Made by a program: the position numbers and the translations under genes. Positions 1-64,000 of a DNA stretch of 64,000 nucleotides are shown here, piece by piece (position 1 is the stretch's first letter; each line of letters opens with the position of its first letter). The DNA comes from Edaphocola flava (lineage in GTDB: Bacteria > Bacteroidota > Bacteroidia > Chitinophagales > Chitinophagaceae). The notes under the pieces were generated by a model. That model was not told the origin of the DNA. It searched no databases and worked only from the letters and a program-made list of their open reading frames with translations. The stretch spans positions 372,001 to 436,000 of the forward strand of contig NZ_SAIQ01000003.1 of the NCBI RefSeq assembly GCF_004118155.1, written 5' to 3'.

Positions 1-42
1 AGCATTCTCTAAACAATAAAGACGCTTCATACTTCAAATTAA

Positions 43-76
43 GGGGGTTCCGGTATTAGTGTCCGGGCCCCTTTTT
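43..76 (+). terminator. Rho-independent terminator of an upstream gene outside the window
   Basis: A G-run (43-47) pairs with a C-run (68-71), with a CCGG/CCGG inner helix and a small bulge. Five T follow at 72-76. No gene lies between the window start and this site, so it probably ends a plus-strand unit to the left. Confidence 0.6.
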
Positions 77-127
77 CATAAGTGGCTATATCCTAAAAAT
101 ACGCTATACAAATTGTATGATTAATAG

Positions 128-135
128 TACCTTTG
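128..135 (+). promoter_or_regulatory. Bacteroidota -7 promoter box (TACCTTTG) for purC
   Basis: TACCTTTG matches TAnnTTTG, the Bacteroidota housekeeping -7 element. It lies 18 bases before the ATG at 154. An in-frame TTG at 133 falls inside the box and so is not the start codon. A TTG at 113-115 is closer than the usual -33 spacing. Confidence 0.6.
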
Positions 136-153
136 CCCTCTCAAAACACATTT

Positions 154-1080
154 ATGTTTGCATTAAATAATCAGACGCATTTTTATAAAGGAAAAGTAAG
201 AGACGTATATACTATAGCGGATCAATACCTGGCTATGGTAGTGAGTGATCGTATTTCTGCATTTGACGTAGTACTGCCCCGCCCTATCCCATTCAAAGGA
301 CAGGTGCTGAACCAGATTGCTGCAGCTAATCTTGAAGCAACTAAAGATATCGTACCAAACTGGGTTATTGACAGCCGTTCTTTACCAAATGTAACTATTG
401 GTAAAAAATGTACTCCGTTTGCAGTAGAAATGGTTATCCGTGGCAACCTCGCAGGTCATGCATGGAGAACGTATAAAAGCGGTGACCGCACCTTATGTGG
501 TGTTACCCTTCCGGAAGGATTAAAAGAAAATGATTTTTTCCCGGCACCCATCATTACCCCGTCTACCAAGGCTCATGAAGGGCATGATGAAGATATTTCA
601 AAAGAAGAGATCATTAGCAGAGGTATCGTTTCAGAAGCAGATTATGCAGAGCTGGAGCGCATTACCAAAGCTCTTTTTGAAAGAGGCCGCGAACTGGCAA
701 AAGAACAAGGCCTGATCCTGGTAGATACCAAGTATGAGTTCGGTAAGATCGGTGATACCATTTACCTGATTGATGAGATCCATACCCCGGATTCTTCCCG
801 TTATTTTTATGCAGACACCTACGATACGTTACAGGATGAAGGTCAACCACAACGACAGCTGTCCAAAGAATTTGTAAGAGAATGGCTGATGGAAAACGGA
901 TTTCAGGGTAAAGACGGACAACAAGTGCCGGAAATGACCGATGATAAAGTACAGGAAATATCTGACCGTTATATTGAGTTATATGAAAAGCTGACGGGCA
1001 ATGCATTCGAGAAGCAAATACTGACTGAAGCAGAAACTGTTGCTAAAATCAATGAAATTATCAGCACTTTACCAGCATAG
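154..1080 (+). CDS. purC: Phosphoribosylaminoimidazole-succinocarboxamide synthase (SAICAR synthetase)
   Basis: This cytoplasmic enzyme of de novo purine synthesis joins CAIR and aspartate using ATP to make SAICAR. The 308-residue protein shows family signatures in order: a GKVRDVY ATP-binding start (13-19), SDRISAFD (31-38), a GNLAGHAW block, DTKYEFG (about 191-197) and [11 protein letters not shown] (about 207-217). Its length fits the roughly 300-residue form common in Bacteroidota. The start is placed at ATG 154 because the upstream in-frame TTG at 133 lies in the -7 promoter box. It is a single-gene unit, closed by a very long hairpin shared with the convergent gene to its right. No other pur genes are adjacent. 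The assignment is secure. Confidence 0.97.
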
Positions 1081-1082
1081 GT

Positions 1083-1143
1083 AAATCCTAAGATACTAAG
1101 AAAGGCTGCCTTATGGCAGCCTTTCTTAGTATCTTAGGATTTT
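1083..1143. terminator. Bidirectional terminator, 28-bp perfect stem
   Basis: Arms 1083-1110 and 1115-1143 are exact reverse complements (one flanking base aside) around a TTAT loop. The stem holds the last codons and stop of the minus-strand YihY-family gene, and it directly follows purC. It serves both convergent genes. The stem is three times longer than a typical intrinsic terminator. Confidence 0.85.
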
Positions 1144-2225
1144 GATATAATGTCATCAGGGTCACAATCGGCCCTCTTCTTACACTCCTCAATTTCGGCC
1201 TTTAACTCCTCTGTATTCTTACTGGCTAATGCACTAAGATCCGCATTGGTATTCTTCAGATGCTCTTCAGGCATCTCTGTTTTATTCAGCGCTTCTATAG
1301 GTGCATTTTCCATCTGTACCTCAATAATCTTTGTCGTTACCGCATACTGGTTAGGGTAAATATTATTACCATAATACACTGCCCAGGCTTTGGTAAATTC
1401 TGCTCCGAAATAAAGAATCAGAGAAGAGTAATATACCCAGGCCATCAGGATAATGATCGCTGCTGCAGGTCCGTAAGTACTACTGTAATTACTTTTGCTG
1501 ATATAGAAAGAAATCAGGAAGCGGCCAATCAGGAACAACACGGCAGTTGCTACTGCACCGGACATAACATCTTTCAGCTTAATACGCGCATCGGGCAATA
1601 TTTTAAAAATGACCGCAAATAATACGGTAATAATTATGAAGGTCAATAGCACATTCAGGATATAGAAGAATACCACGCCCACATCTGGATAAATGTTCAT
1701 CAGCCGGTCGCTTAAAGCATCAACCAGTGTATTCACACCCAGGGATACGATCATCAGGAAACCGATGCTAATAATCAGGGAAAAAGACAACAGCCGGTTC
1801 AGGATAACTTTGATCCAACCCTTTTTAGGTTTGGGTTTAATGCCCCAGATGATGTTGATAGAATCCTGGATTTCGGCAAATACAGTCGTCGCACCAAACA
1901 ATAAAGTTGCGCCTCCGATTACCGCAGCCATAGTAGACTTCCCGGAAAGAGATGCACTGCTCACCAAACTCTGTATCTGGCTTGCTGCATCGGCACCCAT
2001 ATAGTTTTGCAGGTAGCCAAAGAGATGCCCTTCTACAGCATCATTACCCAATACAAAAGTTAAAATGGCCAGAAGCACTACAAAAAAGGGAGCCAGGGAA
2101 AACATAGTAGCATAGGCCAGAGAGCCACTCAGCTTGGTCACCTTATCATCACCAAAACCGGTAAAAGCATTTTTCAATACGGTCCATATCCCTTTAAACG
2201 TTATTATCTTTCGGTTATATTCCAT
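1134..2225 (-). CDS. YihY/BrkB-family inner-membrane protein
   Basis: This is a multi-pass membrane protein of the YihY (formerly 'ribonuclease BN') family, which has no established biochemical role. The 363-residue product has an N-terminal cytoplasmic stretch, the family-typical block SLAYATMFSLAPFF around residues 35-48, about six hydrophobic segments, and a charged C-terminal tail of roughly 70 residues rich in Glu, Lys and Asn. The start is the ATG at 2223-2225. An upstream extension to 2336 is possible in frame but would overlap the divergent thrS promoter region and adds a non-conserved stretch. The gene is divergent from thrS and convergent with purC. Its stop codon lies within the shared terminator stem. 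Confidence 0.85.
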   Translation of the reverse strand: MEYNRKIITFKGIWTVLKNAFTGFGDDKVTKLSGSLAYATMFSLAPFFVVLLAILTFVLGNDAVEGHLFGYLQNYMGADAASQIQSLVSSASLSGKSTMAAVIGGATLLFGATTVFAEIQDSINIIWGIKPKPKKGWIKVILNRLLSFSLIISIGFLMIVSLGVNTLVDALSDRLMNIYPDVGVVFFYILNVLLTFIIITVLFAVIFKILPDARIKLKDVMSGAVATAVLFLIGRFLISFYISKSNYSSTYGPAAAIIILMAWVYYSSLILYFGAEFTKAWAVYYGNNIYPNQYAVTTKIIEVQMENAPIEALNKTEMPEEHLKNTNADLSALASKNTEELKAEIEECKKRADCDPDDIISKS

Positions 2226-2337
2226 AAAATCTCGTGTTTGTCTTATCGCTAAAATAGTGATTTCGAATCTTTTGCAGTCAATACAAACGTTAAATTCAAC
2301 AAGCCAATACATTTTTTTATTCTTACGCAGAATCAAT

Positions 2338-2345
2338 TAACTTTG
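2338..2345 (+). promoter_or_regulatory. -7 promoter box (TAACTTTG) for thrS
   Basis: TAACTTTG fits TAnnTTTG and lies 21 bases before the thrS ATG at 2367. An in-frame TTG at 2343 is part of the box, not a start codon. No clear TTG is seen at the -33 position. Confidence 0.55.
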
Positions 2346-2366
2346 CTACCCATAAAAAACAGAACG

Positions 2367-4301
2367 ATGATTAACCTGACTTTTCCCGATGGTGTAGTGC
2401 GCAGTTATGAAAGCGGCATATCGGGCCTGGACGTAGCCAAGACAATTAGTGAAGGGCTGATGCGTAAAGTATTAGCCGTAGAGCTTGATGGTAAAACAAT
2501 AGATGCTTTTGGACCGATTACGACGGATGGTGCAATCAAATTCCTGACCTGGGACGATGCAGGTGGTAAATCTACATTCTGGCACTCTTCTGCTCACTTG
2601 CTGGCAGAGGCATTACAATCTTTCTACCCTGATACCAAATTCGCCATCGGTCCGCCGATCGAAAGAGGTTTCTATTACGATATTGATCTGGGCGATCAGA
2701 AAATCTCTGATGAAGACCTGCAAAAGATCGAGAAGAAAATGAAAGAGCTGGCCGGTGAGAAAAACCGTTACAGCCGTAAAGAAGTTTCAAAAGCAGATGC
2801 GATTACTTACTTCACCGAAAAACAGGATCCATACAAACTGGAACTGATCGATGGTCTGGAAGATGGTAACATCACTTTCTATACACAAGGTAGCTTTACC
2901 GATCTGTGTCGCGGACCACACATCCCGAACACCGGATTCATTAAAGCAGTAAAACTGACTAATATCGCTGGGGCTTACTGGCGCGGCGATGAGAAAAATA
3001 AAATGCTGACCCGTATTTACGGGGTTACCTTCCCTTCCAATAAAGAACTGGAAGAATATACTACCCTTATGGAAGAAGCCCGTAAGCGTGACCACCGTAA
3101 GCTGGGTAAGGAACTGGAATTATTTGCCTTCAGTGAAAAAGTAGGTGCCGGTTTGCCATTGTGGTTACCTAAGGGTGCTATGCTGCGTGAGCGCTTACAG
3201 CAGTTCCTGCAGAAAGCACAGATCGAAAGCGGTTACCTGCCGGTGATCACCCCTCATATCGGGAACATTAACCTGTACAAGACTTCCGGTCACTATGAAA
3301 AATACGGAGCAGATAGTTTCCAGTCTATCAAAACCCCACACGAAGGTGAGGAGTTTTTACTGAAACCTATGAACTGTCCGCACCACTGTGAGATCTATAA
3401 AACATCACCTAAGTCTTATAAAGACCTTCCGGTACGTTTTGCAGAATTCGGTACAGTATACCGCTACGAGCAGGCTGGTGAGTTACATGGTCTGACCCGT
3501 GTACGTGGCTTTACTCAGGATGATGCGCATTTATTCTGCCGTCCGGACCAGGTAAAAGATGAGTTCAAAAAAGTAATTGATCTGGTATTATATGTATTCA
3601 ATTCACTGGGCTTCTCTGACTATACCGCACAGGTATCTCTGAGAGATAAGGTGAACAGAGCTAAGTATATTGGTGAAGAAGCGAACTGGGATATTGCTGA
3701 AAATGCAATCCGTGAAGCCGCAGCAGAAAAAGGTCTGAACACTATTGAAGAGTACGGCGAAGCCGCATTCTATGGTCCTAAACTGGACTTTATGGTAAAA
3801 GATGCAATCGGCCGCAGCTGGCAGTTAGGCACCATCCAGGTAGACTACAACCTGCCTGAGCGTTTCGAACTGGAATATGTAGACAGCGATAACAGCCGTA
3901 AGCGTCCGGTTATGATCCACCGTGCACCATTTGGTAGTATGGAGCGTTTCGTAGCAGTATTGCTGGAGCACTGTGGCGGTAAACTGCCATTATGGTTAGT
4001 ACCGACTCAAGTAAAAATCCTGCCGATCTCTGATAAATTCATGGAGTATGCAGAGCAGATCAAAAAGGACCTGCAGAAGAAAGACATCCGTGTGGAGATC
4101 GACGACCGCCAGGAGAAAATCGGCCGTAAGATCCGCGATACAGAACTGGATAAAATACCGTACATGCTGATCGTTGGGGAGAAAGAAATGGAAAGCCAGA
4201 CCATTGGCGTACGTAAGCAATCTGTAGGCGATCTGGGTAGCCAGTCCGTTGAAGAGTTTGCTACACTGATCCAGAAAGAAGTAGAAGAAAAGATCGGATA
4301 A
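2367..4301 (+). CDS. thrS: Threonyl-tRNA synthetase
   Basis: This class II aminoacyl-tRNA synthetase charges tRNA-Thr and edits mischarged serine. The 644-residue protein has the full family layout: an N-terminal TGS domain starting MINLTFPDG, an editing (SAD) domain with [11 protein letters not shown] near residue 74 and CRGPH near 184, the catalytic core with [11 protein letters not shown] (zinc ligand Cys and motif 2 region) and [12 protein letters not shown], motif 3 [14 protein letters not shown], and a C-terminal anticodon-binding domain. The start is ATG 2367. An in-frame TTG 24 bases upstream is part of the promoter. In many bacteria thrS is followed by infC-rpmI-rplT, but here a strong terminator follows directly, so it is monocistronic. 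Confidence 0.98.
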
Positions 4302-4314
4302 ACAAAGAATAATC

Positions 4315-4354
4315 AAAAATAAAGCGCCTTCCTTAGGGAAGGCGCTTTATTTTT
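4315..4354 (+). terminator. thrS terminator, 18-bp stem
   Basis: Arms 4315-4332 and 4337-4354 pair perfectly around TTAG. The stem includes the A-tract and T-tract, and a run of T follows. It lies 13 bases after the thrS stop. Confidence 0.9.
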
Positions 4355-4360
4355 TTAACT

Positions 4361-4475
4361 GACTATCCGGATGCAGGTAACTAATTTATTCGTCCTTGAT
4401 TTTTCGGCGGTACCTTTTGCCTTCATGCAAAAGGTAGCAATCAATATAGACTTTGTTTCATTTAAGCGGATAATC
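4361..4475 (+). repeat. Foldback intergenic repeat, copy A (short form)
   Basis: The segment opens with GACTATCCGG and ends with GCGGATAATC, which are imperfect inverted copies of each other. The same ends bound copies at 17259-17415 and 34919-35394. Inside it has a TACCTTTTGC...GCAAAAGGTA hairpin and the shared right end (ACTTTGTTTCATTTAAGCGG). It holds no open reading frame and lies straight after the thrS terminator. Confidence 0.7.
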
Positions 4476-4554
4476 AGTTTTTTTTTAAAATATACAATCC
4501 GTTAATATTATATCACCAAAAAGTGCGTTATATGAATACATCAAACCCATAGAT

Positions 4555-6000
4555 ATGAATCGCATCTCTAAATGCTTAACCCTCTTAGGTGCTACACTGG
4601 CTGCTGCACCTGCACTTTTTGCTCAAACCGCCACCTGGAACGGCTCACAGAACAGCAACTGGAACAATGCCGCTAACTGGACCTGGTCTAACGCAGCCAA
4701 TGCGATTCCTGATGCTACGACTGATGTTATTATTGATTCAGGTGTAGTCCATATTCCGAGTATTGGCGGACAAGATTCCGTTCATTGTAAAAACATGTTA
4801 CTGATCGGCGAGCTTAACCTGGAAGGCAATGGTATATTGAACATCCACGGAACCTCCTTAAATAAGCCTGCAGGCAGTGAATATGGCTATATCAGCTCGG
4901 TGGAATCAGCCAGCGGACAGTATGCCCTGTCTACAAAAATTAATTTCACCAGCGATCAGGCCGTTACAATAAATAACATATACTTAGAAGCCGGCAAAAT
5001 TAATATTGATTGTGACAACCTCAACCTGGCCCAATCAAACCTAAATATCTATACAGAAATCCTGTTTTCAAAGTCCCCGGTGCCTTTTGGCAGTCCGGCT
5101 AAAGGTAATCTCATCATCGATACCAACAGCCTCCTGATCGTGTGTCCTCAGGTAACATACTCGATGCTCAACTGGTCGAACGGTCCGTTTACACAACCAC
5201 ATATTATTACCTCCCGCAATATCAAGGCAGGCATTGACCCGTACGGCACCATTCTCATTTACGATGTTGTTAATGACAATGGACTGCAAGGTACAGTACA
5301 AATACCGCTAAGTCCAAGTGCCAAATCGTTCAATTCCATAGCGCTGCAGTACTTTCAGGGAGATTATCCCTGGATCATTTCCTGTAGCAGAGGCCTACCC
5401 GAAACTTGCACCAATAATACCTTTGATAATAACGAGGCAGTACAGAATGTATATGATGTCTTTGCACTGGCCGATACCCTGGCTACCACTCTTACCACAC
5501 CAGCGCAGATCATGCTGGCCTTCAACAGAAGACCTATAGCGGAAGATGTATTATCAGGGTTTAATCCCAATCAAAGTGGTATAAAAATGTATTCCGTGAA
5601 CAATCAGGGTTGCTATGATCAGCTTTCGGCAAGCTCATCTGACACAATTCTGTTTCCTGAGTACACACAGGTCTTTTCAGGCCAGATAACCAAGGTGGGT
5701 AAATTTATCTTAGCACCTGCAGACCCCTCCTCTCTGCGGAATCTCAGCGCAATAGAAGGGTTGAACACTTATCCTAACCCGGTACAGCAGTCTCTTTCTT
5801 TATCTCTTTCTGCAAGCCACGATCCACTGAAAGCCAAGTTGCTTAATGTATTGGGACAAACAGTATGGAGTGCTGATTTTAAAGCCAATGCTCTACAGCA
5901 AGGATACACCATCAATACAGAATCATTACCGGCAGGAACCTATATACTGCAATTACAATCCGACACACAGTACACCAGTAGAAAAGTGATCAAGAAATAA
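4555..6000 (+). CDS. Secreted protein with type IX secretion sorting domain
   Basis: The 481-residue product has a signal peptide ending near ALFAQ (residues 1-23). A repetitive N-terminal region follows with WNGSQNSNWNNAANW, a motif seen at the start of many Bacteroidota surface proteins of beta-helix type. The middle is rich in beta strands and Asn/Thr/Ile with no recognisable catalytic motif. The C-terminal 75 residues form a Por-type sorting domain: YPNP near residue 405, a GQTVW segment, LPAGTYILQL and a basic VIKK end. It is therefore expected to cross the outer membrane by the type IX system. Its molecular function is unknown. Its stop codon lies in the stem of the shared terminator at 5996-6041. 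Confidence 0.8.
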   Translation: MNRISKCLTLLGATLAAAPALFAQTATWNGSQNSNWNNAANWTWSNAANAIPDATTDVIIDSGVVHIPSIGGQDSVHCKNMLLIGELNLEGNGILNIHGTSLNKPAGSEYGYISSVESASGQYALSTKINFTSDQAVTINNIYLEAGKINIDCDNLNLAQSNLNIYTEILFSKSPVPFGSPAKGNLIIDTNSLLIVCPQVTYSMLNWSNGPFTQPHIITSRNIKAGIDPYGTILIYDVVNDNGLQGTVQIPLSPSAKSFNSIALQYFQGDYPWIISCSRGLPETCTNNTFDNNEAVQNVYDVFALADTLATTLTTPAQIMLAFNRRPIAEDVLSGFNPNQSGIKMYSVNNQGCYDQLSASSSDTILFPEYTQVFSGQITKVGKFILAPADPSSLRNLSAIEGLNTYPNPVQQSLSLSLSASHDPLKAKLLNVLGQTVWSADFKANALQQGYTINTESLPAGTYILQLQSDTQYTSRKVIKK

Positions 6001-6041
6001 ATAACAAAGCCTCCGGAATTCCGGAGGCTTTGTTATTTATT
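5996..6041. terminator. Bidirectional terminator, 21-bp perfect stem overlapping both stop codons
   Basis: Arms 5996-6016 and 6021-6041 are exact inverted repeats around AATT. The left arm contains the TAA of the plus-strand secreted protein. The right arm contains part of the stop of the minus-strand glycosyltransferase. One hairpin ends both convergent genes. Confidence 0.9.
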
Positions 6042-7533
6042 ATTCAGGTTTAATACTTACTGCTTTACACAACCATACCCTCGCGCCAAGTTCTTCCCTT
6101 ACTTTCTGCAATACATATTGCTGGTGTAGCTCTTTTTCCATTTCCGGATCTTCTGTAAGTACATAATCTCCGGGTGCAATCTTTTTATCACGGCTATCCC
6201 ACACCTTATATCCCTTTCTTTCCGCCATGCGCATATAAAGAATCATCTGTGGATAGCACTTCTCATCATGTAGTACGATCTGCTTTAGCGTATCCTGTTG
6301 CAAGAACCGATCCCGTACATAATTACTGGTATTATAAATATTCAGAAAAGCGGCATCTTCTTTCCTCCAGCCATTATCGACCAGTATCGTTACATAAGTA
6401 ATCAGGAAAAGTAATGCAACAAGCACAAAACCTGCTTTACGGAAGACAGGCTTTATGACCGGATGATATAACGCCTGCATTAGCTTCAGAATGCCATAAG
6501 CACATAATACCGACAGGTAAGGATATGCCGGCGCTATGTACCAGAACAGTTTGGTTTTAGCGATAGAGGCTACTATAAAAAATCCTATTCCCATTAAAGC
6601 ACTGTATTGCAGTACCCTTGACGCAGCAGTGGCGGGCATCTTACGCATAAACCACAAGCCTATGGGTACAAATACAAACCAGGGCACAAACATACGCTCC
6701 ACAACATGTTTTAGGTAATAGTACCAGGGCTGTCCATTATCCTCATTCGCTACCAGGTAGCGCCCGCCCCACTCGTTCTCATTAACCGCTTTGATGTAGC
6801 CGGGATTATAATGTTCCCGTATCAGGTAAAACGGTACAGCTATCAGCAGAAACAGGATAATACCAATATAAAAATGCTTGCTTTTAAACAGTGCAGGCAA
6901 CTGTCTTCTGAATACAATATATAAGAGCATACAGGGACCAAACATAAGTCCCGCTGCACTCTTGGTCAGTACTGCCAGCCCCATACTGATAAAGGTAATA
7001 TACAGGTGCCGGGGCGAATTATGCTCGCAGTACTTCCATAAACTGATTCCGGCAATGGTGGTCCAGAGCACCAGTAAAGCGTCATAGTCTGCTGTACGGG
7101 CCACATGCATACCGGCATAACCTCTTGTGGTCACCAATATCAGGACCGTAAGTGCAGCCCATAAAAAGGATTTCCCCTGACGCTCCACAAATCGGAATAT
7201 CAATATGCAGGTGAGCATAGAGGCAACTGCAGAAGGAAGCCTTACAGCCCATTCATTCAGACCAAAAGTCTGGAGGCTCAATACCTGTATCCATATGAGT
7301 AATGGTGGTTTGGTATTCCACATATCCGGTACTCCGAAACAGTACGTGACCCAGAAGTTGCGGTTCGCGTACATTTCCAGGGCATTGGCCACCAGCCTGC
7401 CTTCGTCCCACTTACGGATCGTCACTGCATCCAGGCAGGCAAATAAGGGAATACCCACCATAATAGCCAGTAATAATACAAGCCAGCGATATAATTTACC
7501 TTGTGGCTGAAAATGCGCAAATCCGGGATTCAT
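6040..7533 (-). CDS. ArnT/PMT-like membrane glycosyltransferase
   Basis: This 497-residue polytopic inner-membrane protein belongs to the GT-C fold (PMT_2/ArnT-like), which moves a sugar from a polyprenyl-phosphate donor to a lipid or protein on the periplasmic side. It shows a first transmembrane segment, then the catalytic-loop acidic pair in RKWDEGR (Asp43-Glu44), then the second family motif HVARTADYD (about 140-148), about ten more hydrophobic segments, and a soluble C-terminal domain of about 110 residues. The substrate cannot be read from sequence. It is a single gene: a terminator for the neighbouring prenyltransferase lies just upstream and the shared hairpin lies downstream. Confidence 0.85.
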   Translation of the reverse strand: MNPGFAHFQPQGKLYRWLVLLLAIMVGIPLFACLDAVTIRKWDEGRLVANALEMYANRNFWVTYCFGVPDMWNTKPPLLIWIQVLSLQTFGLNEWAVRLPSAVASMLTCILIFRFVERQGKSFLWAALTVLILVTTRGYAGMHVARTADYDALLVLWTTIAGISLWKYCEHNSPRHLYITFISMGLAVLTKSAAGLMFGPCMLLYIVFRRQLPALFKSKHFYIGIILFLLIAVPFYLIREHYNPGYIKAVNENEWGGRYLVANEDNGQPWYYYLKHVVERMFVPWFVFVPIGLWFMRKMPATAASRVLQYSALMGIGFFIVASIAKTKLFWYIAPAYPYLSVLCAYGILKLMQALYHPVIKPVFRKAGFVLVALLFLITYVTILVDNGWRKEDAAFLNIYNTSNYVRDRFLQQDTLKQIVLHDEKCYPQMILYMRMAERKGYKVWDSRDKKIAPGDYVLTEDPEMEKELHQQYVLQKVREELGARVWLCKAVSIKPE

Positions 7534-7562
7534 AGACTAAGGATTTCGATAGGTGATCATAA

Positions 7563-7595
7563 AAAAGACACTGTATCAATGATACAGTGTCTTTT
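7563..7595 (-). terminator. Terminator of the UbiA-family operon
   Basis: Arms 7563-7577 and 7581-7595 form a perfect 15-bp stem with a 3-base loop. On the minus strand it ends in six T. It lies 15 bases beyond the stop of the prenyltransferase gene. Confidence 0.88.
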
Positions 7596-7609
7596 GATAT
7601 AATGGATAA

Positions 7610-8464
7610 TTAGTTTAATAATAGATCAGCAATAGTAAATATAGCAAAAACCATGCTGATAATACCATTCGTGGTTCCAAATGCAAGGTTTACCTTACTC
7701 AGATCATTAGGCTTAACCAGGGTATGCTGGTATACCAACAGAGACAGTACAATTGCTGCTCCGATCCAGTAGATCCAGTGAAATGCTGCATAGAAACCGA
7801 CACCGATAATCAGTGCAGCGGAGATCACATGCAATACATTAGATACCATCAGGGCATTCTTTTTACCCAGTGCTGCGGGAATTGAGTTCAGCTGATGATC
7901 ACGGTCAAACTCTTCGTCCTGCAAGGCATAAATAATATCAAACCCGGATACCCAGGTGAGTACAATAAAGGAGAAAAATAAAGGTACAGGGTCAAACTTA
8001 CCGGTAATTGTAAGATAAGCGCCGATAGGTGCTAAAGCCAGTCCTACGCCCAGCACAATATGGCATAATGCCGTAAAACGCTTGGTATAGCTATAAAACA
8101 ATACTACAAAGATGGCAATCGGAGACAGGTAAAAACACAGCGGATTGATGAAATAAGTAGCCGTTATAAAAAGCAGTGCATTAATGATAGTAAACGTAAG
8201 TGCACTCTTCGGGCTAATCACACCTGCCGGTACTTCACGCATAACTGTTCTCGGATTTTTGGCATCAAACCTGCGGTCAAGGTAACGGTTAAAAGCCATT
8301 GCAGCATTACGTGCTGTAACCATACAGGCCAGCATCAGCAGCAATGTTCTCCAGTCAAATGTATACTGCCCGCTATATAAAACTGCCAGTGCGAATCCGA
8401 TAAGTGCAAACGGTAAAGCAAAGATGGTATGACTGAACTTTACCAGGGAAAGGTACTTCTTCAA
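7610..8464 (-). CDS. UbiA-family polyprenyltransferase (possible menaquinone pathway MqnP/UbiA)
   Basis: The 284-residue integral membrane protein attaches an isoprenoid chain to an aromatic ring. It has both Asp-rich motifs of the UbiA superfamily: NRYLDRRFD (residues 59-67) and a second one, ALQDEEFDRD (about 181-190), with about eight hydrophobic segments. In Bacteroidota that make menaquinone by the futalosine route, a UbiA-like enzyme of this type (MqnP) does the prenylation. I infer this role, but nothing in the window confirms the pathway. It follows the DUF1573 gene by 14 bases, so the two are probably cotranscribed from the box at 9008-9015. Confidence 0.88.
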   Translation of the reverse strand: MKKYLSLVKFSHTIFALPFALIGFALAVLYSGQYTFDWRTLLLMLACMVTARNAAMAFNRYLDRRFDAKNPRTVMREVPAGVISPKSALTFTIINALLFITATYFINPLCFYLSPIAIFVVLFYSYTKRFTALCHIVLGVGLALAPIGAYLTITGKFDPVPLFFSFIVLTWVSGFDIIYALQDEEFDRDHQLNSIPAALGKKNALMVSNVLHVISAALIIGVGFYAAFHWIYWIGAAIVLSLLVYQHTLVKPNDLSKVNLAFGTTNGIISMVFAIFTIADLLLN

Positions 8465-8478
8465 AATGGGTATTTCTA

Positions 8479-8979
8479 TTATTTTACAGTAGCTTTAAAG
8501 TGCAGTGGAATACGGTCCTGGTCTGCATTAGAGATCACCGTAATGCTTTTACTTACATTACCGGCTTTGCCTTTGGAGTTAAAGGAGATTTTGATCTCTC
8601 CGTTCTGCCCCGGGGCAATTGGTGTTTTGGTATAAGAAGGAATGGTACAGCCGCATGTTGCGATAACATCGTCAATCATGAGCGGGTTTGCTCCTGTATT
8701 TCTGAATTTATAAGTATGTTCTACTAGATCGCCGTCTTTTATAACGCCGAAATCAAAAGTATCTTTATCAAATTTTACGGATGTCTTCGGACGATCTTTG
8801 ATGATCGTTTTAGACGATTCCGGCACTGTGGTTACCGTAGCCGCATTGGCACTGTTTTCCCGTAAATTAAGCTTATTGAATAAAGCCGTTCTGCTCACAC
8901 CGGAAAGTTCGATAAGTGCTACAGTGAATGCAGATAAGGTCAGTATTGTCAGCAGCGCAGTTTTCAGGTTAGCATTCAT
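8479..8979 (-). CDS. DUF1573 domain protein, membrane-anchored
   Basis: The 166-residue protein has an N-terminal hydrophobic anchor or uncleaved signal (residues 7-26), a short linker, and a DUF1573 beta-sandwich domain from about residue 68. The domain has the hallmark FDFGVIKDGD, a central FRNTG, the CGCT motif (Cys near 112-114) and a SKSITVISNAD end. The family is abundant in Bacteroidota, lies outside the cytoplasm and has no defined function; it is related in fold to MSP/ASPM-type Ig domains. It heads a two-gene unit with the UbiA-family gene. Confidence 0.88.
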   Translation of the reverse strand: MNANLKTALLTILTLSAFTVALIELSGVSRTALFNKLNLRENSANAATVTTVPESSKTIIKDRPKTSVKFDKDTFDFGVIKDGDLVEHTYKFRNTGANPLMIDDVIATCGCTIPSYTKTPIAPGQNGEIKISFNSKGKAGNVSKSITVISNADQDRIPLHFKATVK

Positions 8980-9007
8980 AAGAATTGTAATTTCGTATTT
9001 TCCTGGG

Positions 9008-9015
9008 CAAATATA
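9008..9015 (-). promoter_or_regulatory. -7 promoter box (TATATTTG, minus strand) for the DUF1573-UbiA unit
   Basis: The plus-strand sequence CAAATATA reads TATATTTG on the minus strand, matching TAnnTTTG. It lies 28 bases upstream of the ATG at 8977-8979. Confidence 0.55.
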
Positions 9016-9064
9016 CCACTTTTAAGGTACAATACCAGTGAATTATAAGGGTTTAGCATCACTA

Positions 9065-9895
9065 TTACCAGCTTCCGCTGGCCCCTCCGCCACCGAAGCT
9101 TCCACCACCGAATCCGCCGAATCCTCCACCTCCGCTACTTCCTCCGCCCCAGCCGGATCCGCCACCCCAGCCTGAGCCACGGCTACTGCCGCCACGCATC
9201 ATTTCACTCAGGATAGAACCCATAAAGATATCGGTGCCTCTGCGGCTGATGTATCTTCCGCCGCCACCGCCACCACCGCCGCGAGAAGCGATAATGATAA
9301 ACAGCACAATGAAGATTATAATGGCCACTATGGCGATTGAAGGCAATCCTTCTTTCGAGGCCTCGGGCTCTGCTTTATATTCTCCCTGAGAGACTTTAAT
9401 GATCGCCTCTGCCCCGTTCAGTAATCCCTGGTAGTAATTCCCGGATTTAAAGAAGGGGGTAATCTCATTTCGGATAATGCGTCCGGCAAGCCCGTCCGGC
9501 AATACACCTTCCAGTCCGTAGCCCGTTGAGATATTTAGCTTACGGTCACTGATTGCTGCCAGTATCAGCGCTCCATTATCTTTTCCTTTACGGCCAATGC
9601 CCCAGCGATTGCCCAGTTCTATAGCGTATTGAGAAATATCATACTGACCGGTACTCCGGATCAGCACGATTGCAATTTGTGTAGAGGTTGCCTTATCAAA
9701 GCTGTCCAGCTTGGCCTCCAGCTTATTGAGGTCTTCAGTGCTCAGAACACCTGCCAGATCATTCACCAATCTCGGGGGATTAGGTTTGGCCGGAAAATCC
9801 TTATCTGACTGTGCCTGTGCGAAAAGCGGCAGCCAGCAAAGTAAAACAATACAGATCCTCAGAAGGCTGCGTTTCAGTATAGGTAAATAATTCAT
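9065..9895 (-). CDS. TPM-domain secreted protein with Gly-rich tail (YgcG type)
   Basis: The 276-residue protein has a signal peptide (positively charged start, hydrophobic core, end near FAQAQ), a TPM domain beginning PPRLVNDLAGVLS and containing RSTGQYDISQYAIELGNRWGIG, then one transmembrane segment (about residues 185-205) and a Gly/Ser-rich tail ending GASGSW. This is the standard YgcG layout. TPM domains have been tied to photosystem repair in plants and to respiratory complexes in bacteria, but the role here is open. The start is the ATG at 9893-9895: a longer in-frame start would run 44 bases into the preceding gene and spoil the signal peptide. It forms a pair with the second TPM gene 19 bases upstream. 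Confidence 0.88.
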   Translation of the reverse strand: MNYLPILKRSLLRICIVLLCWLPLFAQAQSDKDFPAKPNPPRLVNDLAGVLSTEDLNKLEAKLDSFDKATSTQIAIVLIRSTGQYDISQYAIELGNRWGIGRKGKDNGALILAAISDRKLNISTGYGLEGVLPDGLAGRIIRNEITPFFKSGNYYQGLLNGAEAIIKVSQGEYKAEPEASKEGLPSIAIVAIIIFIVLFIIIASRGGGGGGGGRYISRRGTDIFMGSILSEMMRGGSSRGSGWGGGSGWGGGSSGGGGFGGFGGGSFGGGGASGSW

Positions 9896-9914
9896 TATGC
9901 TTCTTGCTTCAGTT

Positions 9915-10376
9915 TTAATGTCCGAATACGATATCGTCCGGAATTTCATTTTTATCATCTCCCGGAACAGCAGGAAAATGCTGCACCAACGCTGATCCGA
10001 TTTCTTTGACTACGGTGACCAGTCCCTCGGCCACTCTACCCTCTGCACAAAACCTGCGCAGTGTATCCAGTTCGGCTTTCCAGTATTCCTCTTTACCTAC
10101 TTTCTGGTGTATACCTTCATCGCCCACAATTGCCGCCTGCCGGTCTTTCAGGGCCAGGTATACCAGTACGGCATTGCGCTCCTGGGTCTGGTGCATCTGC
10201 AATTCAGAAAAGACTTCCCAGGCACGGTCTGCGGCATCTACAAAGCTGCAAAACGACTCAATATATACACGTAACTCTCCTGAGGTACGCTTTTCAGTAT
10301 CCCTTATGGCCTGCACCACACTTTCTGCCTCTTCAGCTGCCAGCAAAGGCTTATTCGGTTTGGAAAATATAGACAA
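9915..10376 (-). CDS. TPM-domain protein, cytoplasmic form
   Basis: This 153-residue TPM-domain protein has no signal peptide. It contains the family blocks RTSGELRVYIE (about residues 30-40), ERNAVLVYLALKDRQAAIVGD and a C-terminal VVKEIGSALVQHFP. It pairs with the YgcG-type gene downstream, as is common in Bacteroidota, where lemA usually heads the trio. Here lemA is 29 kb away. No ATG exists between the upstream in-frame stop and the conserved region. TTG at 10374-10376 is the best start and follows the promoter at 10402-10409 by a short leader. Confidence 0.85.
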   Translation of the reverse strand: MSIFSKPNKPLLAAEEAESVVQAIRDTEKRTSGELRVYIESFCSFVDAADRAWEVFSELQMHQTQERNAVLVYLALKDRQAAIVGDEGIHQKVGKEEYWKAELDTLRRFCAEGRVAEGLVTVVKEIGSALVQHFPAVPGDDKNEIPDDIVFGH

Positions 10377-10401
10377 GGTGTTATTTTTTTTAATCTGATC
10401 T

Positions 10402-10409
10402 CAAATGTA
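10402..10409 (-). promoter_or_regulatory. -7 promoter box (TACATTTG, minus strand) for the TPM gene pair
   Basis: CAAATGTA on the plus strand reads TACATTTG on the minus strand. It is 25 bases upstream of the TTG start at 10376 and supports that unusual start codon. Confidence 0.5.
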
Positions 10410-10536
10410 ACATTTAAAATCAAATCTGAGACACAAAACCCAGGATTATACAAGGGAATTTCAGCATAAATCCGAAGCCTTTCGGGCATTCACAAAAATT
10501 GATTAACTTGCGGGGATTCAGCAATCTAAACATTTT

Positions 10537-11994
10537 ATGTCGAAAATTAAACAGAAAGAAATCAATGTATCTTCAGAAACCGGAACTTTAAAACGCCTGC
10601 TGGTACACAGCCCTGACAGTGGTCTCGGAAAAGTTGTTCCATCAAAAGCACAGGATTGGTTGTTCGAAGACATTGTGCACTTAGACACTATTCGCAGAAA
10701 AGAATACGATTACTATACCAAGTTACTTTTATACTTCCTGGATCCAGAGAAAATCAAAGGCAAACTGAGCAAAATTGACGATCCTAAAAATAAACGCAAT
10801 TTCTACAAGCCAGGTCATAAAGACTTCCACGCATCGGACAAAGTAATAGAATTACAATTATTACTGAGCCAGATCCTGGAGCAGGAACATATCCGTATCA
10901 AACTGATCGCCTCGGTTTGTGCCATTGAAAACTGTAGTTACGAAACACAGCAGAGATTATTGGGCTATGAGCCGGATCAACTGGCTAAGATCTTCATCAG
11001 CGGTACACACAACGAAAATGAAATGATCTTCCCTCCGATTCCGAACTTCATCTTTACCCGTGATATCGGTATCACAATAAATGAGTTTATCCTGCTGAAT
11101 AAGCCGGCAAAGAAAGCGCGTACCAGAGAAGCATTATTGTCCAAATACATCTTCTTCAACCACCCGTTTTTTGCAGCATACAAAAATAATATCATTGAAC
11201 TGCCCGATCTGCAGCATCACTTCCTGTTACCTAAAGAAGCAGAAGACCATAAAGTAACCCTGGAAGGTGGTGACGTTATGGTAGTGAGCAAAGACCACCT
11301 CCTGGTCGGCGTAAGTGAGCGTACCAGCTGGGATGCGGCTTATCAGACAATCAAAGTACTGTTTGACCGTAAAGTGGTTAAGAAAATCACGATTGTAAAA
11401 ATCCCGCGCAAGCGCGATTATATGCATATCGATACGGTATTTACACAGGTTAAAAAGAATGTATGGGTAATGCTGGGTATCTTCTCCGACAAATCGGTGA
11501 AACACCTGGACGGAGACAGCATTCAGAAGACTTTGGGTATTGTGCAGAAATCCAAAGATGATAAACTTAAAATCATCCAGTTCAACAGTAAAAACGTTGA
11601 TAAACCGGTTTATTTTGAAAGCCTGGAAGAGTTACTGATCGACATCAGCACCAAAGATCTGGGCTGTAAAGAAAAAGAAGTAAAAATCATCTTATCCGGT
11701 AATGATGAGTTCCCGTACGATGTGCGTGAGCAATGGACAGACAGCTGTAACCTACTAGCCATCAAAGAAGGGGTGGTACTGGGTTATGACCGTAATGATA
11801 AAACAGTAGAGGCATTTGAAGCCGCAGGGTTCAAAACTGTAAAAGTAGAGGACCTGATCCGTGAACTGGAAGCGGGCAAAATCGATACCAAAGATATTAC
11901 AGATACACTGGTACTGATGCCATCTGCCGAGCTGTCCAGAGCACGTGGTGGATTCCACTGTATGAGCATGCCATTATTAAGAGATAACGATTAA
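10537..11994 (+). CDS. Arginine deiminase family protein
   Basis: This protein hydrolyses arginine to citrulline and ammonia, by family membership. The 485-residue protein has the amidinotransferase/deiminase fold with the expected catalytic elements: FTRDIG (about 173-178), LEGGD (about 242-246), a His in YMHIDTVF (about 295-302) and the C-terminal nucleophile Cys in GGFHCMSMP (near 475). It has a lysine-rich insertion at about 80-110 that I do not recognise. It lies 18 bases upstream of a citrulline hydrolase gene in the same direction, so the two probably form an arginine-to-ornithine route without carbamoyl phosphate. No arcB or arcC is present nearby. The exact Bacteroidota subfamily is not certain. 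Confidence 0.87.
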   Translation: MSKIKQKEINVSSETGTLKRLLVHSPDSGLGKVVPSKAQDWLFEDIVHLDTIRRKEYDYYTKLLLYFLDPEKIKGKLSKIDDPKNKRNFYKPGHKDFHASDKVIELQLLLSQILEQEHIRIKLIASVCAIENCSYETQQRLLGYEPDQLAKIFISGTHNENEMIFPPIPNFIFTRDIGITINEFILLNKPAKKARTREALLSKYIFFNHPFFAAYKNNIIELPDLQHHFLLPKEAEDHKVTLEGGDVMVVSKDHLLVGVSERTSWDAAYQTIKVLFDRKVVKKITIVKIPRKRDYMHIDTVFTQVKKNVWVMLGIFSDKSVKHLDGDSIQKTLGIVQKSKDDKLKIIQFNSKNVDKPVYFESLEELLIDISTKDLGCKEKEVKIILSGNDEFPYDVREQWTDSCNLLAIKEGVVLGYDRNDKTVEAFEAAGFKTVKVEDLIRELEAGKIDTKDITDTLVLMPSAELSRARGGFHCMSMPLLRDND

Positions 11995-12012
11995 ACATAA
12001 ACCACATAGATC

Positions 12013-12918
12013 ATGAGTAATTATGCTTTATTGATGGTACGCCCTTCCCGCTTTGGTTTTAATGCCGAGACGGCGGTGAATAATGCCTTCCAGGTAGCGG
12101 GCGACCAAAGCAATGTACAGGAAAAAGCGTTGCAGGAATTTGACCATTTCGTGCAGGCCCTGCGCGATAATCATATTGATGTATTGGTAGTGCAGGACAC
12201 CGAAGAGCCTCATACACCAGACAGTATATTCCCGAATAACTGGATCAGTTTTCATAAAAACAGTACCATTGTACTCTACCCTATGTTTGCCGAAAACCGC
12301 AGACTGGAGCGCAAAGAATCGATAATGGATGCAATCCGTTCCCGCTATAATATCGACAATACTATAGACCTGACCAAAAACGAAGCACAGGACATCTTCC
12401 TGGAAGGTACAGGCAGTATTATACTGGATCGCAAGCAGAAGATTGCCTATGCCAATATATCTCCGCGTACAGATAAAAACCTGTTTAAGGAATTCTGCGA
12501 AGAGATGGGCTACGAACCGGTGATCTTTGAAGCGAAGGACGAGCATGGAAAAGACATTTATCATACCAATGTAATGATGTGTGTGGGTGATCGTTATGCG
12601 GTTATCTGCCTGGACTGTATCCCTGAAGCGCAGCGTGAGGGTGTGCGTGAAGCCCTGGAAAACAGTGGCAAAACAATTATCACCATCAGCTACGACCAGA
12701 TGAATCACTTTGCAGGCAATATGCTGCAGGTAGAGAATACCGCCGGTGAGAAATTCCTGGTGATGTCTACCCAGGCATATGAATCGCTGAGCCCGGAGCA
12801 GGTAAGTGCAATCGAAAACTTTAACCCCATTATACATGTGCCCCTGTATACTATCGAGCAAAACGGCGGTGGCAGCGCAAGATGTATGATGGCAGAAATC
12901 TTATTACCTAAAAAATAA
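12013..12918 (+). CDS. ctlX: Citrulline utilization hydrolase CtlX-type amidinotransferase
   Basis: The 301-residue deiminase-fold enzyme resembles CtlX, which in Francisella hydrolyses citrulline to ornithine, carbon dioxide and ammonia. Visible motifs are FPNNWISFH (about 73-81), EGTGSIILDR (about 131-140), HTNVMMCVG (about 183-191), GNMLQVEN (about 236-243) and the catalytic Cys in SARCMMAE (near 290). It follows the arginine deiminase gene by 18 bases. recN starts 14 bases after it, so all three may share a transcript. The alternative is a dimethylargininase-like role, but the FPNNW and EGTGS blocks and the neighbour favour CtlX. Confidence 0.85.
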   Translation: MSNYALLMVRPSRFGFNAETAVNNAFQVAGDQSNVQEKALQEFDHFVQALRDNHIDVLVVQDTEEPHTPDSIFPNNWISFHKNSTIVLYPMFAENRRLERKESIMDAIRSRYNIDNTIDLTKNEAQDIFLEGTGSIILDRKQKIAYANISPRTDKNLFKEFCEEMGYEPVIFEAKDEHGKDIYHTNVMMCVGDRYAVICLDCIPEAQREGVREALENSGKTIITISYDQMNHFAGNMLQVENTAGEKFLVMSTQAYESLSPEQVSAIENFNPIIHVPLYTIEQNGGGSARCMMAEILLPKK

Positions 12919-12932
12919 TTCAGCAGCAAGCC

Positions 12933-14594
12933 GTGTTACAGAAATTACTGATCAGGAATTATGCGATTATAGATGAACTCACGATTACGTTTGATGAACA
13001 CCTGAACGTGATCACAGGAGAGACAGGTGCCGGTAAGTCTATCATACTGGGTGCCCTCTCGCTCATACTGGGTGAGCGTGCTGATACTTCTGTGCTGATC
13101 AACGCATCGGAGAAGTGTGTAGTAGAAGCCCATTTCGATACGGCAAAGCTGAAAACCTTCAACCAGTTATTACAGGAACATGAACTGGATGCGGAAGCAC
13201 AGACCATCATTCGCCGTGAAATCAGTACCTCCGGTAAATCGCGTGCTTTTGTAAACGACACGCCGGTTACGCTTTCCGTGCTGAATGAACTGACTTCTAC
13301 ACTCGTAGACCTGCATCGCCAGTTCGACAACCGTTCTCTGGATGACAGCCAGTTTATGTATGAAGCGCTGGATGCAGTGGCCGAAACACAGGAACTAGCG
13401 GATGCTTACCGCAATGCCTATAATACATTTAAAGCATTACAGCGCAGGGTACAGCAAATAGAACAGGAACAGGTATCCTGGCAGAAAGAAGCCGATTACA
13501 ACCAATTTCTCTTTGAGGAGCTGGAGGCGGCAAACTTCCAGGAAAATGAACTGGAAGACCTGGAAGTACAACTGAAACAACTGAGTAATGCAGAACTGAT
13601 CCGCAATACACTGACCGAAAGCTGCATCATCCTCTCTGAAGGGGAACAGCCCGTCAATACAGAATTGCGCCGTGTAGCACAACAGATACAGCAGTTAAGT
13701 GCCGTATTTCCTGCTGCGGAATCGCTTGCAGGAAGGTTGAACAGCGCTTACGAAGAATTGAAAGATATTGCACAGGAATTATCGCACCTGCAAGAGAGCG
13801 TAGACCTGGATCCGGAACAACTGACGGAAATGCAGACCCGTTCAGACCTGGGTAACCGCCTGCTGAAAAAACATGGTGTTAGCGAGACCAATGCTTTACG
13901 CAATATACACCAGCAACTGGCCATGACCATTGCACAGCAGCAGAATGCCGACACTACCCTGTCGCAATTGAAAGCTGAACTGGAACAGGCAGAAACAGCC
14001 TTAAATGAGCAGGCATCGCAATTGCTGGAACAAAGAATGGCTAAAGCGGGCAGTTTTGCTGCAGACATTAACCAGTTATTGCAACTCATTGGCATGCCTA
14101 ATGCAGTATTGCAGATTGTACTGGAGCCGGCAGATCATTTTACACCACATGGTAAGGATCGTATCCAGTATTTACTGGATGCCAATAAGAGCGGCAAATT
14201 TGCCCCGGTGCAGAAAGCTGCATCCGGCGGGGAACTGAGCCGTATTATGCTCAGCATCAAAACCCTTACGGCAAAAGCCCTCCAGCTCCCTACCCTGATC
14301 TTTGATGAGGTGGATACCGGTATTTCCGGCGAGGCAGCTAAACAAGTGGGCGTATTGTTACGTTCTCTGGGGGCTTACCACCAGGTAATGTGTATTACGC
14401 ATCAGCCTCAGGTAGCGGGTAAAGGACACCTGCACTTCTATGTCTACAAACAAATGGAAGAAGGCAAGGTCAAAACCCGTGTACGTGCACTGAACACAGA
14501 GGAGCGCATACGCCTGATCGCACAAATGATTGGCGGGGAAGAGCCTTCTGAAGCAGCACTGAGTAATGCAAGGGAATTGGTTATGGTTTCTTAA
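12933..14594 (+). CDS. recN: DNA repair protein RecN
   Basis: This SMC-like ATPase acts in recombinational repair of double-strand breaks. The 553-residue protein has an N-terminal LLIRNYAIIDEL strand, Walker A GETGAGKSI (about 30-38), a central coiled-coil arm rich in Gln/Glu/Leu (about 150-365), the ABC signature SGGELSRIML (about 430-439) and Walker B LIFDEVDTGISG (about 454-465). The start is GTG at 12933. No ATG lies between the ctlX stop and the conserved first strand. Its length matches the family. It is probably cotranscribed with ctlX and ends at the hairpin at 14615-14657. Confidence 0.96.
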   Translation: MLQKLLIRNYAIIDELTITFDEHLNVITGETGAGKSIILGALSLILGERADTSVLINASEKCVVEAHFDTAKLKTFNQLLQEHELDAEAQTIIRREISTSGKSRAFVNDTPVTLSVLNELTSTLVDLHRQFDNRSLDDSQFMYEALDAVAETQELADAYRNAYNTFKALQRRVQQIEQEQVSWQKEADYNQFLFEELEAANFQENELEDLEVQLKQLSNAELIRNTLTESCIILSEGEQPVNTELRRVAQQIQQLSAVFPAAESLAGRLNSAYEELKDIAQELSHLQESVDLDPEQLTEMQTRSDLGNRLLKKHGVSETNALRNIHQQLAMTIAQQQNADTTLSQLKAELEQAETALNEQASQLLEQRMAKAGSFAADINQLLQLIGMPNAVLQIVLEPADHFTPHGKDRIQYLLDANKSGKFAPVQKAASGGELSRIMLSIKTLTAKALQLPTLIFDEVDTGISGEAAKQVGVLLRSLGAYHQVMCITHQPQVAGKGHLHFYVYKQMEEGKVKTRVRALNTEERIRLIAQMIGGEEPSEAALSNARELVMVS

Positions 14595-14614
14595 ATAAAC
14601 ATTTATAATCCTAT

Positions 14615-14657
14615 ATATAATAATAGCGGTGACCTTTGGCCACCGCTATTATTATAT
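14615..14657 (+). terminator. recN terminator, 17-bp stem
   Basis: Arms 14615-14631 and 14641-14657 are exact inverted repeats with a 9-base loop that can itself extend the helix. The outer part is all A/T. It begins 20 bases after the recN stop. Confidence 0.8.
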
Positions 14658-15014
14658 GTGTAACGCCACGGATACAGATATAAATTCCTTTGCCGCCTGC
14701 AGCATGGTTATCCATTAAGTCAATATTCCCTCACGGGCAATTTATATTCCTTTATGGAATAATGATCACTAAGTATCTATAGTAGCTTTGCACAACGCTC
14801 TATGTTTACTATTGTAGTTTTGCACGGGACAGCCACATGGCTGTCCCTTTATGGATACTGCATATGCCGGATTGTATGCCCGCAAAGCCTTGCAAACACT
14901 GAAAATCATAGTGCTTCTAAAAAATAAATTCATTTTTATAATTGATAATCAATAAGTTACAGCAGTATCTTAAAAATAAGTAATAAAAATATTGGTAAAA
15001 TAATATAGTCGATG
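14658..15014 (+). other. Intergenic region with two extra -7 boxes and a hairpin; no gene seen
   Basis: No convincing reading frame is present. TAGCTTTG (14783-14790) and TAGTTTTG (14815-14822) both match the -7 consensus. The second has a TTG 27 bases upstream (14788-14790). Right after it is a perfect 9-bp hairpin (14826-14834 with 14839-14847, loop ACAT) followed by three T. The layout would allow a transcript of about 50 nt ending at the hairpin, or the boxes may be upstream promoters of rplM. Confidence 0.35.
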
Positions 15015-15022
15015 TACCTTTG
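14992..15022 (+). promoter_or_regulatory. Promoter of the rplM-rpsI unit (TTG ... TACCTTTG)
   Basis: The -33 TTG (14992-14994) and the -7 TACCTTTG (15015-15022) are separated by 20 bases, close to the Bacteroidota optimum. The leader to rplM is about 65 nt. Confidence 0.75.
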
Positions 15023-15093
15023 CGCTCCGTTTGCAAGTAAATGCTCCGGCATAGCTTGCTTAAGTATCAATTATAATTTTAAAACAGAAACAA

Positions 15094-15543
15094 ATGTCTC
15101 TAAATCAATTGAGCTACAGAACACAGTCTGCAAATGAGAAAATCGTAAAACGCGATTGGTTCGTTGCTGATGCAACTAATCAAACATTAGGCCGTTTTTG
15201 CTCTAAAGTAGCTGCTGTATTACGCGGTAAAAACAAAGCGTATTTTACTCCACACTTCGACTGTGGCGATTATGTAATCGTTACAAACTCTTCTAAAATC
15301 GTTATGACCGGTAAAAAACTGGATCAGAAAGATTATCAAACTTACTCTGGTTACCCTAATGGTCAGAAACACGAATTAGCTAAAAACTTATTATCCCGTC
15401 GTCCTAACGCTGTTATTGAGCGCGGTGTAAAAGGTATGTTACCTAAAAACAAATTAGGTCGTGCTATGATCAAGAAACTGTTTGTTTACGAAGGTGCACA
15501 ACATCCGCACGCGGCACAACAACCAAAAGAATTCAAATACTAA
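15094..15543 (+). CDS. rplM: 50S ribosomal protein L13
   Basis: The 149-residue L13 protein of the large ribosomal subunit binds early to 23S rRNA. It carries the family blocks KRDWFVADATNQTLGRFCSKVA (start only quoted in part: WFVADA, near 22-27), LRGKNKAYFTPHFDCGDYV in the first half, and the signature GMLPKNKLGRAM at about 110-121. Its start is the ATG 71 bases after the strong promoter. It is followed 38 bases later by rpsI, the conserved pairing found in most bacteria. Codon use is strongly biased, as expected for a highly expressed gene. Confidence 0.98.
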   Translation: MSLNQLSYRTQSANEKIVKRDWFVADATNQTLGRFCSKVAAVLRGKNKAYFTPHFDCGDYVIVTNSSKIVMTGKKLDQKDYQTYSGYPNGQKHELAKNLLSRRPNAVIERGVKGMLPKNKLGRAMIKKLFVYEGAQHPHAAQQPKEFKY

Positions 15544-15581
15544 TATATTTCTCTCTGAGAATTCAAAATATTATAATATAA

Positions 15582-15971
15582 ATGGAAAAGCAAACAAATG
15601 CAATTGGTCGTCGTAAAGAAGCTGTAGCCCGCGTATATATCAGCAAGGGTTCAGGTGCTATCAAAGTAAACGACAAGGAATATACTAACTATTTCCCATT
15701 AATCTACTTACAGAATCAAGTAGAACTGCCATTCAAAACTATTGAAGGTGCTGACAAATTTGACGTTGTAGTAAACGTTAAAGGCGGTGGTCCAAAAGGT
15801 CAGGCTGAAGCGATTAAATTAGCGATTGCCCGCGCTCTGTGCGAAATCAATGCTGAATATCGTCCTTCCCTGAAGAAAGAAGGTTTATTACACCGCGATC
15901 CACGTGCTGTTGAGCGTAAGAAATTCGGTAAACGTAAAGCACGCCGTAGCTTCCAGTTCTCTAAACGTTAA
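15582..15971 (+). CDS. rpsI: 30S ribosomal protein S9
   Basis: The 129-residue S9 protein lies in the head of the small subunit, and its C-terminal tail reaches the P-site tRNA. Family features are the N-terminal GRRKEAVARVYI (about 9-20), GGGPKGQAEA (about 67-76) and the basic C-terminus ending FSKR. It lies 38 bases after rplM and 78 bases before rpsB, so all three could be one operon. No terminator is visible between rpsI and rpsB. Confidence 0.98.
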   Translation: MEKQTNAIGRRKEAVARVYISKGSGAIKVNDKEYTNYFPLIYLQNQVELPFKTIEGADKFDVVVNVKGGGPKGQAEAIKLAIARALCEINAEYRPSLKKEGLLHRDPRAVERKKFGKRKARRSFQFSKR

Positions 15972-16049
15972 TTCGCATATTACACTTCATTACTTATGGA
16001 GTGTGCATAGTAAAATTTTTTTCAAAACAATACTTAATATATTCCAACA

Positions 16050-16931
16050 ATGGAAGAAAATAAATCATTACATCAGCAGTTATTGGAAGCGGGCGTTCAC
16101 TTTGGTCACCAAAGAAAGAAATGGAACCCGAAAATGTTACCATACATCTTCAACGAGAAGAATGGTATCCATATCATTGACCTGAACAGAACAATCGAAG
16201 GTTTACAAGAGTCAGCTGCAGCACTGAAACAAATCGCGAAAAGCGGTAAGAAAATCATGTTTGTAGCTACTAAAAAGCAAGCTAAAGAAATCGTTTCTGA
16301 AGCAGCTGCTAAAGTAAACATGCCTTTCGTTACAGAAAGATGGTTAGGTGGTATGCTGACCAACTTCCAAACTATTCGTAAGAGCGTTAAGAAAATGCAA
16401 TCTATCGAGAAAATGTTAAACGACGGTACGCTGGATAGCGTAACTAAAAAAGAGCGTCTGACTTTAACTCGTAGCAAAGATAAAATGGAAAAAGTACTGG
16501 GTGGTATCTCTCAAATGGGTCGTACTCCTGCTGCTCTGTTCATCGTTGACATCAGTCACGAACACATCGCTTTATCTGAAGCTAAGCGTTTAGGTATCAC
16601 TACCTTCGCTATGGTTGATACTAACAGTGATCCTACTAAAGTAGATTTCGCAGTTCCATCTAACGATGATGCTACTAAATCTATCGCGATCATCACTAAC
16701 TACCTGACTGCTGCTATCATGGAAGGTCTGGAAGAAAGAGCACAAAACAAAGAAGTAGACGATCAAGAGCAAGAAGTTGAAGTTGCTGAGCGTCTGCGTG
16801 GTCTGGATCTGGATGAAGAAGAAGCAAACAAAGATGGTAAAAAAGCTACAGCGGGTAACCGTCGTGGTGGTAACACCGGTGGTGGTGCTAACAACAACCG
16901 TCGTGGTCCTGGTGGTCCAAACAAAAGATAA
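16050..16931 (+). CDS. rpsB: 30S ribosomal protein S2 with low-complexity C-terminal extension
   Basis: S2 joins the small subunit late and bridges head and body. The 293-residue protein has the standard S2 core: LLEAGVHFGHQ (about 11-21), WNPKMLPYIF, RWLGGMLTNF (about 104-113) and IPSNDDA-type ending (VPSNDDATKSIA near 205-216). An acidic stretch follows, then a tail of about 40 residues rich in Gly, Asn and Arg (GGNTGGGANNNRRG). The core ends near residue 235, so the tail is well beyond the usual length. tsf, the common downstream partner, is absent: a terminator hairpin and an unrelated miniprotein follow. Confidence 0.97.
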   Translation: MEENKSLHQQLLEAGVHFGHQRKKWNPKMLPYIFNEKNGIHIIDLNRTIEGLQESAAALKQIAKSGKKIMFVATKKQAKEIVSEAAAKVNMPFVTERWLGGMLTNFQTIRKSVKKMQSIEKMLNDGTLDSVTKKERLTLTRSKDKMEKVLGGISQMGRTPAALFIVDISHEHIALSEAKRLGITTFAMVDTNSDPTKVDFAVPSNDDATKSIAIITNYLTAAIMEGLEERAQNKEVDDQEQEVEVAERLRGLDLDEEEANKDGKKATAGNRRGGNTGGGANNNRRGPGGPNKR

Positions 16932-16963
16932 TAAAATTGCAAACAATTTTATAGATACATTAG

Positions 16964-16991
16964 TAAAGGCGTTCATATATGAACGCCTTTA
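16964..16991 (+). terminator. rpsB terminator
   Basis: A perfect 28-nt palindrome (arms 16964-16977 and 16978-16991, a 12-bp stem with an ATAT loop) followed by TTTATT. It lies 32 bases after rpsB and directly abuts the promoter of the next small gene. Confidence 0.8.
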
Positions 16992-16996
16992 TTTAT

Positions 16997-17004
16997 TACC
17001 TTTG
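16997..17004 (+). promoter_or_regulatory. -7 promoter box (TACCTTTG) for the Cys-rich miniprotein
   Basis: An exact TAnnTTTG match only five bases after the rpsB terminator palindrome. It is 34 bases before the ATG at 17039. It supports the small reading frame being a separate transcribed gene. Confidence 0.6.
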
Positions 17005-17038
17005 TATCATATTATTAACGCATTATTTTATCATTATT

Positions 17039-17206
17039 ATGCTGCCCGAACGATCTGCTGTGCAAGGAAAAGAAGCATTCTTGGTAGCACAGGAAGCACA
17101 AAAGCCGGAAAGATTTTTCTGCTCCTGTATCCGACAATGCGAACTGAAAAAATGTTGTAAGAAATATAAAAGAGGCAAACGGTGCAAAAGTTGCCCGAAG
17201 AGATAA
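17039..17206 (+). CDS. Cys-rich basic miniprotein, unknown function
   Basis: This 55-residue product has an N-terminal half without cysteine (MLPERSAVQGKEAFLVA) and a C-terminal half with seven cysteines spaced CxC-x3-C-x4-CC-x8-C-x2-C among many lysines and arginines, ending PKR. There is no signal peptide, so it is probably cytoplasmic. The cysteine pattern suggests metal (for example zinc) binding, but I do not recognise a family. Support for a real gene is its own -7 box at 16997-17004 and a 26-bp terminator starting two bases after its stop. An in-frame ATG at 16979 lies in the rpsB terminator and before the promoter, so it is not used. Confidence 0.65.
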   Translation: MLPERSAVQGKEAFLVAQEAQKPERFFCSCIRQCELKKCCKKYKRGKRCKSCPKR

Positions 17207-17207
17207 T

Positions 17208-17264
17208 ATACTCTATAATAAATAAAGCAGGACTTAAGGTCCTGCTTTATTTATTATAGAGTAT
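17208..17264 (+). terminator. Terminator of the miniprotein gene, 26-bp perfect stem
   Basis: Arms 17208-17233 and 17239-17264 are exact inverted repeats with loop TTAAG. The right end of the stem (GAGTAT) is also the first part of the terminal repeat of foldback copy B. Confidence 0.85.
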
Positions 17265-17415
17265 CCGCATGTAGTCAACTATTTTATTCGTCCTTTTGTC
17301 CGGCAACAAAAGGAACAAAAATGCCTTTGTTTTCATCAAGGCGAAAGGTAGCAAATAACTATAATTAGGCAACTAAAATATAACGCTAAATTTTGTTTCC
17401 TTTAAGTGGATACTC
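17259..17415 (+). repeat. Foldback intergenic repeat, copy B (intermediate form)
   Basis: Begins GAGTATCCGC (17259-17268) and ends GTGGATACTC (17406-17415), inverted copies with one mismatch. It contains the family hairpin GTCCTTTTGT...ACAAAAGGA and the tract TTTTCATCAAGGCG. It then jumps to the common right end (ATAACGCTAAATTTTG, CTTTAAG), lacking the central foldback of copies C and D. It has no coding content. Confidence 0.75.
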
Positions 17416-17439
17416 AGTTTTTATAAATTGAAAATAAGT

Positions 17440-19080
17440 TTAGAAGGGAACGTCACCGTCATCCGGAGGTGGTTTGAAACCTTTAAACTGGTTTCCTCCC
17501 ATTTGATCCTCATCATCAAAGTCTACAAAGTTATTGGCTTTGGACTGTAAGGTCTTAAATCCGCCGCTATCTGCACCACCCTGTGTATATACACCACTGT
17601 TGCCGAAATCGTCCGCATTTTGTATGCCTGTGAACGAAGAGCCACTATTGCCTCCCCATTCCTGCTCACCCTGCAATTCCACAAATTTCTGGTATTCCAG
17701 CTGGGCAACCAGTTTTACACTATCCAGGCGACCATTACGGTGCTTGGCTATATTGATATGTGTTTCTCCTTTTACGGTTTCGCCATGCTCATCATTACTG
17801 ATACCGTGGTATTCCGGACGATAGATGAACATTACCATATCGGCATCTTGCTCAATCGCGCCGGATTCCCTAAGGTCACTCAGCTGCGGGATCTTACCCT
17901 TATCACCGGAACGCGTTTCTACCGCACGGCTTAACTGAGACAGGGCAATGATCGGAATACTCAGCTCCTTGGCTAGCCCTTTCAGCTCTCGCGATATTTT
18001 GGAGATCTCCTGCTCACGGTTACCACCATCGCCGGTACCATGCATCAGTTGTAAATAGTCAATGATAACCAGCTGAATGTCATGCTTCACTTTGAGACGA
18101 CGGCACTTTGCCCTCAACTCAAAGATATTAAGACCTGCCTGGTCATCAAGGAATAAAGGTGCTTTTACCAGGCGATCCATACGCTCGGTAAGTTGTACCA
18201 TTTCATAGTCTTCCATTTTACCCCGGCTGATGCTCTCCAACTTCACTTCTGTTACCATACTCAGCAAACGCTTTACGAGCTGCGTATTGCCCATCTCCAA
18301 CGAGAATACAGCAACACCCTTAGGCTCAGGACTTAGCGCCGCATTTACCGCCAGATTGAGCGCAAATGCCGTTTTACCCACAGCGGGACGGGCGGCAAGA
18401 ATGATAAGGTCCGTTTTCTGCCAGCCACCGGTAATTTCATCCAGTGAAGGGAAGCCGGTCGGTACACCGGTAAGATCATCTTTCTTTTTACGGGCTTCTT
18501 CGATCTCATCCAGCGTACGTACCAGGATATCTTTGATCGATTCAGAATCTTTTTTCAGGTAGCTGTTCCCAATATCGAACAGGTCTTGCTCTGCTTTATC
18601 CAGCAGTTCAAACACATCCGTCTTATCTTCGTATGAATCCGCAACAATATCGCCTGCAATGCGGATCAGCTCACGCTGAATGTATTTCTGCATTACAATA
18701 CGGGCATGCGATATCACGTGAGAGCTGGTTACAACTGACTGCGTGATTTTCGTCAGCTGGTATGCACCACCAATCAGTTCCAGTTCGCCGGTACGGCGCA
18801 ATTCTTCCATTACCGTCAGCAAGTCGATCTCGGATTTTTTATCCTGTAACCGCTGTATGGAGGCATAGATAATCTGGTGCGCATTTACATAAAAGCAATC
18901 CGGTTTAGGCAGGATCTCCATCACATCCGAAAGCTTGTCTTTCTCCAGCAGAATGGCTCCTAGTACGGCTTCTTCGATCTCGCGCGCCTGTGGTGGGACC
19001 TTACCGTAAATAGCAGACGGATCTGTTGTGGCTTTTGACTTTCTTCCGGGATTCAGATTCTTTTTAACGTTCACATCCAT
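17440..19080 (-). CDS. dnaB: Replicative DNA helicase DnaB
   Basis: The hexameric helicase that unwinds DNA at the replication fork. The 546-residue protein has an N-terminal primase-interacting domain (PPQAREIEEAVLGA at about 29-42), a linker, and a RecA-like C-terminal domain with Walker A RPAVGKTAF (231-239), Walker B VIIDYLQLM (about 338-346) and SQLSRAVE. The C-terminal 80 residues are a low-complexity Gly/Gln/Asp tail ending in acidic DDGDVPF, longer than in E. coli. No intein interrupts it. The start is ATG 19078-19080. It is a single gene, and its upstream region holds the DnaA-box cluster. Confidence 0.97.
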   Translation of the reverse strand: MDVNVKKNLNPGRKSKATTDPSAIYGKVPPQAREIEEAVLGAILLEKDKLSDVMEILPKPDCFYVNAHQIIYASIQRLQDKKSEIDLLTVMEELRRTGELELIGGAYQLTKITQSVVTSSHVISHARIVMQKYIQRELIRIAGDIVADSYEDKTDVFELLDKAEQDLFDIGNSYLKKDSESIKDILVRTLDEIEEARKKKDDLTGVPTGFPSLDEITGGWQKTDLIILAARPAVGKTAFALNLAVNAALSPEPKGVAVFSLEMGNTQLVKRLLSMVTEVKLESISRGKMEDYEMVQLTERMDRLVKAPLFLDDQAGLNIFELRAKCRRLKVKHDIQLVIIDYLQLMHGTGDGGNREQEISKISRELKGLAKELSIPIIALSQLSRAVETRSGDKGKIPQLSDLRESGAIEQDADMVMFIYRPEYHGISNDEHGETVKGETHINIAKHRNGRLDSVKLVAQLEYQKFVELQGEQEWGGNSGSSFTGIQNADDFGNSGVYTQGGADSGGFKTLQSKANNFVDFDDEDQMGGNQFKGFKPPPDDGDVPF

Positions 19081-19211
19081 ATGGCCTAAGTGTTTTTTTC
19101 AGGTATACTAAGAGGAGTACCTTTTCATTTTTGGGATAGCGAAGGTAAGTTCAAAATCGCTAATAAAACCGCTTTAAAGGAAGTTTAATTTTCCAATCGT
19201 AGGTGCTCATC

Positions 19212-19315
19212 TTATGCACATAAAAGTAAGGTTATCAACTGCACTACCGCTCTTTTTAACATATTTATACCATTATACACATAAAATAAACATTATATCA
19301 ACATAGTTATCCACC
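19212..19315 (+). other. Cluster of DnaA-box-like 9-mers in an AT-rich spacer (possible origin element)
   Basis: Two exact TTATNCACA matches occur at 19212-19220 (TTATGCACA) and 19273-19281 (TTATACACA). Near matches are at 19232-19240 (TTATCAACT) and 19307-19315 (TTATCCACC). All have the same orientation and the DNA between is A/T-rich. It lies between dnaB and rpe, with no gene in 19081-19427. It could be an origin, a DnaA-titrating site or DnaA control of dnaB. The ribosomal genes to the left would be head-on to a fork starting here, which argues against a chromosomal origin. Confidence 0.35.
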
Positions 19316-19358
19316 ATATTAAAATCGCTCAGGGTATAGAGAAAGTACTTATTGAATT

Positions 19359-19392
19359 TTGATTTCATTCCCCGAAATAAGCTGTACCTTTG
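19359..19392 (+). promoter_or_regulatory. Promoter of rpe (TTG ... TACCTTTG)
   Basis: TTG at 19359-19361 and TACCTTTG at 19385-19392 with a 23-base spacer. The rpe ATG is 35 bases downstream of the -7 box. Confidence 0.65.
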
Positions 19393-19427
19393 CAGGCTAT
19401 TACAAACCATCAAATCCAACATACACA

Positions 19428-20075
19428 ATGGCTTTAATAGCACCTTCGATCTTATCGGCAGATTTCCTTCAGTTAGGCAAAGACGTAGATATGGTGAACA
19501 GCTCTGCAGCAGACTGGTTCCACCTGGACGTTATGGACGGCCGTTTTGTACCTAATATCAGCTTTGGACTGCCCGTGATCAGTGCGATCAGCAGACAGGC
19601 TAAAAAGACCCTGGACGTACACCTGATGATCGTGGAACCGGAAAAATATGTACAAGCATTTGCTGCTGCCGGTGCACACAACCTGACAGTACATATCGAA
19701 GCCAGTACTCATTTACACAGAACTATTCAAACCATTAAAGCAGAGGGTATGAAAGCCGGTGTTGCTGTAAATCCGCACACCCCTATTCACCTGCTGAATG
19801 ATGTTATTGAAGAACTGGACCTGGTATGCCTGATGAGTGTAAACCCGGGATTCGGCGGTCAGCAGTTTATTCCTCAGACCCTGAAAAAAATCCAGCAATT
19901 ACGCCAGCTGATCAATGATAGCAACAGCAATGCCCTGATCGAAATCGACGGTGGTGTAACGCTGAACAATGCTAAAACAATTATTGATGCCGGTGCAGAT
20001 GTACTGGTTGCAGGCAACACTGTATTTAATGCCGCAGATCCGATTGCGACTATTGCAGCGCTGAAACAATTATAA
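19428..20075 (+). CDS. rpe: Ribulose-phosphate 3-epimerase
   Basis: This TIM-barrel enzyme of the pentose phosphate pathway interconverts ribulose 5-phosphate and xylulose 5-phosphate. The 215-residue protein starts MALIAPSILSADF, with the metal-binding VHLMIVEPE region (His near 65), FHLDVMDGRFVPNISFG near 33-49, MSVNPGFGGQQFI (about 137-149) and the phosphate-binding EIDGGV (about 170-175). It is full length. The start is ATG 19428, because a longer in-frame start would lie upstream of the promoter box. It is monocistronic, closed by the hairpin at 20100-20128. Confidence 0.97.
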   Translation: MALIAPSILSADFLQLGKDVDMVNSSAADWFHLDVMDGRFVPNISFGLPVISAISRQAKKTLDVHLMIVEPEKYVQAFAAAGAHNLTVHIEASTHLHRTIQTIKAEGMKAGVAVNPHTPIHLLNDVIEELDLVCLMSVNPGFGGQQFIPQTLKKIQQLRQLINDSNSNALIEIDGGVTLNNAKTIIDAGADVLVAGNTVFNAADPIATIAALKQL

Positions 20076-20099
20076 TATTACTCGTTCTTATGGACATGA

Positions 20100-20128
20100 A
20101 AAAGGCCTGTACTATGTACAGGCCTTTT
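20100..20128. terminator. Bidirectional terminator between rpe and the saccharopine-dehydrogenase-like gene
   Basis: Arms 20100-20112 and 20116-20128, a perfect 13-bp stem with A-tract and T-tract on both sides. The genes on either side converge on it. Confidence 0.85.
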
Positions 20129-20144
20129 CTATAATTGGTATTTC

Positions 20145-21476
20145 TTAATCAACAATTTCCATAAATTCTACACCGCACTTCTTCAGTTCCTTCAGTATAG
20201 GCACATATACTTCCGGCATAACCGGTATATGCACACCAGTAAGGTACTTTGAAGGCAGTCCGTCCTGGATAATGCGTTTAGCCAGTATCGCCATAGGCAG
20301 ACCCACAGTCTTCGCCATCGCACTGAACAAACGGTTTTCGCCCTTCACTACGAGGTTAGATGTCAGCAATACCGGAACACCTTTACGCTCATATGCAACC
20401 TGGTGCTGCATTACCACCATGTCCTTATCCAGAACATGCAGGTTCCATTTATCTTCCAGTACATCCTGTATAATATCGGCAGAGCTGAACAGCCCCTGGC
20501 GTTTAATCTGCTTTTTGGTATCAAACATATCCAGCCATTCCAGCGCTTTCAATACCTTATCATCGATACCGTATTTTTCAGCAACAGCTATTTTGAAATT
20601 GTCTGTAATCGGGAGGTCTGTTTTGAAGGAGATCCAGTCTGCATAAGACTTTCCTGAAGTATCGAAAGCATCTTCTTCTGTAGTCAGTCCCATCTTGATC
20701 ACAAAGCTCCAGGCTTTAGAGAATGCAGGATGACGTAAAGTTGCTCTCATAAAAGTGCTGACCTCACTCAGGTCATACAAATCTACATATTTGAGAGAAT
20801 CGCGGTTGGGATAGTAACTTAAGGTACCCAGCCCTTCTACTTTAATCTTTTTATTATTGACATACAGCTGATCATAGTCCATCTTCTGCACCTTACCGTT
20901 TTCCATCCATTCGGCACCGGCCTTACCTGCCAGCACTACATTACGCGGGTTCCAGCTGATCTTGTAATGCCAAGGGTTATCATCGCTTTCCGGAGCAACT
21001 AATCCACCGCAGAAACTTTTAAAACTTTTGATATCTCCTGCAATTTTCTGAATGCTGTGAATGATCTGCATCGCGGACATATGGTCAATACCCGGGTCCA
21101 GTCCCATCTCACACATAAACAGCAGACCGGCTTCTTTTACGGCCTCATCCATGGCTTTAATTTCCGGAGAAACGTATGAAGAGGTAATGAGGTGTTTTTT
21201 ATATTTAAGGCAATCCTGCGCCAGAAGAAAATGCAGACTTGGGGGCAGCATGGATATCACCAGGTCGGAACCGGCTACCAATGCCTCTCTCTGCTCATTA
21301 TTGTGTACATCTATTGCCGCTGCAACACCTTTGGGGTGATTGTTGAGTTTTTCCGCGATAGCCTCAGCAGAAGCGTCCATTACCACTACTCTCCATTCCT
21401 GCCGTGCATTCTTCAACAAATAATCTATCAGATAGGATGATGATTTTCCTGCACCGGCTACTAGAATCGTTTTCAT
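20145..21476 (-). CDS. Saccharopine dehydrogenase family oxidoreductase
   Basis: The 443-residue protein has an N-terminal Rossmann fold starting ILVAGAGKSSSYLIDYL, then the family blocks DLVISMLPPSLHF (about 71-83), TSSYVSPEIKAMDEAA-like (about 97-111) and CEMGLDPGIDHMSAM (about 119-133), which belong to saccharopine reductase (LYS9) relatives. In bacteria such enzymes act in lysine breakdown or related amino-acid reductions, with NAD(P). No lysine-ketoglutarate reductase partner is visible nearby, so the reaction is inferred from family only. It is a single gene. Confidence 0.85.
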   Translation of the reverse strand: MKTILVAGAGKSSSYLIDYLLKNARQEWRVVVMDASAEAIAEKLNNHPKGVAAAIDVHNNEQREALVAGSDLVISMLPPSLHFLLAQDCLKYKKHLITSSYVSPEIKAMDEAVKEAGLLFMCEMGLDPGIDHMSAMQIIHSIQKIAGDIKSFKSFCGGLVAPESDDNPWHYKISWNPRNVVLAGKAGAEWMENGKVQKMDYDQLYVNNKKIKVEGLGTLSYYPNRDSLKYVDLYDLSEVSTFMRATLRHPAFSKAWSFVIKMGLTTEEDAFDTSGKSYADWISFKTDLPITDNFKIAVAEKYGIDDKVLKALEWLDMFDTKKQIKRQGLFSSADIIQDVLEDKWNLHVLDKDMVVMQHQVAYERKGVPVLLTSNLVVKGENRLFSAMAKTVGLPMAILAKRIIQDGLPSKYLTGVHIPVMPEVYVPILKELKKCGVEFMEIVD

Positions 21477-21612
21477 TATTTTTATGGTCTGTTTTAAAGA
21501 ATCTTTATTGATAGGAAATGAAACTCATTTGTAAATTTGCTGCAATTTCCCAAAAAGTATCCAAAAAAGGGCACTTTATTTCAAAAAAGTCTAAAATTCA
21601 AATAATCGCAAT

Positions 21613-22044
21613 ATGATCTGGCATGATGGCATACCTACTCTAGAGGCTGTAAACGAGATGTCCCGAAACACTCTGGGCGCTCACCTCAACATGATTTTTA
21701 CCGATATCGGAGCTGATTACATAACGGCCAGTATGCCGGTTAATCATACCACGCACCAACCTATGGGATTGCTGCATGGCGGCGCTTCTGCTGCCCTGGC
21801 AGAGACTGTAGGCAGCGTAGCCGGCTGGCTCTGTATCAATAAAGAAAAGCAAAACTGTGTAGGCCTGGAGCTGAACTGTAACCACATAAAAGGCAAAAGA
21901 GATGGTACCGTGTATGCTACGGCAAGGCCGCTGCACATCGGGGGCAGTACGCAGGTATGGGATATCAGGATTCTGGATGAACAGGATAAACTGATCTGTG
22001 TAAGCAGGCTTACGATTGCGGTGATCCGTAAAATTGCTCCATAA
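21613..22044 (+). CDS. Hotdog-fold thioesterase (PaaI/MenI-like)
   Basis: The 143-residue hotdog-fold protein hydrolyses acyl-CoA thioesters by family. It shows the signature LLHGGASAALAETVGS (about 54-69) with the conserved Gly-Gly helix start and acidic Glu, and CVGLELNCNHIKG (about 81-93). Its size fits PaaI-type enzymes of 130-145 residues. It could act as a 1,4-dihydroxy-2-naphthoyl-CoA hydrolase or a general salvage thioesterase. Gene context does not decide this. Its stop codon lies in the left arm of its terminator. Confidence 0.87.
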   Translation: MIWHDGIPTLEAVNEMSRNTLGAHLNMIFTDIGADYITASMPVNHTTHQPMGLLHGGASAALAETVGSVAGWLCINKEKQNCVGLELNCNHIKGKRDGTVYATARPLHIGGSTQVWDIRILDEQDKLICVSRLTIAVIRKIAP

Positions 22045-22075
22045 AAGATCGGGACTAATAGTCCCGATCTTTTAT
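22041..22075 (+). terminator. Thioesterase gene terminator, 16-bp stem including the stop codon
   Basis: Arms 22041-22056 and 22060-22075 pair perfectly with a 3-base loop. The TAA stop at 22042-22044 is part of the left arm. The foldback copy C follows. Confidence 0.88.
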
Positions 22076-22093
22076 AAAATCATCTATGTTTAT

Positions 22094-22420
22094 CTACTGA
22101 TCTTGGTAACCATATGTACGTCCTTTTGTCCGGCAACAAAAGGACCAAAAGTGCCTGTTTTCATCAAGGCGATTGCTAGGCACCGGCATTTTGTACCGTT
22201 GCGTGCTTTGATCGTCTGAGCTTAACGTATGGTCCGTTCGCTGCTCAGCGATCGCATCTCCAACCAAAATGACTATCGCTGTGATGAAAACAACAAGCGA
22301 TCCGTACAAAACAGATCGCTTAGAATGGCCTTATAAATCCGGCGTCAAGAAAATCATTGGCTCGGTTGACAAAGTCGGGAACCAAAAGAGTAATATTGGG
22401 TATTGCTTGCTAAATGCAGG
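22094..22420 (+). repeat. Foldback intergenic repeat, copy C (long form, degenerate ends)
   Basis: From 22110 to about 22375 it aligns almost base for base with copy D (34950-35215). Shared parts are the GTCCTTTTGT...ACAAAAGGAC hairpin, TTTTCATCAAGGCGATTGC pairing with its complement near 22275-22290, an inner CTGAGC...GCTCAG helix (22216-22221 with 22243-22248), the AAGCGATC...GATCGCTT hairpin and GCCTTATAAATCCGGCG. The terminal TIR seen in A, B and D is not clear here. Short reading frames on either strand are products of the repeat and are not genes. Confidence 0.75.
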
Positions 22421-22446
22421 TAATCAATTCCTTTGATTCTGTACAA

Positions 22447-23673
22447 TTAAGCATATTCCTGCATGGCTGCCTCCAGTGCACTCTCCTGGTCAAATAAAGA
22501 GACCAGTCTGCGGATTACATTTTCTACCTGAGCATCCGGACAACTCGCTCCTGAAGTGATCATTACCCTTAACGGATTTTTACCCATTGTATAATCTGCA
22601 GTTGTATGCTCCTGCTTATCTGATAATACGAAGTGACGGATATGCTCCTCGTCAATCAGGCAGGTTTCATTATTGATAAAATAGGTCGGTAATACCTCCT
22701 GGCAGAGCTCTACAAGATGAGAGGTATTGCTGGAATTGTATCCACCAATTACCAGGGCAATATCAGCCTCATGCTGCAGCATTTCCGTAACCGCATTCTG
22801 ATTGTCATTGGTAGCATAGCAGAGAGTATCCCGTGTATCGGCAAAATGGTTTTTCAGCAGATCGTCATCCAGCTGGTAATGCGTTTTAATGGTTTGTTTC
22901 AGGTATTCTGCAATACCTTGTGTATCGCTGGCCAGCATGGTAGTCTGGTTCACCACTCCGATACGGCTCAGATCTTTTGCTACTTCAAAGCCGTTTGAAT
23001 ATTGTCCTTTAAACTCTTCATAAAACTGCTCCTCCGGTAAGGCTCCGGTTATGTATTGCGCCAGTCGCTTTGTCTGGTTCATATCCTTCACCACTATGGT
23101 TGGTGTATTGGCTTTGCTATGAGAGAAGGTTGCCCTGGTCTCTTCATGATTCGGCTTGCCATGCACCACAATAGTGTAGCCCTCATTACCAATTTTCTCG
23201 GAGCGATTCCATACCTTTTCTACAAAAGGACAGGTCGTATTATACAGGGTTGGTTCGATTCCTTTTTCTTTCAGAATCGCCTCTATTTCAAGCGTGGTGC
23301 CGAATGCCGGTACAATCACGATATCATCTTTATGCAATTCATCCCAGGAAATCAGCTGGTTACCTTTGGTATCCATGATAAACTGCAGCCCTTCTGCGAG
23401 CAGATCAGCATTCACCTGCGGGTTATGGATCATTTCGCTGAGCAGGAATATACGCTTACCCACATTATCATGAATAGCCTTAAACGCAATCTCAATCGCA
23501 TTCTCCACCCCATAACAAAAGCCAAAGTGGCGGGCAAGGATAATCTCCAGTTTATTCAGCTTGAGTATACTGGGCGCAAAATCTTTCTTTAATTTATCCA
23601 GGCCTTTGCGATGTGCTTTAATGGAAGTGATGATCGGACTTCTGTAATGCAGGGGTACTTCAAATGATTTCAT
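22447..23673 (-). CDS. ispH: 4-hydroxy-3-methylbut-2-enyl diphosphate reductase
   Basis: The last enzyme of the MEP isoprenoid pathway: a [4Fe-4S] protein that reduces HMBPP to IPP and DMAPP. The 408-residue protein is the long form found in Bacteroidota and cyanobacteria. Cluster ligands are visible at Cys53 (HFGFCYGVENA), the TTCPFVEKVW Cys, and the C-terminal SGASCPD Cys. The HGKPNHEETRAT and VVNQTTMLASDT segments are typical. The start is ATG 23671-23673, only five bases after the minus-strand -7 box, so the mRNA is probably leaderless. The gene is monocistronic, and its upstream neighbour HU is divergent. Confidence 0.95.
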   Translation of the reverse strand: MKSFEVPLHYRSPIITSIKAHRKGLDKLKKDFAPSILKLNKLEIILARHFGFCYGVENAIEIAFKAIHDNVGKRIFLLSEMIHNPQVNADLLAEGLQFIMDTKGNQLISWDELHKDDIVIVPAFGTTLEIEAILKEKGIEPTLYNTTCPFVEKVWNRSEKIGNEGYTIVVHGKPNHEETRATFSHSKANTPTIVVKDMNQTKRLAQYITGALPEEQFYEEFKGQYSNGFEVAKDLSRIGVVNQTTMLASDTQGIAEYLKQTIKTHYQLDDDLLKNHFADTRDTLCYATNDNQNAVTEMLQHEADIALVIGGYNSSNTSHLVELCQEVLPTYFINNETCLIDEEHIRHFVLSDKQEHTTADYTMGKNPLRVMITSGASCPDAQVENVIRRLVSLFDQESALEAAMQEYA

Positions 23674-23678
23674 TGCTG

Positions 23679-23705
23679 CAAAGATAGGTTTTTCCGTGAT
23701 GACAA
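23679..23705 (-). promoter_or_regulatory. ispH promoter (TATCTTTG, minus strand) 5 bases before the ATG
   Basis: CAAAGATA (23679-23686) reads TATCTTTG on the minus strand, and CAA at 23703-23705 supplies a -33 TTG. Only CAGCA separates the box from the ATG, so transcription should start at or next to the start codon. Confidence 0.6.
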
Positions 23706-23797
23706 AAAGAGGCCAATTTTACATATATAAAAATAAACTATACCAGCATAATCAATCCTAGCAAGGGTTTTAATTAACAAAAAAATATAAAATAAAT

Positions 23798-23827
23798 TTG
23801 GTTATGAAGAAATATAGTCTATATTTG
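23798..23827 (+). promoter_or_regulatory. Promoter of the HU gene (TTG ... TATATTTG)
   Basis: TTG 23798-23800 and TATATTTG 23820-23827 with a 19-base spacer, an ideal Bacteroidota promoter. The leader to the ATG at 23875 is about 40 nt and A-rich. Confidence 0.75.
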
Positions 23828-23874
23828 CTATTAACAACAACAAAATTTTCATCATTTAAAAAACATAAAAGATT

Positions 23875-24159
23875 ATGAACAAAGCAGAATTAATCGACAA
23901 AATCTCCAAAGACGCTGGAATCACTAAAGTGCAAGCCAACGAAGCTTTAGATTCTTTTACAAGCAGCGTAATCAGTGCGTTAAAAGGTGGCGATAAAGTT
24001 ACTTTAGTAGGTTTCGGTACTTTCTCTGTATCAGAACGTTCTGCTCGTAACGGCCGTAACCCACAAACCGGTGCAGTTATCAAAATCAAAGCTCGCAAAG
24101 TTCCTAAGTTCAAAGCGGGTAAAGAATTCGCAACAAAAATCGGTGGTAAGAAGAAATAA
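23875..24159 (+). CDS. hup: HU family DNA-binding protein
   Basis: A small nucleoid protein that bends DNA as a dimer. The 94-residue product starts [16 protein letters not shown], and has the HU/IHF fold and signature [21 protein letters not shown] (quoted ends: GFGTF near 47-51, RNPQTG near 61-66) in the DNA-binding arm, plus a lysine-rich C-terminus ending GGKKK. Its length is typical for the family. A strong promoter and terminator make it a single-gene, highly expressed unit. HU and IHF cannot be separated with certainty by eye, but HU is the better fit. Confidence 0.95.
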
Positions 24160-24179
24160 TCTTACCCATTTACATACGT

Positions 24180-24215
24180 AACATGCGAAAAGCTTTTTGG
24201 AGTTTTTCGCATGTT
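24180..24215 (+). terminator. HU gene terminator
   Basis: Arms AACATGCGAAAA (24180-24191) and TTTTCGCATGTT (24204-24215), 12-bp perfect, with a 12-base loop. Confidence 0.75.
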
Positions 24216-24287
24216 GCATTTCATAGCAAGTATATCGCAGGCTGAAGAAGAATGCCAACATACTTTTTCTGTATCACCTTTTTTTTA

Positions 24288-24295
24288 TACATTTG
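24288..24295 (+). promoter_or_regulatory. -7 promoter box (TACATTTG) for the THX gene
   Basis: An exact TAnnTTTG match 33 bases before the ATG at 24329, after a T-rich stretch. Confidence 0.55.
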
Positions 24296-24328
24296 CACAA
24301 ATTTCATTAACGATTAAAATTTATTACC

Positions 24329-24436
24329 ATGGGCAGAGGTGACAACCGTTCTAAAAGAGGTAAAATTTCAAATGGTACATTTGGAGTTAACCGTCCGAAA
24401 AAAGCTAGAAATGCTAAAGCAAAAGCTAAAGCTTAA
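24329..24436 (+). CDS. 30S ribosomal protein THX
   Basis: This 35-residue, strongly basic peptide reads MGRGDNRSKRGKI, then SNGTFGVNRPKK, then an alanine/lysine tail. The pattern G-[RK]-G-D-x-[KR]-[ST]-[KR]-[KR]-G-K-I followed by G-x-x-G-x-x-R-P-[KR] is that of the THX peptide, which in Thermus fills a cleft in the head of the 30S subunit and is widespread in Bacteroidota. The gene has its own -7 box and terminator and lies between HU and a PspC-domain gene. It is short enough to be missed by length cut-offs. Confidence 0.88.
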   Translation: MGRGDNRSKRGKISNGTFGVNRPKKARNAKAKAKA

Positions 24437-24443
24437 TTTCCAT

Positions 24444-24487
24444 AAAAATCTTTCCTGAATAAATATTAATTTTAGGGAAGATTTTTT
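24444..24487 (+). terminator. THX gene terminator
   Basis: Arms 24444-24456 and 24474-24486 form a 13-bp helix with one G-U pair and a 17-base A/T loop, ending in a T run. Confidence 0.7.
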
Positions 24488-24506
24488 ATTTTAATCAAGC
24501 AGCATC

Positions 24507-24737
24507 ATGAAAAACCCGATTATAAGATTAAGGAGTTTTGTAGAATACCAGGCTTTCGGTGTATGCACCAAGCTGGGCGAAAAAATGGGCATCGCCTCTG
24601 GCAAGATCCGTTTATGGTTTATTTACATCTCTTTTTTAACACTGGGTTCTCCACTGATTATCTACATGATAATGGCCTTCATCCTCAATATGCGTCAATA
24701 CATCTGGCTGCGCCGACGCAATCCGCTCCGTGCCTGA
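24507..24737 (+). CDS. PspC-domain membrane protein
   Basis: The 76-residue protein has a PspC domain: a short N-terminal stretch, FGVCTKLGEKMGIASGKIRLWF (opening FGVCTKLGEKMG near 17-28), then one long hydrophobic segment (about 38-62) and a basic end RLRRRN-like. PspC domains sense or respond to envelope stress in enterobacteria, but stand-alone short versions in Bacteroidota have no proven role. It starts 20 bases after the THX terminator. No own promoter box is obvious, so read-through from the THX promoter is possible. Confidence 0.85.
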   Translation: MKNPIIRLRSFVEYQAFGVCTKLGEKMGIASGKIRLWFIYISFLTLGSPLIIYMIMAFILNMRQYIWLRRRNPLRA

Positions 24738-24783
24738 TTTATGATTTAAGGTTTCCTTAAGCAATTAGGCCATTATATTTCGT

Positions 24784-24791
24784 TACTTTTG
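24784..24791 (+). promoter_or_regulatory. -7 promoter box (TACTTTTG) for dedA
   Basis: TACTTTTG matches TAnnTTTG and lies 28 bases before the ATG at 24820. No TTG is visible at the -33 position. Confidence 0.5.
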
Positions 24792-24819
24792 CGCCGGATA
24801 AACCCTACTCATAAGGCTC

Positions 24820-25494
24820 ATGGACGCAATTCTCGATTTTCTGCATAATCTTACCGACCCCAACTGGATTATTGACCACGGTGGATACTATATTGTTTTA
24901 GCAATTGTATTTGCCGAGACAGGACTGTTATTGGGTTTTATTCTTCCCGGCGATTTCCTCCTGTTTATTACCGGTACGATTATTGCAAAACCGGAAGCCC
25001 TGACTCCATTCGACAACCATATACAGAATATGGTTTTCTGGGAACTGATGATCATACTTGCAGCCGTACTGGGCAATATGGTCGGATACTGGTTCGGCCG
25101 TAAATCGGGTAAATATCTCTTCGAAAGAAAGGACACCTGGTACTTCAAAAAGAAACATATTATACAGGCCAAAGATTTTTATGAGCGTAAAGGCGGCGGT
25201 GCCATTATCCTTGCCCGTTTCCTCCCTATTGTTCGTACCTTTGCGCCAATTGTAGCCGGTGTTGTAGGTATGAATTATAAAAAGTTTATGCTGTACAATG
25301 TGATCGGTGCCGTGATCTGGGTGGGCCTGCTCGTAACTGTTGGTTACTTTCTGGGTCGCAATCCATGGGTAGAACGTAATCTCGAGTACATCGTACTGGG
25401 TATGGTCCTGGTCACTACGGTACCAGTGCTGTTCAAAATGATCTTCGGCAAATCGAAAGCCGATCAGCTCCCGGCCAATGGCAAAACTGCTTAG
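24820..25494 (+). CDS. DedA-family membrane protein
   Basis: A 224-residue polytopic inner-membrane protein of the DedA/VTT family, linked in other bacteria to undecaprenyl-phosphate or phospholipid flipping and envelope homeostasis. Family marks are FAETGLLLGFILPGDFLL (key GFILPGD near 38-44), the amphipathic GYWFGRKSGKYLF (about 88-100) and the signature ILARFLPIVRTFAPIVAG with its two arginines (about 130-147). The last 17 bases overlap the start of the TonB-dependent receptor gene, which suggests translational coupling. Confidence 0.9.
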   Translation: MDAILDFLHNLTDPNWIIDHGGYYIVLAIVFAETGLLLGFILPGDFLLFITGTIIAKPEALTPFDNHIQNMVFWELMIILAAVLGNMVGYWFGRKSGKYLFERKDTWYFKKKHIIQAKDFYERKGGGAIILARFLPIVRTFAPIVAGVVGMNYKKFMLYNVIGAVIWVGLLVTVGYFLGRNPWVERNLEYIVLGMVLVTTVPVLFKMIFGKSKADQLPANGKTA

Positions 25495-27436
25495 TCTGAA
25501 AAAAATATATACATACCTTCTGGCACTCTGCTGCCTGCTGCCCATCGCCCCGCAAGCGATGGGTCAAGCATTTAAAGACACCCTGAAAGACGTGTCTGTT
25601 ACCGAACAACGTAAGGTATACCAGCAGGATGTGAAAAGTACTTTCCAAACCGGACAGACCCGCATCAGTATAGACAGCATAACCCTGCTGCAATACCAGC
25701 AGCTCTCACTGGCCACACTGCTGGCACAGCAAAGCACCGTGTTTGTCAAATCGTATGGCATCAACAGCATGGCTACCCTATCCTTCCGCGGGGCCTCTTC
25801 GGCCCAGTCGGCAGTACTCTGGAAAGGTATACCCATCCTGAATCCGGCACTGGGTGTATCGGATGTGTCGATGCTCCAAACCGGACTGTTTGATAAAGTA
25901 AGCCTGCAATATGGCAGCAATGCCGCTATGCTGGGCAGCGGAAACGTAGGCGGATCACTGCTCCTGGAGCAGCAATCGGAATATGCAAAAGGCAATCACT
26001 ATCGTATAGGCCTGGGAGCCGGTAGCTATGGCCGTAAAGAAATCAATACTCAGATCATTCTGCAGCCTAAAAAATGGCTGATCAAATGGAATGCATTCGG
26101 TCAGCTGGCTAATAACAATTTTCCCTATACCGACCTGGACGGAGCGGCGGTACACACCAGCAATGCCGGGTTAAAAGCCTTTGGTAGTATCCTCTCTGCA
26201 ACATATAAGATAGATCCGACACAGCACATCAGTGCTGATGTATGGTACCAGCGTTATTATCGCGAGATACCCAAAGCCATGTTCGAAGACTTTTCGGCCA
26301 AAGTGCAAAGGGACGCTTCTTTACGCACTTTACTGCACTGGGAAAAACTGCATCGCCAGAACACCTTCTACGCTAAATTCTCCCTGAATAAAGAGGACCT
26401 GCATTATACAGACTCCTCCTTCCTGATGGATAACCGTAATACAGTATATCAGTATTACCAGGAACTGGGCTGGAAAAATAATTTTCATATCAGCGGCACA
26501 AAGGCCACGCATACCATCCTGGTCATGTTACCCTTTCAATATGCGACCATACACCTGCCGGGCAATGAACGGCAACAACAACAAAGACCGGCACTGGCCG
26601 CTGCATACAAGTACCTGAGTGGCAATGAGCGTCTGGGTATACAGGCCAATCTGCGCCAGGAATGGAATATGGGTACAGCCTTCCCCTTACTACCGGGTAT
26701 AGGAGTACATTATGCACTGGTGCGAAATGCACGCTGGCAATGGTCATGGGATGCTACCCTGCAGAAGACATACCGCTTGCCTACCCTGAACGAACTCTAT
26801 AACTTTCCGGGAGGCAATGAACAGTTAAAACCGGAACAGGGCTGGAACCGCGAGCTGGCCTATACTCTACACTGGGACAATACCAAAGGAACGATACAGT
26901 TTGACCAGCAGGCCAACTATTTCAACCGCCATATCAAGGACTGGATATACTGGCTGGGTGGCGCCATCTGGACTCCGCATAACATTGCCGAGGTGCATAA
27001 CCGCGGTATAGAAACGCATAACACCCTGCGCCTGCAACTGAGCAAACCGCTGCAGCTGCAACTGGGCCTGCGTACGGCATATGTACTCTCTACTACAGAA
27101 AAGAGTGATATGCCTAATGATAACAGTATTGGCAAACAGATCCCTTATACCCCACGATATAACGGACAGATCAATATAGGCCTGCACTGGAAACAGTTGT
27201 TTGTAAATTACAACCACACATATACCGGTTACCGCTTTATTACTACGGATGAATCGCTGTATACCCTGCCCTATAACCTGGGCAATGTACAGGCTTTATA
27301 TACCTTTACGGCAGGTGCTGTAAAAATGCAGGCCAGCCTGCAGGTACAGAACCTGTGGAATACGGCTTATGTAGTCATTGCGCAAAGACCTATGCCACAG
27401 CGCTATTGGGTTGCCGGACTGCAGTTTGAACTTTAA
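25478..27436 (+). CDS. TonB-dependent outer-membrane receptor
   Basis: The 652-residue outer-membrane transporter uses TonB energy to import a bound ligand. It has a signal peptide ending near MGQAF (about residue 30), a plug domain with STVFVKSYGINSMATLSFRG (core SMATLSFRGASSAQ near 96-109) and SLQYGSNAAMLGSGNVGG, then a beta-barrel ending in aromatic VAGLQFEL. No carboxypeptidase-like N-terminal domain and no SusD partner are present, so it is closer to BtuB/siderophore-type receptors. There is no riboswitch: its start overlaps dedA by 17 bases. The ligand is unknown. mnmE begins 10 bases after its stop. Confidence 0.88.
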   Translation: MAKLLSLKKIYTYLLALCCLLPIAPQAMGQAFKDTLKDVSVTEQRKVYQQDVKSTFQTGQTRISIDSITLLQYQQLSLATLLAQQSTVFVKSYGINSMATLSFRGASSAQSAVLWKGIPILNPALGVSDVSMLQTGLFDKVSLQYGSNAAMLGSGNVGGSLLLEQQSEYAKGNHYRIGLGAGSYGRKEINTQIILQPKKWLIKWNAFGQLANNNFPYTDLDGAAVHTSNAGLKAFGSILSATYKIDPTQHISADVWYQRYYREIPKAMFEDFSAKVQRDASLRTLLHWEKLHRQNTFYAKFSLNKEDLHYTDSSFLMDNRNTVYQYYQELGWKNNFHISGTKATHTILVMLPFQYATIHLPGNERQQQQRPALAAAYKYLSGNERLGIQANLRQEWNMGTAFPLLPGIGVHYALVRNARWQWSWDATLQKTYRLPTLNELYNFPGGNEQLKPEQGWNRELAYTLHWDNTKGTIQFDQQANYFNRHIKDWIYWLGGAIWTPHNIAEVHNRGIETHNTLRLQLSKPLQLQLGLRTAYVLSTTEKSDMPNDNSIGKQIPYTPRYNGQINIGLHWKQLFVNYNHTYTGYRFITTDESLYTLPYNLGNVQALYTFTAGAVKMQASLQVQNLWNTAYVVIAQRPMPQRYWVAGLQFEL

Positions 27437-27446
27437 AGATAAACAC

Positions 27447-28808
27447 ATGATGTATCAGGATACCATAGTAGCCCTGGCTACTGCCCCAGCCGCCGGGGCC
27501 ATCGGCGTCATCCGTCTTTCCGGAGACCAGGCTGTGCCTGTGGCCAATGCTTTATTTAAAGGCAAAGACCTCAGCAAGCAGGCTACGCATACCCTGCATT
27601 TCGGCACGATTATACGTCCGGATGGGGAGATTGTGGATGAGGTCGTGATCGGACTGTTCCTGGGCGGCAAGAGCTATACGGGGGAAGATACGGTAGAGAT
27701 CAGCGGACACGGATCTTTGTTCGTCCTCAACCAGATCATCGAATTATGCGTAGCGAAAGGCGCCCGTCTGGCTGCACCGGGAGAGTTTACGCAAAGGGCT
27801 TTCCTGAATGGCAAACTGGACCTGGCGCAGGCAGAAGCTGTTGCCGACCTGATTGCAGCAGAAAACAAGGCCTCTCATCAGGTTGCCCTCAGCCAGATGC
27901 GCGGGGGTATCAGTACCGAATTACAAGGCCTGAGAGATAAACTCATACAATTTACCGCATTGATCGAACTCGAACTGGACTTCTCTGATGAAGACGTGGA
28001 GTTTGCAGATCGTACGGCATTCAAGCAATTGATTGCTGATATACAGCGCCATACCGGACAACTTATTAATTCATTTGCCTATGGTAATGCGATCAAGAAT
28101 GGTGTACCCGTAGCCATCATCGGTAAGCCCAATGCCGGTAAATCCAGCCTGCTGAATGCTTTGCTGAAAGAAGAAAGAGCAATTGTAAGCAATATTGCCG
28201 GTACCACCCGTGATACTATCGAAGAGGTGATGAATATTGAAGGCATTCCTTTCCGTTTTATCGACACCGCCGGTCTGCGCGAAACAGAAGACGTGGTAGA
28301 GGCAATTGGTGTGAGTAAGGCTAAAGAGAAAATTGCACAGGCACAGGTTATCCTGCATTTGTACGAAGATAATGATACCGGATTATTACAGGAGCTGGCC
28401 GATAGCCTGAAGGGCAAGATCGTGTTCAGCCTGCGCAATAAAGTAGATACTCCTATTACCGAAGAGACTAATGCTGTGCAAGAGGAAGGTAATATGTATC
28501 TCATGGATATTTCCGCTAAAACCGGCTACCATCTTGAGTTGCTGAAGCAACAATTATTAGAATCGGTACGCGGCGGATTTGCGGACTCTGCAGTGATCAT
28601 TACCAATACCCGCCATAAAGAGGCCCTAATGCGGGCGCAGGAAGCGCTGGAATCGGTTACTCATGGTCTGGAGATCGGGTTGAGCGGCGATCTGCTGGCC
28701 TTCCATCTGAAAGATGCGTTACTGCACTTAGGCTCTATTACGGGTAAAATTGATATCGACCGCGATATTCTGGGTACGATCTTCGGGAAGTTTTGTATTG
28801 GGAAGTAG
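27447..28808 (+). CDS. mnmE: tRNA modification GTPase MnmE
   Basis: With MnmG it installs the carboxymethylaminomethyl group on U34 of several tRNAs. The 453-residue protein has an N-terminal folate-binding domain (DTIVALATAPAAGAIGVIR), a helical domain, and an embedded G domain with P-loop GKPNAGKSSLLN (about 226-237), GTTRDT (about 251-256) and DTAGLRET (about 273-280). The invariant C-terminal FCIGK is intact. The start is ATG 27447 (a second ATG follows immediately). A longer in-frame start would lie inside the receptor gene. It is probably cotranscribed with dedA and the receptor. Confidence 0.97.
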   Translation: MMYQDTIVALATAPAAGAIGVIRLSGDQAVPVANALFKGKDLSKQATHTLHFGTIIRPDGEIVDEVVIGLFLGGKSYTGEDTVEISGHGSLFVLNQIIELCVAKGARLAAPGEFTQRAFLNGKLDLAQAEAVADLIAAENKASHQVALSQMRGGISTELQGLRDKLIQFTALIELELDFSDEDVEFADRTAFKQLIADIQRHTGQLINSFAYGNAIKNGVPVAIIGKPNAGKSSLLNALLKEERAIVSNIAGTTRDTIEEVMNIEGIPFRFIDTAGLRETEDVVEAIGVSKAKEKIAQAQVILHLYEDNDTGLLQELADSLKGKIVFSLRNKVDTPITEETNAVQEEGNMYLMDISAKTGYHLELLKQQLLESVRGGFADSAVIITNTRHKEALMRAQEALESVTHGLEIGLSGDLLAFHLKDALLHLGSITGKIDIDRDILGTIFGKFCIGK

Positions 28809-29190
28809 CGGAAAAGCTGGATTGGGAGCATCAACAGATCACGGATTTTGCTCCGTTCTAACTCGGCATAGGCCTCTGTTGTCGAATTATTCTATGGTGC
28901 TGGCCTACCAGGAAAAAGTATATTGGCTACAGATCGAAAAATTGATGCACATTATCCAGCTGCAGGCATAGCAAGGGTAAGGCTTTTGCCCTGTGTACGA
29001 TAAGCAGGTCCCAGGCCAATCCAATACGAGAGCACAATAGATCTTTTAAGCTCCCCGCCTCCCCAGTTCTGCTTTTTAGGCTTGTGCAGGTGTGCCCAGG
29101 CCAGGTAAATGTCATAGGAGGGCAAAAGCTGAATGTATTTTGAGGGATTGTATACCGTTGAACTTTCGCTCCAGTATTCTTTTAAAAGCA
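28809..29190. other. Noncoding spacer, possibly holding decayed coding sequence
   Basis: Right after the mnmE stop, another frame (28788-28859) reads YWEVAEKLDWEHQQ and a few more residues before a stop, with a protein-like composition but no start. On the minus strand a 95-codon frame (28952-29239) starts inside the hairpin at 29191-29239 and resembles nothing I know. I see no promoter box in the right place for either. It may be a gene remnant or plain spacer. Confidence 0.25.
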
Positions 29191-29239
29191 ATGATGTATT
29201 TAAATAGCCGCTAAGACTACGGCTATTTAAATACATCAT
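29191..29239. repeat. 20-bp perfect inverted repeat (hairpin)
   Basis: Arms 29191-29210 and 29220-29239 are exact inverted copies around a 9-base spacer. Unlike the terminators it has no T-run directly after either arm, although ATTTTGG follows on the plus strand. It could end the mnmE transcript from 380 bases upstream or the minus-strand methyltransferase transcript. Confidence 0.6.
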
Positions 29240-29312
29240 ACAATTTTGGCTACATTAAAACAAATACAGACTTTTGAACAAGTCTGCTATGGCAATGGAT
29301 ACAGGCACAAAT

Positions 29313-30074
29313 TTAACTGCGGTATTTCTTCTGAAATACTTTGGATATTTCCAACTTATACTCGCTGAGGCTTGCCTTTCCTTTAAGCATCCGAACCAGC
29401 CTGTTGATACGAGTAATCTTGGTTTCCAGCAGATCAGGGTGCACCAGGGGGAGTATTACATTCTTAGACTGCTTAGCCCCGGGAAAACGGTTAAGTAAGC
29501 GTTCTGTTTCTGTTGTATTCCGGGTATTTACGGCCACGAACATATTCTGTTTATACCAAAATTTCACTTCAGGAATATTCCAGATCAATGGACGGATCAC
29601 ATCATAGCAATCATAGCCTTTAGCATTAAACAGCTTAACCCAAAAGTCGGGCCATTGCTCGTTCAGATGGTTCTGCCCGCCCTGGCCTGGGATAGCGGCA
29701 GAGAATACCACAACATCCGACATACCGGTAAGATCACCAACAATTTTTTCAGCGTATTTTTCATAAAGATGTTCTGCAAACTCAAAACTGATCGAGAGAT
29801 CAAACCGTTCTTTCACCTGGAGATCTTCCATTAAGTTTTTAAGTAACAAGTCATCTCCTTTCAGCTTCTGCAATGTATTATTGCTCCACTCTCCGTCGAT
29901 GCCTAAGACTTTTTTTACGCCGCACTCCTTGAATTTATACAGGAAATTACCAATACCGCAACCCAGGTCCGATACAGATTCCGGAGCAAAAAGGTCATAT
30001 AAAATGGGAGCGATTACTTCGGGGTCCACGTCATTATGCTCGTCACTAATGTGCAAATACACGTCTTTAAACAT
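29313..30074 (-). CDS. Class I SAM-dependent methyltransferase
   Basis: The 253-residue Rossmann-fold methyltransferase has motif I VSDLGCGIGNFLYKF (about 34-48), an acidic end of strand 2 in VLGIDGEW (about 57-64), and DLSISFEFAEHLYEKYA at motif IV/post-IV. The C-terminal third is basic and not conserved in my view. Weak similarity in layout to methyltransferases of glycan or FkbM-type loci exists, but no glycan genes are nearby, so the substrate is unknown. The start is ATG 30072-30074. A TTG further out at 30101 belongs to the -7 box. It stands alone, flanked by non-coding AT-rich spacers. Confidence 0.78.
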   Translation of the reverse strand: MFKDVYLHISDEHNDVDPEVIAPILYDLFAPESVSDLGCGIGNFLYKFKECGVKKVLGIDGEWSNNTLQKLKGDDLLLKNLMEDLQVKERFDLSISFEFAEHLYEKYAEKIVGDLTGMSDVVVFSAAIPGQGGQNHLNEQWPDFWVKLFNAKGYDCYDVIRPLIWNIPEVKFWYKQNMFVAVNTRNTTETERLLNRFPGAKQSKNVILPLVHPDLLETKITRINRLVRMLKGKASLSEYKLEISKVFQKKYRS

Positions 30075-30098
30075 AAAAAATTGAGTATTTATATATTT

Positions 30099-30106
30099 CA
30101 AAAGTA
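30099..30106 (-). promoter_or_regulatory. -7 promoter box (TACTTTTG, minus strand) for the methyltransferase
   Basis: CAAAAGTA on the plus strand reads TACTTTTG on the minus strand. It is 24 bases upstream of the ATG at 30074. Confidence 0.5.
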
Positions 30107-30562
30107 GAATAAAAGGTAAATATAGCTATTCATTGTTTAATTCTTTGCGCTAAAAATAAGCTACAGCAAGTACAGACTCCTTTGCGCCTATATGTTCTGT
30201 TCTCTCTAACTCAAACTATTTGTCTTCACTACGCGTCACATCATATCGCCCGCAGCGGAGATATTGCTATGTCACTATAGGACTACACTTTATCAGGAGA
30301 TTTCTTGCGACACCCGTTTGCTCAAAATGAGGTAGTACGGAACACTATTTTCTGAGCCTTTGGACATTATAGTACCACCAGCCTTCCTCCATCAGCGGCC
30401 CATCGCCTGAGATTTTTATGTTATTTTTTCAATTATTTACATAAATAAAATTTCAAAATACACCTGTAGTAGTTTTACTACTATTTAAATTAAATAATAT
30501 ATATTTATATGTATTATTTAATTGATTATTAATTTGTTAAGTAAATTTATTTGTGAAATAAT
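30107..30562. other. AT-rich intergenic spacer; no gene seen
   Basis: About 450 bases between the divergent methyltransferase and LamG genes. I find no reading frame with coding character, no tRNA and no clear hairpin. The last 140 bases are extremely A/T-rich and lead into the promoter at 30563-30594. Confidence 0.5.
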
Positions 30563-30594
30563 TTGCATTTCACCCATTGAAGTGAGTATATTTG
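30563..30594 (+). promoter_or_regulatory. Promoter of the LamG/FN3 secreted protein (TTG ... TATATTTG)
   Basis: TTG 30563-30565 and TATATTTG 30587-30594, spacer 21 bases. The ATG is 35 bases downstream of the box at 30630. In-frame codons upstream of 30630 are before the promoter and cannot be translated from it. Confidence 0.65.
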
Positions 30595-30629
30595 GACCGC
30601 AAAAATTAATCCACTTTCAATCCCCTTGT

Positions 30630-33176
30630 ATGAAGAGAATTTTTACGGCATCGCTCCTCCTCCTGCTATGTCCGCAACTGCATGCGCAGACCTTACCGGT
30701 AACCAATGGCCTGCAACTCTGGCTGGACGCCTCTGATGTAAATGCCACGGGCACTAACCCTTCCAACGGTGCACTGGTGACTACCTGGAAAGATAAGTCG
30801 CCTGCAGCCCGCCAGGCAGTGCAGATCAACAACCAGACTGCGGCTATCCTGAACAACAACCAGATCAATGGCAAAGCGGTAATGCACTTTACCAGAACCA
30901 GCGATCTGATCGGTTCTGTATTCAACGTATCCAACCTGGATATCCGTGCAACAACAATGAATGCGGTAACTATATTTACCGTATATCGCCAGGGCACTAA
31001 TGTTGTTTCCCAGCAAGGACTCTGGGGCAATGACAATGCCAACTGGGACCGCTTCTTTATGACCATTTTTGCCAATGGCAGTTCGAATGGTGCAGTATCT
31101 GTAGGCACTTCTGTACCTAACTATGTTGGCATCAACGATGCGGGTGCCGTAGGCGTAACCAAACTACTGACTGCTGTATATGACCGTGGCGTAACCAATG
31201 GTTCTACAATCTACTATAACGGCAGCCCGGTACAATCGGTAACCGACAATACCCATGCAACTGATGCCCAGACTTCATTCTACATTGGCTGGGATGGTGA
31301 TAATAACTCCTTTGACGGCGATATAGCAGAGTTGCTGGTATTTAACCGTAAACTGACTTTATGTGAGATTCAGCAGGTGAATAAATACCTGGGCACCAAG
31401 TACGGTTATACCTATTCTACCGTAAGCATTACCCCGAGTGGCAGTACAGCGCTATACCCGGGCAACAGTGTTAGCCTTAATGCTACTACCGGAAGCTCAT
31501 ACCAGTGGCTGAAAGATGGTAGTCCGATCAGCAATGCTACTGCACAAAGTTATACCGCTACTGTTCCCGGTAGTTACCAGGTGATCGTAACTAATGGTTG
31601 CGCAGATACTTCTGCGGCACAAGCTGTTACAACCGCAGTTATGCCTGCCCCTGGTCATGCCCTGAACTTCGCAGGCGGTGCAAGCGGCAATGATTATGTT
31701 GATCTGGGAAATATCCCTGCTACCAGTGTAAAAACCATGGAATGCTGGGTGAAGTTCAACGACTTTACCGGCAGCCAGGAGATCATGAACCGCTCTATTA
31801 CCGGTTATGGCATCGAGCTGTTGTTATACAACAACAACCTTGCTTTCTTCTGTATGGATGGCACCAATAACTCGAGCGTAACCTATGCCAATACTGGTGA
31901 ACTGACCATTGGTCAATGGTACCATATTGCAGCAACCTGGAATGGTACAGATAAAAATACCATGAAACTGTACATCAATGGTAAAAGCGTGGGTACAAAA
32001 AATATCGTGGGCAGCGCTATAAGCGGTGTGAGCAATACCGCTGCGTCCTTCAAACTGGGCCGCTGGTCCGAATCTGCTACCCCACGCTCTTTCAATGGTG
32101 CGATGGATGAAGTGCGCATCTGGAACACCGAACGTGCCGCTACGGAGATTCAGAATAATATGTACACTCCAATGAGCATGCCTCAGACCGGATTACTGGC
32201 ATACTATATGTTCGACAACGGTGCGGCTACCGCAAATGGAAACAATGCTGCGTATACAACGGTATATGACTATACCGGCAATGGCAATACCGGCACCATT
32301 ACTAACTTTGCGCTGAATGGTACTACCTCTAACTGGACAGAAAGCTATGCAATGGTTCGTCCGATTCCAACCGGAACCAGTAGTTATAGCACTTCTGGCT
32401 TTACCGCTAACTGGTCTGCTCCGACAACCGGTACGGTACAATACTACCGACTGGATGTCGCTACAGACAGCATGTTCAATAACAAACTGACTAACTATAA
32501 CAGCCTGAACGTAGGTAATGTAAACAGCTACAGTATAATCGGGTTGAATAATAACCAGACGTATTATTATCGTATTACGGCTGTTAAAACCGGTACGGAC
32601 GGGGTTTCTGCACCTTCAGAAGTACGCGCGGTAACTACCGGCACACCATTAGACTTTACACTGACCACTTTCGAAGCGAAAGCACAGCAGCAGTCTGTAT
32701 TGCTGAACTGGCGGACGGCTAAAGAAAAAGAAACACTAGCTTTCGAGATCGAGCGCAGCAGTAATGGTACAGACTTTATGACCATCGGTCGCGTGAAAGC
32801 TGCAGGTAATGCTACCACTGCAACAGATTACCAGTTTACCGATGCCCATCCTGAAAAGGGCCTGAACCTGTATCGCCTGAAGATGATCAATGCAGATGCT
32901 ACCTGGTCTTACTCCCCGATCCGCAATATACGTTTTCAGTCAGCAGCAACGGCACACCAGCTGTACCCGGTTCCGGCAAGCACTACTGTACACCTGCAAT
33001 TAGCTACCGCACCGGCAACTCCGGTACAGGCGTACCTGTACGATATGCACGGTCGTGTGGTGAAGCAACTGAGCATCAGCCAACAGGATACCATCATCGA
33101 TATCCAGGATATTGCTACCGGTCAATACCTGCTGGTACTGAGCGATGGCAGCAGCCTGAAAGTGGAGAAAATCTAA
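30630..33176 (+). CDS. Secreted multidomain protein: LamG, Ig-like, LamG, FN3 and T9SS sorting domain
   Basis: The 848-residue protein has a signal peptide (residues 1-20, ending LHAQ), then a concanavalin/LamG-like domain (about 25-265, LQLWLDASDV at its start), an Ig-like domain with SYQWLKDGSPI (about 270-340), a second LamG domain from ALNFAGG to about 550 (WYHIAATWNG and MDEVRIWN are its hallmarks), a fibronectin type III domain (about 575-670), a typical Bacteroidota pre-sorting beta domain with LLNWRTAKEKE, and a C-terminal Por sorting domain with YPVP and ATGQYLLVL. It is likely a cell-surface adhesin or glycan-binding protein. No catalytic site is visible. It is monocistronic. Confidence 0.85.
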   Translation: MKRIFTASLLLLLCPQLHAQTLPVTNGLQLWLDASDVNATGTNPSNGALVTTWKDKSPAARQAVQINNQTAAILNNNQINGKAVMHFTRTSDLIGSVFNVSNLDIRATTMNAVTIFTVYRQGTNVVSQQGLWGNDNANWDRFFMTIFANGSSNGAVSVGTSVPNYVGINDAGAVGVTKLLTAVYDRGVTNGSTIYYNGSPVQSVTDNTHATDAQTSFYIGWDGDNNSFDGDIAELLVFNRKLTLCEIQQVNKYLGTKYGYTYSTVSITPSGSTALYPGNSVSLNATTGSSYQWLKDGSPISNATAQSYTATVPGSYQVIVTNGCADTSAAQAVTTAVMPAPGHALNFAGGASGNDYVDLGNIPATSVKTMECWVKFNDFTGSQEIMNRSITGYGIELLLYNNNLAFFCMDGTNNSSVTYANTGELTIGQWYHIAATWNGTDKNTMKLYINGKSVGTKNIVGSAISGVSNTAASFKLGRWSESATPRSFNGAMDEVRIWNTERAATEIQNNMYTPMSMPQTGLLAYYMFDNGAATANGNNAAYTTVYDYTGNGNTGTITNFALNGTTSNWTESYAMVRPIPTGTSSYSTSGFTANWSAPTTGTVQYYRLDVATDSMFNNKLTNYNSLNVGNVNSYSIIGLNNNQTYYYRITAVKTGTDGVSAPSEVRAVTTGTPLDFTLTTFEAKAQQQSVLLNWRTAKEKETLAFEIERSSNGTDFMTIGRVKAAGNATTATDYQFTDAHPEKGLNLYRLKMINADATWSYSPIRNIRFQSAATAHQLYPVPASTTVHLQLATAPATPVQAYLYDMHGRVVKQLSISQQDTIIDIQDIATGQYLLVLSDGSSLKVEKI

Positions 33177-33180
33177 ATAT

Positions 33181-33237
33181 AGTAACCTAACAAAGTAAAG
33201 CCGGGACGAGTTCCCGGCTTTACTTTGTTAGGTTACT
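33181..33237 (+). terminator. Terminator of the LamG protein gene, 26-bp perfect stem
   Basis: Arms 33181-33206 and 33212-33237 are exact inverted repeats around CGAGT. It starts four bases after the stop codon. Confidence 0.88.
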
Positions 33238-33414
33238 TATATAGTTTACTGCTTTATCCTATCCATTCTGATTTGGCACAAAGTTTTGCTGGATGGGCAT
33301 TTCTTCTGTTACAGCATTATGAAATGTTTGTAAGATTGGGAAGAATAAGAAATCAATGTCACTTATAAATTAACAAACGGACCTGTTTAAAACAGGCCCG
33401 TTTACATTTTTATC

Positions 33415-33723
33415 CTACTTCATTCTCATACCCGGCATGGTATCCGGTTGCGGAACCGGTGCTTCTGGTGGCATGGGAATGCTGATCGTATCCCTCTTCT
33501 GATCTTTGAGGGTGCTTTCATTGATGTCTCTGCTTTTGTCTTTTTTGCGGGGCGTTTGCTTTTTTGGTGTGATGGTATCCTGCGGGATTACCCTGCTGCT
33601 CTGTACGGTATAAGCGATATGATCGCTGCTGGTATAGCCCAGTCCGGAGGTGTAACCCAATGTGGCGCCCATAAATGCCATCAGCATCGTCGTAATAACC
33701 AAAGTGCTTTTCATAAGTTTCAT
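33415..33723 (-). CDS. Small secreted or anchored protein, Pro/Lys-rich, unknown
   Basis: The 102-residue product has an N-terminal hydrophobic segment (about residues 4-22, VITTMLMAFMGATLG), which is a signal peptide or anchor, then a low-complexity tail with many Lys, Arg, Pro and Thr (TPKKQTPRKKDKSR) and a Pro-rich end PMPPEAPVPQP. No domain is recognised. ATG 33721-33723 is chosen; a second ATG nine bases inside is equally possible. A 14-bp hairpin with one mismatch (33375-33403) lies just after its stop and may terminate it. Confidence 0.55.
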   Translation of the reverse strand: MKLMKSTLVITTMLMAFMGATLGYTSGLGYTSSDHIAYTVQSSRVIPQDTITPKKQTPRKKDKSRDINESTLKDQKRDTISIPMPPEAPVPQPDTMPGMRMK

Positions 33724-33949
33724 TTTTAGTGGTGAACAAAAAAATCTAACGCTGTCTACACTCCGCAATGTCTTTATTTAATCCAGTAAGGATAAGGCTA
33801 TAGGTTTCTAATAAGGGTAAAATAGGTTTAGGTTAAAGTTCTGTATATAGGTTGGTGTATGTTTTGATGCAGGTTTTACTTTAAAGTAATGTAAAAGAGT
33901 AAATGAAGGCTTCAGGCCCCGGTTTTAGTATGCTACAGATCCGTATACC

Positions 33950-34336
33950 TTACCATTCGGTATCCTTTTCGTGAACCGGTATTTGTTTCAGGAATTCATC
34001 AAATGCGGCGGTATGGTCTGAATAGGTGCCATAAATGTCCAGGATATACCCAATCTCGCTGTCCTTATCCTGCGTCAGGTATAAAGCGGTATTATCTGCC
34101 GGATCAGAGATCCCCTCAAATCGAAAGGTTTTAATAATGGTGAGATCTTCCGGATTATAGATTTTATTAGAATTAGCCGATTGCATTTTTCCGTGATCTG
34201 AGAAGGTCAGTTCGTTGTCGTAACCTTTATCTTTCAGTTTGTTCATCACCTCGCTCAATGTGCGCATTTGCGAAGGTGTCGTTTCATCCGGCAACTGATC
34301 ATTCTGTTGATTCATTTTTTCTTGTTCCTGGTTCAT
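33950..34336 (-). CDS. Conserved small Bacteroidota protein (family often mislabelled 'phosphoribosylpyrophosphate synthetase')
   Basis: The 128-residue protein has a Gln/Asn-rich first 20 residues, then a compact conserved part: MRTLSEVMNKLKDKGYDNE (core LSEVMNKLKDKGY), a helix-strand region, IIKTFRFEGISDPADNTALY and a DIYGTYSDH end. This matches, in my memory, a short family common in Bacteroidota whose database name is a misannotation; it has no PRPP synthase motifs. Function is unknown. The start is ATG 34334-34336. An internal Met at residue 8 or 24 could also serve. It is a single gene next to the repeat-rich island. Confidence 0.65.
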   Translation of the reverse strand: MNQEQEKMNQQNDQLPDETTPSQMRTLSEVMNKLKDKGYDNELTFSDHGKMQSANSNKIYNPEDLTIIKTFRFEGISDPADNTALYLTQDKDSEIGYILDIYGTYSDHTAAFDEFLKQIPVHEKDTEW

Positions 34337-34570
34337 AAAATCTGCTGTTTGGTTTCAATGATATAACAACAAGGATGATGCCAGAAAAGTGACTAATGAA
34401 TTGACAGGCATCCAAAACAATCAATTCAATTTACTAATCAACAACTTAAGTATATACAAACAACAAATAACATTAAATACAATCTAAACAAAATCCACTG
34501 AACGGGGCTTTAAAATCCACAATTCGGGGAAAATGGGGAATTTTGGGAATACAAGTACAAGGTCAGCCTG

Positions 34571-34864
34571 GATTATAATGCCATCAGAACGAATTATGAC
34601 ACAGCCAGAACAGATTATGATAACAGCAGAGCGGAATATTGATTAGTCAGTATGGATTATTAAGACATCATAATAAATTATAATGTAGTCAAAATGAATT
34701 TCTATGTCTTTAGAATGAATTATGATGCAATAAGAATGGATTATTATGCCATCAGAACGAATTATGACACAGCCAGAACGGATTATGATAACAGCAGAGC
34801 GGAATATGATAACAGCAGAGCGGAATATTGATTAGTCGGTATGGATTATGCTGTAGATAATGAA
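34571..34864 (+). repeat. 21-bp tandem repeat, 14 units
   Basis: Fourteen consecutive 21-base units run without indels from 34571 to 34864, each beginning [GA]A[TA]TAT and mostly ending AGAACG-like. Units 1-4 (34571-34654) and 9-13 (34739-34843) are near-identical blocks, pointing to a duplication of several units. Read in frame, the sharper units encode heptads such as DYNAIRT, NYDTARTand DYDNSRA, but units 4, 5 and 13 carry in-frame stops. An open frame exists upstream (from 34514) without a start codon. It is either a decayed heptad-repeat gene or a noncoding minisatellite. Confidence 0.85.
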
Positions 34865-34869
34865 CAGAT

Positions 34870-34906
34870 ATAAAAAAGCGCAGAAATGAATCCTGCGCTT
34901 TTTTAT
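34870..34906 (+). terminator. Terminator-like hairpin after the 21-bp repeat array
   Basis: Arms 34870-34883 and 34893-34906 form a perfect 14-bp stem with A-tract before and T-tract after. No annotated plus-strand gene lies upstream, so it suggests the repeat array is, or was, transcribed. Confidence 0.75.
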
Positions 34907-34918
34907 TTAATTTAAACG

Positions 34919-35394
34919 GACTATCCGCACGTAGTAACCTATCTTGTCCGTCCTTTTGTCCGGCAACAAAAGGACCAAAAATGCCTTTGTTTTCATCAAG
35001 GCGATTGCATAGCACCGCCATTTTGTACCGTTGCGTGCATTGATCGTTTGAGCTTAACGTGTGATCCGTTCGCTGCTCAACGATCGCAGCTCCACTCCAA
35101 AATGGCTATCGCTGTGATGAAAACAATAAGCGATCTGTACAAATACAGATCGCTTAGAAAGGCCTTATAAATCCGGCGTCAAGAAAATCATTGGCTCGGT
35201 CGATAGAGTTGCAAACCACTGTCTGAACGAAGTGAGTTTGCGTTTGCGACCGACCGACACATTGATTTTTAGCCAGGGATTTATACAGCCTTGATTTTTT
35301 GGCGCTACCTTTTGCATCAAGGTAAAAGGTAGCAAAAGATATATAGGCTACTTAAATTATAATGCTAAACTTTGTTCCCTTTAAGCGGACACTC
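34919..35394 (+). repeat. Foldback intergenic repeat, copy D (full-length, 476 bp)
   Basis: Terminal inverted repeats are GACTATCCGC (34919-34928) and GCGGACACTC (35385-35394). The inside shows nested pairing: hairpin GTCCTTTTGT...ACAAAAGGAC; TTTTCATCA...TGATGAAAA; GCCATTTTG...CAAAATGGC; TTGAGC (35048-35053)...GCTCAA (35075-35080); then the hairpin AAGCGATCTGTA...TACAGATCGCTT and a right part with TACCTTTTGC...GGTAAAAGGTA. Copies A and B look like internal deletions of this form. It has no gene of its own and ends 18 bases before the dnaJ stop. Confidence 0.8.
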
Positions 35395-35412
35395 GGTTAA
35401 TTAAATTTCTAT

Positions 35413-36573
35413 TTAGCTGAATACGTCTTTGATTTTCTCAAAGAAGCTCTTCTCTTTTTTCGCATCTTCGCCCGGCTGAATGTTCGGGGAATCTTTCAGG
35501 GATTCTATCACCGCACGCTCTTCATCGGTCAGGTGCTGCGGAGTCCATATTTTCACCAGGACCAGCTGATCGCCACGGCCATAACCGTTGATATCAGGGA
35601 AGCCCTTACCTTTCAGACGGAAGATCTTACCACTCTGTGTTCCCGGCGGAATTTTAATCTTGGCTTTACCATCAATTGTCGGTACCTCGATCTGCACACC
35701 GAATACTGCATCAGGGAAGGATAAGGACAGCACATATTGTACATCATTACCATCACGGCTCAGTTCTGCATGTCTTTCTTCCTCGATCAGGATAATCAGG
35801 TCACCCGCAGGACCGCCACGCTCGCCCATGTTACCACGGCCGCTCATGCTCAGCTGCATACCATCCTGTACACCTGCCGGTACATCGATAGAGATCGTCT
35901 CTTCGCCATATACCCTGCCCTCGCCTTTACAGCTGGTACATTTGTGGGTAATGGTACTACCCTGTCCGTTACAGGTAGGACAGGGAGATACGGTCTGCAT
36001 CTGCCCCATAAAGGTATTGGTTACACGACGTACCTGTCCGCTACCGCCACAGGTCGCACATTTCTGTACAGAGTTACTGTCTTTGGCACCGGTATTATTA
36101 CAGGTGGTACAACCAACATATTTTTTAACCTTGATCTTTTTATTGACACCATGCGCCATTTCCGCATAAGTGAGCTTCAGCTTTACCCGCAGGTTAGAAC
36201 CGCGGTTTGACTGCGCGCGGCCACCGCCGCCGCCAAACATATCGCCGAATCCACCACCGCCGCCACCAAAGATGTCGCCGAAGTGGCTGAAAATATCATC
36301 CATATTCATACCGCCGCCTCCAAAGCCGCCACCGCCACCTGCGGCACCACTCATACCGGCATGTCCGAAACGATCGTAACGGGCTTTCTTATCCTCATTA
36401 CTCAGTACATCATATGCTTCTGCAGCTTCTTTAAATTTCTCCTCTGCGGCCGCATCGCCCGGGTTACGATCCGGGTGGTACTGTAATGCCAGCTTACGGT
36501 AAGCTTTTTTAATCTCATCAGCAGCAGCCGATTTGCTTACCCCTAACACCTCATAATAATCTCTCTTACTCAT
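35413..36573 (-). CDS. dnaJ: Molecular chaperone DnaJ
   Basis: The Hsp40 co-chaperone that stimulates DnaK ATPase. The 386-residue protein is a full type I DnaJ: J domain with HPDRNPGD (about 33-40), a long Gly/Phe-rich linker ([14 protein letters not shown] and repeats, about 75-125), four zinc-binding CxxCxGxG-type repeats ([32 protein letters not shown]), and the C-terminal substrate-binding domain with [12 protein letters not shown]. It lies 53 bases downstream of grpE in the same direction. dnaK is not in the window. Confidence 0.98.
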
Positions 36574-36626
36574 GGTCTGTTATTGCCCTAAGGCGGTATA
36601 ATTTGTAAAAAATTCGGGTTATTATA

Positions 36627-37187
36627 TTATTTGCCTACCACCACTTTCGCGTGACGGATCAGTTTATCGTTCAGGTAATAGCCTTTCTGCAGCTCATCGA
36701 TCACCTTGCCCTGCATATCAGGAGTCGGCGACGGAATCTCTGTAATGGCTTCATGGAATTCTACGTCAAACTCGGCGCCTTTGGTTTCCATAGCTTTCAG
36801 GCCTTTAGACTCCAGTACACGTTTCAGTTTGTTTAATACCAGGATGGTACCACTTTTGATCTGAGCCACATCATCAGACTGCTCCATTTGTTGCACTGCA
36901 CGATCACTGTCATCCAGTACTTCCAGCAGGTCAATCATCAGGTCTTTGCTCGCAGTTTGCATCAGTTCAATGCGTTCTTTAGCATTACGCTTACGGAAGT
37001 TATCAAACTCTGCCACCTGGCGCAGGTATTTGTCTTTCATATCTGCCAACTCGGCTTTTACTTTATCCAATTCCGACATTTCGTCACCTGATGCGGTGTT
37101 TGCAGCAGTTTCCTGTTCGGTATTTTCCGCCTGCTGTTCCTGGTTCAGTTCCTGCTCCTGGTTCGTGTTTTGCTCCGTTGTTGCCAT
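36627..37187 (-). CDS. grpE: Nucleotide exchange factor GrpE
   Basis: GrpE releases ADP from DnaK. The 186-residue protein has a long acidic, Gln/Glu-rich N-terminal region (about 1-45), a coiled-coil dimer helix (ELADMKDKYLRQVAEFDNFRKRN, core RQVAEFDNFRKR near 60-71), and the C-terminal beta-wing domain with GAEFDVEFHEAIT and GYYLNDKLIRHAKVVVG. The start is ATG 37185-37187, where the acidic leader begins. A much longer in-frame start overlaps the divergent gene's promoter and adds an unlikely Cys-rich sequence. It is the first gene of the grpE-dnaJ unit. A GCAACAA-N13-TTGTTGC inverted repeat (37224-37250) lies upstream. Confidence 0.96.
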   Translation of the reverse strand: MATTEQNTNQEQELNQEQQAENTEQETAANTASGDEMSELDKVKAELADMKDKYLRQVAEFDNFRKRNAKERIELMQTASKDLMIDLLEVLDDSDRAVQQMEQSDDVAQIKSGTILVLNKLKRVLESKGLKAMETKGAEFDVEFHEAITEIPSPTPDMQGKVIDELQKGYYLNDKLIRHAKVVVGK

Positions 37188-37223
37188 ATGTAATACGTTT
37201 ATATTGTTAGGTTGATGATTTAC

Positions 37224-37250
37224 GCAACAATATATGTTCAATTTTGTTGC
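37224..37250. promoter_or_regulatory. Inverted repeat upstream of grpE (possible operator)
   Basis: GCAACAA (37224-37230) and TTGTTGC (37244-37250) are exact inverted copies. The site lies in the 167-base spacer between grpE and the divergent BamA-like gene. It does not match the CIRCE element, so the regulator is unknown. Confidence 0.3.
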
Positions 37251-37320
37251 CAAAGCCTGTTTTTTGTCAAAATGTCGGTAGATAGCTATGCTCATTAACG
37301 GATTAATTGTATTTGGACCC

Positions 37321-37349
37321 TTGCAGCTACCGGATAAATAGTACCTTTG
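37321..37349 (+). promoter_or_regulatory. Promoter of the BamA-like gene (TTG ... TACCTTTG) 5 bases before a GTG start
   Basis: TTG 37321-37323 and TACCTTTG 37342-37349, spacer 18 bases. CACCC separates the box from GTG at 37355, so the mRNA should begin at or next to the start codon. Confidence 0.65.
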
Positions 37350-37354
37350 CACCC

Positions 37355-38719
37355 GTGCGTTTTCTGCTGTATTTTACGGTCTGTTTACTGTTACTGGTGT
37401 CTCCGGCACCGGCACAGCAGCGCGTGTGCATTGATTCGATCATTTTCGAAGGCAATCACCGCACACAGGCCACTTTTATGGAGCGCGAACTTAATTTCAG
37501 CCAGGGGCAATGCCTGCCTGCTGATTCACTGCCTCATCTGTTGCAAGTAGCAGAACAACGCTTATTCAATACCCAGTTATTCAACCAGGCGACCGCCGAT
37601 ACCTTCACAACAGAAGGCCTGTATGTAGTTCGTTTTACGGTGAAAGAACGTTTTCCCATTTTCCCTAAACCTAATCTTGAATTTGCCGACCGCAATTTCA
37701 ATGTATGGTGGACAGAGCAGCACCGCAAGCTGAACCGGCTGAACGTGGGCCTAACCCTGCTGCATAATAATGTAAACGGTAGAAGAGATATACTGGGTGT
37801 TGGCGCACAGCTCGGGTATACGAAGAAATTTCTGCTGAGTTATGAGCGTCCTTTCATGGATGCCCGTAAACAGCACGGACTGGGTGCGTCTGTTCAATAC
37901 CTCCAAAACCTGGAGTTTAGTTATATTACAGACAGCAATAAACTGCGCTTTGCACGATTCGAAACGCAACCGGCATTGCGATTGGCCGAGGCTGCTATAT
38001 GGTATACCTACAGGCCGCAGTTTGCCACACGACACATCCTCAAAACAACCTTACAACAATATTCTATACATGATAGTATTGCCAATCTGCTGAACCCGGA
38101 TTACCTGGGCAATGGCCGCACATCGGCTACAGTGCTGAACCTGGAGTACCGGCTGGAACACAATAAAGTAGATAACTGGAACTATCCGCTCAAGGGTTCC
38201 CGTTTTATCGGCATTGCAGCTTATCAGCAGGTCATCAAAGGAGCAGGCATGCCTTCCCTGCACCTGCAATATGATTATTACCGTAACCCCTTTCCGAAAT
38301 GGTATATCTCCAGCATCAGCAGGGGCCGTATCGCTTTTAACAAAGAGGTGCCCTATATCTTCCAGCGCAATATGGGCTATGATTATGATGTGATGCGGGG
38401 TTATGAATACTTTGTTATGGATGGCAGCATATTTGCCCTGACCCGCGCCAATATAAAAAGGACACTGATTGACCGCAGCATTAAATTACCCATCAAATAT
38501 TTCCAGGTGGTGCCGGTAAGGGTATATGCCAAAGTCTTTGCAGATGCGGGCTATACCTACCGTAAAGATATCGGCAACCAGTATCTGAACAATAAATTCC
38601 TGTACAGTTACGGAATTGGACTGGATATTGTAACTTTATATGATATTAAAATCCGGCTGGAGTATACATTCAATCGAGAAGGCCTTAAAGACCTGTATAT
38701 ACATAAGTCAGGAGAATAA
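37355..38719 (+). CDS. BamA/TamA-like outer-membrane protein with one POTRA-like domain
   Basis: The 454-residue Omp85-superfamily protein has a signal peptide (RFLLYFTVCLLLLVSPAPAQ, cleaved near residue 21), one POTRA-like domain (DSIIFEGNHRTQATFMERE to about 105) and a 16-strand-type barrel region ending LRLEYTFNREG and a short extension. It is too short to be BamA itself (which has five POTRA domains). Its role may be surface-protein assembly or an enzyme barrel like those of patatin/Omp85 families, but it lacks a catalytic domain. GTG 37355 is the only start that yields the signal peptide and is consistent with the promoter. nadK begins 9 bases after its stop. Confidence 0.82.
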   Translation: MRFLLYFTVCLLLLVSPAPAQQRVCIDSIIFEGNHRTQATFMERELNFSQGQCLPADSLPHLLQVAEQRLFNTQLFNQATADTFTTEGLYVVRFTVKERFPIFPKPNLEFADRNFNVWWTEQHRKLNRLNVGLTLLHNNVNGRRDILGVGAQLGYTKKFLLSYERPFMDARKQHGLGASVQYLQNLEFSYITDSNKLRFARFETQPALRLAEAAIWYTYRPQFATRHILKTTLQQYSIHDSIANLLNPDYLGNGRTSATVLNLEYRLEHNKVDNWNYPLKGSRFIGIAAYQQVIKGAGMPSLHLQYDYYRNPFPKWYISSISRGRIAFNKEVPYIFQRNMGYDYDVMRGYEYFVMDGSIFALTRANIKRTLIDRSIKLPIKYFQVVPVRVYAKVFADAGYTYRKDIGNQYLNNKFLYSYGIGLDIVTLYDIKIRLEYTFNREGLKDLYIHKSGE

Positions 38720-38727
38720 TTATACGC

Positions 38728-39606
38728 ATGAGAATAGCACTATACAACAGGGTTTTCGAACCGTCTGATATTCCATTTTTCAAGCAGCTGATCTCGCTGC
38801 TGCATTCTTACCGTTTCGAGATCGTCCTTTACAAAGACTTTTACGAACGGCTGCAAAGCAGTATAGAACTGGATTACACGCCTACCCTGTTTACCAATCA
38901 TACCGACCTCAATCATGATATAGATCTGATGCTGAGCCTCGGGGGTGATGGTACGATGCTGGATACCGTATGTTTTGTACATGATTCCAATATTCCTACA
39001 CTGGGTGTAAACCTGGGCAGACTGGGCTTCCTGGCCGATGTAAACCAGGACGAAATTGCCATTGCTGTAAAAGCGCTGGCATTGGGTTCCTACTCTATAG
39101 AGAAACGTTCGCTTATACACCTCGACTCCAGCGAGCCATTGTTTGGAGATTATCCTTTTGCCTTGAATGAGTTCACCCTGCATCGGAAGGACTCTTCTTC
39201 AATGATCAAAATACATACTTTCCTGAACGGTGATTTCCTGAATACTTACTGGGCCGATGGCCTTATCGTTGCGACTCCAACGGGTTCTACGGGTTATTCT
39301 CTAAGCTGTAGCGGGCCGCTGGTCTTCCCTACTGCCGGAAACTTTATCCTGACACCGGTTGCTCCGCATAACCTGAATATACGCCCGATCATTGTTCCGG
39401 ACGATACCATTATTTCTTTTGAAGTAGAGGGCCGTACCGATCAGTTCCTGTGTACACTGGACTCGCGCGTGGCTACGATCAACAGTAAAATACAGCTTGC
39501 CGTGAAGAAGGAACGCTTCGGCCTGAACCTGATCCGCCTGGATGAGCATAACTTCCTCAATACAATTCGCAAGAAACTGTTCTGGGGCATCGATACGCGA
39601 AATTAA
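38728..39606 (+). CDS. nadK: NAD kinase
   Basis: This cytoplasmic enzyme makes NADP from NAD and ATP (or polyphosphate). The 292-residue protein has the diacylglycerol-kinase-like fold with the nucleotide motif LGGDGTMLD (71-79), GVNLGRLGFL (about 89-98), a NEFTLHR segment (about 143-149) and PTGSTGYSLSCSGPLV (about 177-192). It has full family length. It lies 9 bases after the BamA-like gene and is therefore probably in the same transcript. That pairing looks incidental, since the two have no known joint role. Confidence 0.95.
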   Translation: MRIALYNRVFEPSDIPFFKQLISLLHSYRFEIVLYKDFYERLQSSIELDYTPTLFTNHTDLNHDIDLMLSLGGDGTMLDTVCFVHDSNIPTLGVNLGRLGFLADVNQDEIAIAVKALALGSYSIEKRSLIHLDSSEPLFGDYPFALNEFTLHRKDSSSMIKIHTFLNGDFLNTYWADGLIVATPTGSTGYSLSCSGPLVFPTAGNFILTPVAPHNLNIRPIIVPDDTIISFEVEGRTDQFLCTLDSRVATINSKIQLAVKKERFGLNLIRLDEHNFLNTIRKKLFWGIDTRN

Positions 39607-39644
39607 TTCCGGTCCCGGACAGGATTTTATATTATGGATTATTG

Positions 39645-39652
39645 TACATTTG
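39645..39652 (+). promoter_or_regulatory. -7 promoter box (TACATTTG) for lemA
   Basis: An exact TAnnTTTG match 24 bases before the ATG at 39677. No TTG is evident at the -33 position. Confidence 0.5.
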
Positions 39653-39676
39653 AGTAAATAATTAAACACAAGAAAT

Positions 39677-40258
39677 ATGAAAAAACGCTTATTACCTTTA
39701 CTGAGCCTGCTGGCTGTAATGTTCTTCTTCAGCTCCTGCAGTTATAACTCCATGGTAAAAAAAGATGAAACGGTGAAGTCGAAATGGGGAGAAGTACAAA
39801 CCCAATACCAGCGCAGAGCTGACCTGATCACTAACCTGGTGAATACAGTAAAAGGCGCTGCTGCCAATGAAAGAGGTACACTGGAAGCAGTGATCAATGC
39901 ACGCGCAAAAGCAACGCAGATCACCGTAAACGCTGATGACCTGTCTCCTGAAAAAATCAAGGAATACCAGGCTGCACAAGGCGAGCTGAGCCAGGCATTA
40001 GGTAAACTGATGATGCTGACAGAAGCTTATCCTGACCTGAAAACCAATCAGAACTTCCTCGCTTTGCAGGATGAGATTGCCGGAACGGAAAACAGAATTG
40101 GCGTAGCCCGTAAGAACTTTAATGAATCTGTACAGGAGTACAATAGCTCTATTCGCAGCTTCCCGGCCAATATCACTGCAAAAATGTTCGGCTTCAAAGA
40201 GAAAGGATATTTCGAAGCTGATGCTACAGCACAAAAAGCACCTGAAGTAAAATTCTAA
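39677..40258 (+). CDS. lemA: LemA-family lipoprotein
   Basis: The 193-residue protein has a lipoprotein signal (hydrophobic core, FFFSSC with Cys near 21), then the LemA helical bundle: SKWGEVQTQYQRRADLITNLVNTV (core QRRADLITNLVNTV near 46-59) and a second long helix with NFNESVQEYNSSIRSFP (about 154-170). LemA proteins are thought to act in envelope remodelling or stress and often sit in an operon with TPM-domain genes. Here those genes are at 9.1-10.4 kb. Its own promoter and a 26-bp terminator mark it as monocistronic. Confidence 0.92.
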   Translation: MKKRLLPLLSLLAVMFFFSSCSYNSMVKKDETVKSKWGEVQTQYQRRADLITNLVNTVKGAAANERGTLEAVINARAKATQITVNADDLSPEKIKEYQAAQGELSQALGKLMMLTEAYPDLKTNQNFLALQDEIAGTENRIGVARKNFNESVQEYNSSIRSFPANITAKMFGFKEKGYFEADATAQKAPEVKF

Positions 40259-40265
40259 AATATCA

Positions 40266-40320
40266 ATACATAAAAAATCTGCGGCGCTGTTGTAAACAGC
40301 GCCGCAGATTTTTTATGTAT
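40266..40320 (+). terminator. lemA terminator, 26-bp perfect stem
   Basis: Arms 40266-40291 and 40295-40320 are exact inverted repeats with a 3-base loop. The stem includes six A/T pairs next to the GC-rich core. Confidence 0.9.
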
Positions 40321-40428
40321 AAGTACCATTGTTGCAAATATGAAAATCCAGTCTGGGACAAGGTTCAAACTTGCAACAGATAATTTGATCAGGCTACCAT
40401 GTAATGAGCATCCTAAAGCCCGAAGGGC

Positions 40429-40481
40429 ACCAATATATAAAGGTTCCCGCGGCTGCGCCGCGGGAACCTTTATATATTGGT
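40429..40481 (-). terminator. SRPBCC gene terminator, 25-bp perfect stem
   Basis: Arms 40429-40453 and 40457-40481 are exact inverted repeats around TGC. It lies 23 bases beyond the stop of the minus-strand SRPBCC gene. The interval between the two hairpins (40321-40428) has no gene. Confidence 0.85.
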
Positions 40482-40503
40482 ATTGGTTGAATGAAATGAT
40501 TAT

Positions 40504-41034
40504 TTATTGTGCTTCGCTGATCGCTTTCAGATCCTGTAAGCCTTTGCCGAAATCTTTATCCAGGAACTTCCCCATAAAGGTTCCGAATATAAAGTTCATC
40601 GGGTACTGATAATCGGTATCGAATGTCCAGGTCACGCTTGTATGCGTTTCGTCTCCGTTCAGCAGCAGGTCCGCTTTCGCAGGCGTTTTGCTTGGTCCAA
40701 ACTCCAGGGACAATCCTGTTTTATCCATAGGCACCAGGCTGGTTATGGTCATCTTACCATCGCCCATTTGCTCACTTTTCCATACATAAGCGGCACCTAC
40801 ATTACCATCATCTCCGGTAATCTGCGAGGTCATTTTAGGATCCATCTTCATCCATGGCATCCATTTAATAATAGCACTCAGGCTGTTGACATTGTTCCAG
40901 ACTTTACTCTTGGCTGCCGCAATCTCTACTTTCTTTTCGAAATGATAATGCTTCGGCGCAAAGAGTCCCCCGACCAGTACTACTGCTATGATCAGCAGGA
41001 GTATAATCCCGATAACTTTTAAAACTTTTTTCAT
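40504..41034 (-). CDS. SRPBCC-family membrane-anchored protein
   Basis: The 176-residue protein has an N-terminal transmembrane anchor (about residues 5-25, [18 protein letters not shown]) and a START/polyketide-cyclase-like (SRPBCC) domain with [17 protein letters not shown] (core [11 protein letters not shown]), [11 protein letters not shown] and [15 protein letters not shown]. Such domains bind hydrophobic ligands in a helix-grip pocket. The ligand is unknown. It is a single gene transcribed from the box at 41057-41064 and divergent from dtd. Confidence 0.82.
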
Positions 41035-41056
41035 AATCCTCCTATTGTTGTTACGG

Positions 41057-41064
41057 CAAAAATA
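41057..41064 (-). promoter_or_regulatory. -7 promoter box (TATTTTTG, minus strand) for the SRPBCC gene
   Basis: CAAAAATA on the plus strand reads TATTTTTG on the minus strand. It is 22 bases upstream of the ATG at 41034. Confidence 0.45.
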
Positions 41065-41103
41065 CTACTTTTAACAGAACCGAATAGTAAGCGACAGATA
41101 AAC

Positions 41104-41553
41104 ATGAAACTAGTAGTACAAAGGGTAAAAGAAGCGTCCGTTACCATTGATCATAAACAGCACAGCCACATCAACCAGGGACTACTGGTTCTACTTGGTA
41201 TTGGTACAGATGATACGGAAGATGATATACGCTACCTGAGCCAGAAACTGGTACAGCTCCGCATCTTCAGTGATGAACAGGGTTTAATGAACCTTTCTGT
41301 AAAAGATATTAATGGAGAGATACTGATCGTAAGCCAGTTTACCCTGATGGCTGCTACGCGCAAAGGCAACCGCCCATCTTTTATACAGGCTGCCCGCCCG
41401 GAGACAGCTATTCCCTTGTATGAACAGTTTTGTGCCGCCACTGCTGCCCTGCTGGATAAACCTGTTGCCACCGGTATATTCGGTGCCGATATGCAGGTGG
41501 GCTTAATTAATGACGGTCCGGTAACGATTATTATAGATAGCAAGCAAGCCTAG
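41104..41553 (+). CDS. dtd: D-aminoacyl-tRNA deacylase
   Basis: This enzyme frees D-amino acids (and glycine) from mischarged tRNA. The 149-residue protein starts [15 protein letters not shown], and has [18 protein letters not shown] (SQFTL near 79-83, the cross-subunit loop) and the Gly-Pro motif near the end ([10 protein letters not shown], about 138-147). It is full length. It is convergent with the next gene and the two stops share the sequence CTAG (41550-41553), with no terminator hairpin between them. Confidence 0.96.
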
Positions 41554-42563
41554 CGAACCAGTTTTACATTGTCAGGCAGCTCCTCTGCAATACGCTTCAG
41601 CCGGCCTTTCCGGCTGTCTGCACGGCCGGCCCAGTCATAGGTTTTACCCCCAGTCAGAATACGGACGCCACATTGATTACCCTGTTCATAAATGGTATAA
41701 GTAGCACCTTTATTTTTAAACTGCAGGGTATTGTCTTTGACATTATAAGTAAAGTCTGCTGTACCCGCCGATTCCGGATAAGACAACTCTACCCTTTCTT
41801 CCTTATCCTGCAAGGCATAATACAACGTATTATCCTGCAAGAATAAAGTGAGCAGTTTATCATTCTTCTCTACCGTAAAAGCAAAGCGAATAGCCACCTC
41901 ATCTATAGAAACAATCTCAGTTACAGTAGTCTGCATCTTCTTTCCATCCCAGTGCCTGCGGGTCAGGGTCCCGAAAGGATAGCGTCCTCCTGAAAAATCC
42001 TCTTCTACCACTTCACGCTCTTCCGGCGTATTATTGACTACTTCAAACGAAGAGAGCTGATGCCAGCAGCAACCGCTTTTAGTCATGGTGTACAGTCTTT
42101 TTTCTGCTTCATTTACTTCAAACAGACCACAGTATTCCTGTGCCAGGCGGGTGAATGTTGGACTATGGGTAAACCCTCCTTTATGTCCCAGGTATATCTG
42201 GAAAGAAGGTCCGTGATAGCAACTGTTCTGGCCATCTTCAATAGCCAGATCTTTGATGCCGTCAAAGTTTACATCCAGGTACTGCACTACACTTTGTTCA
42301 CCATATGGTAACTCGCGGATATTAGCTACAACTTTGCCGTCATGCAGTTCTAAGGCCAGTTCTTCCGACTCCACTTTCAGTAATTCCTTATCCTGGAGGT
42401 TGTATACAGCAACCCAGCCGGGGCTGAATACTTCTGCGGTATCCTTAATAAATACTTTGGCATAATACTGATCTGAAAAATGATCAATCTTATAAGTTGT
42501 CTGTGCGGCAACCTGCTGCAGACCAGCCAGAATACAACATGAGATGATAAGGATACGGTGCAT
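41550..42563 (-). CDS. Secreted XAC2610-like protein, unknown function
   Basis: The 337-residue protein has a signal peptide ending near VAAQT (about residue 21). A first beta-rich part contains the calcium-loop-like [17 protein letters not shown] (core DVNFDGIKD, near 92-100), typical of XAC2610-related and FG-GAP-like exported proteins, then a CCWHQLSSF segment with a vicinal Cys pair. The second half resembles a separate beta domain with WDGKKM and [12 protein letters not shown]. The role is unknown. Its stop overlaps that of dtd by four bases. Confidence 0.7.
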
Positions 42564-42606
42564 ATGCAGGAGTATTTACACCCTGCAAACTACAGTATTT
42601 TTTACT

Positions 42607-42614
42607 TATTTTTG
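42607..42614 (+). promoter_or_regulatory. -7 promoter box (TATTTTTG) for the OsmC gene
   Basis: TATTTTTG matches TAnnTTTG and is 34 bases before the ATG at 42649. Confidence 0.45.
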
Positions 42615-42648
42615 AATACATACCTCACTCAAGATAATCATCAATACT

Positions 42649-43116
42649 ATGGCTACTCATCATCAATACCAGACACATATTACCTGGACCGGCAATAATG
42701 GTACAGGCACCAGTAGTTACCGCGAATATGAACGCAGTCACCTGATAGACCTTCCGGGTAAGGCGCCTATTGCGGCCTCTTCTGATCCGGCTTTCCGGGG
42801 CGACGCATCAAAACACAATCCAGAAGAACTGCTGCTGGCCTCGCTTTCCTCCTGTCATATGCTGTGGTACCTGCACCTCTGTGCCGATGCCGGCATCATT
42901 GTACTGGCTTATGAAGATGAGGCAAAGGCTACTATGGATGAGGTGGAAGGCGGAGGGCAATTTACGGCTGCAACACTATACCCATTGGTTACTGTTGCAG
43001 AAGAATCTATGATTCCGAAAGCGTATGCCCTGCATGAACAGGCACATGCCTCCTGCTTCATTGCCCGTTCGGTCAATTTTCCGGTGACGCAACAACCTAA
43101 AATACAAACTCCGTAA
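42649..43116 (+). CDS. OsmC-family peroxide/thiol reductase-like protein
   Basis: The 155-residue protein has the OsmC fold with the two redox-active cysteines at 69 (LASLSSCHM) and 136 (HASCFIA), and the upstream catalytic-site context NPEELLLAS. Members detoxify organic hydroperoxides with dihydrolipoyl or other thiols. Cys-to-Cys spacing of 67 and the length fit the YhfA/OsmC branch rather than Ohr. It has its own promoter and sits 36 bases before a secreted unknown that may be cotranscribed. Confidence 0.88.
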   Translation: MATHHQYQTHITWTGNNGTGTSSYREYERSHLIDLPGKAPIAASSDPAFRGDASKHNPEELLLASLSSCHMLWYLHLCADAGIIVLAYEDEAKATMDEVEGGGQFTAATLYPLVTVAEESMIPKAYALHEQAHASCFIARSVNFPVTQQPKIQTP

Positions 43117-43152
43117 TGTAGTCCTATACTGCATTACAACAATTATAAAAAG

Positions 43153-43953
43153 ATGGTATATTCTCAAAGACTAGCCGCCCTTTTCCCTGCTGTACTTCTG
43201 TTAGGTACCAATGCTATTGCCCAGCAAAGCAAAACCACGATAGCGTCTTATCTGCCTGCAAAAGCCGCCGCCTATACACAGGCCAGCGGCCTGCCCTATG
43301 CTTATAAGGCTGACCAGTACGGCACTACAGAGCTGATCCTGCGCTACACAGGCACATCTGGTAATTTCAGTTTTGTGTTTAACCGCATCACAGTATCATC
43401 AACCCGCTATATCGATTATAAAGACGGAGCGGTGGCGGAGCGTTATGATTTCACCAACCGCAAATGGGTAGTGGAAGAAGGAAGCCACCAACATAGCGAC
43501 ATGAAAGGCAAAGCGATAGATACCAGCATCATGCGGGAAGACAGGCTGTATGCTTTTGTATTACAAGAGCAACCTGGCGGGCAAAGTATAGAACGGGTAC
43601 AGTTCAAAGATTTCGGCAACGTAGTGTACTGGCCCGATTATGTCCTGAATCTCTGTGCTATTGAGGATGCAGACAAAGATGGCAAACCGGAGTTTTACCT
43701 TACTTATTTCGGAGATAGCGATGGCCTGGATGCCAAAGAGCTCAAACAGATTGTGTATACCATGCCCGCAAATGCACAGGACAAACTGGTAAAGTCAAAA
43801 GCTACGGCATACTACCCCGTAGATATCGGTGATGAAACCGACCCGCAAACCTATCATGAAACATTTGACCACAACTGGAAAGCCTTGCACAGAGCCATAC
43901 AGCAGAAGAGCAAGTACCTGATGTTACAGTATAAAAAGAAAAACGGAGGATAA
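43153..43953 (+). CDS. Secreted protein of unknown function (M949_RS01915-like)
   Basis: The 266-residue protein has a signal peptide ending near AIAQQ (about residue 23). The mature part is beta-rich, with a YKDGAVAERYDF segment and a DADKDGKPEFYLTY element that looks like an exported calcium- or FG-GAP-type loop. It resembles the exported family that databases call 'M949_RS01915 surface polysaccharide biosynthesis', but I cannot verify this and the name itself rests on one organism. The basic C-terminus (KKKNGG) is not a T9SS domain. It ends at the bidirectional hairpin at 43957-43980. Confidence 0.55.
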   Translation: MVYSQRLAALFPAVLLLGTNAIAQQSKTTIASYLPAKAAAYTQASGLPYAYKADQYGTTELILRYTGTSGNFSFVFNRITVSSTRYIDYKDGAVAERYDFTNRKWVVEEGSHQHSDMKGKAIDTSIMREDRLYAFVLQEQPGGQSIERVQFKDFGNVVYWPDYVLNLCAIEDADKDGKPEFYLTYFGDSDGLDAKELKQIVYTMPANAQDKLVKSKATAYYPVDIGDETDPQTYHETFDHNWKALHRAIQQKSKYLMLQYKKKNGG

Positions 43954-43956
43954 AAA

Positions 43957-43980
43957 ATGGAGCGAAATCATTCGCTCCAT
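43957..43980. terminator. Bidirectional terminator
   Basis: Arms 43957-43966 and 43971-43980 form a perfect 10-bp stem with loop ATCA. Six A precede it, giving a T run on the minus strand for the convergent gene at 44006. Confidence 0.8.
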
Positions 43981-44005
43981 TGTACATTCAAAAGATTTAT
44001 CGCAA

Positions 44006-44359
44006 TTATTTTACGGCTTCACAAGTGTATACATCATAAGACACTTGTACATCCTGTGCCTGGTCAAAATAATAAGACCAGGTTAATCCTTGCGGATCTT
44101 TCGTATCTACCACTTGATTCATAAAGCAGCTACGCTCATCCTCGGATACAAAATACAAGAAGCCTCCGATAAGGATCGGTGCCACATCGGAAATTCTTTT
44201 GTGCGCAAAAGCCGTAGTTGGCACATTTACATTGCGCAATGCGGGAAAGGCATTAACCGTTCCTGAAGCGGTGATCACAGGCTGTTCTGGCTGGCCGGCA
44301 AAAGCAATACCAGTAACAGAACATAATGAGAATGCCATAATGGCCAGACTTTTCAACAT
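44006..44359 (-). CDS. Small secreted protein, unknown
   Basis: The 117-residue protein has a clear signal peptide (MLKSLAIMAFSLCSVTG..., cleaved near IAFA-GQ at about 22). The mature 95 residues have two cysteines (ERSCFMN and YTCEAVK), which could form a disulfide, and a beta-rich GGFLYFVSEDE stretch. No family is recognised. The start is ATG 44357-44359. A longer in-frame start would add sequence overlapping the terminator of the next gene. It lies next to the CGPC pair, in the same direction, as a separate unit. Confidence 0.55.
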   Translation of the reverse strand: MLKSLAIMAFSLCSVTGIAFAGQPEQPVITASGTVNAFPALRNVNVPTTAFAHKRISDVAPILIGGFLYFVSEDERSCFMNQVVDTKDPQGLTWSYYFDQAQDVQVSYDVYTCEAVK

Positions 44360-44388
44360 ATTAGAGAGGAGACAAAATACAAACAAAA

Positions 44389-44410
44389 ACCGCGCACCTG
44401 GGTGCGCGGT
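44389..44410 (-). terminator. Terminator of the first CGPC-protein gene
   Basis: Arms 44389-44398 and 44401-44410 form a GC-rich helix (8 bp plus a CTGG loop in practice). On the minus strand TTTTTG follows. Confidence 0.8.
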
Positions 44411-44455
44411 CTCCATATACACTGCAGCAAGGCTGCAATAGATATTACTTAAGTA

Positions 44456-44914
44456 TTAAGGTTGGAATATGAGCTGTGCAGTACTCTGACAGTTTGTAGC
44501 AGGTACCCAGATAGCTTTTGTAGGTCCGGCAGGACTACAACCAGGCAGTATGGTCACATAACCATAAGTAGTAGGCAGTCCGCAAGGAGGCTGTCCTACA
44601 GTACCACCACCAGGACTGCACACAGCCGGGCCATTCAGAATTTTAGCACCCACAATTCCTTTAGGTATTGAAGGAGGATACGTACCGCCAAGGGTTGTAC
44701 TATTACCATAACTAAGGGTGGTCATAGGCGCAACCATAATGGTCGCACTGGTATAGGTCGAAGCACAAGGTCCGCACACTTCCCCACCGAATATCACACA
44801 TTGTTGTGGCCATGGGGTCTGGTTTTGGATACGCAGGCTGTATGCAGATGGGGCCTGTGCCCAGATAGCAACTGGCAGGATCATGGCCAGCAAAAAGAAA
44901 TATAACTTTTTCAT
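44456..44914 (-). CDS. Secreted Cys/Pro/Gly-rich protein with CGPC motif, paralog 1
   Basis: The 152-residue protein has a signal peptide (MKKLYFFLLAMILPVAIWAQ, residues 1-20). The mature part has cysteines at 39, 47, 50, 99, 111, 126 and 142 or close to these, including CGPC at 47-50 and a GGGTVGQPPCG turn region. It lacks a thioredoxin fold signature (no WCxxC context, no cis-Pro), so CGPC may be a disulfide or metal site. It is about 78 percent identical, by my count, to the next gene, and both 5' and 3' flanks share short matches. No family is recognised. Confidence 0.65.
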   Translation of the reverse strand: MKKLYFFLLAMILPVAIWAQAPSAYSLRIQNQTPWPQQCVIFGGEVCGPCASTYTSATIMVAPMTTLSYGNSTTLGGTYPPSIPKGIVGAKILNGPAVCSPGGGTVGQPPCGLPTTYGYVTILPGCSPAGPTKAIWVPATNCQSTAQLIFQP

Positions 44915-45049
44915 AAAAATTTAGAGGAGTTAAATGTGTAAAAATAGTGTGTATTAAACCGGTACATTGCAAGGCAATCGGTGGTGCCCGTTTTGTTCAC
45001 AGCATGAGGTTTCCATATACACTAATTCCAAATTTGAAATATCTGGTCA

Positions 45050-45508
45050 TTATGGCTGGAAAATCAGCTGCGCAGGAAGCTCGCAGTTCTGAGCAGGTAT
45101 CCATGTTGCTTTGGTAGGTCCGGCAGGAGTACAACCCGGCACTATGGTAACATAACCATATGAAGGTGGTAAACCACAAGGAGGCTGGCCTACAGTACCG
45201 CCACCAGGGCTACATACAATTGGTCCGTTCAGGATCTTAGCCCCTACGATTCCTTTATTCATTGTTGGAGGATAACTACCGCCCAATGGTGTACTATTAG
45301 GATAGGTAATAGTACTCATCGGTGCAATAGTCAATGTAACGCTGGCGTAAGTTGATCCGCAAGGTCCGCAAATCTCATCACCAAATATAACATATTGCTG
45401 AGGCCATGGCGTTTGATTGAGTACTCTCAGGCTGTACGCCGATGGCATTTGTGCCCACATAGCAACTGGTAGGATCATTGCTACTAAAAAGAAGTATAAC
45501 TTTTTCAT
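45050..45508 (-). CDS. Secreted Cys/Pro/Gly-rich protein with CGPC motif, paralog 2
   Basis: The 152-residue paralog of the gene at 44456 has the same length and no gaps. The signal peptide (residues 1-20), CGPC (47-50), PPCG and the late single cysteines are all kept. The extra Cys39 of paralog 1 is a Tyr here. It lies directly upstream in the same direction, so the pair is a local tandem duplication. The 385-base region upstream (45509-45893) is shared with a divergent aminotransferase gene. The function is unknown; the strong conservation of Cys and of the GGGTVGQPPCG part suggests both copies are under selection. Confidence 0.65.
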   Translation of the reverse strand: MKKLYFFLVAMILPVAMWAQMPSAYSLRVLNQTPWPQQYVIFGDEICGPCGSTYASVTLTIAPMSTITYPNSTPLGGSYPPTMNKGIVGAKILNGPIVCSPGGGTVGQPPCGLPPSYGYVTIVPGCTPAGPTKATWIPAQNCELPAQLIFQP

Positions 45509-45893
45509 GACTAAAATTTAAAGGAGTAAAAAATTTTTGTTTAGCTATACCGGCCAGCTACAAGGCAACTGGTTTTTCGGGTGATGAATAATGCCTACTC
45601 GTTTCCACGGGTTTTCGGCTTTGCCCGTTCTGTTCACAGAGAAGATTTTTATTTTATTCACACAATTGAGAAGTTGAAGTTAAAATGATTTTTCAAAAAA
45701 AAGAACATTTTTAAAAAATAAATTACACAAATGTGAAAAATATACAATGCAGGTATACAATGCAGTACATATAATAATGACTCAACATTTACCCCATTCT
45801 GCAATAAATAATATCATAAATCAAATATGATATATACCATACCTATAGTTCATTTAAGCCTTATTTTTACTCCTTTATCTGAAAGCTCATATT
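45509..45893. other. Divergent intergenic region; no gene seen
   Basis: This 385-base AT-rich spacer lies between paralog 2 and the aminotransferase. Part of it (about 45545-45645) resembles the spacer upstream of paralog 1 (44960-45000): both have GCCCGTT[TC]TGTTCACAG. Promoters for both genes should be here, but I find no exact TAnnTTTG box. Confidence 0.4.
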
Positions 45894-47108
45894 ATGCACT
45901 ATAATTTCGATGAGATCATTGATCGCAAAGGCACAAACAGTGTCAGCTTTGAAGGCTGGAAAGGCTATATGTTTGACACCAACGGAGATAAACCTTTCCC
46001 GTTTAAAGAAGAAGAATATATTAGAATGTGGGTAGCGGATATGGATTTTGCAACGCCTCCGGAAATACTGGATGCGATCAGAGCCCGACTGGACAGACAG
46101 ATCCTGGGCTACACCCTGATCTTTGATCCCGCCTATTTCGATACCCTGAAACAATGGTTCCTGAAAAGGTATCAATGGACAATCAATACCGATCATATCG
46201 TCACCGCCCCTGGTGTAGTGCCTGCACTCAATCGCTTAGTCAATCTGCTGACCGGCGCAGGAGATAGTATCCTGATCAATACGCCATCCTATACCCCATT
46301 CAAAACGGCAGGAGATATCAACAACCGTACAGTGTATTACAGTTCACTGATGTGGGTAAATAATGCTTACGAACTGAATTTTGAAGATATCAGACAGCAA
46401 CTGGATGATCCTGAAAAAAACATTAAAGTATTTATCTTCTGCAATCCCCATAACCCGACTGGCAGGGTCTGGACAGAAACAGAACTGCGTAAAATCGGTG
46501 AAATATGCCAGGAGCGCAATATCTGGCTGATCTCTGATGAGATTCATTGTGACCTGCTCCGTAAAGGTATCCGTCATACACCGCTTGCAAAACTATTTCC
46601 CGAAAATGAACGCATCATTACCTGTACCGCGCCCAGTAAGACTTTTAACCTGGCCGGCAACCTGATGTCTCATATTTTTATCCCGGATGAGCAGGTCCGC
46701 AAACAGTGGCTGGTACTGTACTTCGACCTTTTATCTCCATTAAGTGTTGCCGCAGTACAGGCTGCTTATGCGCATTGTGAAGACTGGCTCGAACAGCTGA
46801 AAGCCTACCTGGACGGCAATTTCGCGTATTTATCCGAGCAACTAAATACCTATCTGCCTGAATGTAATTTCAACATACCAGATGCTACATACCTTGCCTG
46901 GATTGACTTTTCGGCATATATACCACATATTCCATACAGCAATATTTCCGAATTCTTTGCTACAGAAGCAGGGGTATTACTAGAGGGCGGTAATATGTTT
47001 GTTGATAACGGAGATGGTTATATACGACTAAACCTGGCTTGCCCCAGATCCTTACTGGAAGAGGGTTTGAAGCGGATCATACATGCTATACAGCAGCATA
47101 TATCCTAA
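45894..47108 (+). CDS. PatB/MalY-type aminotransferase (probable cystathionine beta-lyase)
   Basis: The 404-residue fold-type I PLP enzyme has the MalY/PatB N-terminal block FDEIIDRKGTNSVSF and RMWVADMDFATPPEI (about 42-56), FCNPHNPTGRVW (about 183-194), the aspartate that holds the PLP ring nitrogen in LISDEIHCDL (about 212-221) and the Schiff-base lysine in TAPSKTFNLAG (Lys near 250). Members split C-S bonds in cystathionine or cysteine conjugates. It is a single gene. An additional role in sulfur metabolism would fit the sulfur locus at 54-59 kb, but there is no physical link. Confidence 0.88.
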   Translation: MHYNFDEIIDRKGTNSVSFEGWKGYMFDTNGDKPFPFKEEEYIRMWVADMDFATPPEILDAIRARLDRQILGYTLIFDPAYFDTLKQWFLKRYQWTINTDHIVTAPGVVPALNRLVNLLTGAGDSILINTPSYTPFKTAGDINNRTVYYSSLMWVNNAYELNFEDIRQQLDDPEKNIKVFIFCNPHNPTGRVWTETELRKIGEICQERNIWLISDEIHCDLLRKGIRHTPLAKLFPENERIITCTAPSKTFNLAGNLMSHIFIPDEQVRKQWLVLYFDLLSPLSVAAVQAAYAHCEDWLEQLKAYLDGNFAYLSEQLNTYLPECNFNIPDATYLAWIDFSAYIPHIPYSNISEFFATEAGVLLEGGNMFVDNGDGYIRLNLACPRSLLEEGLKRIIHAIQQHIS

Positions 47109-47192
47109 CAACAATTCAGTATATACTGATATGGTTAAAATAATTATCTCAAATCATTTTAATTAAATGTTACTTTTCTAAAAACAATGCCA

Positions 47193-47200
47193 TACCTTTG
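47193..47200 (+). promoter_or_regulatory. -7 promoter box (TACCTTTG) for tRNA-fMet
   Basis: An exact TAnnTTTG match ending 11 bases before the mature 5' end of the tRNA. Confidence 0.65.
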
Positions 47201-47211
47201 CACCCACACAG

Positions 47212-47283
<72 letters not shown>

Positions 47284-47288
47284 CAAAT

Positions 47289-47326
47289 AAAACGGTGATT
47301 GTAAATGTCTTTACAATCACCGTTTT
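47289..47326 (+). terminator. tRNA-fMet terminator, 17-bp stem
   Basis: Arms 47289-47305 and 47310-47326 are exact inverted repeats with a 4-base loop and a T run. Confidence 0.9.
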
Positions 47327-47358
47327 TCTTTTGGATCAATTCTTACGGATTACCCAAT

Positions 47359-47399
47359 AAGTACAAAGCAGATAAGTATGTCTTATCTGCTTTGTACTT
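47359..47399 (-). terminator. Terminator of the metal-efflux operon, 18-bp stem
   Basis: Arms 47359-47376 and 47382-47399 pair perfectly around TATGT. It lies 27 bases beyond the stop of the adaptor gene on the minus strand. Confidence 0.85.
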
Positions 47400-47425
47400 T
47401 AATCTAACATCGCCACAGGCAGGCG

Positions 47426-48736
47426 TTAATGCTCATGCCCGCCGGTATTGCTCATCGCTGCATTAATAAAGAACGCTCCCTTTACGACAACTTCTGTACC
47501 CGCAGGCAATTCCCTTACCGGTGTAATAGCGGTATAACCCATATCTGTAGTACCTTTCAGTACTTCTACTTTTTCAAAGTTCATACCACTACCCTGGCTT
47601 TCGGCATGTGCCGCAGCGGCCGGCTCATCTTTATGCCCATGCCCTTTCTCCCTTTCATCATGGGCATGACCATGATCATCATGTGCCTCAGCTTCTTTTG
47701 CTGTCCGGATAAAAATATAGTATTTACCATCGGCCTCTGCAATTGCTTCGGCAGGTACAGCAGAGGTCAGGAGATTATTGATACTTACCATGCCGGTAAT
47801 GTTCATACCATCGATCAGACCAGACTTATTGCCGGTTACGGTACAATGTACGGCTACGGTCTTGCTCTCATTCTCAAAAGAAGAGCCAATATTATACACC
47901 CTTGCAGTATAGGTTGTCTGTGGATTATTGGTGAGGGTAAACAATACAATCTGGCCTACTTTGATATTGGGCAGATCCCGCTCAAACACCTGCAGGTCCA
48001 GGTGTAGCAGGCCATTGTCCACAATCTCCACTACAGGAGAAGACACATCGACATAACTGCCTATAGTAGCAAACTCTTTACTGATGGTACCATTTATAGG
48101 GCTGGTCACGACCAACGCAGATCTCAGGTTGGATGCATGAACAGAAGATGGATTAATGCCCATTAATTGTATCTGTTTTTGCAGGGAGGATCTACGCGTA
48201 CGCAAGGTATTCAACTCCATCGTTGCATTTTGCAGGTTTTTAAGCGCACCGGCATTGCCTTCCGTCAGTTCCCGCTGTCTTTGTAACTCTTGCTCTGCAA
48301 GGGTTATACGGCTGCCGATCGTCAGGTATTCTTCCTGCAATTGTATGAACTGCGGATTTTCTATCGTGGCAATCACCTGCCCTTTGCGGACATAATCGCC
48401 CATTTGCACCTTAAGGCTTTTGATCACTCCCCCATACAGAGAAGTGGCATTGGCTTTATTATTATTAGGCACCCTTAGCGCACCGTTTGCTTTTATGGAT
48501 GCGGTCAGGTTTTTCTGTTCAATGCTCCCTAAAGTAATTCCGGCGGCCTTTATCTGCTCAGCAGTAAGACTGGCAATAGTTTGCACTGGTTCTTCGTGTG
48601 CGGGTTCTTTCTCCGGTGCAGCCGCTTTTGCCGCTGTTCCATGGGTATGTCCATCGCCTTCCTTATGCTGTTCACCGCAGCTGTTGAGCAGTATGATACT
48701 GCATGCTGCAAGCAATATTTTTATCTGAATGTTCAT
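47426..48736 (-). CDS. RND metal-efflux periplasmic adaptor lipoprotein (CusB/CzcB-like) with His-rich loop
   Basis: The 436-residue membrane-fusion protein links the inner-membrane pump to the outer-membrane channel. It has a lipoprotein signal (LLNSCGEQ, Cys near 20), a short His-containing stretch, a lipoyl half-motif (GALRVPNNNK and GGVIKSLKVQMGDYVRKGQVIATIENP in the usual place, core VQMGDYVRKGQ), an alpha-helical hairpin (about 140-200), a second lipoyl half and beta-barrel domain. Near residues 350-380 it has a His/Asp-rich insertion (DDHGHAHDEREKGHGH) likely to bind metal. The pump gene ends 6 bases upstream, so the two are one operon. Confidence 0.92.
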   Translation of the reverse strand: MNIQIKILLAACSIILLNSCGEQHKEGDGHTHGTAAKAAAPEKEPAHEEPVQTIASLTAEQIKAAGITLGSIEQKNLTASIKANGALRVPNNNKANATSLYGGVIKSLKVQMGDYVRKGQVIATIENPQFIQLQEEYLTIGSRITLAEQELQRQRELTEGNAGALKNLQNATMELNTLRTRRSSLQKQIQLMGINPSSVHASNLRSALVVTSPINGTISKEFATIGSYVDVSSPVVEIVDNGLLHLDLQVFERDLPNIKVGQIVLFTLTNNPQTTYTARVYNIGSSFENESKTVAVHCTVTGNKSGLIDGMNITGMVSINNLLTSAVPAEAIAEADGKYYIFIRTAKEAEAHDDHGHAHDEREKGHGHKDEPAAAAHAESQGSGMNFEKVEVLKGTTDMGYTAITPVRELPAGTEVVVKGAFFINAAMSNTGGHEH

Positions 48737-48742
48737 AGTATC

Positions 48743-51700
48743 TTATTTATTATCGTAGTAATTGATTTGTATTACAGCCTGATTGTAGAGATTCAGTGCA
48801 TCCAGGTAATTCTGTCTTATACCAATGGCCTGACTGAGGAACTGGCTTAGTTCTGCGAAGCTGATGGCACCGGAACGGTAACTGAGTGTTGCTGCTCTAA
48901 TGATTTCCTCCGACTGCTTTAGTCCTGATTGTTCATAAAATTTCAACAGGACATTATGCTTATCCAATTCAATAAGAGCTGCAGCCCTCTGCACCTCAAA
49001 CTTTTGCTCCTGGTAGGCCAGTTGCTCCTCCTGTACAGCTTTCTCCGCAGTGGCAACTTTTACGCGATTACGGTTTGCATTAGCCCCGAACAAAGGAATT
49101 GCAGCGGTAACAGAAAAGCCTGTAAAAGGATCAGGCGCCCCCCAGAGTCTCTGACTGAACACCCTGCCAGAAAACTCGGGCATATTAGTGTTTTTGTACA
49201 CCAAGATATTAGCTGATGAGATGTCTACAGTTTGCCGTTGCAAGGCAATGACCGAATGCTCGGTACGATCTGAAGACTGTAGAGACAACCTTTCTAAAGG
49301 CTTAAACAATGGCATGTATGGCACTGTTTCATTGAGCAGTATCATCAATTGCATCTGCTGCAGGTTTATCTCTCTTTTATTCTGTTCCAGAAGCGCCTGT
49401 AGCTCATGTTGTTTTGTTTCTGCCGAGATCTGATCAAGTTTTGCAGCATCTCCCGCGCGAACCCTTACAGATGCGGCATCGGCAAGATTGGTATAGACAC
49501 TATCCAACTGAAAATAGAGCAACTCCTTATCCTGAAGGTAACAGAGCTGGTAATATGCACTACGCACATCTCTCCTGATCACGGTCTGCAATACATCTTT
49601 ATTACGCTCGGCATACTTCAGTTGCTCCCGAAGGTACTCGCGCCTGGCCGCATACAAACCTGGCCAGGCAATACTTTGCGCAATACCGATCTTTAGGATA
49701 CCCTTATGATCTGAAGGCCGCAGATCTTCGTTCTCTGCAAATACACCTGTTTTAGGTATATCTGCTGCAGTCTTGACATTAAGACCTGCACTACGGATTT
49801 CTTTTTCATTAATACTCAATTGCTGATTATTGCTCAAAGCTTTATGCAGCAATTCTTCGATACTGACCCGCTTTTGCGCAGAGGCACCGGTGATGCTGAT
49901 CAGCAGCAGTAATGCGGTGGCAACAGACTTCATCATACCTGTTTTAAGATTAACTTTTGAATTAAAAATGATATACAGAAGCGGAAGGACAAATAAGGTG
50001 AGTAAAGTAGCCGTCACCAAACCACCGATCACTACAGTAGCCAGCGGTTTCTGCACCTCTGCTCCTGCACTGGTGCTGATCGCCATGGGCAGGAAGCCCA
50101 GAGAGGCTACCATTGCGGTCATCAATACCGGGCGCAAACGGGCAATGGTTCCCGCTTTCACACGTTCATGAATATCTTCCATACCATCTTTTCGGAGCTG
50201 ATTAAAGGTACCTATCAGCACAATTCCATTCAGCACTGCGACTCCGAACAAGGCTATAAAACCAATACCCGCACTGATACTAAAAGGCATTCCACGCAAC
50301 ATCAGCGCAAACACACCACCAATGGCGCTCATCGGAATAGCCGTAAAAATAAGACTGGCCTGCTTCAGCGAATTAAAGGTAAAATACAGCAGCATAAAGA
50401 TCAGCAACAGTGATACGGGCACTGCAATCATGAGGCGACCGCTGGCTTCCCGAAGATTTTCAAACTGGCCTCCATAGGTGAAGTAGTAACCGGAGGGCAA
50501 TTTTACCTTTGCTCCTAATTGTTGCTGGATATCATTTACCACACTTTGTACATCTCTTCCCGAAACATTAAAGCCGATCACGATGCGGCGCTTGCCCGCT
50601 TCGCGGCTGATCTGTGCCGGGCCCAGCTTATACCTTACAGTAGCGACCTGCGCAAGCGGGACCTGTACTCCGGTGCTGGTCGGGATCATAAGGTTACTGA
50701 CATCTTCTATACTGCTGCGATGGGCACTGTCCAGCCTTACGACCAGATCAAAGCGGCGTTCGTTTTCATAGATCTGTCCTGCACTTTTGCCCGCAAATGC
50801 AGTACTCACTACATCATTGACATCCTGTATCGTCAGCCCGTAATTCGCAATGCGTGTACGATCATATTCAATATTGATCTGCGGCAAGCCACTCACCCTT
50901 TCAATCTGCGGTGCCGTTGCCCCTTCTACAGTCTGAATGATGGCACTTACCTTTTTGGCATAAGCAGATAACGTATCTATATTTTCTCCGAATATCTTCA
51001 CCGCAACATCCTGCCGGATCCCGGTCATGAGTTCATTAAAACGCATCTGTATCGGCTGGTTCTGCTCAAAGAATACACCCGGAATCACTTCCAGTTTTTC
51101 CATGATCTTATCGGACAATTCCTCGTAACTGCGACCCGACTTCCACTCCTTCTGCGGCTTCAGCACTATGATCAGGTCAGAGGCTTCGGGTGGCATAGGA
51201 TCGGTAGGCACTTCTGCTGCCCCGGTCTTACCCACTACCATTTTCACTTCATCAAATTGTTTGATGATCCTTGATGCCTGCATGGAGGTTTCTATACTCT
51301 GGCTCAGTGAACTACCCTGCGGCAGGATACAGTGAAAGGCATAATCACCTTCCTGCAACTGCGGTATAAACTCTCCGCCCATGCGGCTGAAGAAGAAAAC
51401 AGACAAGGCAAACAGCCCGACTGCAATGCCGACAATGGTATATTTAATTTTTATGGCTTTTTGCAACAAAGGCTGGTAGATGCGCTGCAACCCATCCATC
51501 ATCCGGTCGCTGAAGTTGCGTTTATGGCTTATATTTTTAGATAAGAACAAGGCACACATCATGGGGATGTAGGTCAGCGATAAGATCAATGCACCGAAGA
51601 TGGCGAAGCCTACGGTCTGCGCCATCGGGCGAAACATCTTGCCTTCTACCCCAACCAATGTAAGAATGGGAATGTATACAATCAGGATAATGATCTCTCC

Positions 51701-53128
51701 GAATGCAGCGCTGGTGCGGATGCGTGAGGCTGAGACAAAAACCTCTTCATCCATTTCCTGCTGGCTTAATCTGCGTACCGATTTGCGCAGCCCCAGGTGA
51801 TGCATGGTGGCTTCTACGATGATCACGGCACCGTCTACAATGAGACCGAAATCAATAGCACCCAGGCTCATCAGGTTGGCACTGACACCGAAGACATTCA
51901 TCATGCCTAATGCAAAAAGCATAGCCAATGGTATAGCAGATGCCACAATGAGTCCTGCACGGAAGTTGCCGAGGAATAATACCAGCACGAAGATCACGAT
52001 CAATGCTCCTTCTATCAGGTTTTTTTCCACCGTTCCTATTGCTCTGCCCACAAGGTCTGTGCGATCGAGGTAGGCCTCTATCACCACATCATCGGGCAGG
52101 GAATGCTGAATAGTGGCTAGTTTCGCTTTAATGCGCTTCACCACTTCATTGCTGTTCTCTCCTTTCAGCATCATAACAACACCACCTACTGCATCCACTT
52201 CACCATTATACGTCAGTGCGCCATAACGCACAGCATGACCAAAGCGTACCTCTGCCACATCTTTAATAAACACGGGTACAGCCCCGGTCGTCTTTACGGC
52301 TATATTCCGGACATCATCCAGAGAGGTTGCCAGACCTATGCCACGGATGAAATAGGCATTGGGCTTTTTATCTATATAAGCTCCGCCGGTATTCTGGTTA
52401 TTTTTTTCCAGGGCGGTAAATACTTCTGGTACGCTTACCCCCATAGCCCGGAGCCGGTCCGGGTTTACGGCTACTTCATATTGTTTCAACTCTCCGCCGA
52501 AGCTGTTCACTTCTGCGATACCAGGTGTACCGTACAGCTGCCGGGCCACGATCCAGTCCTGCATCGTACGCAGATCTTTGGGATCGTACTTCTGTTCGCT
52601 GCCCTTCTTTGGATGTATAATGTACTGATATACCTCACCAAGGCCAGTGCTGACGGGAGCGAGCTCCGGCGTACCTGCACCTTTTGGTATCTGGTCGACG
52701 GCTTCTTTAAGGCGTTCATTGATCAGTTGCCGGGCAAAATATATGTCTACGTTTTCTTTGAATACCACTGTGATCACCGAAAGTCCGAAACGGGAGATAC
52801 TGCGCGTTTCTTCAATTCCGGGCACAGTGGCTATGCTTTGCTCTATGGGGAAGGTGACCAATTGTTCTACCTCCTGCCCTGCCAGCGTAGGACAGGTGGT
52901 GAGGATCTGTACCTGGTTATTGGTAATATCCGGCACAGCATCAATAGGTAATTTTGTAGCGCTCCACAAGCCCCAGATAATGAGCAGTAAAGTCATCACA
53001 CCAATGATGATCTTGTTTTTGATACTGAATTTTATGACACGATCTAACACAATGTATTTGATTAATTGCTTAACAATAAATACCGGCTTACTGCGCGGGG
53101 CACAATAAGCAAAATGATAAGGATACAC
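48743..53128 (-). CDS. CzcA-type heavy-metal RND pump fused to a TolC-type outer-membrane channel
   Basis: The 1461-residue protein joins two normally separate parts. Residues up to about 1060 form the HME RND pump, with the TM4 proton-relay motif DFGLIVDGAVIIVE of the divalent-cation (Czc, HME1) branch rather than the CusA copper/silver form. From about 1065 a complete signal-peptide-like sequence (MMKSVATALLLL...GASAQ) leads into a TolC/OEP domain to the end. Such fusions occur in other Bacteroidota. The ORF begins at ATG 53126-53128; GTG 53048-53050, just before LDRVIKFSIKNK, is a likely alternative. The DUF6660 gene precedes it and the adaptor follows. Confidence 0.93.
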   Translation of the reverse strand: MYPYHFAYCAPRSKPVFIVKQLIKYIVLDRVIKFSIKNKIIIGVMTLLLIIWGLWSATKLPIDAVPDITNNQVQILTTCPTLAGQEVEQLVTFPIEQSIATVPGIEETRSISRFGLSVITVVFKENVDIYFARQLINERLKEAVDQIPKGAGTPELAPVSTGLGEVYQYIIHPKKGSEQKYDPKDLRTMQDWIVARQLYGTPGIAEVNSFGGELKQYEVAVNPDRLRAMGVSVPEVFTALEKNNQNTGGAYIDKKPNAYFIRGIGLATSLDDVRNIAVKTTGAVPVFIKDVAEVRFGHAVRYGALTYNGEVDAVGGVVMMLKGENSNEVVKRIKAKLATIQHSLPDDVVIEAYLDRTDLVGRAIGTVEKNLIEGALIVIFVLVLFLGNFRAGLIVASAIPLAMLFALGMMNVFGVSANLMSLGAIDFGLIVDGAVIIVEATMHHLGLRKSVRRLSQQEMDEEVFVSASRIRTSAAFGEIIILIVYIPILTLVGVEGKMFRPMAQTVGFAIFGALILSLTYIPMMCALFLSKNISHKRNFSDRMMDGLQRIYQPLLQKAIKIKYTIVGIAVGLFALSVFFFSRMGGEFIPQLQEGDYAFHCILPQGSSLSQSIETSMQASRIIKQFDEVKMVVGKTGAAEVPTDPMPPEASDLIIVLKPQKEWKSGRSYEELSDKIMEKLEVIPGVFFEQNQPIQMRFNELMTGIRQDVAVKIFGENIDTLSAYAKKVSAIIQTVEGATAPQIERVSGLPQINIEYDRTRIANYGLTIQDVNDVVSTAFAGKSAGQIYENERRFDLVVRLDSAHRSSIEDVSNLMIPTSTGVQVPLAQVATVRYKLGPAQISREAGKRRIVIGFNVSGRDVQSVVNDIQQQLGAKVKLPSGYYFTYGGQFENLREASGRLMIAVPVSLLLIFMLLYFTFNSLKQASLIFTAIPMSAIGGVFALMLRGMPFSISAGIGFIALFGVAVLNGIVLIGTFNQLRKDGMEDIHERVKAGTIARLRPVLMTAMVASLGFLPMAISTSAGAEVQKPLATVVIGGLVTATLLTLFVLPLLYIIFNSKVNLKTGMMKSVATALLLLISITGASAQKRVSIEELLHKALSNNQQLSINEKEIRSAGLNVKTAADIPKTGVFAENEDLRPSDHKGILKIGIAQSIAWPGLYAARREYLREQLKYAERNKDVLQTVIRRDVRSAYYQLCYLQDKELLYFQLDSVYTNLADAASVRVRAGDAAKLDQISAETKQHELQALLEQNKREINLQQMQLMILLNETVPYMPLFKPLERLSLQSSDRTEHSVIALQRQTVDISSANILVYKNTNMPEFSGRVFSQRLWGAPDPFTGFSVTAAIPLFGANANRNRVKVATAEKAVQEEQLAYQEQKFEVQRAAALIELDKHNVLLKFYEQSGLKQSEEIIRAATLSYRSGAISFAELSQFLSQAIGIRQNYLDALNLYNQAVIQINYYDNK

Positions 53129-53188
53129 GAAGCCAGGTACTATTATCTCAATAGAGCCCGTACAAACGAAATACCTTAAACAATAATG

Positions 53189-53524
53189 TTATGCAGTTAA
53201 TCTTGGCGGTTGCCATATATTTCCGAAGTAACCGGAGGGCAGGAAGTAATCTTTGATAAAGACTTTTGGGGTAGCAAAATGAGGAAGTGCCCTTTCAAAT
53301 AAGGGGACCAGCCTGTTATCGGTAAGGGTAATACTGATGCTGCAACAGGTGCAGTGACAAAAAGGAGTACAGTTGTCATCACTGTCTTCCTGGTGGTCAT
53401 GCTCGGTAGTTAAACTGATCTTATGTGTATCTGCACTATCTGCACAGCGATTCACTGCATCGCTGCAGGGTACGAATGACAGTACCACGAGATAGATAGC
53501 CCATATGACTTTTAACCAATACAT
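53189..53524 (-). CDS. DUF6660-like small Cys/His-rich membrane or exported protein
   Basis: The 111-residue protein has an N-terminal hydrophobic segment (VIWAIYLVVLSFVPC, residues 6-20), then a Cys/His/Asp-rich part (TEHDHQEDSDDNCTPFCHC, split in the protein as EHDHQEDSDDNC and TPFCHCTCC), and an aromatic C-terminus. The layout matches a short family found upstream of metal RND pumps in Bacteroidota (DUF6660). It may bind the exported metal. The start is ATG 53522-53524, six bases after the -7 box; an in-frame TTG at 53533 is part of that box. It lies 60 bases before the pump gene and probably leads the operon. Confidence 0.75.
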   Translation of the reverse strand: MYWLKVIWAIYLVVLSFVPCSDAVNRCADSADTHKISLTTEHDHQEDSDDNCTPFCHCTCCSISITLTDNRLVPLFERALPHFATPKVFIKDYFLPSGYFGNIWQPPRLTA

Positions 53525-53530
53525 GAGGTA

Positions 53531-53538
53531 CAAATATA
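53531..53538 (-). promoter_or_regulatory. -7 promoter box (TATATTTG, minus strand) for the metal-efflux operon
   Basis: CAAATATA on the plus strand reads TATATTTG on the minus strand. Only six bases separate it from the ATG of the DUF6660 gene, a nearly leaderless layout. Confidence 0.55.
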
Positions 53539-53664
53539 GGAAAAAAGGAATGCAATGCTATTGCAAAAAACATATCTGCCTATAATCAATATACCCCTCT
53601 GCCGGTGTGCAACAGAAAGACAGTCTATCTGCTACACACCCGCAAAGGGGTAAAACTTTGCCGG

Positions 53665-54387
53665 CTACCGGATCAGTGTATAGGTAAGATTGAGGTAAAG
53701 ATCCTGTTCCCTCACATATTGTTCTGCACGCTGAGGTAAACGAACAATATGTATATACCCGATATCCATTCTTAGTTTTTGATTAAACTGGTACTCTGCT
53801 CCTGCACTCATACGGTTATGATCAAACAAATGTTGTATACCGGCACCCTGTACGTTCAGTAATAATTCATCATACGCACCCACTTTAATGTGTTTATTGA
53901 CCGCATATTTTATGCCTAAGCGTGTTCTGGCCCTTAGCACTGCTGTTGTGCCCTGTATCATCCGGTGCTCCAGCCCGGTCCTGTTTGCAATGGATAGCTC
54001 AGGGCTCAGCGGTCGTTTTATATCCGCAGCAACAGCAATACGATACTCTCTTGCCGGTGGCGCATGTACACCAGACTGATCTGTGATCATTTTGTAATTG
54101 TACAGACAGGCTACAGGGGCCACGGAAAACACCATATTCTGGTTGTAATGGTAATGTATCCAGGTCCGGAAAGAGTACATCAGGTTTTCATCAAACATAT
54201 TACTGCCGCCGAAATTGTTCTGCCGCCGGTGCTGTAGTTCCACATCTGTACTGATTTTATTCCTGACCGGAATACTCAGGGTCATACGCATCCATGCATT
54301 ATAATGACCCTGTGCTGCTGTTCGCTGTGGTGTACCGATGAAGATGGAGATACTTGCAAGTATGATCTTTATAGCCTTGCAGGACAT
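53665..54387 (-). CDS. DUF2490-family outer-membrane beta-barrel protein
   Basis: The 240-residue protein has a signal peptide ending near TAAQG (about 26), then a beta-barrel DUF2490 domain: WMRMTLSIPVRNKISTDVELQHR (core KISTDVELQHRRQN) and a final LYLNLTYTLIR aromatic strand. DUF2490 proteins are outer-membrane barrels of unknown role. Its ATG overlaps the stop of the YeeE-type gene by one base (TAATG), so translation is coupled. This places it in the sulfur locus rather than the metal operon, which begins after a 130-base gap. Confidence 0.85.
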   Translation of the reverse strand: MSCKAIKIILASISIFIGTPQRTAAQGHYNAWMRMTLSIPVRNKISTDVELQHRRQNNFGGSNMFDENLMYSFRTWIHYHYNQNMVFSVAPVACLYNYKMITDQSGVHAPPAREYRIAVAADIKRPLSPELSIANRTGLEHRMIQGTTAVLRARTRLGIKYAVNKHIKVGAYDELLLNVQGAGIQHLFDHNRMSAGAEYQFNQKLRMDIGYIHIVRLPQRAEQYVREQDLYLNLTYTLIR

Positions 54388-54884
54388 TAATGTGGTAATT
54401 TATCTCTCAATAATCCATATACCCAGGTGCCCGCAACGGCGCTTAAGAGGGTCACTATAATTACAGTTGCTCCTGTACCAATCTGGGCAAACAGCGGACC
54501 GGGACAGGCTCCGGTTATACCCCAGCCCAGGCCGAAGATAAGGCCGCCATAAATCTGGCCTTTATTAAATTGCTTTGGGTGCAGCACTATCTGCTCGCCA
54601 TAGATGGTGCGGATACCCATTTTTTTGATGATCCAGACGGAGATCATTCCAACCAGTACGGCACTACCAATAACACCGTACATATGGAAAGATTGCAGCC
54701 GGAACATTTCCTGTATACGAAACCAGCTGATGACTTCTGCCTTTATAAATACGATTCCAAACAGTATACCCACAATCAGGTATTTGATGTTGTGATACCA
54801 CTTGTGCTGCAATCGGCTTTCATTGACACATATCGTATCCTGCGAACGTAGTTCAAGGTCTTTTTCTGTATTGAGCATTGACAT
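54387..54884 (-). CDS. YeeE/YedE-type sulfur-compound transporter half (DUF6691-like)
   Basis: The 165-residue membrane protein has about four hydrophobic segments and the YeeE/YedE signature region GLGWGITGACPGPLF (about 121-135) with a conserved Cys that in family members handles thiosulfate or persulfide. It has an N-terminal soluble stretch of about 28 residues. It forms a split transporter with the gene 9 bases upstream, the usual two-gene arrangement in Bacteroidota and Proteobacteria. Confidence 0.87.
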   Translation of the reverse strand: MSMLNTEKDLELRSQDTICVNESRLQHKWYHNIKYLIVGILFGIVFIKAEVISWFRIQEMFRLQSFHMYGVIGSAVLVGMISVWIIKKMGIRTIYGEQIVLHPKQFNKGQIYGGLIFGLGWGITGACPGPLFAQIGTGATVIIVTLLSAVAGTWVYGLLRDKLPH

Positions 54885-54893
54885 TTTATTGAT

Positions 54894-55451
54894 TTAAATA
54901 GTAAGAGAGAGGATGTAAGGAAGGATCAGGTTGACCATCACAAAACCGCCCACCATAAAACTGATTGTAGCGATGAGTGAGGGTAATTGCAGATTAGATA
55001 ATCCCATAATAGCATGTCCGCTGGTACAGCCTCCTGCATATCGGGTGCCAAAGCCAACCAGGAAACCACCCAGTACCATAATGATTACGCCACGTAAGGT
55101 AAATAAGGACTGCCAGCTGAATAATTGCTGCGGCACGAGTTGATTAAAATCGGTAATACCGTAGCCGGCAAGCTCTTTGACCAGTTCAGGATTGACTGCC
55201 ACGGGTGTCGACTGGTGTATGAGTACACCACCTATAATAATGCCCGATACAAAGAGCAGGTTCCATACTTCCTTTTTCCAGTTATATTTAAAGAATGGTA
55301 TACCGGCAGGAATACAGGCTGCACAGATATGTCGCAGTGAGGAACTGATACCAAAAGATTTGTTGCCAAGAATAAGCAGTAAGGGCACCGTTAAGCCAAT
55401 CAGCGGCCCTGCAACATACCAGGGCCAGGGGTCTTTTAAGAATGATAGCAT
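54894..55451 (-). CDS. YeeE/YedE-type sulfur-compound transporter half
   Basis: The 185-residue membrane protein has about five hydrophobic segments, and the family signature [17 protein letters not shown] (about 134-150, with the functional Cys). The N-terminus ([19 protein letters not shown]) fits the family. Together with the next gene it rebuilds the symmetry of the full-length YeeE thiosulfate channel. It lies 75 bases after the rhodanese gene in the same direction. Confidence 0.88.
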
Positions 55452-55526
55452 TATTTATTGTTTGAATTAAAAAACAGCAAGAGACATCCTTCAGATTGCA
55501 CTTGCTGTTGTACACGAAGAAAATAG

Positions 55527-55844
55527 TTAGTTGCTCTGCTCCTGGCGTACCTGCTGCCAGGTGCCACCATTAATGACCATTGTGTAGCCGTTTTGTTTCA
55601 GTATTTGCTCTGCCATGCGGCTACGGTTGCCACTGCGGCAAAAAACAACGATGTTTTTCGCGCCCTTAAACCGGGATAGTTGTTGTGTGATTGTATCCAG
55701 CGGAATATTGATTGCGCCCGTCACACTGCCAGATCTGAATTCTGCCGGACTGCGCACGTCTACGAGCAATGCGCCATCTTTGATGGCCTGTACCAGCTGC
55801 TCATTATTGTTGTTGTTTCCAGTTAAAAAAGAAAATAATCCCAT
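55527..55844 (-). CDS. Single-domain rhodanese-like sulfurtransferase
   Basis: The 105-residue protein has one rhodanese domain, with ALLVDVRSPAEFRSGSV (about 25-41) and the catalytic Cys69 in VVFCRSGNRS. Sulfur transfer from persulfide or thiosulfate to cyanide or another thiol is expected. A short Asn-rich stretch (GNNNNNE) follows the first ten residues. The start is ATG 55842-55844; an upstream in-frame extension would overlap the MBL gene. It lies 10 bases after the MBL dioxygenase gene, a strong operon link. Confidence 0.9.
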   Translation of the reverse strand: MGLFSFLTGNNNNNEQLVQAIKDGALLVDVRSPAEFRSGSVTGAINIPLDTITQQLSRFKGAKNIVVFCRSGNRSRMAEQILKQNGYTMVINGGTWQQVRQEQSN

Positions 55845-55854
55845 GATATATTGT

Positions 55855-57270
55855 TTACATATTAATACAAGCTCCGGCAGCACAGGAATGCGTTTGCGCA
55901 CGATCGGCCATCCACTCTTTCATGCCTCCGGAATAATTTTTGACATTGGTATATCCGTTACGGATCAGTAAAGAATAAGCAATTGCAGCGCGATCACCTG
56001 CCTGGCAATGAATAACGACCTGTTTATTCCGGTCTATCTTGTCCAGATTGTCCTGTAACGTACCGACGAATACATGGTCGGCACCCGGCACATGCTCCTC
56101 CTGATATTCACTTAGGCCACGCACATCTACAATCTGTACAGTGTCCTTACCGATATAAGCATTGAAAGCGTCTAAATCTATTACTTGTGCCTGGCTTAAT
56201 TCTATCCCCGACTCGTGCACATCAGATATATACCCATATACATTATCCAGGCCTATGCGCATGAGCTTGCGGGTAAGGTCTTCGATCTGTGTATCATCTG
56301 CGATCAGGATAAACTGTTCCTGATAATTTATAAGCCATCCACACCAGGTCGCAAAGGAATTATTGCCTTGTATATTGATACTGCCCGGTATAAAGCCTTC
56401 ACTAAATACCTGCTTATTACGGGTGTCTATAATTTTTATGCCGTCATGGTATGCTTTTAGAAAGGCCTCCTTACTTAGCTTTGCATGCTGGGGCACCTCA
56501 ATCAATAATCGACGGTCTGTTTTATTTAATTGCTTCATCATGGCAAAATATTTCGGCGGCTCGGGCTGGCCGGATAATAAATAATCAATGAATGCGCGCT
56601 CCTCATCGTGCTGAAAGGCCCAATTGCGGATCTTTTCATACCCAACTGTAGTGCCGGGCACTGCCCCCAGCGCTTTACCACAGGCAGACCCTGCACCATG
56701 TCCCGGCCATACCTGAATATATTCTGGCAATGCCGCAAATCGTTCCAGTGACTGATACATGCTCATCGCCCCGGATTCCATAGTGCCTTTCAGCCCTGCT
56801 GCTTTTTCCAATAAATCAGGACGGCCAATGTCTCCAACAAATACAAAGTCTCCTGTAAAGATCATTACGGGTTTATCACTGGCCGGATGATCTGTGAGCA
56901 GCAAGCTGATACTTTCCGGGGTGTGTCCCGGGGTGTGCATCACCTCAAGACTAAGGTTACCTACTTTAATAACAGATCCGTCGTACAAACCCTCATGGTC
57001 AAATGCATACTGCCAGTCCGGTCCTCCCTCATTGGAAAGATAGAGTTTACCTCCTGTCACAGCAGCCAGTTCTCTGGAACCGCTAAGAAAATCGGCATGA
57101 ATATGTGTTTCCGTAATATGCGTAATGCGCAATTGATTCTGCCGGGCAATATCGAGATAGGTATCAATATCTCTTTTCGGGTCTATTACTATTGCTTCAC
57201 CGGTTTTCTGGCATCCAACGATATAGCTGGCCTGGGCTAGACTCTTGTCATAAATGTGCTGAAAAAACAT
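55855..57270 (-). CDS. MBL-fold persulfide dioxygenase fused to two rhodanese domains (CstB-like)
   Basis: The 471-residue enzyme oxidises persulfide to sulfite and transfers the second sulfur. The N-terminal metallo-beta-lactamase domain has the metal motif ETHIHADFLSG (THIHAD 55-60), HTPGHTPES (about 112-120), GDFVFVGDIGRPDLL and WPGHGAG. Two rhodanese domains follow: the first (about 265-355) lacks the loop Cys (it reads IADDTQ there), and the second has the Cys in VVIHCQAGDRA (near 430). The end, CAAGACINM, carries two more cysteines. This layout is that of CstB/Blh-type proteins. It heads the rhodanese-YeeE-YeeE-DUF2490 block and has its own near-consensus box at 57299-57306. Confidence 0.92.
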   Translation of the reverse strand: MFFQHIYDKSLAQASYIVGCQKTGEAIVIDPKRDIDTYLDIARQNQLRITHITETHIHADFLSGSRELAAVTGGKLYLSNEGGPDWQYAFDHEGLYDGSVIKVGNLSLEVMHTPGHTPESISLLLTDHPASDKPVMIFTGDFVFVGDIGRPDLLEKAAGLKGTMESGAMSMYQSLERFAALPEYIQVWPGHGAGSACGKALGAVPGTTVGYEKIRNWAFQHDEERAFIDYLLSGQPEPPKYFAMMKQLNKTDRRLLIEVPQHAKLSKEAFLKAYHDGIKIIDTRNKQVFSEGFIPGSINIQGNNSFATWCGWLINYQEQFILIADDTQIEDLTRKLMRIGLDNVYGYISDVHESGIELSQAQVIDLDAFNAYIGKDTVQIVDVRGLSEYQEEHVPGADHVFVGTLQDNLDKIDRNKQVVIHCQAGDRAAIAYSLLIRNGYTNVKNYSGGMKEWMADRAQTHSCAAGACINM

Positions 57271-57298
57271 AATGTACTCGTTTAAATATTTTATGCAG

Positions 57299-57306
57299 CA
57301 AAGTTC
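57299..57306 (-). promoter_or_regulatory. Near-consensus -7 box (GAACTTTG, minus strand) for the MBL-rhodanese block
   Basis: CAAAGTTC on the plus strand reads GAACTTTG on the minus strand, one base away from TAnnTTTG. It is 28 bases upstream of the ATG at 57270 and lies between the repeat copy E and the gene. Confidence 0.35.
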
Positions 57307-57377
57307 CGGTTACCAACACTCCTATACAGCTACTTTTGTTACATATACCTATTACTCGGTTTTCTGCATCCCAACCG

Positions 57378-57476
57378 GCTGTCACTTTGATGAAAACAAA
57401 AAGCGATCTGTACTATACAGATCGCTGAACTGGACTTACACATCCGGCATTATAAAATTTATTGGCCCTGCCGATT
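57378..57476 (+). repeat. Foldback intergenic repeat, copy E (partial)
   Basis: It aligns with the 3' part of copy D from about 35104: GGCTGTC...TTTGATGAAAAC, then hairpin AGCGATCTGTA...TACAGATCGCT (57402-57426) and ACATCCGGC...ATTGG. The left half and the TIR are missing. It lies within a sulfur gene cluster, between the TSUP gene and the MBL gene. Confidence 0.65.
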
Positions 57477-58269
57477 ATTTGAACACAGCTTCTTTCAAAA
57501 GTATATATATACCCATTATCAATACAAACCAACCAAAAGCGGGTTTCAGCTTTGCGCCGTCAATCCTGGAAGAAAGAAAACTCCCGACCAGTAATCCAGC
57601 AATAGCAATGCTGGAAATGATTAATAAAAAGTGCCAATCTATAGGATGGCTTTGAAAAGAGAAAGAGAAGCCGATAAGGGAATTGATGGATATAATAAAC
57701 AATGAGGTACCCACAGCTGTTTTAATGGGTAGCTTAAGCATATTGACCAACGCTGGTATAATCAGGAATCCGCCACCAGCACCGATCAGGCCGGTTACAG
57801 TGCCTACTCCTATACCTTGTAAGCATACAGAAAAGAGTGGTATCGGGCTTGACTTCATTCTATCTGCATCAGGTTTCTTTTTCTTTATCATGCTGATGGA
57901 GGCAAAAATCATAAGTATGGAAAATAGCAGCATCAGCAGCATATTCCGGGTAAGGACGAATGTGCCCAGATGGAACAGTTCTGCAGGGATGGCCGGTACT
58001 AGATACTTCCGGGTGAGCAATACCGCTGCAATAGAGGGAATACCAAAAAATATGCCCATCTTAAAATTTACCAGTCCTTTCCTGATGTAAGTAATAAAAC
58101 CAACCAGGCTGGTAATACCTACAATAAAGAGTGAATAAGTAGTTGCCAGCACAGTATCTGTGCCAAATAAATAAACTAAAACCGGAACGGTAAGAATACT
58201 GCCGCCCCCACCGATCAGTCCAAGAGATATGCCAATCAGTATGGCAGCCAGGTAACCTGCTAAATACAT
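57475..58269 (-). CDS. TSUP-family (TauE/SafE) anion transporter
   Basis: The 264-residue polytopic protein has about eight hydrophobic segments and the internal duplication of the TSUP family: GISLGLIGGGGSILTVPVLVYLF (core LGLIGGGGSILTVP near 17-30) and its second copy GTVTGLIGAGGGFLIIPALV (core TGLIGAGGGFL near 159-169). TSUP proteins move sulfite, sulfonates, thiosulfate or sulfoacetate. Its place next to the dioxygenase suggests sulfite or thiosulfate export. It lies 60 bases after the Crp/Fnr gene, in the same direction. Confidence 0.9.
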   Translation of the reverse strand: MYLAGYLAAILIGISLGLIGGGGSILTVPVLVYLFGTDTVLATTYSLFIVGITSLVGFITYIRKGLVNFKMGIFFGIPSIAAVLLTRKYLVPAIPAELFHLGTFVLTRNMLLMLLFSILMIFASISMIKKKKPDADRMKSSPIPLFSVCLQGIGVGTVTGLIGAGGGFLIIPALVNMLKLPIKTAVGTSLFIISINSLIGFSFSFQSHPIDWHFLLIISSIAIAGLLVGSFLSSRIDGAKLKPAFGWFVLIMGIYILLKEAVFK

Positions 58270-58329
58270 TTTTGCTAAAATTAAGACCGCAAAGATTCGT
58301 CAATTTCAGAATGCATACAGCTACTTTGG

Positions 58330-58953
58330 TTACATAATTGTAATTCTGTTCCTCCCCAGTTGCACTACACCATTTTCCTCCAGCTGTTTGAGCAGGCGCG
58401 ATACCACTACACGGGCTGTACCCAGCTCTGTAGCTAATTGTTCATGGGTTATGGAGATTATCCTGGACTGTGTCAGCTCTGATTTCTTTTTCAGCAGGGA
58501 AAGTAGCCGGTCGTCAACTTTTTTGAAAGCAATAGCATTAACGATTTCCAGCAATTCTTCAAAGCGCTTGTGGTATAGCCGGAAAATGTAATCGAGCCAC
58601 TGCGGATATTCCTTTATAAACAGGGAAACCTTATCCATGGGCAGAAATAAAATATCCGCTTCTTCCTCTACCTCAGCCCTGACTTTGCTGGTTTCCTGGT
58701 GCAGCCCGCCCAGAAAAGACATGATACAGCTCTCACCTGCCTTTATATAGTACAACAATATCTCTCTGCCATCATCCTCTGTCCTGATTACTTTTAATGT
58801 GCCTTTTATCACAATTGGAATAGACCGAATATGTGCATTTTCATTTAAAATCACTTTGCCGGCTTCATACTTTTTGTGTATGCTATTCGCATATAACTTT
58901 GCTACCAGCTCCGGCGAAGACTTAAACTCTTCTATTTGCTCCAGATTTTCCAT
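58330..58953 (-). CDS. Crp/Fnr-family transcriptional regulator
   Basis: The 207-residue regulator has an N-terminal cyclic-nucleotide-binding-type beta-roll (about 25-120), the dimer helix (about 120-150), and a C-terminal winged helix-turn-helix with ISITHEQLATELGTARVVVSRLLKQLEENG (core LATELGTARVVVSRLLK near 171-187). It has no N-terminal Cys cluster, so oxygen sensing by Fe-S is unlikely. Its position at the head of the TSUP-MBL-rhodanese-YeeE cluster makes it the probable regulator of sulfide response. The effector is unknown. The -7 box ends four bases before its ATG. Confidence 0.9.
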   Translation of the reverse strand: MENLEQIEEFKSSPELVAKLYANSIHKKYEAGKVILNENAHIRSIPIVIKGTLKVIRTEDDGREILLYYIKAGESCIMSFLGGLHQETSKVRAEVEEEADILFLPMDKVSLFIKEYPQWLDYIFRLYHKRFEELLEIVNAIAFKKVDDRLLSLLKKKSELTQSRIISITHEQLATELGTARVVVSRLLKQLEENGVVQLGRNRITIM

Positions 58954-58957
58954 CTGA

Positions 58958-58991
58958 CAAATATAAAGGTTTACATTACTACTACATACAA
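58958..58991 (-). promoter_or_regulatory. Crp/Fnr gene promoter (TTG ... TATATTTG, minus strand), 4 bases before the ATG
   Basis: CAAATATA (58958-58965) reads TATATTTG on the minus strand, with the -33 TTG supplied by CAA at 58989-58991. Only TCAG lies between the box and the ATG, predicting a leaderless mRNA. Confidence 0.65.
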
Positions 58992-59062
58992 TGCCGCAAT
59001 ACGGTATTTATACAACTACCATCCCGGAATTATTGCTATATTTATCCTGAAAAACGACAAGC

Positions 59063-61573
59063 ATGTCCTACAATATCCCCAGCCAGCTGAAAGGATTGAC
59101 AGATAGCGCTGTAACAGCATCCCGGACACAGCACGGATATAACCGGCAGGAGGCTGCTAAAGCCAATACCTGGTTGCATATACTGACAGACATCCTGAAA
59201 GAACCTATGCTGATCATGCTGATGGCCATAGCCCTGATATACCTGGTTACAGGTAATTACGGAGAAGCGGTGTTTATGCTGGTTGCGCTTATTGCAGTCT
59301 CTGCAATCTCTTTTTACCAGGACAATCGCAGTAAAAAAGCACTGGAGGCACTGGAGGCGATCAATGAGCCACTGAGTACGGTGATCCGGAACGGGGTAGT
59401 CATATCTATTCCTACTCATGAGATTGTAGTTGGTGATCTTTGCATTACTGAAGAGGGGAAAACCATTAATGCTGATGGCCAGATCCTGTACAGTACCGAC
59501 TTTTCGGTCAATGAATCTTCCCTGACCGGAGAAAGTTTTTCAATATTCAAAGATACTCAATCCGAAGACAATAAAGTATTCAGCGGCACCGTAACAGTAT
59601 CGGGTATTGCCGTATTTGAGGTAGTGCATATTGGTAAAGAAACCCGCATCGGAAAAATCGGCTCTTCTATTGCCGGCATTAAAACGGTTACCTCTCCCCT
59701 GCAACTTCAGATCCGGAAATTCATTAAGGTCATGGCGATTGCCGGACTGCTCATATTTCTATTGGTTTGTGCAGTTAAGTATTACCAGACCAGAGACCTT
59801 GTCGGTAGTCTGCTCAATGGTTTAACCCTTGCAATGTCTATCTTACCAGAAGAAATCCCGGTGGCCTTTACCACATTTATGGCCTTAGGTGCGTGGAAGC
59901 TGATGCGGGAGGGCATTATCGTCAAACGAAGCAGTATCATAGAAACACTCGGTAGTACAACGGTTATCTGTTCCGACAAAACGGGCACTATTACCGAAAA
60001 CACAATGCAGCTGAAGTATCTGTATGATTACCATACAGACGGCACTTACGAAGAACAGGATTTTAATAAAGAGGCCTTATCGCAACTGATTACCTACGCT
60101 ATGTGGAGCAGCGAGCCGGTGCCGTTCGATCCTATGGAAAAAACAATTCATCGGATATACGAACAAACGCAGCAAACAGATCAGAGAAGCAGCTACCATT
60201 TATCTCATGAATATCCGCTAGAAGGTAAGCCTCCTATGATGACGCATGTATTTACCAATACCGCACAGCAAAGGATCATTGCCGCCAAAGGTGCACCGGA
60301 AGCAATCCTGGAAGTATCTGCCTTAAGCGAAACCGAAAAGCAGAAAATCAGGAACCTGGTTACAACATTTGGCCAGCAGGGTTACAGGGTACTGGGTGTG
60401 GCGCTAAGTGATTTTGCACAAACAATATTTCCGGAAAAACAACAGGACTTACCCTTCACTTTTCTAGGATTGACGGTATTCCAGGACCCACCGAAACAAG
60501 GCATACAAGAGGTTTTTAAAAGTATTTATGATGCGGGTATCAAAATAAAAGTGATTACCGGCGATAATGAAGACACTGCAGCGGCTATTCTCCGGCAGGC
60601 AGGCATTATAAATAAAAATCCTGCGGTGAACGGAACAGATATCATCCACTGCACAGAAGAGCAGCTGACACAGTATGCTACCCGAAGCACTTTATTTACC
60701 CGCATGTTTCCTGAAGCCAAGCTTGCGGTCGTAAACGCATTGAAACAAAATGGTGAAGTGGTGGCTATGCTGGGCGATGGGGTTAATGATGGTCCTGCTT
60801 TAAAAGCGGCGCATATCGGTGTGGCTATGGGCAATAAAGGAACAGAGATCGCCAAATCTGCAGCAGCACTGATCCTTACCAATGATGATCTGGCTAAGCT
60901 CATTACCGGTATTGCCGCCGGAAGGAGAATTTATGCCAATATCAAAAAGGCGGTCCGTTATATTATTTCCATTCACATACCCATTATCCTGACCGTATCC
61001 CTGCCATTATTCCTTGGCTGGATCTACCCCCAGATTTTCACACCGGTACATGTGATCTTTATGGAGCTGGTTATGGGACCTACCTGCTCTATTGTGTACG
61101 AAAACGAACCTATGGAGCGAAACGCGATGCAATCTACTCCCCGCGCAATGTCTGACACATTCCTGAACCTGCGCGAACTGGGCATCAGCATAGTCCAGGG
61201 CCTGGTGATTACGGCTGGTGTGTTAGCAGCCTATCAGTGGTCAATACACAACGGTGGCAACGAAGCAGAGACAAGGGCTATGGTATTTACTACGCTTTTA
61301 CTGGCTAATATTCTGCTGAGCCTGGTCAACAGGTCTTTTTATTACAGCATATTTACCAGTTTCCGCAATAAGAACCGATGGTTTATAGCTATTAACGGCC
61401 TAACATTAATCCTGTTGCTGGCAATATTATATTTTAGGCCATTTGCCAATTTCTTTAAAGTAAGCGGCTTAAGTTTGCAGGCACTAGGCCTGTCTGCACT
61501 GATCGCCGGTGTTTCTGTATTATGGATGGAGCTGTATAAGCTGATCAAAAGGATACGGACTAAACATCAGTAA
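59063..61573 (+). CDS. P-type cation-transporting ATPase (P2-like, ion uncertain)
   Basis: The 836-residue pump has the full P-type layout: two N-terminal helices, an actuator domain with SSLTGESFS (about 154-162), a transmembrane motif PEEIPVAF (about 267-274), the phosphorylated Asp in CSDKTGTITEN (near 306), a nucleotide-binding KGAPEAIL (about 413-420), MLGDGVNDGPALKAAHIGVAMG (hinge GDGVNDGPA near 572-580) and six C-terminal helices with ELVMGP. It lacks the CPC motif of heavy-metal P1B pumps. The PEEIP site resembles Ca2+/Mn2+ or Mg2+-type pumps in other Bacteroidota. It is divergent from the Crp/Fnr gene. Confidence 0.9.
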   Translation: MSYNIPSQLKGLTDSAVTASRTQHGYNRQEAAKANTWLHILTDILKEPMLIMLMAIALIYLVTGNYGEAVFMLVALIAVSAISFYQDNRSKKALEALEAINEPLSTVIRNGVVISIPTHEIVVGDLCITEEGKTINADGQILYSTDFSVNESSLTGESFSIFKDTQSEDNKVFSGTVTVSGIAVFEVVHIGKETRIGKIGSSIAGIKTVTSPLQLQIRKFIKVMAIAGLLIFLLVCAVKYYQTRDLVGSLLNGLTLAMSILPEEIPVAFTTFMALGAWKLMREGIIVKRSSIIETLGSTTVICSDKTGTITENTMQLKYLYDYHTDGTYEEQDFNKEALSQLITYAMWSSEPVPFDPMEKTIHRIYEQTQQTDQRSSYHLSHEYPLEGKPPMMTHVFTNTAQQRIIAAKGAPEAILEVSALSETEKQKIRNLVTTFGQQGYRVLGVALSDFAQTIFPEKQQDLPFTFLGLTVFQDPPKQGIQEVFKSIYDAGIKIKVITGDNEDTAAAILRQAGIINKNPAVNGTDIIHCTEEQLTQYATRSTLFTRMFPEAKLAVVNALKQNGEVVAMLGDGVNDGPALKAAHIGVAMGNKGTEIAKSAAALILTNDDLAKLITGIAAGRRIYANIKKAVRYIISIHIPIILTVSLPLFLGWIYPQIFTPVHVIFMELVMGPTCSIVYENEPMERNAMQSTPRAMSDTFLNLRELGISIVQGLVITAGVLAAYQWSIHNGGNEAETRAMVFTTLLLANILLSLVNRSFYYSIFTSFRNKNRWFIAINGLTLILLLAILYFRPFANFFKVSGLSLQALGLSALIAGVSVLWMELYKLIKRIRTKHQ

Positions 61574-61624
61574 TCAGGCTTCATCAGGATTATAGACTAT
61601 CCGGCATTATCAATCCTAAACATT

Positions 61625-63127
61625 ATGAATAGCAACACTAAAAAAATCCTTACTGCTATTGGTACATTCCTGCTTACCTATACTGCATATGCACAGGTCG
61701 GGAACAATACAGCACTATATAAAACGATTTTATCCAGAGACAGCCTGCTGTTTGATGTAGGCTTCAATCATTGCGACATCAAACAGTTTGAACAATTGCT
61801 GAGTAATAATTTTGAATTCTACCATGATAAAAATGGCATTGCAGACCGGAAAAAATTCTTATCTGATCTCAGAACAGGTCTGTGCAAGGATACAGAGCAG
61901 TACCAGGCCAGAAGGAAGCTCTTAGCAGGAACTACCGAGATATTTGCATTATATAATCCCGGCAACCCTGGTGCTGTATATGGCGCTATTCAGAATGGGG
62001 TGCACCAATTTTATGAGCAGCAAAAAGGCCAACCGGAAAGCATTGGGGGTTCTGCACGATTCTCTCATCTATGGCTTTTGGAAAATGGCGTATGGAAGCT
62101 GGCTAAATCATATAGCTTTGAGCATGTACGCGAAGCAGTAATTACCGATAATGCACTCCCAGAGCAGGATTCAGCAATAGAAAAATGGCTACAGGACAAT
62201 AATGTTCCGGCATTGGGCATCGGCATTATTGAAAATGGAAAACTACAGCAGATAAAAGTTTTCGGCGAGCGATCGACAGGAAATGCAGCACCATACAATA
62301 CCATTTTTAATGTCGCTTCACTGACCAAACCGGTTACGGCACTGGTTGCCTTAAAGCTGGTAAGTTCAGGAAAATGGAGCCTGGATGAGCCACTGACCAA
62401 GTACTGGACGGATCCTGATATTGCTACTGATCCCAGGGCGAAGTTGCTGACCACAAGATTAGTGCTTAGCCACCAGACAGGATTACCGAACTGGCGCTGG
62501 AATAATGCGGACAAGAAACTGAAATTTGAATTTGATCCCGGAACAAAATATCAGTATTCCGGAGAGGGATTTGAATACCTGAGAAGGGCTATGGAAAAGA
62601 AGTTCGGTAAATCATTACAACAACTGGCCGGGGAACAGATCTTTACTCCCCTGAAATTGAAAGACACCCGTTATACCTGGAGCGAAGCAGTAGATACTGC
62701 CCGTCTGGCAATTGGTTATGATGTAAACGGGAAGGCTTATGATATCGTAAAGAACAGAACAGCCAATGCCGCAGATGATCTGATGACAAGCATTGAGGAT
62801 TATGGAGCATTTCTGCTCAGTGTACTGAACGGATCAGGATTGAGCAGCACTGTGTTTAAGGAAATGATCACCCCGCAGGTAGCCAGTGAAAAAGGGAAAC
62901 ACTTTGGCCTGGGGTTTGAAATCTATGATCTCGGCGACGGAAATTATGCCTTATCTCACGGTGGATCGGATGATGGTGTGCGTACTATTGTATTTCTCTT
63001 ACCCAAAACACAAAAGGGATTACTGATCTTTACCAACGGTGATAATGGTGCACAACTGTATGCACCACTGATCAGGAAATACCTTGGAGCAGATGGCCAG
63101 CGTATTATTGATATAGAAATGAAATAA
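61625..63127 (+). CDS. Secreted serine hydrolase (class C beta-lactamase fold) with N-terminal NTF2-like domain
   Basis: The 500-residue exported protein has a signal peptide (ending near AYAQV, about 24), an NTF2-like/DUF4440 domain (about 35-165, ending RFSHLWLLENGVWKLAKSY), then a beta-lactamase-related hydrolase domain: the SxxK nucleophile in NVASLTKPVTALVAL (Ser near 231), a Tyr-Ser-Gly box (QYSGEGF, near 310) and a C-terminal HGGSDDG (near 443) in place of KTG. Esterase or D-amino-acid peptidase activity is possible. The NTF2-hydrolase order is uncommon. It lies 52 bases after the ATPase, same direction, but no shared role is evident. Confidence 0.85.
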   Translation: MNSNTKKILTAIGTFLLTYTAYAQVGNNTALYKTILSRDSLLFDVGFNHCDIKQFEQLLSNNFEFYHDKNGIADRKKFLSDLRTGLCKDTEQYQARRKLLAGTTEIFALYNPGNPGAVYGAIQNGVHQFYEQQKGQPESIGGSARFSHLWLLENGVWKLAKSYSFEHVREAVITDNALPEQDSAIEKWLQDNNVPALGIGIIENGKLQQIKVFGERSTGNAAPYNTIFNVASLTKPVTALVALKLVSSGKWSLDEPLTKYWTDPDIATDPRAKLLTTRLVLSHQTGLPNWRWNNADKKLKFEFDPGTKYQYSGEGFEYLRRAMEKKFGKSLQQLAGEQIFTPLKLKDTRYTWSEAVDTARLAIGYDVNGKAYDIVKNRTANAADDLMTSIEDYGAFLLSVLNGSGLSSTVFKEMITPQVASEKGKHFGLGFEIYDLGDGNYALSHGGSDDGVRTIVFLLPKTQKGLLIFTNGDNGAQLYAPLIRKYLGADGQRIIDIEMK

Positions 63128-63172
63128 TCAGTTGTACCGGATTTGCCTTTCACATGGCGACAGTAAAAAATA

Positions 63173-63203
63173 AAAAGGGGACATGTATTACATGTCCCCT
63201 TTT
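63173..63203. terminator. Bidirectional terminator between the serine hydrolase and the T9SS gene
   Basis: Arms 63173-63186 and 63190-63203 form a perfect 14-bp stem with loop ATT and A/T tracts on both sides. The flanking genes are convergent. Confidence 0.85.
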
Positions 63204-63241
63204 ATAATTAAGGCACTACATAAATAGTGTATACTTCGTTA

Positions 63242-64000
63242 TTATTTCTTGATAACCGTTCTTGTATTCACACGCTGACCATCTACCATGGTATTTAGGA
63301 AATAAGTTCCGGCAATCACATGCTGCAATCCGCTGAGTTGCATAGGCCAGGTTCCTTTATCAGTCTTGGTTTCCTGTTGTGCTACTATGCGACCAGTAAT
63401 ATCTACCAGCTCCAGGCGTACTGTTCCTGGCGCATTCAATGTTGCTGTAGTGTTCAATACATCAGAGAATGGGTTAGGATATACGGTATTTGCTCCTAAA
63501 TCTAAAGTAACATTGTTTTTAAACACTACATTACCCCATTTATGGAAGGCATGGTGCAGCTCGTCCAGGTAGGTGCTGCTCGCATCACGATTATAATAAA
63601 CCGCATACATGAAATCCGGCGTCAGGTCTATATCAGATTTGCTGAACGCAATACCCGTATTAGGCAGATTGGTGTATGGCGAAGAAGTAGATCCGTTCGG
63701 CAGTTCCCAATAATCGGGATAACCAACGAAACCGCTTGCATCAGGTTTCATTTCCAGGGCAAGATAGCCATTATAGCTGCCATTGGTGGCATACCAACCC
63801 ACAGTAATATCATCATTGCCGGAACGACCACCACCATAGTGTAATGTCGGAGAGTATACATTGAATCCGTAAAGAGGCGTATTGCCCAGGGCACCGGAGT
63901 TAACACTCACATCACCGGTAGTACCATAATAATCATAACGAACAATTACATTGTCATGTGTCTGATCTGCAAAAGTATAGGCCCAGTTCTTAGAATCATC
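63242..64000 (-). CDS. 3' part of a secreted T9SS-sorted protein (runs off the window)
   Basis: The reading frame is open from the window end, so only about 252 C-terminal residues are seen; the start lies beyond 64000. The visible part is beta-rich, with Gly/Asn/Tyr-rich stretches and a DLTPDFMYAVYYNRD segment, then a linker (LDLGANTVYPNP) and a full Por-type sorting domain: YPNP, a LELVDITGRIVA strand, an IAGTYFLNTMVDG strand and a basic TVIKK end. It resembles the C-terminus of the protein at 4555-6000. The main catalytic or binding domain is outside the window. Confidence 0.85.
   Translation of the reverse strand, partial: DDSKNWAYTFADQTHDNVIVRYDYYGTTGDVSVNSGALGNTPLYGFNVYSPTLHYGGGRSGNDDITVGWYATNGSYNGYLALEMKPDASGFVGYPDYWELPNGSTSSPYTNLPNTGIAFSKSDIDLTPDFMYAVYYNRDASSTYLDELHHAFHKWGNVVFKNNVTLDLGANTVYPNPFSDVLNTTATLNAPGTVRLELVDITGRIVAQQETKTDKGTWPMQLSGLQHVIAGTYFLNTMVDGQRVNTRTVIKK

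Follow-up and report, generated by a model that had tools for sequence, protein, structure and literature searches.

A probable MITE family of an IS1595-group transposon in Edaphocola flava carries a structured module shared across Bacteroidota

REPINs are built as an inverted pair of hairpin units, and the hallmarks of the REPIN/RAYT system are the absence of target duplication and a RAYT gene flanked by the same repeat. Element D of Edaphocola flava resembles REP/REPIN units in its inverted hairpin-unit pair, its extragenic position and its high copy number, but neither hallmark is seen: D has 8-bp duplications and IS1595-type ends, and the resident RAYT gene is flanked by other palindromes, its own. 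Transposons of the IS1595 family have, like the autonomous relative of D described below, the transposase domains PF12762, PF12760 and NF033547, whereas D is without a transposase. ISApl4 of the IS1595 family is reported to make 8-bp A/T-rich repeats like those of D, but its ends (GGGGCTGTACTAGA) differ from the ACTGA... of D (PMC12561309). BrickBuilt of Porphyromonas gingivalis is, by its report and a review (PMC4596501; PMC10969869), like D a short, multi-copy, intergenic element with IS-like terminal repeats; it contains a minisatellite, whereas D has a pair of inverted structured modules, of which one is phylum-wide, and empty sites known from comparison. In the open-licence literature searched we found no description of MITEs of the IS1595 group, nor of MITEs in Edaphocola.

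The window, that is the whole 64-kb stretch of DNA analysed, holds D and four relatives. Taking our observations together, we consider D highly likely to be a MITE belonging to an IS1595-group transposon, with a captured structured module and later exchange of tracts between copies. The copies and the ends of D are the following.

4358 to 4478, plus strand: copy A, an internal deletion with both ends kept (profile match and flank comparison)
17256 to 17418, plus strand: copy B, an internal deletion with both ends kept, without a matching duplication
22100 to 22384, plus strand: copy C, a fragment covering model positions 16-304 (profile match)
34908 to 34915: left target-site duplication of D, TAATTTAA, 7/8 identical to the right one
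34916 to 35397, plus strand: copy D, a full-length 482-bp non-autonomous element (nhmmer with a 30-copy model)
34916 to 34928, plus strand: left terminal inverted repeat of D (family consensus ACTGACTATCCGC)
35370 to 35397, minus strand: right terminal inverted repeat of D, equal at 23/28 positions to the ends of the autonomous transposon
35398 to 35405: right target-site duplication of D, TAATTAAA, pairing 7/8 with the left one
57364 to 57483, plus strand: copy E, a fragment covering model positions 177-299 (profile match, 67 bits)

D scored 580 bits over positions 3-483 of the nhmmer model, of whose 30 members it is itself one. The sequence-only reading had taken A and B for internal deletions of D, and C and E for partial copies. 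The model junctions agree with this: A fuses positions 2-42 to 374-483, B is D minus an internal part (6-91 fused to 400-483), and C and E are fragments in which no recognisable ends were found. The flanks of A (TTTTTTTA / TTTTTTTT) match at 7/8 positions, inside a T run, and those of B (TATTTATT / TTTTATAA) show no match between both sides. Copy C is present at the same site in the sister species (L172). No ORF of at least 80 aa lies wholly within D, in line with the earlier remark that the copies carry no transposase. Elsewhere in the window, degenerate 21-bp tandem repeats (family D1) occupy 34563-34849, immediately before D; the minus strand at 45592-45628 matches the Rfam DUF805b RNA (38.1 bits); and two 300-bp stretches, 44455-44754 and 45049-45348, are 74% identical and likely represent adjacent paralogous genes.

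We then searched the E. flava assembly (G000; 3.54 Mb, 15 contigs). With D as query, scoring 40 of 101 first-look candidates gave at least 68 matches at E ≤ 1, of which 40 were long (E ≤ 1e-100) and the remaining 28 mostly short, to D's own palindromes. The 30-copy profile, after merging of matches, gave 68 copies or fragments (C and D included) in 60 fetched stretches; with A, B and E, read in the window only, the total is 71, a lower bound, as the stretches were drawn from around match places but not all of them, and four more places of the R1 repeat described below fall outside them. Between 33 and 34 copies are full-length, the best of them up to 94% identical to D; across 62 full-length copies (34 in E. 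flava, 28 in its sister species) identity averages 89% and reaches 97.7%. Length is 474-484 bp in 29 of 33 full copies, and the terminal-end pattern occurs 145 times in the genome versus 6 times for its reversed control. Both ends share the 13-bp repeat ACTGA[CG]TATCCGC, so the inverted repeats of about 10 bp reported earlier are real and form its core. The D family is thus multi-copy and not a product of chance: D is not single-copy, and the ends of its copies still align in the wider set. It shows the features by which MITEs are recognised, namely a length within 50-1000 bp, many copies, no transposase, terminal inverted repeats and a target-site duplication of constant length.

Evidence for transposition came from the flanks of the copies. 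We compared, in 33 full-length E. flava copies, the 8 bases preceding ACTGA with the 8 following TCAGT: they agreed at 6.06 of 8 positions on average, versus 3.70 when permuted (2,000 permutations, maximum 4.64). Twelve of the 33 agreed at 8/8 in register; when one-base shifts were allowed, 18 reached 8/8 and seven 7/8, the other eight staying at 6/8 or below. Position by position, between 21 and 28 of the 33 copies agreed at exactly 8 positions, as against 3-16 at the 14 adjoining positions printed. The duplicated target is AT-rich, about TWAWWTWA. We also compared E. flava with its sister species Edaphocola aurantiacus H2 (G001), which has 42 matches at E ≤ 1e-8 (41 in E. flava) and flanks about 95% identical. 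Nineteen E. flava copies could be placed in G001 stretches, which had been picked around G001 copies; 14 of these sites were occupied and five were not. Of the latter, three are clean empty sites at which the target is present once (L072 vs L170, L045:4502 vs L105, L055:2501 vs L152), and the other two involve partial copies with ambiguous junctions. Conversely, placing G001 copies in E. flava gave 17 rows for 15 distinct G001 loci, one of which has an empty site (L174). The window itself contains two empty sites.

29227 to 29231: empty site at which the sister species has a full-length copy and a 14.7-kb transposon (flank matches)
63158 to 63177: empty site directly after a terminator-like hairpin; the copy of the sister species lies at L174 2997-3483

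For the first of these, window positions 25699-29231 and 29227-30605 match the two sides of the filled site. At L042/L143, each species has an insertion; the two lie about 7 bp apart, are oppositely oriented, have different duplications and are probably independent. The checks proposed with the sequence-only reading have therefore yielded both 8-bp target-site duplications and empty sites, three in the sister species and two in the window, in support of its suggestion of a non-autonomous family.

We looked for a transposase with the same ends. IS1595 transposases (PF12762) gave 18 matches across all five genomes of the genus searched. In the sister species, contig C3 holds a 14,678-bp transposon with ACTGAGTCTCCGCTTTTAGGAAACAAAG at both ends and the duplication TAATTGAT on either side; its 28-bp ends match the D family, its duplication is of 8 bp, and its transposase matches PF12762 (1.6e-22), PF12760 and NF033547 IS1595 (3.6e-55). 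It adjoins the end of a full-length D-type copy. Compared with its end, the right end of the family consensus is equal at 25/28 positions, the right end of D at 23/28 and the left end of D at 17/28. A transposase gene with matching ends, also among the earlier proposals, is thus present in the sister species. This transposon (G001:C3:246386-261063; L269 1387-12601, L157 28-3490) further carries cargo, including a TIR-domain protein (PF13676; PADLOC PDC-S66 6.4e-104, ThsB-like 1.3e-49), a retropepsin-like protein, a LuxR-type response regulator and, at 966 aa, a protein whose secretion-tail match stays below threshold; it may be a defence-carrying transposon.

At E ≤ 1e-30 the G001-type transposase matches 8 of 396 genomes of the order and was not found in the window's genome. 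The closest of the other relatives, 50% identical, comes from a genome of another family (G345), where it is part of a 2,468-bp IS whose ends are perfect (AATGACTATCCGCATATAGGAACC) and which has the duplication ATATCTTA. G490 has such an end on one side only (19/22), and in G307 inverted ends similar to these but outside the pattern (AATGACCGTCCG) flank the transposase gene; no D-like ends were found at four of seven other loci of transposase relatives. For a 22-position end pattern, drawn up after both transposons had been seen, the six remaining loci of transposase relatives scored 15-19, with block shuffles reaching up to 18. At 12 other loci, which surround 10 of the 18 PF12762 matches of the genus, it reached at most 17/22. 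Most loci extend only 1.5 kb from the gene, so that farther ends would escape.

In the window's genome, three of the four IS1595 transposases are without D-like ends in stretches of 6.5-8.5 kb. The fourth is carried by L058 (G000:C9, about 2560-6767), a candidate autonomous D that proved instead to be a 4.2-kb IS1595-type transposon inside a D-type copy, with ends GGCATTAATATAC and the duplication CTATTTAT. No facing pair of ends 0.6-4 kb apart was found among the first 100 of the 145 end matches. Among the matches listed for G002-G004, a single facing pair has 1-3 kb between its ends (G004:C6:154241/155808), with three mismatches per end, which is the control level. DDE_Tnp_1 (PF01609) is absent from the window's genome, and G001-G004 hold a single match, in G003. 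Ends shared with a transposase-bearing element were thus found in G001 and G345 and not in the window's own genome, which means that their source was lost there or acted before the species split. From the matching ends we infer that the G001 transposase, or a relative lost from the window's genome, moved the copies.

The inside of D is structured. D folds more stably than its shuffles (z -9.3 and -10.0 on the two strands), and it is built of two inverted modules, with hairpins facing outward, and a central hairpin.

34951 to 35126, minus strand: module 1, an outward hairpin with a long foldback arm (inverted repeat I20 and folding)
35127 to 35156: central hairpin, AAGCGATCTG...CAGATCGCTT (folding)
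35153 to 35334, plus strand: module 2, a member of a phylum-wide structured repeat (model R1; 139.2 bits, E 1.2e-32, a score that is not independent, D being among the 12 sequences from which the model was built)

The foldback arms of module 1 lie at 34987-35008 and 35105-35126, and its match to R1 is weak (minus strand 34952-34981, 17.1 bits, E 0.007). Covariation within the genus was weak (5 of 98 pairs) because the copies are too similar, so that a cross-genus set was needed. In relatives of module 2 from other genera whole helices are swapped with pairing retained. In 12 such sequences, from which the structure was itself drawn by hand, 93.7% of cells pair and both sides change in 11 of the 28 pairs; covariation scores 0.325, versus 0.135 when shuffled (none of 500 shuffles reached it), and pairing drops to 58.6% or less once the partner strand is slid. 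In 67 R1 matches, aligned to the R1 model and hence leaning towards it, both sides change in 25 of the 28 pairs (score 0.552 versus 0.154). The modules gave no match in our searches of Rfam 15, and D as a whole gave nine Rfam matches at E up to 10, all far under the gathering scores. The other half of the earlier guess, a structured element, therefore also holds, in that D is built from structured modules of which one covaries strongly.

The inverted pair of hairpin modules could be read as a signal for the RAYT of this genome, D then moving as a REP/REPIN-like unit. The genome does encode one RAYT (NF047646 6.3e-23, with a PF01797 match), and PMC6006769 describes a Bacteroidetes subclass of RAYTs whose flanks hold atypical secondary structures that recur at other places of the genome. 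However, D has precise 8-bp duplications and DDE-type terminal repeats, the 3.3-kb RAYT locus contains neither an R1 match at E ≤ 1 nor a D-profile match, the RAYT is flanked by GC-rich palindromes of its own, and G002 and G004 have the modules with no PF01797 match. On the strength of the duplications and of these flanks we rejected the RAYT as mobiliser of D, a route that we regard as most improbable. The palindrome in question, CACACGCGGGGCGCGTGCG, stands on both sides of the RAYT gene (L238 1318-1908, G000:C8) and is presumably its own REP.

Next, we considered how the copies differ from each other. Across an alignment of 59 copies from E. flava and its sister species, pairwise r2 at 43 variable sites drops from 0.239 at less than 10 bp to 0.022 at 100-200 bp (permuted 0.017), and pairs showing all four gametes rise from 37% to 79-87% past 50 bp. 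Recurrent mutation alone would be independent of distance and hence leaves this decay unexplained. Loss of linkage within about 100 bp suggests ectopic gene conversion in short tracts between the copies, which would also account for the rarity of near-identical copies. Such exchange bears on the covariation of module 2, since template switching or hairpin-directed gene conversion, by keeping palindromes perfect, would yield paired changes in stems that are not selected, and the copies do seem to trade tracts. Yet conservation across genera extends to unpaired motifs (GTTAAGAAAAT, TTGATTTTTTGG) and to an asymmetric internal loop, which palindrome correction leaves unexplained. We judge it unlikely, though deserving some weight, that the covarying stems are unselected.

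The sequence-only reading had placed every copy at a gene end and most of them close to a terminator. Five of the 68 copies lie at stretch edges; the other 63 occupy 35 convergent, 23 tandem and 5 divergent spacers, none lies within an ORF by simple ORF calling, and the nearest gene boundary is a stop codon for 52. Element-free spacers of the same stretches and the window, a background biased by the choice of stretches for their copies, comprise 23 convergent, 73 tandem and 43 divergent ones (3,608, 10,707 and 9,066 bases). Closeness to terminators did not clearly exceed the background: a terminator-like hairpin lies within 25 nt of 16 of 22 informative copies versus 12.4 expected from AT-rich positions within the same spacers (P = 0.057; median P 0.12), the 11 of 33 copies without a scanned hairpin, among them D with its 9-nt loop, being excluded. 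Terminator targeting is thus not clearly supported beyond a preference for AT-rich gene ends.

The same distribution, with 52 of 63 copies nearest a stop codon and 35 between convergent genes, would also be expected if the modules were the functional part, a gene-end RNA acting as 3' stabiliser or terminator to which mobility is incidental; the strong covariation of module 2 and the folding z-scores of D fit this too. Against it, the 23 copies between tandem genes lie in both orientations (10 along the gene direction, 13 opposite), AT-rich targets together with selection against insertions in promoters and coding regions yield an equal pattern, and R1 units elsewhere are only mildly biased to stops (29 stop versus 20 start, of 49). 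We give such a gene-end function a small chance, and keep to a MITE with structured cargo as the reading of D.

R1 extends far beyond this MITE. It matches (E ≤ 1e-4) 64 of 247 Bacteroidota genomes, in 38 of 122 genera and 15 families, the genome count being a lower bound since 9 candidates per genome were scored under strict filters. The spread is patchy: of seven listed genomes in the window's own family two match and five do not. G274 has nine dispersed R1 copies with sharp ends, seven of them measuring exactly 165 bp from GGCC to the terminal hairpin; their flanks are unrelated, they are without terminal repeat, and no target duplication was detected (9 copies, P = 0.59). G261 has a tandem array of six R1 units spaced 309-486 bp (L214 5250-7407), with no ORFs of 110 aa or more between units, and in G209 a unit lies next to a shortened, putatively IS1182-like ORF. 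Nothing except a tRNA was found in Rfam at 11 of 20 fetched R1 loci, nor any description of the repeat in the open-licence literature searched. In G004 the spacers of L193-L200 are crowded with several related hairpin modules (in L199, for example, TCCACTTTTTGCTTGTCCAAAAAGTGGA then CCCCGAAAATCG), possibly further subfamilies of the R1 class.

The R1 unit may be mobile in its own right, or may be what is left of several transposon families. Tentatively, and at somewhat less than even chance, we see in module 2 a representative of an as yet undescribed class of structured mobile elements, phylum-wide and about 165-230 nt long, with a long bulged stem, a GTTAAG internal loop and a terminal hairpin, which would spread alone or in tandem without terminal repeats or target duplication, perhaps via single-strand DNA or RNA, and would also be captured in transposon derivatives.

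In the history that we favour for D, the transposase of the large autonomous relative would bind the ends ACTGA[CG]TATCCGC and insert the short element at 8-bp sites rich in A and T, about TWAWWTWA, generating the 8-bp duplication. Module 2, which comes from a repeat family far wider than the MITE, was probably captured by it. After insertion, copies would swap short tracts by ectopic gene conversion, leaving a family that is similar yet mosaic.

What is novel here is the structured cargo of D and not its MITE status itself. Having duplications, empty sites and an autonomous transposon that matches it, this MITE family is a clean system for IS1595 mobilisation in trans, and its loss of linkage over about 100 bp makes ectopic conversion between dispersed bacterial repeats measurable. 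R1 is found in about one quarter of the sampled Bacteroidota genomes, some with dispersed copies and others with tandem arrays, and a class of this size in a major phylum, with very strong covariation and no Rfam match in our searches, merits a name.
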